This document shows positions 1-33,388 of a stretch of 33,388 bases of DNA, one piece after another. The DNA is from Lentisphaerota bacterium. Lineage in GTDB: Bacteria > Verrucomicrobiota > Lentisphaeria > Victivallales > Victivallaceae. The stretch covers positions 1 through 33,388 of the forward strand of contig SUWL01000029.1 in the NCBI GenBank assembly GCA_015061495.1. Reading direction: 5' to 3'. The notes beneath the pieces are model-generated. The model was not told the origin of the DNA. It searched no databases and worked only from the letters and a program-made list of their open reading frames with translations. Both the position numbers and the translations under genes were made by a program. Each line of letters starts with the position of its first letter. Position 1 is the first letter of the stretch.

Positions 1-26
1 TTATCGCACAAAACGGTTTTACTCAT
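1..26 (-). CDS. 5' end of a gene cut by the window edge
   Basis: On the minus strand an ATG at 26 opens a frame reading MSKTVLCD before the window ends. A GGAG motif lies about 8 bases upstream of the ATG, a normal Shine-Dalgarno spacing. Nothing about its product can be said from eight residues. It is co-oriented with the operon that ends at 284. Confidence 0.35.
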
Positions 27-28
27 AG

Positions 29-84
29 AAAATACTCCATCATTACTCCATCACGAATTAATATAACCCATGATGGAGTATTTT
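29..84. repeat. 15-bp perfect inverted repeat with 26-nt spacer
   Basis: The arm aaaatactccatcat at 29-43 is the exact reverse complement of atgatggagtatttt at 70-84. It lies immediately upstream of the partial minus-strand gene starting at 26, so it could be an operator, a recombinase binding site or an mRNA hairpin. There is no T-run of the kind expected for an intrinsic terminator. Between this repeat and 284 I see nothing else that I can support. Confidence 0.5.
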
Positions 85-283
85 TCAAATACGATTTGAC
101 AAACTGGTGGGCAAACTGTATATTAATTGCAGGTTGTTTTGAGAATTGAATAGCTGAAATGGTTGAAAGCGACACAAAAATGACACAAAAAGCCTCATCC
201 AGCAACCTCAAAACTATATTGCAGCAAGGGTTATCTGGCATCCGGAATACCGAATTTATGAAGGCCTGTACTGCTGTCCAGCC

Positions 284-997
284 TCAAAAGAAATCGCTGA
301 TGTTGAAGTAATATTCGGTTTGATAGGTGATTTTGCAAGCCTCTTTGCGGGCGAGATTGGCTTCACGTCCTTCGGGATCATCTTTGTAAAAATCGTGACT
401 TTCCCAATCGGCTTTAAGTTCATTCCACTCCTTTTCCGGATGAGCGGTAACTTCCACCCGAATACAGTCGTGCGGCACGCCGTTTATATCCATCAAACGC
501 TGTTCAATGGTACAGGAATCCAACTCCTCAAAACGTTCTCCTTCCGGACGCGAAAAGATCAACTCCTCCCGGATGCGTTTGTCGATGAAGGCGTATTCCA
601 GCGAAACGCCGTCAAACTTCTCATCGGGATTGATTTCCGGATCGAACTCTTTGACGATGGTGGCGTGATCTGCATCGTATCCCCAGCCTCCGGAAAAGTT
701 GCATTGATCGGCAGTTCGCGGGAAGTGCTGCTGCAATATCTCTCTCGGAAGCGGGTAATCATCCGGCAAGCGGTATTGTTCCCCTGAAACGGCCTCTCCG
801 GAGGGCGGATTGGGATTGATCCCCATGATCCAGTTTTCATCACTATCCACTGTGTCGGAAGCCATTATCTGCTCAAAGGCTTCGGAAAATTCTTTATCCA
901 TTTCTTCGGATTCTTCAAGCAGTTTTTCAAGTTCTGCCTGCGTTTCAACAAGTTCTTTCTGAAGTTCAGCAAGTTCCTGTTTTTCTTTGTCAGTCAT
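284..997 (-). CDS. Hypothetical acidic protein with N-terminal coiled coil
   Basis: This 237-aa protein is not recognised. Residues about 3-45 are rich in Glu, Lys and Leu with heptad-like spacing (KEKQELAELQKELVETQAEL), so a coiled coil is likely. The remaining ~190 residues form a soluble, acidic region with many aromatics. There is no signal peptide, TM segment or obvious catalytic motif. It is the last gene of a minus-strand run coming from 4370. It starts only 9 bases after the stop of the alternative-frame tail of the FtsK-like gene, consistent with translational coupling. Function unknown; a structural or partner role alongside the upstream ATPase is inference from position only. Confidence 0.75.
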   Translation of the reverse strand: MTDKEKQELAELQKELVETQAELEKLLEESEEMDKEFSEAFEQIMASDTVDSDENWIMGINPNPPSGEAVSGEQYRLPDDYPLPREILQQHFPRTADQCNFSGGWGYDADHATIVKEFDPEINPDEKFDGVSLEYAFIDKRIREELIFSRPEGERFEELDSCTIEQRLMDINGVPHDCIRVEVTAHPEKEWNELKADWESHDFYKDDPEGREANLARKEACKITYQTEYYFNISDFF

Positions 998-1041
998 AAT
1001 ATTTCAGTCCTGATTTATAATTTTTTCGATATCTTCTTCGC

Positions 1042-2139
1042 TTACCACCATGCGCCCTGTACGCGTTCGGTGAATAAGCCGTACTGCATCAGCATATCGC
1101 CCTTACCGAGGAGCGTTTCAGCACCGGGTTCGCCCAATACCTGTTCGCTGGCAAATTCTGAATCAACCTGGAAACATAATTTGGTCGGGATGTTGGCGAG
1201 GATAACTACCGGAATATCCACCGGATGTCGCGTGGAAATGATCAAGTGAATACCAACTTTGCGGCCTTTTTGGGCAATGCGGGCAATGTCGGTTTCAACG
1301 GCAATTTTATCCTCACCGGTCAAAAGGTCGGCAAGTTCGTCAATGATGATCACCAGAGGCGGAAATTTTTCATCAGAGGGCATTGCCAAACGCTGATCCA
1401 TTTCATCGGCGATTTTGTGCAGAACTGTGGCAAATTTTTCAGCATCATTGACAATAGGCATTTGCAAATGCGGCAGATCCCGGAAAAAATCCAGTTCCAC
1501 TATTTTAGGATCGAACATGACAAATTTCAGTTCGTTTGGAGAGAATTTCTTTATCATACTGCCGATCATGGAATTGATGCAGACACTTTTGCCTGTTCCG
1601 CAAGCACCGGCAAGCAGAATATGCGGAGCGCGGTCAAGGTCGATGATAACCGGCTCACCAACAGTATTTCTGCCGATAGCAAGGGGAATGACAGCTGTGC
1701 TGTTTTGCCATTGTTCACTGTACAGAATTCCCTTTAATGTTACTGTTTCCGGATTTTCATTCGGAACTTCAATACCGACTTCAGCTCTTCCTGGTATCGG
1801 AGCGAGAATTCTTATCGACGATGCTTGCAGAACCATTTGAATTTCATCTTGCAGATCTTTGATCCGTTCGGGAGAAACTCCAATACCGGGTTCTATTTCA
1901 TAGCGGGTGATCCGCGGACCGGAAACAGTTGCGACGACTTTGGCATTGATACCGCGTGCGTCAAAAAATTGCTGAAGTTTGACTTCCGGCAAGGATTGCA
2001 GGTACTCTTTCGCCGCTTTGAAATTGTTTGCGTAAGCGTCAAATAATTTTTCTATTTTTTCCAAATCCAAGTCACTATCATTGTCATTCAACATCACTTC
2101 CACTTCATGTTCAAGTTTTTCAAATTCATTTCCGTTCAT
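1042..2139 (-). CDS. FtsK/SpoIIIE-like DNA translocase motor, tail frameshifted
   Basis: This 365-aa protein is an FtsK/SpoIIIE-type P-loop ATPase without the N-terminal membrane domain of true FtsK. The alpha region (about 60-140, with VSGPRITRYEIEPG) is followed by the beta motor: Walker A GACGTGKS at 178-185 and Walker B VIIIDELADL at about 263-272. The motif ISTRHPVDIPV follows. The frame ends in VQGAWW, yet the family continues there with a conserved acidic tail. In the -1 frame the DNA encodes MVVSEEDIEKIINQD, stopping at 1004-1006, so a one-base indel near 1049-1065 has probably cut off the last ~16 residues. No gamma (KOPS-reading) domain is present. The start at 2139 has GGGAG upstream. 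Its operon partners suggest an accessory DNA-handling role rather than chromosome segregation. Confidence 0.88.
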   Translation of the reverse strand: MNGNEFEKLEHEVEVMLNDNDSDLDLEKIEKLFDAYANNFKAAKEYLQSLPEVKLQQFFDARGINAKVVATVSGPRITRYEIEPGIGVSPERIKDLQDEIQMVLQASSIRILAPIPGRAEVGIEVPNENPETVTLKGILYSEQWQNSTAVIPLAIGRNTVGEPVIIDLDRAPHILLAGACGTGKSVCINSMIGSMIKKFSPNELKFVMFDPKIVELDFFRDLPHLQMPIVNDAEKFATVLHKIADEMDQRLAMPSDEKFPPLVIIIDELADLLTGEDKIAVETDIARIAQKGRKVGIHLIISTRHPVDIPVVILANIPTKLCFQVDSEFASEQVLGEPGAETLLGKGDMLMQYGLFTERVQGAWW

Positions 2140-2160
2140 AATATTTTCTCCCTGATGAAA

Positions 2161-3474
2161 TTAATTCCGAATCATACCACGTCCAATTTCATCCTTAATA
2201 CGTTTTTCTTTTTCTGCCCTCTCTTTGCATTTGCGTTCTAAAAATTCGATCTGGTCGGGGCGGAGGTCGGATTTTTTCACGGTTAAATTACGTCCAAAAG
2301 GAAATATTATTTCATAAGCATATATTTTATTGATATGATAACGACCGTTGTAAAAAGATACATCGAAATCATCAAAGCACAGAAGATTAAAAAATTCCGG
2401 TTTTTTGACAACATTGCGTTTGAGCCGGCGTCGGCTGGATGCGATGTCGTTGGCAGCCGCTAAAATATTTTCCCAAAAAGTATCTTCTTTTTCATCTTTT
2501 TTCTCATCTTTTTTCTGTAGCGGCGGAGTCAAACCGAGACGGTCAAGGAGCTGTTTTTCCGCTTCGGTCAGAAGTTTATAATTGTCGTAATAATCCCGGG
2601 GACAATCAAAATATTTATCATCGTAAATGTCTATTTTATAATTTTCAAGCACATCCAAAGTTTCCTGAACTTTGGCTTCCAGATATTTTAATTGTTCTGC
2701 AGTAAGTTTACAGCTTTCCACAGTCATATCTCCCAAAACTTCCGCCCAGAGGGCAGCCGTGCGGTCATCAGCGATAAAAGGCATCTGTCGTTTTATTTTA
2801 TCCAGCTGCTGACGGGAAAAGCGAAACGTTGCGGTATCAGAAAGATGAATAAAATAAAAAGTTTTGTTTTCTGCAGTGTGCTTCAATGTGAACAAATTTA
2901 TTTTGCCGAATTTTCCAAAAATAAGTTTGTCGCCGATTTGAGTGGCCTGCACCGCCTTTTTCATTTCCAAACGCTGTTCTTCACGGCTCAAAGGTTTGGA
3001 TTCGTTCCACGCGGCAAATTCAGGTTCTTTGTAAATTTTTTCTTCCGGTGTCCAGCCGGATTTATCCACAAAATACTGTTCTTCCGGAGTAAGCAGCTCA
3101 TAGTCCCGCCAGCCGCGGCGGCTGCCCCAGGAGTGTTTCTGGAAAAGTTTGGTCAACTCCGCCTCCGTCAACGCTGAATCCAATTCTTTCCGGCGTTCTG
3201 CGCATATTTTCAAATCTTCAACTGCGTTATCGACTTTTTTCTGTGATTCTTTGGCATCAAGTTGTTCTGCATCTGCCATACCCTCAACAAAACCAAGCGG
3301 GGCGAGAGTATCAACTTTTTTGAAAAGCTCCGCCAATTCATCTTCTGTAAATGGTTCAGAAAGTTTACGGTCATACTCCATAATTTTATCAATTTTTTCC
3401 CGGCTATCTGCCACAGAAAGTTTTTTGGCATCGATTGTAAAATCAGGGAAATCCACTCCGGTCCAACTGCACAT
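2161..3474 (-). CDS. Hypothetical protein with repeated LT-x-E-x-x-x-L/F motifs
   Basis: I chose the ATG at 3474 (437 aa) because AGGAG lies 6-7 bases upstream; an in-frame ATG at 3504 lacks such a site. The protein is not recognised. It is highly charged, soluble and Lys/Glu-rich. A short motif recurs: FTEDELAELF, LTEAELTKLF, LTPEEQYFV, LTAEQLKYLEAK, LTEAEKQLLDRLGLTP and RPDQIEFLERK. This suggests repeated helical hairpins of one small module. A Lys/Asp/Glu linker (KKDEKKDEKED) separates the N-terminal two thirds from a C-terminal basic part. It lies between the vWA gene (2 bases from that gene's end) and the FtsK-like gene (21 bases), so it is almost certainly co-transcribed with both. A scaffold or adaptor for the ATPase is a guess from position. 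Confidence 0.75.
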   Translation of the reverse strand: MCSWTGVDFPDFTIDAKKLSVADSREKIDKIMEYDRKLSEPFTEDELAELFKKVDTLAPLGFVEGMADAEQLDAKESQKKVDNAVEDLKICAERRKELDSALTEAELTKLFQKHSWGSRRGWRDYELLTPEEQYFVDKSGWTPEEKIYKEPEFAAWNESKPLSREEQRLEMKKAVQATQIGDKLIFGKFGKINLFTLKHTAENKTFYFIHLSDTATFRFSRQQLDKIKRQMPFIADDRTAALWAEVLGDMTVESCKLTAEQLKYLEAKVQETLDVLENYKIDIYDDKYFDCPRDYYDNYKLLTEAEKQLLDRLGLTPPLQKKDEKKDEKEDTFWENILAAANDIASSRRRLKRNVVKKPEFFNLLCFDDFDVSFYNGRYHINKIYAYEIIFPFGRNLTVKKSDLRPDQIEFLERKCKERAEKEKRIKDEIGRGMIRN

Positions 3475-3506
3475 TTTTTGCTCCTTTCTCTGTTGATCTA
3501 TCAATA

Positions 3507-4100
3507 TTATTTGTTCCGGTTTCTGATACCGGTTGCGAAGGAAGCCACATCAGCACACAAACAGGCAATCCCTGTTGAATCAGCGACAAAACCTTTGCAA
3601 AAATTTTCTCTTATTCCTAATGCTGAACCGGCTGCAAACGCATCCTGATTGGCGGCGAGGAAAAGGAACTCCCACTTGTAAACGTCCTGCTGGTGTTCAA
3701 TGCGTTTTTTGACATCATCGGTACTGAACTCTTTGCTGGCGTTTTCTTCTCCATCGGTGATGATCACGCAAAGCACGTTTTCGGGGCGTTCAGATTCCGG
3801 CATTTCGGCAAATTCTTTGCCCATGGTGTCGATGGCAATACAGACGGCATCGTTCAATGCAGTCATTCCACTGCAAGTGTACTTTGCCATAAGGTCATCT
3901 TTGAATAACGCAAGGTCGGCAGATTTGACCAGGCGTTCCACTTCATCGGAAAACTGGAAGAGGTCAAACACAGTTTTTCCCGGCTCTTCCCGCTGCTTAT
4001 CCAGAAACGTATTGAAACTGCCTTTGATGTCACTCTCAATGTCACTCATTGAGCCGGATGCATCCAGAACGATGCAGATGTGGGTGTAATCTTTTTTCAT
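3507..4100 (-). CDS. Stand-alone von Willebrand factor A (vWA) domain protein
   Basis: This 197-aa protein is essentially one vWA domain. The metal-ion-dependent adhesion site is complete: DASGS at 13-17, Thr at about 80 in CSGMTALND, and Asp at about 116 in IITDGEEN. No signal peptide or TM segment is visible, so it should be cytoplasmic, like the vWA proteins that work with AAA+ or other ATPases. AAGAGG stands shortly before the ATG at 4100. Its stop is 2 bases from the next ORF's outermost frame and about 30 bases from that gene's preferred start. The vWA + FtsK-like ATPase + repeat protein set suggests a complex built around metal-dependent protein-protein contacts; that is inference. Confidence 0.88.
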   Translation of the reverse strand: MKKDYTHICIVLDASGSMSDIESDIKGSFNTFLDKQREEPGKTVFDLFQFSDEVERLVKSADLALFKDDLMAKYTCSGMTALNDAVCIAIDTMGKEFAEMPESERPENVLCVIITDGEENASKEFSTDDVKKRIEHQQDVYKWEFLFLAANQDAFAAGSALGIRENFCKGFVADSTGIACLCADVASFATGIRNRNK

Positions 4101-4157
4101 TTTGTACCTCTTTTAGTTGATGGTTGGGTTTTAATGGCATCATATAATGCGTTGAAA

Positions 4158-4370
4158 TTACTCAACTTTTTTGAAAAACATCTCTTTGAAAGCATATCCA
4201 ATGGCATATATAATACCAAGAATAATCAAAACGGCGGCAATGGCGGGCAGGATGAATAAGATGGCATTAAAGAGAAAATAAACCACAAAACACCCCGCCG
4301 GGATCAATGCCAAAACGATAAGTGTCCCGAGGCATCCGCCGAAAGCCTCCCAATCAAAAACATATTTCAT
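4158..4370 (-). CDS. Small membrane protein with two TM helices
   Basis: This 70-aa protein is almost entirely hydrophobic from residue 12 to 60, enough for two TM helices joined by a short turn near FNAILFILP, with a basic C-terminus (FKKVE). GGAG sits 8 bases before the ATG at 4370. It is the first gene of the minus-strand run that continues with the vWA protein, and it follows the retron's putative terminator. Family not recognised. Some retrons use two-TM effectors, but a terminator-like hairpin separates this gene from the reverse transcriptase, so membership of the retron is uncertain. Confidence 0.7.
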   Translation of the reverse strand: MKYVFDWEAFGGCLGTLIVLALIPAGCFVVYFLFNAILFILPAIAAVLIILGIIYAIGYAFKEMFFKKVE

Positions 4371-4457
4371 AAAGCGATCTCCATAATAATTTATCCTGCA
4401 CCCAACTATACGGAATGTCGTTTTAATATTTGTCGTGAAAGCAAAAGTTTTTGCAAC

Positions 4458-4522
4458 AAAAAAACGACCGGGACCAAAGAGCTTCTACCCAATTATACGG
4501 GCGAACTTTTGATTTCGGTCGT
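4458..4522 (-). terminator. Probable intrinsic terminator of the retron transcript
   Basis: On the minus strand ACGACCG (4522-4516) pairs with CGGTCGT (4470-4464), directly followed by seven T residues (4464-4458). The enclosed ~45 bases can partly pair (CAAAAG with CTCTTTG; CCC with GGG). It lies just beyond the stop of the reverse transcriptase at 4543. A near-identical 14-mer, acccaa-C/T-tatacgg, occurs both inside it (4487-4500) and again at 4400-4413. Confidence 0.55.
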
Positions 4523-4542
4523 CAACGGAAAACTTTTTCAAG

Positions 4543-5511
4543 TCAAGCAGAATATTTTTTTTTGATCTCCAGTAACCACTCACGCCACTGCCAAAGTTTT
4601 TCGCTGGTGTTGACACTGCAATAAAAGTTCAATAGGCCTAAACGGGATGCGAATTCTTCGTCATCGTAATAAAAGTTGCCGTTTTTAATATCCACTTCAG
4701 TGTAATGCAGCCATGTGCGGAATTCCCGGATTTTTTCTCTGGGAACGCCGACATATTCATTGACAACCAGACCGGTAACCAACTGGCGGCGATTGTTTCG
4801 GTAGAGTTTGGTCTTTGCCGGATTTAATTTCAAATGTAAGAGAGTTAAATTATGTTTGACCATTCGTAATATATCAGCTTGCAACCGGTCATCAATATCG
4901 CCGGAAAAAGTCAAATCATCAGCATATCTGGAATAACTCAAATAATGTTTTGCTGCCCATTGGCAAATAGTTTTATCTGCTTCAAACATCAAAAGATTGG
5001 AAAGCATCGGACTGGTCGGTGCCCCCTGCGGCAGATGACCATACAGGGTACAAAGACGGGAAAGCATCATGCAAATATCCGGTTCATATCCGGTATTGTT
5101 CCGGAAAAATTCAAAAACCGAACGGCTTTTCAATGAAGGGAAAAAATTCTTTATATCACAATTCAATACCACCGGTTTATTAACATGAAAAAGAGCATTG
5201 CGCCGAATGTTTTTTCCAGGGAGAAAGGCTGTGGCGCAATCGTGTACAACAAAACACGACAATATTTTCTTTTGGATTCGGCGTTGAATCTTTTTCAAAT
5301 ATGGTCGAGGAGCCTCAATATTCCGCATAGAACCGTTATTTTTTGGAATCTGGAAACATTTGTACCATACGGGAGTTTTATTAGATATGGCATATAACAA
5401 TCTGACATCCGTACACAGCAATTCTGCCAGTTCATCCACGGTGCGAATGATTGGCAAAGTTTCCATAAAGTTTATGTTGAATCCAGTCATATTGTCAAAA
5501 ATTAAAAACAT
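4543..5511 (-). CDS. Retron-type reverse transcriptase
   Basis: From the ATG at 5511 the protein is 322 aa, a normal length for a retron RT; the open frame continues upstream but runs into the structured RNA. Visible motifs: NALFH at 105-109 (retron NAxxH, region X), first catalytic Asp in NCDIKNFF (about 119), LPQGAPTSP at 160-168, the active site YADD at 196-199, and VTG at 245-247 (retron region Y). No maturase or endonuclease domain of group II introns follows. Such RTs extend cDNA from the 2'-OH of a guanosine in the adjacent ncRNA to make msDNA, usually as part of an anti-phage system. The chosen ATG lies within the a2 repeat, with GAGAG just upstream. Confidence 0.92.
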   Translation of the reverse strand: MFLIFDNMTGFNINFMETLPIIRTVDELAELLCTDVRLLYAISNKTPVWYKCFQIPKNNGSMRNIEAPRPYLKKIQRRIQKKILSCFVVHDCATAFLPGKNIRRNALFHVNKPVVLNCDIKNFFPSLKSRSVFEFFRNNTGYEPDICMMLSRLCTLYGHLPQGAPTSPMLSNLLMFEADKTICQWAAKHYLSYSRYADDLTFSGDIDDRLQADILRMVKHNLTLLHLKLNPAKTKLYRNNRRQLVTGLVVNEYVGVPREKIREFRTWLHYTEVDIKNGNFYYDDEEFASRLGLLNFYCSVNTSEKLWQWREWLLEIKKKYSA

Positions 5512-5827
5512 AACTCTCTCTATCACTTGGAACTCATTTCGCAAAAGCTTTTGCGGATGAGTTGTGCCGGGGCTGTGGAATCGCCAGTAACGGGCAATGC
5601 TTTTAGTGTATTTTGCTACGCGACAGCGTAGTCGCATACACCAAAAAGCGTTGAACCGTACTGACGAACCGCATGCCCGGTGCAAACCGCCGCAAGGGGC
5701 GGATGCGTATAGCGGAAAAATCTGCATTTTTCCGCGACGGAACAGGTTTCCCTTTTTGAAACGGCGACATCGCCGCTCCCGCTGTATTGTTGAACAATCC
5801 AGCCTGAAACTGATAAAGAGAGTTATG
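5509..5827 (-). ncRNA. Retron ncRNA (msr-msd) bounded by a1/a2 inverted repeats
   Basis: Read on the minus strand, CATAACTCTCTTTATCA (5827-5811, a1) is complementary to 5525-5509 (a2) at 16 of 17 positions. This is the hallmark arrangement upstream of a retron RT, and a2 overlaps the RT start codon. Inside are several strong hairpins: 5762-5775 (CGGCGA/TCGCCG), 5712-5735 (9 bp, 6-nt loop), 5606-5641 (GTGTAT/ATACAC enclosing GCTACGC/GCGTAG) and 5531-5563 (AACTCAT plus CGCAAAAG arms). The a2-proximal hairpin is a good msd stem candidate. At about 319 nt it is longer than many described retron RNAs. The msr/msd border and branching guanosine cannot be fixed from sequence alone. Confidence 0.8.
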
Positions 5828-5841
5828 AAAAATCTTTACGT

Positions 5842-6069
5842 TTACGGCAGTTTGTGCCAGCGTTTGTAAGCCGGACAAGCCCGGTTGGTGGGAGCCTGAC
5901 TGGTATTCATCAAAGCTCCGGCACACTTGGGCTGCGGGCAATATTGAGCCTGAACATACATCAGTTTGGCATTCTGAAAATCCAGACTCCGTTCCCCGCC
6001 CCAATACTCACAGCTCGCACAAATCGCCTGTTTCCACTGAAACTCCGGTATCGGTGTTTTCTGTACCAT
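5842..6069 (-). CDS. Small Cys-rich protein, probable metal-binding
   Basis: This 75-aa protein has a CASC pair near residues 17-20 (CxxC) and further cysteines in YCPQPKC and ACPAY, enough for a zinc site. No family recognised. GAGGCAGAG upstream of the ATG overlaps the stop of the 82-aa gene 12 bases before, so the two are probably co-translated. Its stop lies about 15 bases before the retron a1 repeat. That makes it either the gene preceding the retron or an accessory member of it; the sequence does not decide. Confidence 0.65.
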   Translation of the reverse strand: MVQKTPIPEFQWKQAICASCEYWGGERSLDFQNAKLMYVQAQYCPQPKCAGALMNTSQAPTNRACPAYKRWHKLP

Positions 6070-6081
6070 AATTACTCTGCC

Positions 6082-6330
6082 TCAAAAATCATCTTGCCAC
6101 AATTCGATAGCCTTTTTTACTCCTTTTTTGAAAATATCCTCATCACATTTTTTTGCAAGACCATCATAATCATTCTTTGTAAATGTTCTTCCATGCGAAT
6201 CAGTGAAACCACCTTTGCCAGCTTTTTCTCCGGCATTATTTAATGCCTGTTTTGCAGCAAGAGTAATTGCACCTCCTACCAATGAAGCCGTGCCAAGTCC
6301 AACTGCAGCAACTTTTTTCAAAATGCTCAT
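6082..6330 (-). CDS. Small protein with Gly/Ala-rich hydrophobic N-terminus
   Basis: This 82-aa protein starts MSILKKVAAVG, followed by a hydrophobic glycine/alanine stretch (about 7-30) that could be one TM or membrane-inserting helix. A polar C-terminal half follows with a GGFTDSHGRTFTKND segment and a single Cys. AAAGGA precedes the ATG at 6330. It lies 36 bases after the amidohydrolase stop and 12 bases before the Cys-rich gene. Not recognised. A small membrane-active protein next to a retron is an effector candidate, but it could equally belong to the upstream peptide operon. Confidence 0.65.
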   Translation of the reverse strand: MSILKKVAAVGLGTASLVGGAITLAAKQALNNAGEKAGKGGFTDSHGRTFTKNDYDGLAKKCDEDIFKKGVKKAIELWQDDF

Positions 6331-6366
6331 TTTTATTTTTCCTTTCTGTTAGTTCCATAAAGCAAT

Positions 6367-7128
6367 TTATGGTGTGTTTAAAAAACTCATCATATTTAAA
6401 TGAAAAAACTTATCTAATCCTTGAGATAACTCTTTAGATATTTGATTGATTCTATGCTGAACATATGAACAACAATTATCATTAAAAAACGACTCAGGGG
6501 CAGGCATATCTGAACCAAACATAATTCTGTTTGATATATTCGGGATACTCATTAAAAATTTTATATTTTCTATTGGCGAAAATGAAATATCCGTGTAAAC
6601 ATTGTCATACCTATCCAGCATCTTCATTGCACTTTCCAGTGGTCTGGCATGTGCGATATTTATTTTTACCTCGCTGTATTTTTGGTAATATTTCTCATAT
6701 ATATGCGGTGGATAATCATCATCACAATGCAAAATAACAGCCATTTCCCTTTCCTTGGCAATGTCCATTATTCTTTCCAACTTTTTGGGGTGTTTAATCC
6801 ACTCACACTCCCTGCTATGCAATTTCAGCCCTTTAAAATCAATTTTATCAATTTGGGAAAACTTATCATCTTGTAAGAATTTTTTTTGTGTCACCCAGTA
6901 AAATGCAAACGCATTACCTTTCCCGAAATACAGCATTTGTCTTATCAGATCATTTTCTACCTCCTCATTAAAATTTGCATCCAATGTATATGCTGATGAA
7001 AAAATATATTTTTTTATTCCAATATTGCTTATATAGCTATATATCACCTCAGGAGAGTAATCTAAATAAGCTTGCTCTGTTTGTGATGGGAAAATTCCGA
7101 TATGAATGTGAGCATCATTGATAATCAT
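6367..7128 (-). CDS. Amidohydrolase-family metal-dependent hydrolase (TIM barrel)
   Basis: This 253-aa protein opens with NDAHIHIG, the HxH metal motif at residues 7 and 9. Further metal or catalytic ligands follow: His in VILHCDDD, His in NIAHARPLE and Asp in MFGSDMPA. This order matches the amidohydrolase-2 (PF04909-type) barrel, which hydrolyses or decarboxylates small substrates. Its ATG at 7128 overlaps the stop of the preceding radical SAM gene (ATGA), so it is the last gene of the peptide operon and translationally coupled to it. A role in peptide tailoring, cofactor supply or immunity is inference. It is shorter than many family members but contains all the expected motif blocks. Confidence 0.85.
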   Translation of the reverse strand: MIINDAHIHIGIFPSQTEQAYLDYSPEVIYSYISNIGIKKYIFSSAYTLDANFNEEVENDLIRQMLYFGKGNAFAFYWVTQKKFLQDDKFSQIDKIDFKGLKLHSRECEWIKHPKKLERIMDIAKEREMAVILHCDDDYPPHIYEKYYQKYSEVKINIAHARPLESAMKMLDRYDNVYTDISFSPIENIKFLMSIPNISNRIMFGSDMPAPESFFNDNCCSYVQHRINQISKELSQGLDKFFHLNMMSFLNTP

Positions 7129-8558
7129 TGCAAATTCTCGTGTGCAGCTCTGTATTCCTCAACTAAGCGCCTGTTTATAGAAGCAATATTGCAGTAATGT
7201 TCATTGGGTTGTAGCATATTCTTGTTTTCATTAAAATTTCTAACAAGACATATTGAGCAGAAGTTTCTGTTTTCACATTTAACACACTTTTCTAAATTTT
7301 TCCTTTTTAAACTTCTAAGGTATTTCAGTTGCGGAGAATTCTCCCAAACTTCGCGTAATGTCTGTTTGTTACAATTTCCAACAGGATAATTTTGGAAACC
7401 CGCACATGGATAATATTCCCCGTTAGAATTCAAACAAATCGAACTGATCCCTGCGCCGCAAATTTGTTCTTCTTCCCAATCAGCAGAAGGAATTGCTATT
7501 TTTTCAAATTCAGTCTGAGATAAGATCCTTGATGCATATCGATAACTGTGATCTAACATATCACGCATCAAATACTCAGCCTCTCTTAAACTCAATCGCT
7601 GAGTCAAATTATCTGTTGAATGGTCAGATCTTGCCATTAAAATAAAATCTGTGTAAGCTGGAATATTGTGCTGCGCAGCGAATTGAAGCACATCCTTGTA
7701 TCCGGCATAATTTTTTTTCATTGTTGGACAAGATATTTGTATGGGAATCTTATTAGCATGTAACTCCAATAAAGTATGAATGGTCTGCTTGAATGAACCG
7801 GGAATCTGCGTAATAGAGTCATGAATTTCAGAATCCATACTATAAAGGGAAACTTGCAACGAAGCTATATTAATTTCTTTTAAAATGGAAATCATTTCAG
7901 GGTCGCAACAAGTTAAATTGGACATTAAAGAAATAGACAAATCTTTTTGTCTGGCATATTTTAAAATTTTAACAAAATCTGGGTGTAACATACATTCTCC
8001 ACCAGAGAAACAAATTTTTAATCCGCCCAATTCGGAAAATTCATCAATGACGGAAAATATCTTGCTTGTTTTCATGTGTGCGTTTTTGTGTTCAGGAATA
8101 TAACAATGAATGCAACGCTCCGTACAAGCAGATGTAATATCGCAGTGCAGTACAAAAGCTGTCGGATGTGCATTGAAATATTGTTGCATTACCTCCTGGG
8201 ATGTATATTCTAAGTTATGTAAATTATAATTAAAATCACCATCAGCTGACATACTGCCAGTCTCATTTGATTTTTCCAATATTATATCATCCGGAACATC
8301 GCTTGCCACTATCACCCCAGATTTAATCAATGGTTCAAATATAGCAAAAAAATCCGAGGCGACCTCACTTTTATCCACATCATATTTCTCAATTATGTTA
8401 TTTATAATGTCATCTTTTGAACATGGAATTCTACCAATTTTTTCAAAAAAAACTCCAGCATCTTGAAACACATAATCTGAAGAAGTACGCTGGTTAAAAA
8501 TATAGGTATAGTCCCCATATTGACGAACAAAAGTGTCTTTAGGCAGCGCAATAAACAT
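7125..8558 (-). CDS. Radical SAM/SPASM peptide maturase with PqqD-like N-terminus
   Basis: This 477-aa protein has three parts. Residues 1-90 resemble the PqqD-like RiPP recognition element (start FIALPKDTFVRQYGDYTYIF). A radical SAM core follows with CTERCIHC (C145, C149, C152) and the SAM-binding region FSGGECMLHPDF. The C-terminal SPASM domain has many cysteines (CGAG, YYPCAG, KCVKCENRNFCSICLV, HYC) for auxiliary Fe-S clusters. Such enzymes form thioether or C-C crosslinks in ribosomal peptides. AAGGGG lies before the ATG. It is clearly paralogous to the gene 21 bases upstream (shared SNLTCC and EIHD blocks) and overlaps the amidohydrolase by 4 bases. Confidence 0.92.
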   Translation of the reverse strand: MFIALPKDTFVRQYGDYTYIFNQRTSSDYVFQDAGVFFEKIGRIPCSKDDIINNIIEKYDVDKSEVASDFFAIFEPLIKSGVIVASDVPDDIILEKSNETGSMSADGDFNYNLHNLEYTSQEVMQQYFNAHPTAFVLHCDITSACTERCIHCYIPEHKNAHMKTSKIFSVIDEFSELGGLKICFSGGECMLHPDFVKILKYARQKDLSISLMSNLTCCDPEMISILKEINIASLQVSLYSMDSEIHDSITQIPGSFKQTIHTLLELHANKIPIQISCPTMKKNYAGYKDVLQFAAQHNIPAYTDFILMARSDHSTDNLTQRLSLREAEYLMRDMLDHSYRYASRILSQTEFEKIAIPSADWEEEQICGAGISSICLNSNGEYYPCAGFQNYPVGNCNKQTLREVWENSPQLKYLRSLKRKNLEKCVKCENRNFCSICLVRNFNENKNMLQPNEHYCNIASINRRLVEEYRAAHENLQ

Positions 8559-8579
8559 AATATTCCCCTTTTATTGTAA

Positions 8580-9932
8580 TTATAATACAGTTTCATTCAT
8601 AATTGAAGCAATTTTACATTGTTGTGCAATTTGTCCAGTCAAGGATCCAGTTTCATTAAAGTTTTTTAATGGACAAATTTTGCAAAAACGCTTATTGGGA
8701 CAAATTATACATTTTTCAAATTCTTTCCAGCGAAGATTTCTCAAATATTTTAGTTTTTCAGATTCGTTCCATATCTTTTGCAAAGAATCTACATAACAAT
8801 TTCCCAACACATAACCACTTGCATTATTACAAGGATAAAAATCCCCATTCGCAGCAACGCATATTTTGGACGTTCCTACTTCACATATAACATCGTTTTC
8901 ATTTATTTTTTCATCTGCTTGCGACTTTGCATCTTTAATCTCCTGATAAAAGTATTTATGTATAAACTCAAACAATTGCTCATCATTGATTCTATTCTCT
9001 AAATTATCAGTACAATGATTGCTTTGTGCCATCAATTGAAAATCTATATTGACTCTTACATTTTTCTTTTTGCCAAAATCGACGACGCTACTTATTGTCG
9101 AATAATTTTGTCGCATCAATGGACAAGATATTTGCAATGGCACATTAAGGTTATAAAGTTTTTCAAATGCATTTAATGTTCTGGCACAAGAACCTTTAAG
9201 TCCGGTAATCGCATCGTGAATCTCATGCGACAAGGAATAAACAGAGGTTTGCACAAGTGCAACATTGTTACTTTTCAATGCCGCACATATTTCTTCTGAA
9301 CAGCATGTTAAATTACTAAGCACAGTGATTATAAGATCTTTTTTTCTTGCATATTCCAAAATCTCAATAAAATCAGGATGCAGCATACATTCTCCGCCGC
9401 TGAATTTAACCTTCAACCCGCCATTTAGTGCAAATTCATCCAATAAGCTGAATAAAATATTTTTATCTAAAAATGAATTAGTGTATTCAGGTATATAACA
9501 GTGAATACAACGTTCATTGCAAGAGTCCGTCAAATCAATAGATAATTCAAAAACAGTTGGATTTTCATAAAAAATCCTTTCAACAATCCTAGAGGGTGAT
9601 TCTATTTGTAGAGATTGTTCATCTGAGGCAAAATAATTATCAGGGAATCTCTGATTATTTTTTTCTTGAACTATATCTGAGACAATCATATTGGATGCCA
9701 TAAGAATATCACAAAGATCTTGCAATTCTTTATCAACAGCATCTTCTGGAAAAATTCTGTTTTCACACAATTGTTTTTTTAGCTTATCGTAAGATGTAAA
9801 TTTTCTACTAAACAGTTCTGTCAACCAGTCCGCATCTTCAAACAATAACTCGTCGTGTGTAACTTGGTTTAAAAACAAAACAAATTTTGAATATTTACGG
9901 CAAAATGCATGTGGAGACAATTTTAATTTCAT
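8580..9932 (-). CDS. Radical SAM/SPASM peptide maturase, second paralogue
   Basis: This 450-aa protein has the same layout as its neighbour: PqqD-like N-terminus (about 1-90, MKLKLSPHAFCRKYSKFVLF), radical SAM motif CNERCIHC (C138, C142, C145), FSGGECMLHPDF, and a SPASM tail (CEVG, YPCNN, KCIICPNKRFCKICPLKNF, QQC). It is the first maturase after the precursor. A perfect hairpin at 9944-9976 ends only 11 bases before its ATG and no clear Shine-Dalgarno is visible, so its translation is probably weak compared with the precursor. Two paralogous maturases suggest two modification steps or a heterodimeric enzyme; the sequence does not tell which. Confidence 0.92.
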   Translation of the reverse strand: MKLKLSPHAFCRKYSKFVLFLNQVTHDELLFEDADWLTELFSRKFTSYDKLKKQLCENRIFPEDAVDKELQDLCDILMASNMIVSDIVQEKNNQRFPDNYFASDEQSLQIESPSRIVERIFYENPTVFELSIDLTDSCNERCIHCYIPEYTNSFLDKNILFSLLDEFALNGGLKVKFSGGECMLHPDFIEILEYARKKDLIITVLSNLTCCSEEICAALKSNNVALVQTSVYSLSHEIHDAITGLKGSCARTLNAFEKLYNLNVPLQISCPLMRQNYSTISSVVDFGKKKNVRVNIDFQLMAQSNHCTDNLENRINDEQLFEFIHKYFYQEIKDAKSQADEKINENDVICEVGTSKICVAANGDFYPCNNASGYVLGNCYVDSLQKIWNESEKLKYLRNLRWKEFEKCIICPNKRFCKICPLKNFNETGSLTGQIAQQCKIASIMNETVL

Positions 9933-9943
9933 ATTCGCTATAG

Positions 9944-9976
9944 TTGTTCTGAAGAGAAATATTCTCTTCAGAACAA
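9944..9976 (-). promoter_or_regulatory. Perfect 15-bp hairpin between precursor and maturase genes
   Basis: ttgttctgaagagaa (9944-9958) is the exact complement of 9962-9976, with a 3-base loop. It lies 11 bases after the precursor stop and 11 bases before the maturase ATG. There is no T-run, so it is more likely an mRNA-stabilising 3' hairpin or a partial transcription/translation block than a full terminator. The effect would be excess precursor over maturase, as is usual in RiPP operons. Confidence 0.75.
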
Positions 9977-9987
9977 ATTTGGGTTAA

Positions 9988-10128
9988 TTAATAGTTCAAT
10001 TCACATTGCCTGCATGGACGACAGTTGTTGAACGTTCCATAGCTGGTGTGTGAATTTGCCGGACAACCTGCCGCGAAAGATTGCTTAGGAATAGATTTCG
10101 CGACAACTTTGGGTTTTTTGTAAGCCAT
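9988..10128 (-). CDS. Probable RiPP precursor peptide, 46 aa, four Cys
   Basis: The ATG at 10128 has AAGGAAG 5-6 bases upstream and opens a 46-residue frame. The leader is short and basic (MAYKKPKVVAKSIPKQSF). The core begins around AAGC and carries Cys at 22, 36, 39 and 42 (CPAN, then NCRPCRQCELNY at the end), giving C-x13-C-x2-C-x2-C. It is the first gene before two radical SAM/SPASM maturases with PqqD-like domains, the standard place for the substrate. The pattern suggests thioether (sactipeptide- or ranthipeptide-like) crosslinks; the linkage type is not readable from sequence. A longer ORF in another frame over the same DNA (9996-10196) lacks a ribosome site. No transporter or leader protease gene is seen nearby. 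Family not recognised. Confidence 0.85.
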   Translation of the reverse strand: MAYKKPKVVAKSIPKQSFAAGCPANSHTSYGTFNNCRPCRQCELNY

Positions 10129-10233
10129 AACGACTTCCTTTCTGCTGTTAACAGCTTTGTTTCATCTTGACATTGGCACTTACCGTAAATGCACAATTCA
10201 AGCTTTTGTTAAATATTTCCTGCATATATCGAC

Positions 10234-10271
10234 AAAAAAACGTACCCCGTTTACATGACTCTGGAGGTACG
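10234..10271 (-). terminator. Intrinsic terminator upstream of the RiPP precursor
   Basis: On the minus strand CGTACCTC (10271-10264) pairs with GGGGTACG (10248-10241), one G-T pair included, across a 15-base loop. Seven T residues follow (10240-10234). It lies about 105 bases before the precursor ATG. Because its upstream arm overlaps the closing helices of the structured RNA at 10258-10374, it may be a regulated attenuator rather than a simple terminator. Confidence 0.65.
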
Positions 10272-10374
10272 CCAATACCCGTAAAACCCATGCAAACAGA
10301 GTACGTCTGTGTATGTGGACAGACGCATCCGTCAAGCAATCGGTTTCACTCGTAGTTTTGGCGTTTTCCAGAGT
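10258..10374 (-). ncRNA. Structured leader RNA, riboswitch or attenuator candidate
   Basis: Two stacked helices close a ~117-nt element: 10367-10374 with 10258-10265 (ACTCTGGA/TCCAGAGT, 8 bp) and 10358-10364 with 10269-10275 (ACGCCAA/TTGGCGT, 7 bp), separated by a 2x3 internal loop. Inside, CGTCTGT/ACAGACG (10319-10325 with 10304-10310) forms a further hairpin. The 3' strands of both closing helices share 2-3 bases each with the terminator arm at 10264-10271, so helix and terminator should compete. No known riboswitch consensus is recognised. The ligand, if any, is unknown. Confidence 0.55.
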
Positions 10375-10609
10375 AACCGTCTTGAAAGACTGCGAATTAT
10401 TTGATTTTTATGTCGTTTTGATTACAGTTGTTTTATATTTTCACCTCTCAATTTTGGTCGATTGGTTATAATTTAGCACTGCAACCGGCAAAAGTCAAAT
10501 CCACAGCTCTGTCTGCATGGGATAATCAGCCCGAAAGATTTTTTCTTTCTATCCGATTATTCGCAAACAAAATGAGAATTTGTCGCCGATTGGCAAATTT
10601 TTTCACGAT

Positions 10610-10648
10610 TTTATGAAAATCTCAAGTAGAAGTTGCGATTTTCATAAA
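10610..10648. repeat. 12-bp inverted repeat in the 10375-10742 gap
   Basis: tttatgaaaatc (10610-10621) and gattttcataaa (10637-10648) are exact complements with a 15-base loop. It lies about 100 bases beyond the kinase stop (minus strand), possibly as a 3' hairpin; there is no strong T-run. The rest of the AT-rich gap from 10375 to 10742 should contain the promoter for the leader RNA, but I cannot place it convincingly and see no gene there. Confidence 0.4.
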
Positions 10649-10742
10649 TATTGCATCTGATTCGATACAAATTTCCTGATATAAACAGCAATTCACCCCA
10701 TTCCGGATCAAACATTGCGTGATGCTGATCGTCAAATTTTTT

Positions 10743-12761
10743 TCATTTTTTATAAGTTTCAGCTTGTTTTCTGCCCATATACCTTATTTTGCCCATAACC
10801 GGGTCGGTAAAATCTTCCTGCAATCCGATCAATTTTTCAATATCTTCTTTGTTCTGACCGCCGAATTCCTGTTTTGTCAGCACATGACGGCACAACCGTT
10901 CAAGCACCATATTAACTGCAACCATCTGCATGACCGGATCTTCAAACAGCATCCGGGAAGCGATCTCCCGCGGAGTGCCTTGTTGTGACCGCCAATATTG
11001 CTGACGTTCTCTGACCTTTGCTCCATCCGGGGTTCCCTGTAAATAAAAAAGTGTTGTCTCAAAATCTGACCAGATACGTCCGGTTCCATCAGCCCAGTGC
11101 AAAGCCTTCAATCTTTTTATTTCCGGCTCTATGGATTTTTTATCAAACATCTCTCTGGTCAGCAGCTCCTGAAAATAAGACCCCGTTAACAACCCGAATC
11201 GGTTGAAATACTCCTTTGCTCTTTCCCGGCGGTCGGTTTCAAATTCGCTCTTCCAATCCGGGAATTTGTATTCCGGAACAACTGTATTTCCGAATTCCTC
11301 CTGAGTTTTTTCCTGCTTCCGGCTCGAATATTTCACCACTCCGAAGTCCGGATCGGTGAAATCGTTTTGCAGTTCGGTTAATTTCTGCATCATTTCCACC
11401 GTTTCCAGATCAAACCCCCGGCTGATACCATGATGATAATAACGGGTAAGCACCATATTGACAGCGGCAGTTTGCATGACCGGATCACCGGCAAATATCT
11501 TTTCCCGCAATTCCGGCAGGGTATAATTTTGAGAAAGCCAGTATTGCTGACGGGATTTCAACGGAGCATCTTCCCATTTGCCGCCGACCAATGCCTGATA
11601 CAATAAACTTAATTTGCGAAACAGCTCATCATTGCCGATATTACTGCCGATCGCCCGACTGACTTCCGCAAGCATCGCTTTAGGTGAAACAAACTCCCAG
11701 CTCAACAATTCGGAGATATTTTGCCCTGACAACCGGGGCAGCACCAATCCGGCAAAACGTTTTTCCCGGTCTGCCAGAAACTCCTGTTTCCAATCCGGAA
11801 GTTTCGTCGCTGCGGCAATGGATTTTTCCAGCGACTCCTGCGGCGGTGTTGTCCCGGCACTTTTCCGGTATCCGGCACGCACCATCCAAAAAACTGCCGC
11901 TGCCAAAATCAGTATTGATCCCGCCAGAATGATTTTCAATGCCAATGGAGTTTTCGCCCGCCCCTCCGCCTTCTCGTGAGGCTCATTTTCCGGTGGCGGT
12001 TCGGGGACGCTCGCTCCGGCAATAACTTTCCGGAATTCAGCCGAGGATTTTATTTCCTGACTGCACCCGGCAAGTATCGCCCGGTTGACTTTCGGATCAA
12101 CGCTGATCGTCATTTCCGGCGGGATGGTCGGATATTCCGCCGGGGCAAGTCCGGTCAACGCACAGTAAATGACTTTACTTAAAGCATAAAAATCATCGCT
12201 CGTTTCAGCAACTCCGCCACTTTCCATCAGCCGGGGCGAAATGAACCCAGGTGAACCAACCAGCGTATGCAATCCTGCCGGTGCGATCAACCCCGCATCG
12301 GAAAGGGTAACTCTGCCGTTGACATACAAAATATTATCCGGCTTGATGTCCCGGTGAACCAGTCCGTGTTTATGCAATTCATCCAGCGCGGCAAGCAATC
12401 CATCAAGCATTTTGCTGATCTCTTTACCATCAAGTCTGCCGTATCTGTTAAGCCGGTTGGCAAGGGTATCCGGGCAATATTCTCCTTTGCCGTTATTAAA
12501 ATCATCGGCGGCATCCATCGTGTAGCAGACCAGATCATCGCTGATTTCGATGTGGCGGATTTTCAGTAAATTAGGGTGGTCGCAATCTTTGTAATTCTGC
12601 AATCCTTTGATTTCCCGTTCAGAAAACTTTTTCTTCAGGATCTTCAACGCCACCTTGCCGCCAATAGCGTTTTCAGCAAGCCACACTTCACCGTAACTGC
12701 CCTCGCCGCACTTTAAAAGCAGCGTGCAGGAACAGAGCTTATCCCCCTTATCAAATGTCAT
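10743..12761 (-). CDS. Membrane Ser/Thr protein kinase with tandem C-terminal repeats
   Basis: The ATG at 12761 (672 aa) has GGAG about 10 bases upstream; an alternative ATG at 12800 would give 685 aa (numbering used here). The kinase domain covers about 24-262: Gly-rich loop GEGSYGEV, VALK Lys53, HRDIKPDN (149-156), and DAG (168-170) in place of DFG. The activation segment is short, ending GFISPR where APE is expected. One TM helix follows at about 286-307. The remaining ~370 residues, presumably periplasmic, hold two copies (about 334-498 and 513-682) of one domain that shares PDWK-x-EF, RQQYW-x-SQ, DPVMQ-x-x-AVNMVL and LQ-x-DFTDP. That domain is not recognised. The gene overlaps the sigma factor gene by 11 bases, so the two likely act together. 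Confidence 0.9.
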   Translation of the reverse strand: MTFDKGDKLCSCTLLLKCGEGSYGEVWLAENAIGGKVALKILKKKFSEREIKGLQNYKDCDHPNLLKIRHIEISDDLVCYTMDAADDFNNGKGEYCPDTLANRLNRYGRLDGKEISKMLDGLLAALDELHKHGLVHRDIKPDNILYVNGRVTLSDAGLIAPAGLHTLVGSPGFISPRLMESGGVAETSDDFYALSKVIYCALTGLAPAEYPTIPPEMTISVDPKVNRAILAGCSQEIKSSAEFRKVIAGASVPEPPPENEPHEKAEGRAKTPLALKIILAGSILILAAAVFWMVRAGYRKSAGTTPPQESLEKSIAAATKLPDWKQEFLADREKRFAGLVLPRLSGQNISELLSWEFVSPKAMLAEVSRAIGSNIGNDELFRKLSLLYQALVGGKWEDAPLKSRQQYWLSQNYTLPELREKIFAGDPVMQTAAVNMVLTRYYHHGISRGFDLETVEMMQKLTELQNDFTDPDFGVVKYSSRKQEKTQEEFGNTVVPEYKFPDWKSEFETDRRERAKEYFNRFGLLTGSYFQELLTREMFDKKSIEPEIKRLKALHWADGTGRIWSDFETTLFYLQGTPDGAKVRERQQYWRSQQGTPREIASRMLFEDPVMQMVAVNMVLERLCRHVLTKQEFGGQNKEDIEKLIGLQEDFTDPVMGKIRYMGRKQAETYKK

Positions 12762-13356
12762 ATCTGGCAAGCTCCATTTGTAAATCGGGGTCGGCTTCAT
12801 TCATTTTCAACAGGATCTCCCGCATCATCGCAAAACACCGCTTTTTCGCCTGATAGACCTGATTAGTCGAACACTCCAGAAAGGCAGCGACTTTTTCCAC
12901 CGGACGACCTTGCACCGCATAAAGTTGGTACGCCTGAAATGTCTCCGGATTAACCCGCTTTCTCAACTCGTCTTCAGCTTCGGCAAGAATTACTTTACGC
13001 CATTCAGCCATATAAATTTTATCCAATTCAGCATCAACGGGTACAGCATTCAGTTCTCCGGAAAGTTTTTCGCGCTTTTTACGGTAATAATCAATGATTT
13101 TCCACGAAACTATCCGTCCGAGATAGGTGCGGAACTTGGCAAGCCCGGGATCGAATTTGAAAGTTTTGCTCTGTTTGAAAAAGTGCATCATCACCTGCTG
13201 ACAAATATCATCAGCATCATATTCGATGCCCTTGTATCTGGCAACAGCTTTGATGACCGGCGCATATTTGCGGTAGAATTCATCCCAGCTGATCTCATCG
13301 CCGGAAGAGATTTTTTCCAACAGCGTCTTGGAAGTGGTCGGATATTTTATTGGCAT
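12751..13356 (-). CDS. RNA polymerase sigma factor, sigma-70/ECF type
   Basis: The ATG at 13356 (201 aa) has AGGAG 9 bases upstream; the ATG at 13395 is less likely. Region 2 is visible as FYRKYAPVIKAVARYKG through DADDICQQVMMHFFKQ and FRTYLGRIVSWKIIDYYRKKRE. Region 4 is a helix-turn-helix around EKVAAFLECSTNQVYQAKKR. No anti-sigma gene follows; instead the frame overlaps a membrane Ser/Thr kinase. Phospho-control of the sigma factor by this kinase is plausible and known for related sigma-kinase pairs, but is inference here. The gene begins about 85 bases from the repeat zone at 13.45 kb. Confidence 0.9.
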   Translation of the reverse strand: MPIKYPTTSKTLLEKISSGDEISWDEFYRKYAPVIKAVARYKGIEYDADDICQQVMMHFFKQSKTFKFDPGLAKFRTYLGRIVSWKIIDYYRKKREKLSGELNAVPVDAELDKIYMAEWRKVILAEAEDELRKRVNPETFQAYQLYAVQGRPVEKVAAFLECSTNQVYQAKKRCFAMMREILLKMNEADPDLQMELARYDI

Positions 13357-13476
13357 ATGGCGTATCTCCTTATGATGAAAGATAACATACACCATGTTTC
13401 ATAAAAAAACAAATAAAAAAAACCTCTTCTTTCTCTCTCTCACTTGAAACTTCTCAAAACAGCAGTATATTATCTT

Positions 13477-13770
13477 TACTTCTTTTCACGAGAAAAGAAG
13501 TAAAACAAGAAAAGCGAAAAACCCTACTTTCTTTTCCTGAAAAGAAAGTAGGCAAAGAAAAGCAATAACTACTTTTCACGGGAAAAGAAGTAAAACAAGA
13601 AAAGCGAGATTCACTACTTTCTTTTCCTGAAAGGAAAGTAGGCAAAGAAAAGCAATAACTACTTTTCACGGGAAAAGAAGTAAAACAAGAAAAGCGGAAA
13701 ACCCTGCTTTCTTTTCCTGAAAAGAATAGCAGGCAAAGAAAAGCAACTGTTTCTTTTCACGGGAAAAGAG
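13477..13770. repeat. About 3.3 tandem copies of a 90-bp hairpin-rich unit
   Basis: The block cttttcacg starts at 13482, 13572, 13662 and 13753, giving a 90-91-bp period. Each unit holds two palindromes: tacttcttttcacgagaaaagaagta-like (13477-13502), and ctactttcttttcctg followed by its complement aaaagaaagtag (13523-13552). Units differ by point changes that often keep the pairing. Units abut without unique spacers, so this is not CRISPR. The frame that runs through it only gives a 30-residue periodic translation and is not a gene. Confidence 0.85.
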
Positions 13771-13777
13771 CGGTTGT

Positions 13778-14550
13778 TCCGGAAAATCGCGTGCAATATG
13801 CATGCAATTTTTGCGCAGCAGTATGCGGCAAGGTCATGTTTTGCAAGGCGCTCGTGAGGGAGCATACTATGTATGTGACCGAACGGGCAACGCAAGCAAG
13901 ACGTGAGATTGCCCATAATGCAAAGCAAAAAGAGATTTTTGGGAAAAATAAAAATTTAAGACTACCTTACCCGCAGTTATGAGCACGGCGGAAGCCGCGC
14001 GGAATGACGGAGGGCGAGGCCTCCGGAAAATCGACTGAAACCGCCGGGGCGTAAGACCAGGCGGCGAGGCGGCTCTCCCGCCGCCGCAGGGAGATTTTTT
14101 GGAGAAATTTAACCTTACCCGCAGTTATGAGCACGGCGTAAGCCGCGCGGAATGACGGAGGGCGAGGCCTCCGGAAAATCGACTGAAACCGCCGGGGCGT
14201 AAGCCCGGGCGGCGAGGACTCCGGAAAATCGCGTGCAATATGCATGCAATTTTTGCGCAGCAGTATGCGGCAAGGTCACGTTTTGCAAGGAACAAGCGAG
14301 GGAGTGTACTATGTACTCGACCGAGCGGAGTGACACCAGCAAGGCGTGAGATTGCCCATAATGCAAAGCAAAAAGAGATTTTTTGGAAAAATAAAAATTA
14401 AAGACTACCTTACCCGCAGTTATGAGCACGGCGTAAGCCGCGCGGAATGACGGAGGGCGAGGCCTCCGGAAAATCGACTGAAACCGCCGGGGCGTAAGCC
14501 CGGGCGGCGAGGCGGCTCTCCCGCCGCCGCAGGGAGATTTTTTGGAGAAT
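13778..14550. repeat. Mosaic of dispersed repeat blocks A and B next to tRNA-Arg
   Basis: Block A (ccggaaaatcgcgtgcaata onward) starts at about 13778 and 14220. Block B (cttacccgcagttatgagca onward) starts at 13966, 14114 and 14409. Composite A+B units thus occur twice, with an extra B between. B carries GC-rich palindromes (e.g. ctcccgccgccgcagggag). Copies differ by small substitutions and indels. No protein gene is supported in this ~770-bp stretch; its open frames are periodic and lack ribosome sites. The last B copy ends directly before the tRNA at 14557. Confidence 0.8.
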
Positions 14551-14556
14551 TAAAAC

Positions 14557-14633
14557 GCTCTCTTAGCTCAGCTGGATAGAGCGGCTCCCTCCTAAGGAGC
14601 AGGTCGCGCGTTCGAATCGCGCAGAGAGCGCCA
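14557..14633 (+). tRNA. tRNA-Arg (anticodon CCT)
   Basis: A complete cloverleaf of 77 nt: acceptor GCTCTCT/AGAGAGC, D arm GCTC-AGCTGGATA-GAGC, anticodon stem GCTCC/GGAGC with loop CTCCTAA (anticodon CCT), T arm GCGCG-TTCGAAT-CGCGC, discriminator G and encoded CCA. It reads AGG codons. It borders the repeat zone on its 5' side; no attachment-site duplication of its 3' end was seen in the window. Confidence 0.97.
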
Positions 14634-14704
14634 TTTTTATGGCATGCGGTCTTGAAAAACTCCTCTTTCAGCTTATATTTGTAATGCAGAAGGAGGATTT
14701 TTTT

Positions 14705-15028
14705 ATGGACATCATCGAACTTGTACCGGAAACATTCAAGAGCTTTATTATGCAGGATAAAGCAGTGGTGGATTTTTACGCGCCGTGGTGCGGCCCGTGC
14801 CGCTCCATGCTCCGTGAATTGGAGAAAAAAGCGGTCGAATTTCCTGACTTCCCCATTGGCAAAGTCAACATTGAAAATGCCGCCAATCAGGAATTGGTCA
14901 AACTCTTTCAGGTATCGACTATTCCGGCGGTATTTCTTTTCGGCAAAGGTCAACTGCTCGATCACTTCACCGGCTATCAGCCTGCCAGATTGAAAGAATT
15001 TTGTCAAACAGTAAATCCGAAGTGCTGA
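14705..15028 (+). CDS. trxA: Thioredoxin
   Basis: From the ATG at 14705 (AAGGAGG about 8 bases upstream) the protein is 107 aa, the normal thioredoxin length. It has the active site WCGPC in VVDFYAPWCGPC, the conserved cis-Pro segment VSTIPAVFLFGKGQ and the C-terminal FTGYQPARLKEF. No signal peptide, so it should be a cytoplasmic disulfide reductase working with thioredoxin reductase. The frame is open further upstream to 14639, but that would run into the tRNA's 3' flank and lacks a ribosome site. It stands alone between the tRNA and a convergent minus-strand gene. A hairpin (AAGTGC/GCACTT) overlaps its stop. The symbol is by homology; paralogues may exist elsewhere. Confidence 0.93.
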   Translation: MDIIELVPETFKSFIMQDKAVVDFYAPWCGPCRSMLRELEKKAVEFPDFPIGKVNIENAANQELVKLFQVSTIPAVFLFGKGQLLDHFTGYQPARLKEFCQTVNPKC

Positions 15029-15088
15029 CAGGCACTTCCGGATCCTGCTGCTTACGTCACAAAAAAACGGGACATTACCGCCGGTGAT

Positions 15089-15544
15089 TTACCGGATATT
15101 GACCATCGCAAGTATAAAAGTGGTCAGAGCAGCAAGGAACACCAATAAGATAATGCAGGCGATAATGGTTTCACGTTTTTTCTTTCTCTTCCGCTTCCTC
15201 TGCAGCTCTTCCGGAGTAAGTTCGCTGTCATCAATAGCTTCTCTTACTTGGGGACAGTGACCGGCGCAGAAAGAATTTATCAGCTGCGGCAATTCGACGA
15301 TCAGAAACAGCAGTGGAAAAATGACATGGAAACCTAACAGATTCACTAACGAATTGTGAAGTATACTTTTGCGCACACAAGAGGGGCAGGCGATGAATCT
15401 TTCGGTATCGCCGCTGGCGGCAATGATCAGAAAAACGCCGGTGAAACTGGTCCGGTATTTCAGCGATTTGCTCCATGCTCCGCAATGCGGACACTCCAAT
15501 GCCACATCATATTTGGATTTCTTTGAATCAGGTTTGGCAGCCAT
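15089..15544 (-). CDS. Zinc-ribbon-like membrane protein, unknown function
   Basis: This 151-aa protein begins with a charged stretch, then CPHC (about 18-21) and CPSC (about 53-56), which together could form a zinc ribbon split by a hydrophobic stretch (FTGVFLIIAASG). Hydrophobic segments at about 66-90 and 126-147 look like TM helices, separated by a polar loop with a Cys pair (FCAGHC) and a very basic patch (KRKRKKKRE). AAGGA lies before the ATG at 15544. Family not recognised. It is convergent with thioredoxin and next to an IS relic. Confidence 0.7.
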   Translation of the reverse strand: MAAKPDSKKSKYDVALECPHCGAWSKSLKYRTSFTGVFLIIAASGDTERFIACPSCVRKSILHNSLVNLLGFHVIFPLLFLIVELPQLINSFCAGHCPQVREAIDDSELTPEELQRKRKRKKKRETIIACIILLVFLAALTTFILAMVNIR

Positions 15545-15571
15545 AGTTTTTTCCTTCGCTAAAAATCAGTT

Positions 15572-15972
15572 CACTACTGTCCGGTAAAAATTACCGGATT
15601 TAATTGAAATTGTCGGGACTTATTATATATTAAAAACGCTCAAATCTTTAATATTTAACACGAAAGTCCCGAACGATGTGTTACAATAGCATATATTCTC
15701 AGCTTTTCAACTTTATCCCCTGATATCGCTTTGAAAAAATCGTTAAAAAGTCTGGCGGAGACCGATATTGCAAGCATTTCACCGCATGGAAACAATTTCT
15801 GACTTTACTGTTTGCTCAAATTTCCGGCAAGGATTCTTTGCGGGAAATTGAAAACGCTTTGCTTGCCAACCACAAACGACTTTATCATCTCGGAATGGAA
15901 GCTGTGGCAAAATCCACGCTATCCGAAGCGATGAACCGCCGTAATCCGGAAATATTCAAAGCATTATTTGAA
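15572..15972 (+). mobile_element. Truncated IS relic, copy 1 (IS4-like transposase N-terminus)
   Basis: It begins with the same end sequence as the copy at 17995 (cactactgtccggtaaaaatt) and stays nearly identical for ~400 bases. The transposase frame (ATG 15676, MCYNSIYSQLFNFIP) has a TGA at 15721-15723 where copy 2 has CGA. Homology stops abruptly at about 15972, so the catalytic region and right end are missing. The N-terminal sequence (KHFTAWKQFLTL, REIENALLANHKRLYHLG) fits the DUF4372-type N-domain of IS4-family transposases; that family call is from memory of the motif. Confidence 0.8.
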
Positions 15973-16092
15973 AGTAGGAATTTCTCGCCTAAACCTATTA
16001 AAATCTTGATACAAATGTAATGGCAACTGATTCATATCTCATCCCAATATCATCAATTAATATGTACTTGTTTAACTTTAAATTATAGTATA

Positions 16093-17274
16093 TCATATAT
16101 TCAAAAACATCTGCTCTGCTGGAATATCAACAGAAACATTTTTACATGAGGAAATATTATCAAAGTAATTCTTTATGGTACATGCAATTGCTTTGGCTAA
16201 AAGCGGAGGAACGGCATTACCAATTTGTTGGTATTGGGACAATGATTTTTCCCAAGACATAGTTGTCCTTTTACCTTGAAAGACATACCAATCAGGGAAA
16301 GATTGTAACCGCGCTCCCTCTCTTGCAGTATAATTGCGGTCATAGAACGGATGTACAAAATTACTTTGAAAACTAGCAGGAATTGTCGGAGATGGTTTGT
16401 CGGGAAATGGTCTCATATTATTTTGAGCATATGTTTTTCCACTGATTTGTTGTGCATCTCCACGTTTTCGCTGCTTGTGTTCATCCGGAACATCTGCCAA
16501 CGATTCACCCCATTTTATGCATTTAAATCTCTCGACAAGACGTTTGGTATGACGCATCGCAATATGATTACAAACCATGTCTGTTCTCGAACGACACCAC
16601 TGTTGATATGGATTTTGAGGTTTTAGGGGATAAGCCACGTCATCCTGACCTTCTCCAGCTTGCAATACTGGCAAATCCGAAATTGCATCTGCAATGGATA
16701 TAAATCCTGACTCCTCTTTGGGCACTAATCTACTAGGGTCAAAAGGAAAATCTTTCCGTATGCCTATAAAAAACACCCGCATCCTAGATTGAGGAACACC
16801 ATAATGAGCTGCATTTAGCACCATTTGATGTATATTATAACCTATACTTGAGGCTACTATTTTTATTAAATCCTGTACAGATTCTCCCTTGCGAGTTTTT
16901 GCAGATAATATTCCGGGGACATTTTCCATCACGAAAAAATTCGGCTTAAAACTTTCTACAAATCGCATGTAGTCCATAAAAAGACTATTTCGTGGATCTT
17001 TGGGATCCCTGTTGCCCGACAATGAAAACCCCTGACATGGAGGTCCACCTATAATTCCGCATATACCTTGGGCTTCCTTAAATGTAGCAGCTGGATTTTT
17101 TATTTGCGTTATATCGCCTCTGTGAATAATTGTATTCGGATGATTATAAGCATATGTATCTGATGCCCACTCATCTTTTTCTACTGCAACGACAGAATTA
17201 TAACCCGCTATTTCAAATCCTAAACTCATTCCGCCACAACCGGCAAAAAGATCGATGATGCAATTATTTTGCAT
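16093..17274 (-). CDS. DNA (cytosine-5) methyltransferase, type II R-M system
   Basis: This 393-aa protein has the m5C methyltransferase motifs in order: I DLFAGCGGMSLGF (8-20), IV GGPPCQGFS with catalytic Cys80, VI FVMENVPG, VIII QSRMRVFFIG, a target-recognition region around 240-320, and IX/X SQYQQIGNAVPPLLAKA. It transfers methyl from SAM to C5 of cytosine in a specific site, protecting host DNA. The ATG at 17274 overlaps the stop of the endonuclease gene by 11 bases, so the pair is translationally coupled. The recognition sequence cannot be read off. The cassette is AT-rich compared with lnt/murA to its right and sits between two IS relics, which suggests horizontal acquisition. Confidence 0.95.
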   Translation of the reverse strand: MQNNCIIDLFAGCGGMSLGFEIAGYNSVVAVEKDEWASDTYAYNHPNTIIHRGDITQIKNPAATFKEAQGICGIIGGPPCQGFSLSGNRDPKDPRNSLFMDYMRFVESFKPNFFVMENVPGILSAKTRKGESVQDLIKIVASSIGYNIHQMVLNAAHYGVPQSRMRVFFIGIRKDFPFDPSRLVPKEESGFISIADAISDLPVLQAGEGQDDVAYPLKPQNPYQQWCRSRTDMVCNHIAMRHTKRLVERFKCIKWGESLADVPDEHKQRKRGDAQQISGKTYAQNNMRPFPDKPSPTIPASFQSNFVHPFYDRNYTAREGARLQSFPDWYVFQGKRTTMSWEKSLSQYQQIGNAVPPLLAKAIACTIKNYFDNISSCKNVSVDIPAEQMFLNI

Positions 17275-17980
17275 ATACTTTGAGTTCCTCTACTAGCATT
17301 TTGATCCCTCTTTCCAACGCTGACATTTCCAGAGGCTTGTAAAATTCCGGCTTATTGATCGGTTCATCCACCTTACGAACACCTTTGATCATGGTGAGAA
17401 TATTCAAGTCGACAGTATCAAAGTACGACATAATTGAATGAGTCGCAGGACAGCCAAGTGGCTTATCTGTGACCTGTTCATAATCTCCACCTAACATTGA
17501 CTCCAATTGAAATAAAAAACACTTTAAGTTGGGATAAAGAGTTTTTAAGAACATAAAATCAACCATAATATGTTTTATCATGGCATTTTCGGTATAGGCT
17601 TTACATTCGATTCCCAAAATAAATTTGCCATCAATAAAAACATGCCTATCAACAGACAGCTTATAAACAAAATCCTCAATATGGGATTCAATGTCCTTTC
17701 TCACATAATCGGGAATTCGAGTCAAATATTCAAGTTTAATCGGAATCGGGATTTTTGCGGAATTTATCTCCAAACGAGATTGTTTTTGTTCAAGTTCATC
17801 AATCCAGGCAATTTCAATCAACCGCTTTGTAATGTATTCTTGCAGTTTGCCTTTGGCTTGTCTCACAAAACCGCCATACGCTCTCTCTGTATTATCGTTT
17901 GCATCGGATTCCATGATTCCAATGGTACGATCATAATCTTGAACAAGCATCTCCAATGCTTTTCTAGTTGCATCTTTCAT
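17264..17980 (-). CDS. Probable type II restriction endonuclease (PD-(D/E)xK)
   Basis: This 238-aa protein lies directly upstream of, and overlaps, the m5C methyltransferase gene, the usual place for its endonuclease. The segment FIDGKFILGIECKAYTE (about 116-131) fits the PD-(D/E)xK nuclease core, with Asp117, Glu125 and Lys127 as likely metal ligands and general base. The N-terminal ~60 residues are helical and charged. No other nuclease motif is seen. Its ATG at 17980 lies only ~15 bases from the IS relic at 17995, so the promoter may lie inside the relic. Identification rests on the motif plus context; specificity unknown. Confidence 0.82.
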   Translation of the reverse strand: MKDATRKALEMLVQDYDRTIGIMESDANDNTERAYGGFVRQAKGKLQEYITKRLIEIAWIDELEQKQSRLEINSAKIPIPIKLEYLTRIPDYVRKDIESHIEDFVYKLSVDRHVFIDGKFILGIECKAYTENAMIKHIMVDFMFLKTLYPNLKCFLFQLESMLGGDYEQVTDKPLGCPATHSIMSYFDTVDLNILTMIKGVRKVDEPINKPEFYKPLEMSALERGIKMLVEELKVYAK

Positions 17981-17994
17981 AATATATTCTCCTC

Positions 17995-18505
17995 CACTAC
18001 TGTCCGGTAAAAATTACCGGAGTTAATTGAAATTGTCGGGACTTGTTATATATTAAAAACGCTCAAATCTTTAATATTTAATACGAAAGTCCCGAACGAT
18101 GTGTTACAATAGCATCTATTCTCAACTTTTCAACTTCATTCCCCGATATCGTTTTGAAAAAATCGTTAAAAAGTCAGGCGGAGACCGATATTGCAAGCAT
18201 TTCACCGCATGGAAACAATTTCTGACTTTGCGGTTTGCTCAAATTTCCGGCAAGGATTCTTTGCGTGAAATTGAAAACGCTTTGCTTGCCAACCACAAAC
18301 GACTTTATCATCTCGGAATGGAAGCTGTGGCAAAATCCACGCTATCCGAAGCGATGAACCGCCGCGATCCGGAAATATTCAAAGCATTGTTTGAATTCTG
18401 TCACTTGATCGAAAAATCCTTGAAAAGCCACCAAACTGGAATTTGCCAGTCCAAGAGGAACTTTTCAACCCTTTACTGCTCTGAAATTTTTACCGGACAG
18501 CAGTG
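17995..18505 (+). mobile_element. Internally deleted IS derivative, copy 2, both ends present
   Basis: About 511 bp. The left end cactactgtccggtaaaaatt (17995-18015) and right end (18485-18505, reverse complement) match at 20 of 21 positions. The transposase N-terminus runs from ATG 18099 through NHKRLYHLG and MNRRDPEIF. After an internal deletion another frame encodes a plausible transposase C-terminus (PNWNLPVQEELFNPLLL, stop). The catalytic core is absent, so it could move only with help in trans. It ends 9 bases from the lnt stop codon. No target-site duplication is clear. Confidence 0.82.
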
Positions 18506-18514
18506 AGTTGATGT

Positions 18515-20125
18515 TCAAAGCGGATCTTTGGTTTCCAGGCGCGGTTTCCCGCAGACGACAGTGGTAATAATGAGCATCAGCAGCAAGTAGACGATGGCAT
18601 TTTCAAAACGGACCGCGGGGGTGATTTCCGGATTGCGGGAAGTTTCGGCAGTAACGATCCCTGCCGCCTGTTCACGGAGCAGTTCCGGACGGTCGGCAAC
18701 AGAACCGATATACCCGGAGAATACCCCTTTGGCGCTGACCACTCCGGAACCGCCGTTGTTTCCGCAGCGCACCATCGGCAAACCGGTTTCCACGCAGCGC
18801 ATGACGGCATTGGCGAGGTGTTGTTCGGGTTCGCTGCTTTCTGGATACCAGACATCGTTGGAAATTGCCGCCAGCACGTTGGCGCCATTGCGGGCAAATC
18901 CGGCAGCAACGTAGGAAAACACCCCCTCGTAACATACCGCAGTACCGGCGCGGATATCATCGGTGACGGTCAGCGGTTTGAGTTCTTCACCGGCTGCCAG
19001 ATCTCTGCCCATATCAAAGGCTTTTACCAAGGATTCCGGGATCATATTGCGGAACGGCACATATTCACCGTAAGGAACCCGGTGAAATTTGTCGTATTTC
19101 CCGCCGAATCTGCCGTTTTCCCGGATCAGCAGAGCGCTGTTGGTCATTTCTCCGGTAAGAGTGAAATCCAGCGTGCCGATCAGCATCGGCATACCCAGCT
19201 GACTGACCTGCTGCCGGTACAATGCGCTCAACGGCGCACTGCTGCGCAGGGGAATGGGAATGGCGCACTCCGGCCAGATGACCGTGTGCGGTTTCTCTTC
19301 CCGGAGTGTTTCACTCAAAGCGACATAAAGAGTTATGGAATCGACGATCTGTTTGGGTGAAGCCACGCGCTGCTGCGGCAGATTCCCCTGAATAAGGGCG
19401 CACTTCCAGATCACTTTATCCGCCGGAACATCCTCGCAATTCATCCGGTACGCACCGTAAATCAGGCACAGTACCGGATAAATCGCCGTCACCGCCGCCG
19501 GAAGCAGACATTTTTTGCTGAAAATCACGGCGAAAATACCCGCATTTACCATCGTAATGAGCAAACTTACTCCATATCTGCCGGTGATCCGGGCGATCTG
19601 CATAAGTATTGGCACCCGCCACAAAGTTACGCTTAAATCGTTCCAGACAAAAAGATAACAGCGCGTCCACTCCAAAACCGTAAAAAGTGCCGCCGCTGAA
19701 ATCAGATAACAGATCAACCCTTTGACCGGAATATCCTGCCGCCACGGCGAAGTAAAGGTACTGCGGCGGAAAAACCGGCTTCCCAGTAAACTTGCCGCTC
19801 CGGCAAAAACCGCCGGCCATAACGATATCACCGGGGCGAGCATGTAAGGTACTGCCGGGTGGATCTCCCGGAGGAAGTTGTAGGCAAAAAGCGACCACCC
19901 CAGTCCCCAGATCCAGCCGCACAGCAATGCGAAACGCCACCGGCAGTAAACGCCGCAGTAAAACAGCGGAATCAGCGCAAAAAAGATCAGAAACCAGCCG
20001 TTGACCGGCGGCAGTGCCAGCGCATAAAGACCGCCTCCGGCAAAAGATGCCGCCAGTACTGACAGTTTGCGCTTCATGGAAACCGGAAAAATTTCCGGCA
20101 AAGTCTGCATTTTTCCGTCGTTCAT
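18515..20125 (-). CDS. lnt: Apolipoprotein N-acyltransferase
   Basis: This 536-aa polytopic inner-membrane protein has a carbon-nitrogen hydrolase domain. The N-terminal half has several TM helices (LALPPVNGWFLIFFALIPLFY onward). The catalytic triad is visible as Glu286 in VIWPECAIP, Lys346 in GGKYDKFHRVPYGEY and Cys398 in AVCYEGVF, followed by ISNDVWYP. It adds the third acyl chain to the N-terminal Cys of lipoproteins, the last maturation step, and implies an outer membrane. The ATG at 20125 overlaps the murA stop (ATGA) and has GGAG upstream; an internal ATG 16 codons later is possible. An IS derivative has landed right after its stop. Confidence 0.95.
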   Translation of the reverse strand: MNDGKMQTLPEIFPVSMKRKLSVLAASFAGGGLYALALPPVNGWFLIFFALIPLFYCGVYCRWRFALLCGWIWGLGWSLFAYNFLREIHPAVPYMLAPVISLWPAVFAGAASLLGSRFFRRSTFTSPWRQDIPVKGLICYLISAAALFTVLEWTRCYLFVWNDLSVTLWRVPILMQIARITGRYGVSLLITMVNAGIFAVIFSKKCLLPAAVTAIYPVLCLIYGAYRMNCEDVPADKVIWKCALIQGNLPQQRVASPKQIVDSITLYVALSETLREEKPHTVIWPECAIPIPLRSSAPLSALYRQQVSQLGMPMLIGTLDFTLTGEMTNSALLIRENGRFGGKYDKFHRVPYGEYVPFRNMIPESLVKAFDMGRDLAAGEELKPLTVTDDIRAGTAVCYEGVFSYVAAGFARNGANVLAAISNDVWYPESSEPEQHLANAVMRCVETGLPMVRCGNNGGSGVVSAKGVFSGYIGSVADRPELLREQAAGIVTAETSRNPEITPAVRFENAIVYLLLMLIITTVVCGKPRLETKDPL

Positions 20126-21399
20126 GCCTGCTCCACTTCTGCGCCGAGCGCCTGCAGTTTGGCGGTCAGATTTTCATATCCCCGGTAGATCACATCCGCC
20201 CGGTCGATGCGGCTCTCGCCTTTGGCGCACAATGCGGCGATGACCATTGCCATTCCCGCCCGGATATCCGGACTGGACATGGAAACACTGTGCAGTTGAC
20301 TGCGTCCGGTGATCACCACCCGGTGCGGGTCGCAGACAATGGCGTTTGCCCCCATACTGATCAGGCGGTCAACGAAGTAGATGCGGCTCTCAAACATCTT
20401 CTCAAAGAACATCACCGTCCCCCGGCTCTGGGTGGCGGCAACGATGGTACAACTCATCATATCCGAGGGGTACTGCGGCCACGGTCCGTCGGAAATTTGC
20501 GGTATATAGCCGCCGAAATCGTTGGAGATCACCGGTTCCTGACCGCCGCGCATAAAAAGATGATCTTTGTAAAGTTCCACCTGCCAGCCGAGTTTTTCAA
20601 AGACCCGGTGCAGCATCCAGTAGTGGTTCAACGTCGTTCCGCGCACGGTGATCGGGATACCGGCGGCACCTGCCAGTGCCAGAAAACTTCCTGCCTCGAT
20701 ATGATCTCCGCAAACTTTGTGGCGGCATCCGGCAAGTTTTGCCACACCCTCAATGACCAGTGTGTTGCTTCCGGCGCCGGAAATTTTTGCGCCCATGGCA
20801 TTGAGCATATCCGCCAGATCCCGCACATGCGGTTCGCAGGCGGCATTGTACAAAGTGGTCGTGCCCCGGGCGGTGACGGCGGCGATCATGATCTGTTCGG
20901 TAGCGGTCACGCTGGCTTCATCGAGGAAAAGCTCCCTGCCGGTCAAGCCGTGCGGGGCATTGAAACTGTAAGTCTGGAAATCATCGCCCATTTCGGCGCC
21001 GAGTTTGGTCAGCCCGTAGAAGTGTCCGTCCAGCCGCCGTCTGCCGATCACATCGCCGCCGGGCGGATAAAGTTCCGCTTTGCCGCAGCGGGCGAGCAGC
21101 GGGGCGGCAAAAAGGATGCTGGTGCGGTTGCGTGAACAAAGCTCCCGGCTGATGACGGAACGCTTCACATCCTTGCAGCGGAAGCGCAAAATATTGTTTG
21201 CAAAGGTGAAATCCGCTCCGAGTTCCCCGGCGATATCCAGCATGGTATGGACATCGAGGATATCCGGGACATTTTCCAGCACCGACTCTTCATCAGTAAG
21301 CAGCAGCGCGGCGATCATCGGGAGAACGGCATTTTTATTGCCGGAAACGGTGACTTCTCCGCCGCAGAGAGTACCGCCTTTGACGATCAGTGTATTCAT
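20122..21399 (-). CDS. murA: UDP-GlcNAc 1-carboxyvinyltransferase, Cys-to-Asp form
   Basis: From the ATG at 21399 (AAGGA upstream) the protein is 425 aa, the usual MurA length; an ATG at 21453 is less likely. Seen: SGNKNAVLP with Lys22, LYPPGGDVIGRRRLD, and PSDMMS with the catalytic Asp of the family. MurA transfers enolpyruvate from PEP to UDP-GlcNAc, the first committed step of peptidoglycan synthesis. In E. coli the loop reads PGGC-A-IG; here the Cys is Asp116 (codon 21054-21052, GAT). The same change in mycobacterial and chlamydial MurA makes the enzyme active but insensitive to fosfomycin. It overlaps lnt by 4 bases. Confidence 0.95.
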   Translation of the reverse strand: MNTLIVKGGTLCGGEVTVSGNKNAVLPMIAALLLTDEESVLENVPDILDVHTMLDIAGELGADFTFANNILRFRCKDVKRSVISRELCSRNRTSILFAAPLLARCGKAELYPPGGDVIGRRRLDGHFYGLTKLGAEMGDDFQTYSFNAPHGLTGRELFLDEASVTATEQIMIAAVTARGTTTLYNAACEPHVRDLADMLNAMGAKISGAGSNTLVIEGVAKLAGCRHKVCGDHIEAGSFLALAGAAGIPITVRGTTLNHYWMLHRVFEKLGWQVELYKDHLFMRGGQEPVISNDFGGYIPQISDGPWPQYPSDMMSCTIVAATQSRGTVMFFEKMFESRIYFVDRLISMGANAIVCDPHRVVITGRSQLHSVSMSSPDIRAGMAMVIAALCAKGESRIDRADVIYRGYENLTAKLQALGAEVEQA

Positions 21400-21509
21400 A
21401 GGTGTAAATCCTTTAATTTTGAAATAATTTCCTTCCGGGAGATACAGTACCATTAAATACGGATATTTTCAAGTGCGGTTATGCCATTTTTTATTGTCGC
21501 AGTGGATTT

Positions 21510-21549
21510 TTCTCCAAAAAAATCTCTTTTTCTGCTTTGCGTTATTGGC
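21510..21549. repeat. Degenerate fragment related to repeat block A
   Basis: ctccaaaaaaatctcttttt followed by ctgctttgcgttattggc resembles the reverse complement of the 3' part of block A (gcccataatgcaaagcaaaa then agagattttttgg at about 13911-13943 and 14350-14385). It lies in the 165-bp gap upstream of murA, and shows that the repeat family is dispersed. A further cttttt/aaaaag-rich palindrome (gctttgcgttattggcaaagc) is present. Confidence 0.4.
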
Positions 21550-21619
21550 AAAGCAAAAAGGGCGCCCTCCCCGCAAAAAAACGCCGGAGAGCGTGGGGAC
21601 ACATCAGCATGCTGCCGAG

Positions 21620-22321
21620 TTATTTTTTCCGGCATCTGGAAATAAAATATCCGAATAGTTGCGGAGCGAGATCGTCCATCCGCTCCGGGTGAAACTGCAC
21701 ACCCAGTACCATTCTTTTGCCGGTCAATTCGACAGCTTCCACAGAACCGTCATACGCCCGGGCGGTGATCTGCAGATTTTTACCGAGGTGATCCGGATCG
21801 ACCGCCTGATGGTGAAAACTGTTGACAGAGAGAGATTCACCGGCTTTTTTGCCGACTGCTTCAGCGAAAAAGCCGTCGGTCAGGATTTCTGAACGGTGAG
21901 ATGTGCCGCCGGTATGTTCATCGGCATTGGGCAGATGCTGGATAAGTTTGCCGCCGGTAACGATATTGAGCAGCTGACAACCCGCGCAGATACCCAGCAC
22001 CGGCAGGTCGCGCCGCAGAACTTCAGTGGCAAAAGCGATATCGAAATGGGGGCGCAATCGGTCACGCTGGGCCTGGGGATGGGGAACTTCACCGTAATAC
22101 TCCGCCGGATAATCTTTGCCGCCGATCAGTACCACACCGTCTGCCATATCCAGCAGTGAAGCGATATTTTCGCTTTTTTCCAGAGAGGGGATCATAAACG
22201 GCACACCGCCGGCATCACTTATCCGCCGGACATAGGATGAAAGCACCAATTCGCACTCCTTATCCAGGTAGTGTCCGACTGCCATATTCAACAGGATTCT
22301 GGGACTGGGATCATTTTTCAT
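21620..22321 (-). CDS. Class I amidotransferase-like hydrolase (peptidase C26 type)
   Basis: This 233-aa protein carries the glutamine-amidotransferase triad: nucleophile Cys112 in GICAGCQ and His211/Glu213 in VQFHPER. Early motifs DGVVLIGGKDYPAEYY resemble gamma-glutamyl-gamma-aminobutyrate hydrolases (PuuD-like) and other C26 gamma-glutamyl hydrolases, which cut gamma-glutamyl amide bonds. No synthetase domain is attached. It overlaps the ATP-grasp ligase gene by 11 bases, and a glutamate racemase and CapA-like gene lie upstream. That suggests work on a gamma-glutamyl or D-amino-acid peptide, which is inference. The substrate is not readable from sequence. Confidence 0.88.
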   Translation of the reverse strand: MKNDPSPRILLNMAVGHYLDKECELVLSSYVRRISDAGGVPFMIPSLEKSENIASLLDMADGVVLIGGKDYPAEYYGEVPHPQAQRDRLRPHFDIAFATEVLRRDLPVLGICAGCQLLNIVTGGKLIQHLPNADEHTGGTSHRSEILTDGFFAEAVGKKAGESLSVNSFHHQAVDPDHLGKNLQITARAYDGSVEAVELTGKRMVLGVQFHPERMDDLAPQLFGYFISRCRKK

Positions 22322-23285
22322 AAGTTCTCTCCAAAGCGCAGGTGACGATTTTGCCGATCAGCGCGGTATACGGATCTTCGCAGGGGTGGTAGAGCGTATA
22401 GATCTGGGGGCTCCAGCTTTTGACCGGTTTGAGTCCGGGGATGCCGTTGACCTCCATGATCCGCAGTTTGCCGTCGGCGCCTTCGCGCATGTCGATCCGC
22501 ACATGGTCGTCGCAGCCGAGCGCATTGCAGGCGGCTGCGGCGAGAGCGACCGCTTCTTCCTGATGTTCTCCGGGGATGGAAACATGGGTAAGACCCACGC
22601 CGCGCAGATCGCTGCGCAGCACCGGATATTTGCCGTAATGTTCCGGGGCGACGGTCACTCTGCCGGAGAGGATCTCCCGGTTTTTGCCGTTGCCGATGAC
22701 CAGGACGGTGTACTCTCTGCCGGGGAGGTACTCCTCGATCAGGGCGGACTGCTGAAGTTCGTCCTGAATGAATTTCACCTGTTTTGCCAGAGCATCGGGA
22801 TTTTCCACCACGCTGTTTTCATTGATCCCGACGGAACGGGATTCGCCGTTGGGTTTGACAAATGCCGGAAAAAAGTCCACATCACTGCAACTGGATGGCG
22901 GACAAAGCAGATGTTTCGGCACGCGCACCTGATGTCCGGACAATATTTCGTGGGTATCGAATTTACCGATCAGATTTTTCATGGTCTGCGCCGATGGTCC
23001 GATATAGGGGATATGCAATTCATCCAGCACATCTGCCACCCAGACTGCATCCGGCGGGATCCCGATGATATCTTCGCGGCTGGTGAAAAAATAAAGCGCA
23101 CTCCAGACGATCGAACAGCTGCCCTGTTTCAAACCGGCAAGCATCTCTTCGCGGTTTTCCGCCTGAACGATCCGGCAATCCAGACCGTTGGCGATAATGG
23201 CATCTTTCACTGCCAAAGTAACATCCATATTGCCCCAGCCCTGGGCGTCGCCTCCGGCACCGGTTACTAATACCACACACTCCAT
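22311..23285 (-). CDS. D-alanine-D-alanine ligase-like ATP-grasp enzyme
   Basis: This 324-aa protein has the ATP-grasp layout of Ddl. The N-terminal domain ends near IPYIGPSAQTM, then KFDTHEIL, the ATP-binding segment FVKPNGESRSVGI, EEYLPGREYTVLVIG, and the metal-binding HVRIDMREG...LRIMEVNGIPGLKP. Ddl joins two D-Ala for the peptidoglycan precursor. The N-terminal region (LVTGAGGDAQGWGNMD) departs from the usual Ddl start, so it may be a Ddl paralogue for another amino-acid pair rather than the housekeeping enzyme; no gene symbol is given for that reason. It overlaps the C26-type hydrolase downstream. Confidence 0.85.
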   Translation of the reverse strand: MECVVLVTGAGGDAQGWGNMDVTLAVKDAIIANGLDCRIVQAENREEMLAGLKQGSCSIVWSALYFFTSREDIIGIPPDAVWVADVLDELHIPYIGPSAQTMKNLIGKFDTHEILSGHQVRVPKHLLCPPSSCSDVDFFPAFVKPNGESRSVGINENSVVENPDALAKQVKFIQDELQQSALIEEYLPGREYTVLVIGNGKNREILSGRVTVAPEHYGKYPVLRSDLRGVGLTHVSIPGEHQEEAVALAAAACNALGCDDHVRIDMREGADGKLRIMEVNGIPGLKPVKSWSPQIYTLYHPCEDPYTALIGKIVTCALERTYEK

Positions 23286-23323
23286 TTTTGATATTTCCTT
23301 ACAGTTGAACAGTTAAACCGCTG

Positions 23324-24190
23324 TTACACGGCAATATCCCATATCCCTTTGATATTGAACAAATCCGGATCTATTTCGGCATTTTCCAAAGCCTGCACCA
23401 GCGCGGGAATCCCGGCAAAATATTCCGTCATCGCCGCTTTTGCTCCCGGGAAGAAGCCGATCCGGGCGGAATATTGACACTCTGCCGGGGAAATTTCTGC
23501 CGGGAATGCCCGATTGGGGTTGATGATCTCCACTTTGCCGGGGAAACGCCGGTCAAATTGTTGAAACCATAATTTTTCCGCAAATTCGAAGTGGGTACAG
23601 CAGAGTGCCGGAAAGATTTTTGAAGCATTTTTATCCAGCAGTTTCTCTGCTTCAACGGCGTAAGCGGTGATCTTTTCTGCCACTTCCACCGCCGACGGAT
23701 CGGATTCCAGCAAGGTCGCCAGCCCCGGACATGCCAAAGCCTTGATCCGGTCGGCAGCGATACCGGCCGCCTGCAGTTTCCGGGCATACGCGCCGGAACC
23801 GACCGTGCTTTTGGTGCCGAGGATCAGCAGTTGACTGCCGGGAGTATGCTGCAGAGCTTCACACATTTTTTTTACCGCCGCATCCACGATGCCGATCACC
23901 GGGAATTGCGGAGTATACCATTGGGCAAGCCTTTCATAAATAATACTTAACGTATTGCATGCGATCAGACACACATCCGGAGAAAACCGTTTCATCCCCT
24001 CCAGCACGCGCCGGAAAAGTTCTTCCTGACTGCGTTCATCCGGCAGTTGGTTGAATCCCATATCCTTTGCCGGATAAGCGTTGAAAAAGACCAACCGGCA
24101 GGGTTCAAAAATTTGCAATTCCCGCTGAAAAAATCCGGCGGCGATATTCAATCCCCCCAATCCGGAATCGCAGACGATCACTGTTTTCAT
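23324..24190 (-). CDS. murI: Glutamate racemase (Asp/Glu racemase family)
   Basis: The ATG at 24190 gives 288 aa and overlaps the capA-like stop (ATGA), with GGAAGAG upstream; the longer frame to 24319 lies inside that gene. The motifs CDSGLGGLNIA (Asp8), ACNTLS (Cys78) and CCTHFEF (Cys198) supply the two-cysteine, cofactor-independent racemase active site. It makes D-Glu from L-Glu for peptidoglycan or other D-Glu polymers. The length and motif spacing fit MurI. It lies between CapA-like and Ddl-like genes. A dedicated second racemase for an accessory polymer remains possible. Confidence 0.88.
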   Translation of the reverse strand: MKTVIVCDSGLGGLNIAAGFFQRELQIFEPCRLVFFNAYPAKDMGFNQLPDERSQEELFRRVLEGMKRFSPDVCLIACNTLSIIYERLAQWYTPQFPVIGIVDAAVKKMCEALQHTPGSQLLILGTKSTVGSGAYARKLQAAGIAADRIKALACPGLATLLESDPSAVEVAEKITAYAVEAEKLLDKNASKIFPALCCTHFEFAEKLWFQQFDRRFPGKVEIINPNRAFPAEISPAECQYSARIGFFPGAKAAMTEYFAGIPALVQALENAEIDPDLFNIKGIWDIAV

Positions 24191-25362
24191 AACTCTTCCA
24201 CCTCGCGGGTCATAAATTCTCTGACCATGCCGACCATTTCCGGCGGCGCATCGTTGATCGAACCATCCATGATCCGGCTCATGCCGTCTGTCCACTGGGA
24301 ACTGTGCTGGATACAGCACACCCGGTTGCGGAGCATGGCGGCACCTTTGACCGGATCATCCTGCATGGTTTTCAAGATCCGGGACAACTCATCTTTGAAT
24401 CCGTCGATGCCGTTGTACGCCAGAACGGCATGCCAGGCGCGCCGCGCCTGTTCCCGATCACCAAGCGGAGCGGATAAACGGGCAAAAAGGTCGGCAAAAC
24501 CGGCGGATTCCGCCTCATTGAGCGACCGCACCCCCTGATCGGTGATGCGGTACGGGATGGGGCGGTGGGAAACGATGCCCGATTTGCCGATCTCCAATTC
24601 CAGCAGATATCCGGTTTTGCGGTGCAGCAATCTGACCGGCTGATAAAAGATGAAGTTTCCCAGACTGAAATACGCCGGAGTTCTGCCGAAAACCGTCATG
24701 CCCTGCGGTACATGCGGATGGTGTCCGATGATCATATCCGCACCTGCCTGCGCCCATAATTCAAATGCTTCGTAGACGTAAAACGACGGATACGGCTGAT
24801 ATTCCAGACCGCAATGGGCGGAAACGAGGATGATATCAAAATCCTTGCGTGCCTGCCGGATATCATCGGCAAGTTTTTCGACCTCCCACGGGCGGACACC
24901 GGGGGAATTTTCGCTTGCGCCCATCATATCTTCGCCCTCGGAAATGGCGAAAAGAGCCACTTTGATGCCGTCAAGTTCAAAGGTCAGCGGCTTGCGGGCG
25001 GATGCGAGATTTTCTCCGGCTCCGACATAAGCTATCCCGTTATTGCGCAGTACTTCACAAGTGCGGTCAAATCCCGCTTTGCCGCAGTCAAAGGTGTGGT
25101 TGTTGGCGAGGACGGCGGCACGGAAATTACCGGCGGCAAGCGATGAAATATGTTCAAGTTCACCGGAAAATGCCGCGCCGCTTTTGGCGATGAAACCATC
25201 GGGACAGTGCAACGGAGATTCCAGATTGACAATGGCATAATCCGCTTGCAGCAATATATTGCGCATATCGCCGTAAACTGATGCGGGGTCAGCTTTGAGC
25301 AGTTGCGAAAAATGACGGATCGGTGCGAAATCCGCCGCAAAAATAATTTTCCGGGTTTTCAT
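24187..25362 (-). CDS. CapA-family metallophosphoesterase-like protein
   Basis: This 391-aa protein matches the CapA/PgsA fold (calcineurin-like metallophosphoesterase): NLESPLHCP, VLANNHTFDCGKAGF, GIAYVGAGEN, VSAHCGLEYQPYPS, IIGHHPHVPQG and YFSLGNFIFYQ. In Bacillus CapA takes part in poly-gamma-glutamate synthesis or export. Unlike typical CapA there is no clear N-terminal TM segment, so this one is probably soluble. It heads a run with overlapping or closely spaced ends (MurI, Ddl-like, C26 hydrolase). Catalytic role not established for the family at large. Confidence 0.87.
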   Translation of the reverse strand: MKTRKIIFAADFAPIRHFSQLLKADPASVYGDMRNILLQADYAIVNLESPLHCPDGFIAKSGAAFSGELEHISSLAAGNFRAAVLANNHTFDCGKAGFDRTCEVLRNNGIAYVGAGENLASARKPLTFELDGIKVALFAISEGEDMMGASENSPGVRPWEVEKLADDIRQARKDFDIILVSAHCGLEYQPYPSFYVYEAFELWAQAGADMIIGHHPHVPQGMTVFGRTPAYFSLGNFIFYQPVRLLHRKTGYLLELEIGKSGIVSHRPIPYRITDQGVRSLNEAESAGFADLFARLSAPLGDREQARRAWHAVLAYNGIDGFKDELSRILKTMQDDPVKGAAMLRNRVCCIQHSSQWTDGMSRIMDGSINDAPPEMVGMVREFMTREVEEL

Positions 25363-25371
25363 ATTTCATCC

Positions 25372-26559
25372 TCAACGATCAACAACGGATATCAAACCGT
25401 TAAGATAGAATGTTTCCGGCACCGAGAGCAACGTCGGATGATCCGGAGATTGTTCCAGTCTGGCGATGATCCGGGCATTGACCCGTGCCTGCAAAGCGGC
25501 ATCGGCGGTGATTTTCTGAAAAAGTTCCGGAACCATTGCACCGGAACAGGAAAAATTGACCAGCATTCCGCCGGGTGAAAGCAGTTTGAAACCGATCCGT
25601 GCCAGATCCTGATAAGCACGGCAGCCTTTGACAATGGCACTTTTGCGGGGGATGAGTTTCGGCGGATCGAGGATCACCAGATCGAATTTTTCGCCGGAAT
25701 TTTCATACTTGCGGAGCAATTCAAAGACATCGGAACAGATATTTTCATAATTTTCAAAAAAGCCGTTGAGTTCCAGATTTTTGCGGCACTGCTCCAATGC
25801 CGGTGCGGAAGAGTCGGCATTGATCACGCTCACGGCAGACCCGGCGAGAGCCGCCACGGCAAATCCTCCGGTATAAGAGAACATATTGAGAACTTTTTTC
25901 CCTTTTGCCAGCTGCCGGATTTTTTCTCTGGCAGTGCGCAAATCAAAGTAAAATCCGGTTTTCTGCCCCTCTTTAAGATCGGTTTCAAACCGCATACCGT
26001 TTTCCACGATGCCGATGGTTTCCGGCAGGGGTTTGCCCGCCAGATGCCCGCACCGGGGCGCGAGAGCTTCTTTTTGCCGCACCGAAGCATCGGAACGCTC
26101 AAAAACTCCGCTGATAAATGGCAGTTCCATCAGCAGTTCTGTAATGGTTTCCCGAAAAAATTCCGCTCCGGCACTCAAGAACTGCACAGCGGCAAATTCC
26201 CCGTAACGGTCAACGATGATTCCGGGCAGCGAATCACTCTCGGAGTAGATCAGCCGGCAGCCACCGGCAATATCCATAAAACCCAGTTCTTCCCGCAGTT
26301 TCACCGCCTGACCGATGCGGCGGCGGAAAAATTCCCGGTCGATCTCTTCCGCCGGGTCAAAACTCCAAACCCTGACCCGCAGCTGGGAAGCCGGCGACCA
26401 CGCACCGCGTGCCAGCGGACGGTCTTTGCTGTCGCACAGCAGAATTGTTTCACCGGCGGCAGCGGGGGCATTTTTTTCCAGGATGGCACCGTCAAAGATC
26501 CACGGATGGCGGCGCAAAACCGATTTTTCCCTGCCGGGCAGCAAATGGATGCGAATCAC
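25372..26559 (-). CDS. rlmI: 23S rRNA (cytosine-C5)-methyltransferase, RlmI type
   Basis: This 395-aa protein has an N-terminal PUA domain (LLPGREKSVLRRHPWIFDGAI to about 75), a linker domain (SLPGIIVDRYGEFAAVQF), and a SAM-dependent methyltransferase domain: LKEGQKTGFYFDLR, VLNMFSYTGGFAVAAL, DLVILDPPKL and FSCSGAM. RlmI methylates C1962 of 23S rRNA. The start is GTG at 26559, which overlaps the nrdR stop (GTGA); this start keeps the whole PUA domain. The gene ends 9 bases before the capA-like gene, so the same operon is likely. Confidence 0.93.
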   Translation of the reverse strand: MIRIHLLPGREKSVLRRHPWIFDGAILEKNAPAAAGETILLCDSKDRPLARGAWSPASQLRVRVWSFDPAEEIDREFFRRRIGQAVKLREELGFMDIAGGCRLIYSESDSLPGIIVDRYGEFAAVQFLSAGAEFFRETITELLMELPFISGVFERSDASVRQKEALAPRCGHLAGKPLPETIGIVENGMRFETDLKEGQKTGFYFDLRTAREKIRQLAKGKKVLNMFSYTGGFAVAALAGSAVSVINADSSAPALEQCRKNLELNGFFENYENICSDVFELLRKYENSGEKFDLVILDPPKLIPRKSAIVKGCRAYQDLARIGFKLLSPGGMLVNFSCSGAMVPELFQKITADAALQARVNARIIARLEQSPDHPTLLSVPETFYLNGLISVVDR

Positions 26560-27005
26560 TTTTTCAACTCCCGGATCTCTTCGATAAAGTCTGCGGCATC
26601 CGTGAATTTGCGGTATACTGAAGCGAAACGGACAAATGCCACTTCATCGACTTTGCGCAATGCGGTCATCACCCGGTTGCCGATTTCGGAACTTGGAACT
26701 TCTTTGTCAAAATCCTGCTGGATCGAGGAGGATATTTCCCCGGCCATGTGATCGATTTCAGCAGAGGAAACGTTGCGTTTGTAACAGGCGCGGTCGATGC
26801 CGCTGCGCAATTTGGCAAGGTCAAAATCTTCCCGGGTACCATCTCTTTTGACCACTTTGAGTTCTTCCGGACTGATGCTCTCAAGGGTGGTGAAACGGTA
26901 GGCGCACCGGATACATTCCCGGCGGCGGCGCACGCCGTAACCCTCTTTGATACTGCGGGAATCGATCACCTTATCATCACTGCAGCCGCACTTTGGACAA
27001 CGCAT
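26556..27005 (-). CDS. nrdR: Transcriptional repressor NrdR
   Basis: This 149-aa protein is full length for NrdR. A zinc ribbon (CPKCGC at 3-8, then ECIRCAYRFTT) is followed by the ATP-cone domain (VVKRDGTREDFDLAKL to EVAFVRFASVYRKF). NrdR senses ATP/dATP and represses ribonucleotide reductase genes through NrdR boxes. No nrd genes or NrdR boxes were noticed in the window. The gene overlaps rlmI by 4 bases and starts 2 bases after the lipoprotein's stop. Confidence 0.96.
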   Translation of the reverse strand: MRCPKCGCSDDKVIDSRSIKEGYGVRRRRECIRCAYRFTTLESISPEELKVVKRDGTREDFDLAKLRSGIDRACYKRNVSSAEIDHMAGEISSSIQQDFDKEVPSSEIGNRVMTALRKVDEVAFVRFASVYRKFTDAADFIEEIRELKK

Positions 27006-27007
27006 TT

Positions 27008-28042
27008 TTACTCCTCCAAACGCAGAAATTCAACCACCGCCAGAGGCGAAATGATCACCCCGTCAAATGCCGGATAAGCACTGCTTTTGCGGATCAGATG
27101 GTTGACCGTCCGCTGGAAATCCAGCCAGTTTCTCCGGCGCAGCTGTCCGGAAGCAACCGCCGTATGTCCGGCAAGCGGCACTGCCGCCAGCACCGGGACA
27201 GCCCCGGCATCTTTCAACTCATCCTGCACAACGGCAGGAACTTTACTGGGCAGATTGGCGGAACTGACCACTGCAACTTTGCTGAATCCGGCAAAATCGG
27301 TGACTTTGCCCCTGGTGATTTTGCCCTGCAGCACCGCATTGTGCAGGAAATCCGGCACCGCCACAGTCATCGGCAGCTGTCCGGGGAGCCGGGAGATCTG
27401 CGCGAGCATTTCCATAGCTTCCAGTACGAGCATATCATTGTCGCCGCCGATGCCGTAACGTGTTTCGCCCCAACTGTAAAGTTTGCCGCGCATCCGCCGG
27501 ATATTGCTGCCGTCAAAAAGGTGCGGAGTAATTTGCACGGTCAGAGCGGCGAAACGGGCTTCCGGGAGTTGTTCCTGATTGAATTTCAACATCTTTTCCA
27601 CGGCTTGCGGCAAAGACGGATACTGCACGAGTATATCGCGGAACAAACGGTTGTGCCGGTAACGGCGGTAAAAATCCTGCTGGGAAAAGAGCGCTTCCAC
27701 CGGGATATTGCGTTTATTTGCCGCCGCCAGAAAAAGTCCCATTTCTTCATTGAGTTCCTGTTCGCTGGTCAAGTGGCAGTAGATACGGTTGAATCCGAGC
27801 TGTTCGATGCTGTTCAGGATCCGCTCATGGTCAAATCTGCCGAAAAACGCCGCCGGGAAAATCACCACGCCCCGGGTTTTGACCTGGGAAATGATCTTTT
27901 TGAAATCCGCGGCACGCTGTCGGGAAACACTGTTTTCAGCGGTGTGCGGCGGCAAAGCCGCCGGGTAACTCTGCCGCACCGGAGTGTGCCCGCAGCCGGC
28001 AAGCAGCAGCACTGAAGTGGAAAGCAGCAAAAAATTTCTCAT
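27008..28042 (-). CDS. Lipoprotein, probable TIM-barrel-like domain
   Basis: I chose the ATG at 28042 (344 aa; AGGAG 5 bases upstream). MRNFLLLSTSVLLLAGC is a lipoprotein signal with lipobox LAGC and Cys at about 17, so export and lipidation by Lgt/Lnt are expected. The mature part has segments such as GVVIFPAAFFGRFDHERILNSI, LGFNRIYCHL, NKRNIPVEALFS and DGVIISPLAVVEFL, resembling beta/alpha barrel strands of glycosidase-like proteins. A specific family is not recognised. It has no apparent functional link with nrdR just downstream. Confidence 0.75.
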   Translation of the reverse strand: MRNFLLLSTSVLLLAGCGHTPVRQSYPAALPPHTAENSVSRQRAADFKKIISQVKTRGVVIFPAAFFGRFDHERILNSIEQLGFNRIYCHLTSEQELNEEMGLFLAAANKRNIPVEALFSQQDFYRRYRHNRLFRDILVQYPSLPQAVEKMLKFNQEQLPEARFAALTVQITPHLFDGSNIRRMRGKLYSWGETRYGIGGDNDMLVLEAMEMLAQISRLPGQLPMTVAVPDFLHNAVLQGKITRGKVTDFAGFSKVAVVSSANLPSKVPAVVQDELKDAGAVPVLAAVPLAGHTAVASGQLRRRNWLDFQRTVNHLIRKSSAYPAFDGVIISPLAVVEFLRLEE

Positions 28043-28216
28043 CATTGCTCCTGTTATTGCAAATAATTGTTTACAGTTATTCAGTATCACCGGAGGTAAT
28101 TGTAAAGTCATTCAAAAATTTTTGATGAGTTTTTAAATTGCCTCAACAGATAATATACCACAACTTTGCCGTTTTTACAACCTTTTATACTGCTTTGCAG
28201 TATTGAAGCTGCCGCT

Positions 28217-29542
28217 TTATTTGCCGATACAGAATTTATGGAAAATTTTGTCCAGAATATCCGGAGCCGCACTTCTGCCGGTGATTTCACCGATCTTGAC
28301 CGAGGCGGCGGCAAGTTCAGCGGCGGCAAGTTCATACTCGTTTTCAGTGAAAAGTTGCGCTGCCTGCTCCAAACAGGTCAGCGAAGATTCCAGCAGAGCT
28401 GAACTGCGCGCATTGACGGCAAGTTCGGGGATTTCGTGGGATTTCCCCTCAAATACCTGATTTTCAAACTCATCGAACAACGCGGAAATATTTTCGCCGG
28501 ACAGTGCTGAAATTTTCACCGTCGGCAAAGAAGTTTCCGGCAAATCCCGGTTCCCGGCGGCATCACACTTGTTCCAGACCGCGATCAGCCCTTTGGCAGT
28601 GCGGTCGATCGCGGCGACTTCAGCTTGCAGATCGGCGCAGGAAGCATCCAGCAGCCAAAAGGTGACTCTGCCCCGGCGGATCGTGCTGCGGGAACGTTCA
28701 ATGCCCATCATTTCCACCGGGTCGTCGCTCTCCCGTAATCCGGCGGTGTCGGTCAGATTCACCGAAATTCCCCGGATCACCGCAGTGGATTCCACCGTGT
28801 CCCGGGTCGTGCCGGGGATGGAACTGACGATCGCCCGGTCATAACCGAGTATCCGGTTGAGCAGACTGGATTTGCCGGAATTGGGTTTCCCCGCCAGCAC
28901 CACCTGCACCCCGTCGCGGATGATGCTGCCGGCTTTGGCAGTGGCGATGAGTTCTTCGATCTGCCGGTGCGCCGAGGCGATCTTTTCCGGAACGGAATCG
29001 TCGAAATCCAGCTCCTCATCCGGGAAATCCAACCGGGATTCGCACTCCGAACGCAGCGCGATGATCAGATCGTAAAGTTCATCGATCCGGCTGCTCAAAC
29101 TGCCGGCGAGCTGTTTTTGCGCCATGTGCATGGCACTCTCACTGGCAGAAGCAATGAGATCGGCGACCGCTTCCGCCTGCAGCAGATCAAGTTTGCCGTT
29201 GAGAAACGCCCTGCAGGTGAATTCCCCGGGTTCGGCAAGGCGGCAGCCGGATGCCAGAAGCAGTTTCATAACGGCATTGGCTGAAGCCGCGCCACCGTGG
29301 CACTGCAGTTCCACAACATCATCACCGGTGTAACTGAATGGGGCTTTCATATAAACCGCCAGAGTGGGATCTCCGGCGACTTCGCCGAGCATCATCCTCC
29401 GGGCGTTGCCGGGGGCAAGAGGGTGTTTGCCGTGCCACACCGAATTGGCGATCTGCAAAACTCCCGGCCCGGAAAGGCGGATAACGGTAACTGCCCCGCC
29501 CACGGCACTGGCGGGAGCGGCGATATTGTCGGATTGATTCAT
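28217..29542 (-). CDS. mnmE: tRNA uridine-5-carboxymethylaminomethyl GTPase MnmE
   Basis: This 441-aa protein has the three-part MnmE structure: an N-terminal formyl-THF-binding domain (SDNIAAPASAVGGAVTVIRLSGPG), a helical domain, and an inserted G domain with G1 GKPNSGKSSLLN, G2 GTTRDT, G3 DTAGL and G4 NKCD. The C-terminus is FCIGK, with the catalytic Cys of the C-(I/L)-G-K motif. With MnmG it modifies wobble U34 of certain tRNAs. It lies directly after a secreted TPR-like protein. The 28043-28216 gap downstream holds a small hairpin (atactgc/gcagtat, 28187-28203) and nothing else supportable. Confidence 0.97.
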   Translation of the reverse strand: MNQSDNIAAPASAVGGAVTVIRLSGPGVLQIANSVWHGKHPLAPGNARRMMLGEVAGDPTLAVYMKAPFSYTGDDVVELQCHGGAASANAVMKLLLASGCRLAEPGEFTCRAFLNGKLDLLQAEAVADLIASASESAMHMAQKQLAGSLSSRIDELYDLIIALRSECESRLDFPDEELDFDDSVPEKIASAHRQIEELIATAKAGSIIRDGVQVVLAGKPNSGKSSLLNRILGYDRAIVSSIPGTTRDTVESTAVIRGISVNLTDTAGLRESDDPVEMMGIERSRSTIRRGRVTFWLLDASCADLQAEVAAIDRTAKGLIAVWNKCDAAGNRDLPETSLPTVKISALSGENISALFDEFENQVFEGKSHEIPELAVNARSSALLESSLTCLEQAAQLFTENEYELAAAELAAASVKIGEITGRSAAPDILDKIFHKFCIGK

Positions 29543-30685
29543 CTATTTTACCTGTTTGAGAAACTGCTGTAATGAACGGTAATACTGCAACTGCTTTTCC
29601 GCCTGGATCAAACTGGATTTTGCTCCGGCGGCACGGAAACAGTTGACCGCTTCGGCGATGTCGATTTCAGCGGAAGTTATGGAACCGAGCAGATAGTGCA
29701 GTTTGGAACGCACCGTCAGGATCATTCCCTGCTGTTCAGCAGCGGCATTCAGCGGCATCGGAGTGGCCGCCAGAATATCTTTCGCACCGAGAACCGCGGC
29801 TGTTTCAAAGGGGAAGTTGTTGAGCAGGGAATCAATGAAAGCACAACGCACGGAGATCGTAAAGGGATTCCGGTTGAATTTGGCAATCAGAGCGGCAAGA
29901 TGGGGACGGCATTCACTGTGGCGCATGGTGAGATCCAGAGCGGTAAAGTAGATGCGCGGCAGATCCGGACGTTTTTGGAGCACCGCCATGGTCAACTGCC
30001 AGGCACCTTTAAGATCATTGAGGTTTTCCGCGGCAAAAACCGCCATCCGCAAAGCGGCAGCATTGGCAGGGTCGATTTTGAGGATCTCCTGCGCGGAAGA
30101 GTAGAGTTTGAACATGTTTCCGGAACGCATGTGCTGCTGCATCTGATAGACCATCGGCGCAGTTTTTTTCTGCAGAGCCAAATCCAGTTTGCCGGCGAGC
30201 TGCAGTTCAACTGCTTCAGGCAGATCGACCGCTTCGCCGCGCCAGATGATAACGCCGTCGGCATCCATGAGAAAAGCCATGGGAAAGAGCATGATGCTGC
30301 CGTGCATATATTCCGGTGTAAGACGGCGTTCCAGATCGACCGCCATGCGGACACGCACATCTTTGTGCCGCTTGCGGAACTCCTGTGCATCATCCGGAGA
30401 ATCCGGGGTGATCGCCGAAATCAACACCTTTTCGTAATTCTGACGGCGCAGTGATTCCAGCATACTGATGGTGCGGTCGCTGTCCGCCGCCCGGGTGTAC
30501 ATGAATACCAGTGCCCGCAGGGGGGGGATATTTTTATGAACTTCAGGATCGATCCTGCCGAACGGCATCGGGGAACAATCCAGCCACTCCAAACGCGCGG
30601 ACGCACTTCCCGGACGGTCACCGGGAACAACTGCGCTCAAGGAACTTGCGATAGTGCAGGCACAAATAAACAGCAATTTTTTCAT
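29543..30685 (-). CDS. Secreted thioredoxin-fold protein with TPR-like C-terminus
   Basis: I chose the ATG at 30685 (380 aa; GAGAAG upstream). MKKLLFICACTIASSLSA is a signal peptide. Residues about 40-150 resemble a thioredoxin-like fold (LRALVFMYTRAADSDRTISMLESL, PMAFLMDADGVIIWRG) but lack a CxxC pair, so redox activity is doubtful. The rest is helical, with TPR-like stretches (MFKLYSSAQEILKIDPANAAALRMAVF, LKGAWQLTMAVLQKRPDLPRIYF). Probably a periplasmic protein-binding factor; function unknown. Its stop abuts the mnmE start. Confidence 0.8.
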   Translation of the reverse strand: MKKLLFICACTIASSLSAVVPGDRPGSASARLEWLDCSPMPFGRIDPEVHKNIPPLRALVFMYTRAADSDRTISMLESLRRQNYEKVLISAITPDSPDDAQEFRKRHKDVRVRMAVDLERRLTPEYMHGSIMLFPMAFLMDADGVIIWRGEAVDLPEAVELQLAGKLDLALQKKTAPMVYQMQQHMRSGNMFKLYSSAQEILKIDPANAAALRMAVFAAENLNDLKGAWQLTMAVLQKRPDLPRIYFTALDLTMRHSECRPHLAALIAKFNRNPFTISVRCAFIDSLLNNFPFETAAVLGAKDILAATPMPLNAAAEQQGMILTVRSKLHYLLGSITSAEIDIAEAVNCFRAAGAKSSLIQAEKQLQYYRSLQQFLKQVK

Positions 30686-30852
30686 AGCATACTTCTCTTT
30701 CTGTCCGGAAAACGGAACATTTTTACCATTGTACACCTTTTAAATATAACCCGCAGTCACCTTTTTTACAAGCCGTAATGTACAATGGATATGCGGCTGC
30801 CGTACCGCCGTAATTTGCAGAAAACCGCCCCCCCGGGGGGAAAGCTCTCTTT

Positions 30853-30920
30853 CCCCCCGTGACTGTGGCGGGATAAATCCTCGCCACCTCTAATTCGTCC
30901 TGCAACCGTTTGTACGCGCA
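30853..30920. repeat. Internally deleted copy of the 118-bp dispersed repeat
   Basis: cccccgtgactgtggcggga followed by taaatcctcgccacctct matches the reverse complement of the right-end repeat at 33283-33320. It then jumps from ccgtttgt straight to acgcgcactgg, skipping the ~60 internal bases found in the copies at 31252 and 33190. Just before it is a 10-bp perfect hairpin (ggggggaaag/ctttcccccc, 30835-30858). The gap 30737-31437 holds only repeats; no gene is supported. Confidence 0.7.
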
Positions 30921-31061
30921 CTGGCGCTTCTTTTGCAGGGGGGCGCTCACGCCGCCTTTGCATGCATTCCCGGCGTTTCTTTTGCAGGGGGGCGCTCACG
31001 CCGCCTTTGTATGCATTCCCGGCGTTTCTTTTGCAGGGGGGCGCTCACGCCGCCCCCCCTG
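30921..31061. repeat. About 2.7 tandem copies of a 49-bp GC-rich unit
   Basis: The unit begins ttcttttgcaggggggcgct at 30928, 30977 and 31026 (period 49). It continues cacgccgcctttg-C/T-atgcattcccggcg in the first two copies and breaks down into a C-run in the third. There are no unique spacers between units. Confidence 0.8.
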
Positions 31062-31144
31062 CACCCCCTACGGCGCCCGCCAAGGCGGGATTTATTCGGG
31101 TGGTTAGCGCGTTTCCCGGCGGGGCTGGCTTACGGCTCAATCAT

Positions 31145-31208
31145 GCGTTCACAATCAGACCCGCTGCCGATTTTTATATCGGCAGTCGGGATCTTGGATT
31201 GTGAACGC
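31145..31208. repeat. Nested palindrome (12-bp outer, 8-bp inner arms)
   Basis: gcgttcacaatc (31145-31156) is the exact complement of gattgtgaacgc (31197-31208). Within it ctgccgat (31164-31171) pairs with atcggcag (31178-31185). The 64-bp element would extrude as a two-tier cruciform or fold as an RNA hairpin, with no T-run. Confidence 0.65.
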
Positions 31209-31251
31209 GGTTGCCGCACCCGGGGGAAAGTTCCCCCGGAACCCCCTTGCG

Positions 31252-31369
31252 GCGGGATAAATCCTCGCCACCTCTCATTTGTCCTGCAACCGTTTGTTTG
31301 CATACAGTATGATGCAAACCATTAAATGCTGGCACCGCAGTTTGCAAACGTTTTATACGCGCACTGACG
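31252..31369 (+). repeat. 118-bp repeat, left arm of an inverted pair
   Basis: From gcgggataaatcctcgccac to cgcgcactgacg this is about 95% identical (some six mismatches) to the reverse complement of 33190-33307. It lies just left of the TIM-barrel gene, so the two arms bracket the divergent gene pair. It also contains a short periodic frame that recurs at the other arm and is not a gene. Confidence 0.85.
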
Positions 31370-31437
31370 AAGGAACGCCCGGATATACAGGCGTGTTTTG
31401 CTTGCAGTGTCGGCAGACAAACGTGCCGGGAACTGTA

Positions 31438-32274
31438 TCAAAGGATGGTATGGGTATCCCGGAACCAGTTCCAGAAATTTTTCAGGTATTCGACCTGTTC
31501 CCGGTGATCAAGGCGGCAGAAATAGCCGCTTTGCAGTGCGCACCAGCCGTTGATACTGTTGCGGTCGAGTTCTTTGGCGATTTTGTTGCACTGCAGGATC
31601 ATCTGATCCATGGGCTGGGCGCCGCCGGCATCACCGTAAGCGTGGATAAACTGTCCCTGAATGATATCTTTATCGGGGAAAAGGCGGCGGAGCAGCATGA
31701 TATCATCTTCATAAAGTGCGTTCCAGAAGTAATCGGTCGATCGCCATGACCAGATGCTCAAGCCGTCAAAATCCTTGCTGCAGCTCTCAAGTTTGGTAAA
31801 ATCCTGCCGGGTATGGTATTGGACGAGATAGAGTTTCAAATCGGGATTGACCTCTTTCATTGCGGCATTGATGACGTGGAGATCCTCATCGGTAAGTTTG
31901 CCGCTGGGACCTTCCGGGGCGCGGAAATCATCGAGGATCACCCCTTTGATATTGGGGTATTTCCGGGAATATTCGGCGATTTTGGCGGCGGATTCCTTAT
32001 AAAACATCTCCCACTTGCCGCTGCCGGGGTAATCGTGTTCGATATGGGTCAGACCGCAGAGGATGGATTCAAATCTTTCCAGCCGGGTGAAATTCTGATC
32101 GCAGATCGCATCCATTGAATGCAGGGAATTCATCCAGCAGAGATTGGAACAGCCCAGATAATCAGCAGCAGTCTCCAAACTGCAGGAAGTCGGACCATTG
32201 ACGAAATATGACGGACCGGGAACTTTATCCAGTGTATAACCCCATACCCAGAAGCGATTGTCTTTTTTGCTCAT
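31438..32274 (-). CDS. Hypothetical TIM-barrel (glycosidase-like) protein
   Basis: The ATG at 32274 (278 aa) has AGGAG 7 bases upstream; the frame open to 32343 is less likely. There is no signal peptide. Segments such as FWVWGYTLDKVPG, AADYLGCSNLCWMNS, YPNIKGVILDDFRAPEG (acidic pair DD), LKLYLVQYH, FDGLSIWSWRS and INGWCALQSGYF occur in strand order expected of a beta/alpha barrel acting on carbohydrates. I do not recognise the exact family. It is divergent from an AraC regulator, which probably controls it, and the pair is bracketed by 118-bp inverted repeats. Confidence 0.75.
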   Translation of the reverse strand: MSKKDNRFWVWGYTLDKVPGPSYFVNGPTSCSLETAADYLGCSNLCWMNSLHSMDAICDQNFTRLERFESILCGLTHIEHDYPGSGKWEMFYKESAAKIAEYSRKYPNIKGVILDDFRAPEGPSGKLTDEDLHVINAAMKEVNPDLKLYLVQYHTRQDFTKLESCSKDFDGLSIWSWRSTDYFWNALYEDDIMLLRRLFPDKDIIQGQFIHAYGDAGGAQPMDQMILQCNKIAKELDRNSINGWCALQSGYFCRLDHREQVEYLKNFWNWFRDTHTIL

Positions 32275-32383
32275 GATGTTTCTCCTTGTACCAAATGTTG
32301 ATAACGGTTTGTATATCTTTAATGTCAATGCTATATTATACACCGGAAAATAAAAAAATAAATGTCAAAATTGTGAAAAAAAT

Positions 32384-33160
32384 ATGTCAAAATGCCCCAA
32401 TCCATTCACGTTACTTCCCATTGATATCCATCTGGCTCTCTATTTGGAAAAAGTTTCATGGAACTGCCACGAAGTGATCCATCCGGCATGGTTTTTATTC
32501 TGGAATCCCACGCCGGGGGCGCAAATCATCTGCGGTAATACCAGGTACGATGTCACCCCGGAACACGCATTTCTGATTCCGGCATATACCACCATATCCG
32601 CCTTTTCCGATGGCATATTCCCGCACCTTTATACCCACTTTACCGCCGGTTCACCCTTTGACCGGGTGGAAAAAAAGATCTACCGCCTCGATCCTGAACC
32701 GGCCGAACGCTTCTATAAAAACTTTTTACATACCACCGGCGTGAAAAATATGCTCCACTGGCACATCATGATCATGGAATACCTGACCCGGCTGCCGGAT
32801 GAAGCATTTTCACATAATACCCCAATGGACGAAAGAATAACCAAAGCACTCCACGCCGCCGAAAAACTTAAACATGTCAATAATACCACCCTTGCCAAAG
32901 CCGCCGGGATGTCCGTGAATAACTTCTGCCGCGTTTTCCGGAATACTCTGAAAATTTCCCCGAAACGATTTTTCATCAGTATGCGCCTGAACCGCGCCAG
33001 AACCATGCTGGTCAACGGCGGATATTCGATCAACGAAGCCGCACAACTCTGCGGATTCGCCGACCGTTACCAGTTTTCCAAATCATTCAAAGAATACTTC
33101 GGTATCGCCCCCGGCGCATTCTCCCGGCAGCAGAGAAACTCTGTTTTTGAGAAGAATTGA
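32384..33160 (+). CDS. AraC-family transcriptional regulator
   Basis: This 258-aa protein has a cupin-like sensing N-terminus (LALYLEKVSWNCHEVIHPAWFLFWNP, then TPEHAFLIPAYTTIS) and a C-terminal double helix-turn-helix of AraC type (TTLAKAAGMSVNNFCRVFRN, then YSINEAAQLCGFADRYQFSKSFKEYFGIAPGAFSR). Members usually activate a neighbouring sugar-related gene on binding a ligand. Here the 109-bp intergenic region to the divergent TIM-barrel gene is the likely target. No strong ribosome site precedes the ATG at 32384, only gtgaaaaaaat. Confidence 0.92.
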   Translation: MSKCPNPFTLLPIDIHLALYLEKVSWNCHEVIHPAWFLFWNPTPGAQIICGNTRYDVTPEHAFLIPAYTTISAFSDGIFPHLYTHFTAGSPFDRVEKKIYRLDPEPAERFYKNFLHTTGVKNMLHWHIMIMEYLTRLPDEAFSHNTPMDERITKALHAAEKLKHVNNTTLAKAAGMSVNNFCRVFRNTLKISPKRFFISMRLNRARTMLVNGGYSINEAAQLCGFADRYQFSKSFKEYFGIAPGAFSRQQRNSVFEKN

Positions 33161-33189
33161 TGTTTTTTTGCCGTGACACTGCAAAAAAG

Positions 33190-33307
33190 CGTCAGTGCGC
33201 GTATAAAACGTTTGCAGACTGCGGTGCCAGCCTCCAATGGTCTGCATCATACTGTATGTAAACAAACGGTTGCAGGACAAATGAGAGGTGGCGAGGATTT
33301 ATCCCGC
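33190..33307 (-). repeat. 118-bp repeat, right arm of the inverted pair
   Basis: This is the reverse complement of 31252-31369 apart from about six changes. It begins 30 bases after the AraC stop. Beyond it the sequence continues as GC-rich repeat (gccacagtcacggggg and onward) similar to 30853-30870, up to the window edge; no gene is visible in 33161-33388. Confidence 0.85.
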
Positions 33308-33388
33308 CACAGTCACGGGGGAACTTTCCCCCCCGGGGTGCATCCAGAGGCGGGGGTGCGGTGTTATTGCAAACTGGCGTTTTGTACG

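Follow-up and report, generated by a model that had tools for sequence, protein, structure and literature searches.

The window is the whole stretch of DNA that was analyzed, 33,388 nt of contig SUWL01000029.1 (GCA_015061495.1), and all locus coordinates refer to it. Judged from sequence, its minus strand very probably carries a RiPP operon of an unnamed family, made up of a leader-tagged Cys precursor, two radical SAM/SPASM maturases, an amidohydrolase and a leader RNA. The host appears to be related to rumen and gut Lentisphaeria, and in relatives one common recognition tag is joined to widely differing peptide ends, so that the system looks like a family of modified peptides that has no name yet. 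The features are:

6082 to 6330, minus strand: 82-aa small protein with a hydrophobic N-terminus, a possible accessory (52% identical to an 84-aa protein of relative locus L065)
6367 to 7128, minus strand: amidohydrolase, PF04909 (Pfam E 1.3e-9; alignments)
7125 to 8558, minus strand: maturase B, weak PqqD-like N-terminus and radical SAM/SPASM, B clade (Pfam, tree, alignment)
8580 to 9932, minus strand: maturase A, radical SAM/SPASM, A clade (Pfam PF04055 and PF13186; tree; alignment)
9988 to 10128, minus strand: predicted 46-aa RiPP precursor, leader 1-23 and core 24-46, with Cys36, Cys39 and Cys42 in the core and Cys22 at the junction
10235 to 10376, minus strand: structured leader RNA with intrinsic terminator (fold z, covariation, model score)
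10374-10367/10265-10258, minus strand: leader RNA helix P1
10364-10358/10275-10269, minus strand: leader RNA helix P2
10307-10288/10258-10239, minus strand: leader RNA terminator helix X/X', 20 bp, then a U run
10743 to 12800, minus strand: Ser/Thr kinase (Pfam PF00069), a possible regulator by association only
12751 to 13395, minus strand: ECF-type sigma factor adjoining the kinase, a possible regulator by association only

The frame at 9988-10128 translates to MAYKKPKVVAKSIPKQSFAAGCPANSHTSYGTFNNCRPCRQCELNY, 46 residues with Cys at 22, 36, 39 and 42, and is preceded by AAAGGAAG. An earlier note on this DNA had proposed it as a hidden precursor, and the frame proves to be real: homologous frames have significant profile E-values (per genome mostly 1e-12 to 1e-22, the weakest accepted being 3e-6) and adjoin the same maturases. 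The C-terminus, given in that note as RPCRQC, has to be corrected, the peptide actually ending RPCRQCELNY. The longer overlapping frame that was said to mask it exists (66 aa, TTG start, 9996-10196); it is not conserved, because its register is interrupted by one or more stops in the relatives, the L062 and L020 rows excepted. The core had been described as matching no recognized family, and no NCBIfam or Pfam model matches the precursor above chance; two NCBIfam matches at E 0.12 and 0.23 were treated as chance.

Of the relative loci with a near full-length maturase match, 15 of 15 keep a homologous small Cys frame close by, a result that supports the interpretation of the locus as a RiPP operon. 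The leader in these loci is a near-constant stretch of 23 residues, M-YKKPxxVAKSxxKxSFVAGCP, followed by a variable, Cys-bearing tail, and across 32 precursors the mean column entropy is 0.75 bits at positions 1-23 vs 3.24 at positions 24-34. In the congeneric loci G005, G026 and G032, maturase B is 92-93% identical and the leaders agree at 20-23 of 23 residues, while the cores are only 17-40% identical; it is this divergence of cores beside near-constant leaders and maturase B that constitutes a RiPP precursor signature. Several single loci hold two different precursors. The 34 unique precursors have two to six Cys each, with no fixed acceptor spacing found among them; the residues that vary least include Cys22 and one Cys close to the C-terminus. 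L075, a diverged member (precursor E 6.8e-4), was excluded from this set, and the precursor-profile matches G045 and G108:C62 (E about 0.007) were treated as chance.

The frames might instead be chance or conserved regulatory peptides, with the maturases acting on some other substrate. In favor of such a reading, no database model covers the peptide, and the coding signal between the window and its nearest relative, L065, is weak: 24 of the 46 codons differ non-synonymously and 11 synonymously, and third positions hold 28 of the 58 base differences. Non-synonymous differences also exceed synonymous ones over all 276 leader pairs (1908 vs 1767). Against it stands the synonymous excess in close leaders. 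The 38 pairs with at least 20 of 23 residues identical show 163 synonymous and 66 non-synonymous codon differences, with 205 of 325 base differences at third positions, and not the non-coding decay that the earlier note had named as evidence against its proposal. Furthermore, the precursors of an E. coli and a Photobacterium plasmid differ at 17 of 39 codons synonymously and at none non-synonymously. AAGGA/GGAG-type ribosome sites lie before all 18 precursors of the fifteen relative loci; the frames of L070 and L074 are without a clear upstream site. Finally, among 60 family genomes the same six have both the maturase and a strong precursor match. The chance or regulatory reading is thereby largely refuted, and we consider it highly improbable.

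On the reading as a RiPP operon, the two proteins encoded downstream of the precursor would be its maturases. They are radical SAM/SPASM proteins (PF04055, PF13186), as the earlier note had recognized; both domains occur in 27 of 27 maturases, and the CxxxCxxC motif is invariant in the alignments along with the SPASM Cys. The PqqD-like N-terminus that had been assigned to both finds support in the family, in which PqqD is matched at E<=0.1 by 20 of 27 maturases and two relatives, at 24.0 and 25.1, pass the Pfam cut-off of 23.4; in the window itself B scores 15.1, below that cut-off, and for A no match is reported. A single profile comparison with one free-standing PqqD gave a probability of 63% and E 7e-5. 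In the maturase tree A and B form two supported clades, several sub-groups of which correspond. Some loci carry B alone, and core type tracks maturase number, with a core ending C-x2-C-x-R in five of six B-only loci vs none of 15 A+B loci. The Fisher value of 3e-4 for this comparison treats related loci as independent and is overstated; neither class includes L024 (B at a contig start), L026 (B cut) or repeats of a locus already counted.

The operon would be transcribed as one unit. The PqqD-like N-termini of both maturases would then bind the basic 23-residue leader, and A and B together would act on the variable Cys core, linking the sulfur of its Cys to carbon atoms of neighboring residues. 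The bond is most likely a sactionine or a non-alpha thioether, a proposal with about an even chance of being right. Its type is not readable from the enzyme family, because no curated peptide-maturase model passes its cut-off. The maturases are weakly related to many models (GeoRSP, NirJ2, AhbD, PqqE, AlbA, StsB, WgkB), none of them at cut-off among the best 25 listed, where the best scores are 126.5 bits of 500 for B and 99.3 of 400 for A. These weak matches would also suit a RiPP operon without thioethers, in which A and B make C-C or ether crosslinks, epimerize or cleave the backbone, and the Cys serve as metal ligands or in disulfides; so would the varying number and spacing of core Cys. 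The PDB profile search of the maturase can be read both ways, since PqqE, MoaA and 5v1q (listed only as "Radical SAM") are among its matches, but the top match is the sactipeptide enzyme SkfB (E 1.1e-26). The constancy of Cys22 and of the near-C-terminal Cys argues in the same direction as SkfB, and we regard the non-thioether alternative as tenable, with a probability nearer a third than a half.

The proposed thioether operon resembles those of the sactipeptides and ranthipeptides (SkfB, AlbA, RumMC, TrnC/TrnD, PapB/SCIFF) in combining a radical SAM/SPASM maturase with a short Cys peptide. It differs from them in its unrelated leader, its Cys spacing, its conserved amidohydrolase and its hosts, which are Lentisphaeria and Kiritimatiellae, and it passes no equivalog model. 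An operon with two maturases is also found for thuricin CD and ruminococcin C, in the accessible parts of PMC12093266 and PMC8188230, and the former describes TrnC and TrnD as two radical SAM enzymes acting as one complex. SCIFF, in the part of PMC8326336 available, has six Cys in a precursor of about 45 residues; the window peptide has four and reaches no SCIFF precursor model, whereas relative L068 has six together with the leader of the present family. GeoRSP (TIGR04303) is the best-scoring NCBIfam model for maturase A among the matches listed, yet its cut-off is 400 bits, and A scores 99.3 and B 92.6. The 34 unique natural precursors combine one leader with very different cores, some served by nearly identical enzymes, which allows a direct test of how promiscuous the maturases are and of the rules that govern radical SAM crosslinking.

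The start of the amidohydrolase gene overlaps the stop of B by 4 bases. Its product passes the PF04909 gathering score (38.6 bits vs 26.4), and H7, H9, K102, H104, H134, H160 and D207, which from the superfamily we take to be metal-site residues, are invariant in alignments of 9 and 13 sequences. As a third enzyme it is conserved: 13 of 15 relative loci have it, and in the remaining two the contig ends within B. The earlier statement that no transporter or peptidase is nearby needs amending: it overlooked a conserved amidohydrolase at the locus, and, although no exporter was mapped in the window, some other loci have a transporter-like gene close by. A peptidase role for this enzyme is a guess, and a PDB profile search with it returned only 3cjp and 3pnu. 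It may act on the peptide after the maturases, our first guess being release of the leader or tail near the AG|CP junction. To our knowledge bottromycin, whose precursor has a follower, comes with no such tandem rSAM-SPASM set. The likeness to its BotAH/PurAH is one of cluster content, a zinc-dependent amidohydrolase within a RiPP cluster (accessible part of PMC10885120, according to which PurAH removes the follower peptide). The amidohydrolase is a candidate peptide-processing enzyme alongside that of bottromycin. Four of 22 mapped loci, the window not among them, have an ABC-transporter-like gene close to the operon, and the best match in the window's own genome to one such protein is non-specific (26%). 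Secretion and the biological role of the product are matters of inference.

The PQQ and mycofactocin gene sets also combine a PqqD-like domain, a SPASM enzyme and a metal hydrolase. Their resemblance to the present operon raises the alternative that the peptide gives rise to a redox cofactor rather than to a diversified natural product. Such a precursor should have a conserved core, yet cores are 17-40% identical where B is 92-93%; several loci have two different precursors; and the distribution is patchy, with a strong precursor match in seven of 78 family genomes. For the two maturases the PqqE model gives 67.9 and 71.4 of 381 bits and the mycofactocin model 66.7 and 93.5 of 265. We consider a cofactor role very unlikely.

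The leader RNA folds with z -5.2 (10225-10400) and shows covariation across nine loci; the window's copy scores 115.9 bits with RNA model R1, of which it is a training sequence. No match was found at 10235-10376 among 4227 Rfam 15 models at E up to 1, so that this is a structured RNA without an Rfam match and with a testable switch-like architecture. It would gate transcription of the operon through competition between the 3' terminator helix and a long hairpin. Consistent with such gating, X' overlaps the 3' arm of P1 by one base and the terminator loop contains the 3' arms of P1 and P2, as in attenuators, and 17 distinct RiPP loci (E<0.05; nine are the training set) carry the RNA in the sense orientation upstream of the precursor, the sole other match at that threshold being the L090 copy once more, read on its reverse strand. 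The RNA may instead be an independent small RNA or mark a mobile cassette, a competitor that falls only somewhat short of an even chance. It ends in a terminator; 53 of 100 related genomes have one to six copies, which stand in front of other genes; and the model has no match in 27 of the 49 sources searched, several of these being RiPP loci that include upstream sequence. The idea that the RNA is RiPP-specific was rejected because of these 53 genomes and of 20 further sites before other predicted genes without a precursor. It is also unlikely to be the RNA of a retron-like reverse transcriptase, because the same RNA precedes the RiPP operon elsewhere and none of the other 21 mapped loci has a relative of that enzyme. 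One exact pattern of the RNA had no match in viral contigs.

Distant versions with B alone and an unannotated precursor occur on E. coli and Photobacterium plasmids and on two IMG/VR contigs, L149 and L150; a third contig has a weak match only. On the plasmids and on L149 and L150 a B homologue (32-34%) lies directly 3' of a short M-Y-KP--LA(K/Q) Cys frame, but there is one maturase and a shared core, GRPCNPP. No amidohydrolase match was found in the L149 and L150 stretches, and the gene tables of the plasmid stretches, which are incomplete, list none. PLSDB holds five E. coli records with the plasmid locus, despite which a near-identity search of E. coli complete genomes found nothing, and maturase B has no match at E<=1e-15 in 50,697 phage records. 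Loci L033-L040 were rejected as members because their maturase match is partial; they yielded no precursor. A Thiodictyon plasmid cluster (NZ_CP020371.1) resembles the present operon, as annotated, in having two radical SAM genes, the first PqqD-type, and then an amidohydrolase gene; it differs in adding YcaO and TfuA, and no homologous precursor was found in the 11 kb examined. In the literature found, mostly outside subscription papers, no radical SAM RiPP is described from Lentisphaeria or Kiritimatiellae, and the text available of PMC9062424 and PMC8326336 makes no mention of Lentisphaer* or Verrucomicrobia.

A broader statement, which we hold to be evenly balanced between right and wrong, is that this is a new RiPP class across the phylum. 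A near-invariant 23-residue tag ending AGCP would present fast-diversifying Cys cores to tandem RRE-SPASM maturases that co-evolve and to an amidohydrolase protease coupled to them; an unrecognized family of terminator-type leader RNAs would tie the operon into a regulon made up of small accessory operons; and B-only forms would have reached enterobacterial plasmids, on which the peptide lacks annotation.

Among the neighboring genes, the kinase cluster (cluster 3) is found in seven and the sigma-factor cluster (cluster 5) in six of the 22 mapped loci, the window counted in each, and the host genome has three members of the sigma-factor family, the one at 12751-13395 included. The L065 homologue of the 82-aa protein sits between the leader RNA and the precursor.

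The earlier note had claimed a hidden four-Cys RiPP precursor, and its 46-aa frame, the upstream AAAGGAAG and the Cys positions are all as described there. Of the remaining genes in its operon it had recognized the two maturases, but it left unnamed an amidohydrolase that lies within the same coordinates. The window is one contig out of a 2.67 Mb assembly that is about 89% complete, and the relevant frames are:

9988-10128, (-) strand: precursor frame, 46 codons, AAAGGAAG upstream, Cys at 22, 36, 39 and 42
8580-9932, (-) strand: maturase A, on the same strand downstream of the precursor
7125-8558, (-) strand: maturase B, downstream of A
6367-7128, (-) strand: amidohydrolase, its start overlapping the stop of B by four bases
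6082-6330: 82-aa protein, downstream of the amidohydrolase

The longer frame noted on the same DNA is interrupted by stops in all relatives, those at loci L062 and L020 excepted.

One scan of species genomes with maturase A returned 23 loci, of which 15 (L018-L032) match nearly end to end and 8 (L033-L040) only in part. The absence of a small Cys frame beside homologous maturases had been named as evidence against the proposal; such frames, with the same leader, are present in 15 of 15 near-full-length loci, one or two each and 18 in total, every one of them behind an AAGGA/GGAG-type site. No small precursor frame was found in the 8 partial-match loci. Aligned, the 18 peptides share invariant M1, K4, P6, A10, K11, A20, C22, P23 and C42, a set that shrinks to P6, A10, A20 and C22 when distant members are added. 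The expectation of a coding substitution pattern held among close leaders: 38 pairs with at least 20 of 23 residues identical, which are not independent, differ by 163 synonymous versus 66 nonsynonymous codons, and 205 of their 325 base differences fall at third positions. Across all 276 leader pairs the counts are 1767 synonymous versus 1908 nonsynonymous, and for the window precursor against that of locus L065 alone the signal is weak (11 versus 24 over 46 codons).

The precursor and maturases are patchily distributed, and both parts travel together. Among 60 family genomes (G000-G059), a maturase at E<=1e-60 and a precursor at E<=1e-17 occur in the same 6; a precursor profile search of 78 family genomes added G108, in which maturases were then found. 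A G045 precursor match in that set (E 0.007) was taken as chance. The precursor occurs in 12 of 387 genomes of a phylum sample and in 16 of 345 from the class of genome G190, where 16 of 19 stretches of 2-3 kb, some overlapping, also contain maturase sequence; the stretches lacking it are L087, L093 and L094, the last two of which are short.

The leader is strongly constrained and the core is not: in 32 precursors that have Cys22, mean column entropy is 0.75 bits at positions 1-23 versus 3.24 at positions 24-34. In genomes G005, G026 and G032, the last of the window's own genus, the enzymes are 92-93% (B), 75-83% (A) and 73-77% (amidohydrolase) identical, and the leaders agree at 20-23 of 23 residues; the cores are 17-40% identical over 20-23 aligned residues. 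Both G032 and G108 have two loci, and some loci encode two different precursors. This pattern favours a diversified peptide product over the alternative that the precursor is the source of a cofactor.

The absence of a recognised family was borne out, in that no model in NCBIfam or Pfam covers the precursors above chance. Likewise, no peptide-maturase model reaches its cut-off among the 25 best NCBIfam models for each of A and B. The peptide strings retrieved no paper from the open-access literature, which omits most subscription papers, and a search there on amidohydrolase, radical SAM and RiPP returned bottromycin papers, reviews and a ribosome paper. The parts are of known kinds, and the combination and families are new to the sources searched (mostly open-access literature, NCBIfam and Pfam).

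All 27 aligned maturases carry Radical_SAM and SPASM domains, the cluster-binding Cys never vary, and a PqqD match at E<=0.1 is seen in 20 of the 27. In a maximum-likelihood tree built from 37 sequences, A (16) stands apart from B (21) with support of 98/97, and several sub-groups agree between the two, for instance one joining the window to L065 and one uniting L061, L064 and L066; the finer placement is unsure because of long branches, window A among them. B is the commoner enzyme, directly following the precursor with no A seen in L020, L069, L073, L074 and L075, and apparently in L095. Cores ending C-x2-C-x-R occur in 5 of 6 such B-only loci versus 0 of 15 in which A accompanies B, a contrast whose p-value of 3e-4 is only indicative since the loci are related. 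A may therefore add a second modification required by other core types. By analogy with thuricin CD, whose TrnC and TrnD are described as making a complex, neither being fully effective alone (PMC12093266), A and B may also form a complex.

Thirteen of the 15 loci have a relative of the amidohydrolase, the remaining two (L026, L032) being cut within B, and H7, H9, K102, H104, H134, H160 and D207 are invariant across both alignments of this enzyme. Its position varies: other genes separate it from B in L020, and it lies after the precursor in L024 and before it in L031. Bottromycin PurAH is an amidohydrolase able to remove part of a RiPP precursor (PMC10885120), and on this precedent the chances seem evenly balanced that the operon enzyme would cleave the leader or tail, perhaps between AG and CP.

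Distant relatives are found on plasmids and IMG/VR contigs. Proteins on five E. coli plasmids and one Salmonella plasmid share 34% identity with maturase B along its length, and one on a Photobacterium plasmid shares 32%. In the two of these plasmid records examined, one from E. coli and the one from Photobacterium, a 38-aa precursor frame missing from the gene tables lies just upstream of the B homologue, near recombinase genes:

L102 5809-5925, (+) strand: 38-aa plasmid precursor, upstream of radical SAM gene
L103 5807-5923, (+) strand: 38-aa plasmid precursor, upstream of radical SAM gene

The two encode identical proteins, with 17 synonymous and 0 nonsynonymous codon differences of 39. Two IMG/VR contigs carry similar pairs of precursor and B. 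A Thiodictyon plasmid cluster (L104 4674-10751) resembles the operon in having two radical SAM genes and an amidohydrolase, but adds YcaO and TfuA; an IS66 element lies ahead of it.

A structured leader RNA at 10235-10376 (-) lies 107 bases upstream of the precursor, and its predicted fold is far more stable than those of shuffled sequences (z -5.2). Over 72 bases it shares 90% identity with the corresponding position in L065, with compensating changes in the stems. In a nine-locus alignment both sides changed in 15 of 26 pairs, and the covariation score is 0.41 versus 0.21 when shuffled and at most 0.25 when slid, the slide control leaning towards stems picked on these same sequences; helix 1 pairs in just 67% of cells. 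A model built from these nine loci matched 22 of 49 sources, or 17 distinct loci, 8 of them outside the training set (L069, L020, L084, L095, L073, L031, L075 and L028, the last two weak), at E 5e-11 to 0.04, each of these on the sense strand and ahead of the precursor. Among the other 27 sources, which gave no match at E<=1 and many of which are short stretches, are L063, L064, L068, L070, L071, L072, L074 and four plasmid loci. The RNA is not specific to the RiPP operon, because at least 53 of 100 related genomes, under strict filters, carry between one and six copies (E<=0.01), with two in the window's genome. At 20 other sites none of the predicted frames behind the RNA is a precursor; four of five scanned proteins have Pfam matches (SPFH/band-7 with zinc ribbons, zinc ribbon, AAA ATPase, septin-like GTPase). 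In the window a 20-bp terminator helix runs into a stretch of U residues and holds the 3' arms of stems P1 and P2 inside its loop, and the P1 3' arm has one base in common with the helix arm X'. We read this arrangement, by analogy, as a putative transcription attenuator, the alternative being a free-standing RNA. With its covarying terminator helix and no Rfam match, the leader RNA stands as an independent finding.

The 82-aa protein may be an accessory factor, since its 52% identical counterpart in L065 sits between the leader RNA and the precursor. Clustering of 22 mapped loci gave family-9 glycosyltransferases in 7 and ABC proteins in 4 (each cluster identified by Pfam from one representative), with no member of either cluster in the window; the closest match to that ABC protein in the window's own genome is 26% identical. 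A sigma factor (6 of 22) and a Ser/Thr kinase (7 of 22, window counted in both) show association only, and the window's genome has three sigma factors of that family, including the window copy.

Other genes of the window include a reverse transcriptase of retron St85 type at 4543-5727 (-), scoring 232.5 bits where the cut-off is 235; its first ~80 codons look non-coding, with hairpins by eye, and are possibly retron RNA. A tRNA-Arg gene lies at 14557-14633 (+); next to it, at 16093-17980 (-), are a cytosine-5 DNA methyltransferase-like frame, named by sight, and its partner. The retron, RiPP operon and methyltransferase-like genes may together form a defence-type island at the tRNA. Finally, a 75-aa Cys-rich frame starting MVQKTPIPEF was seen by eye at 5842-6069 (-), and a frame resembling it, also by eye, follows the leader RNA at +256 in locus L143.
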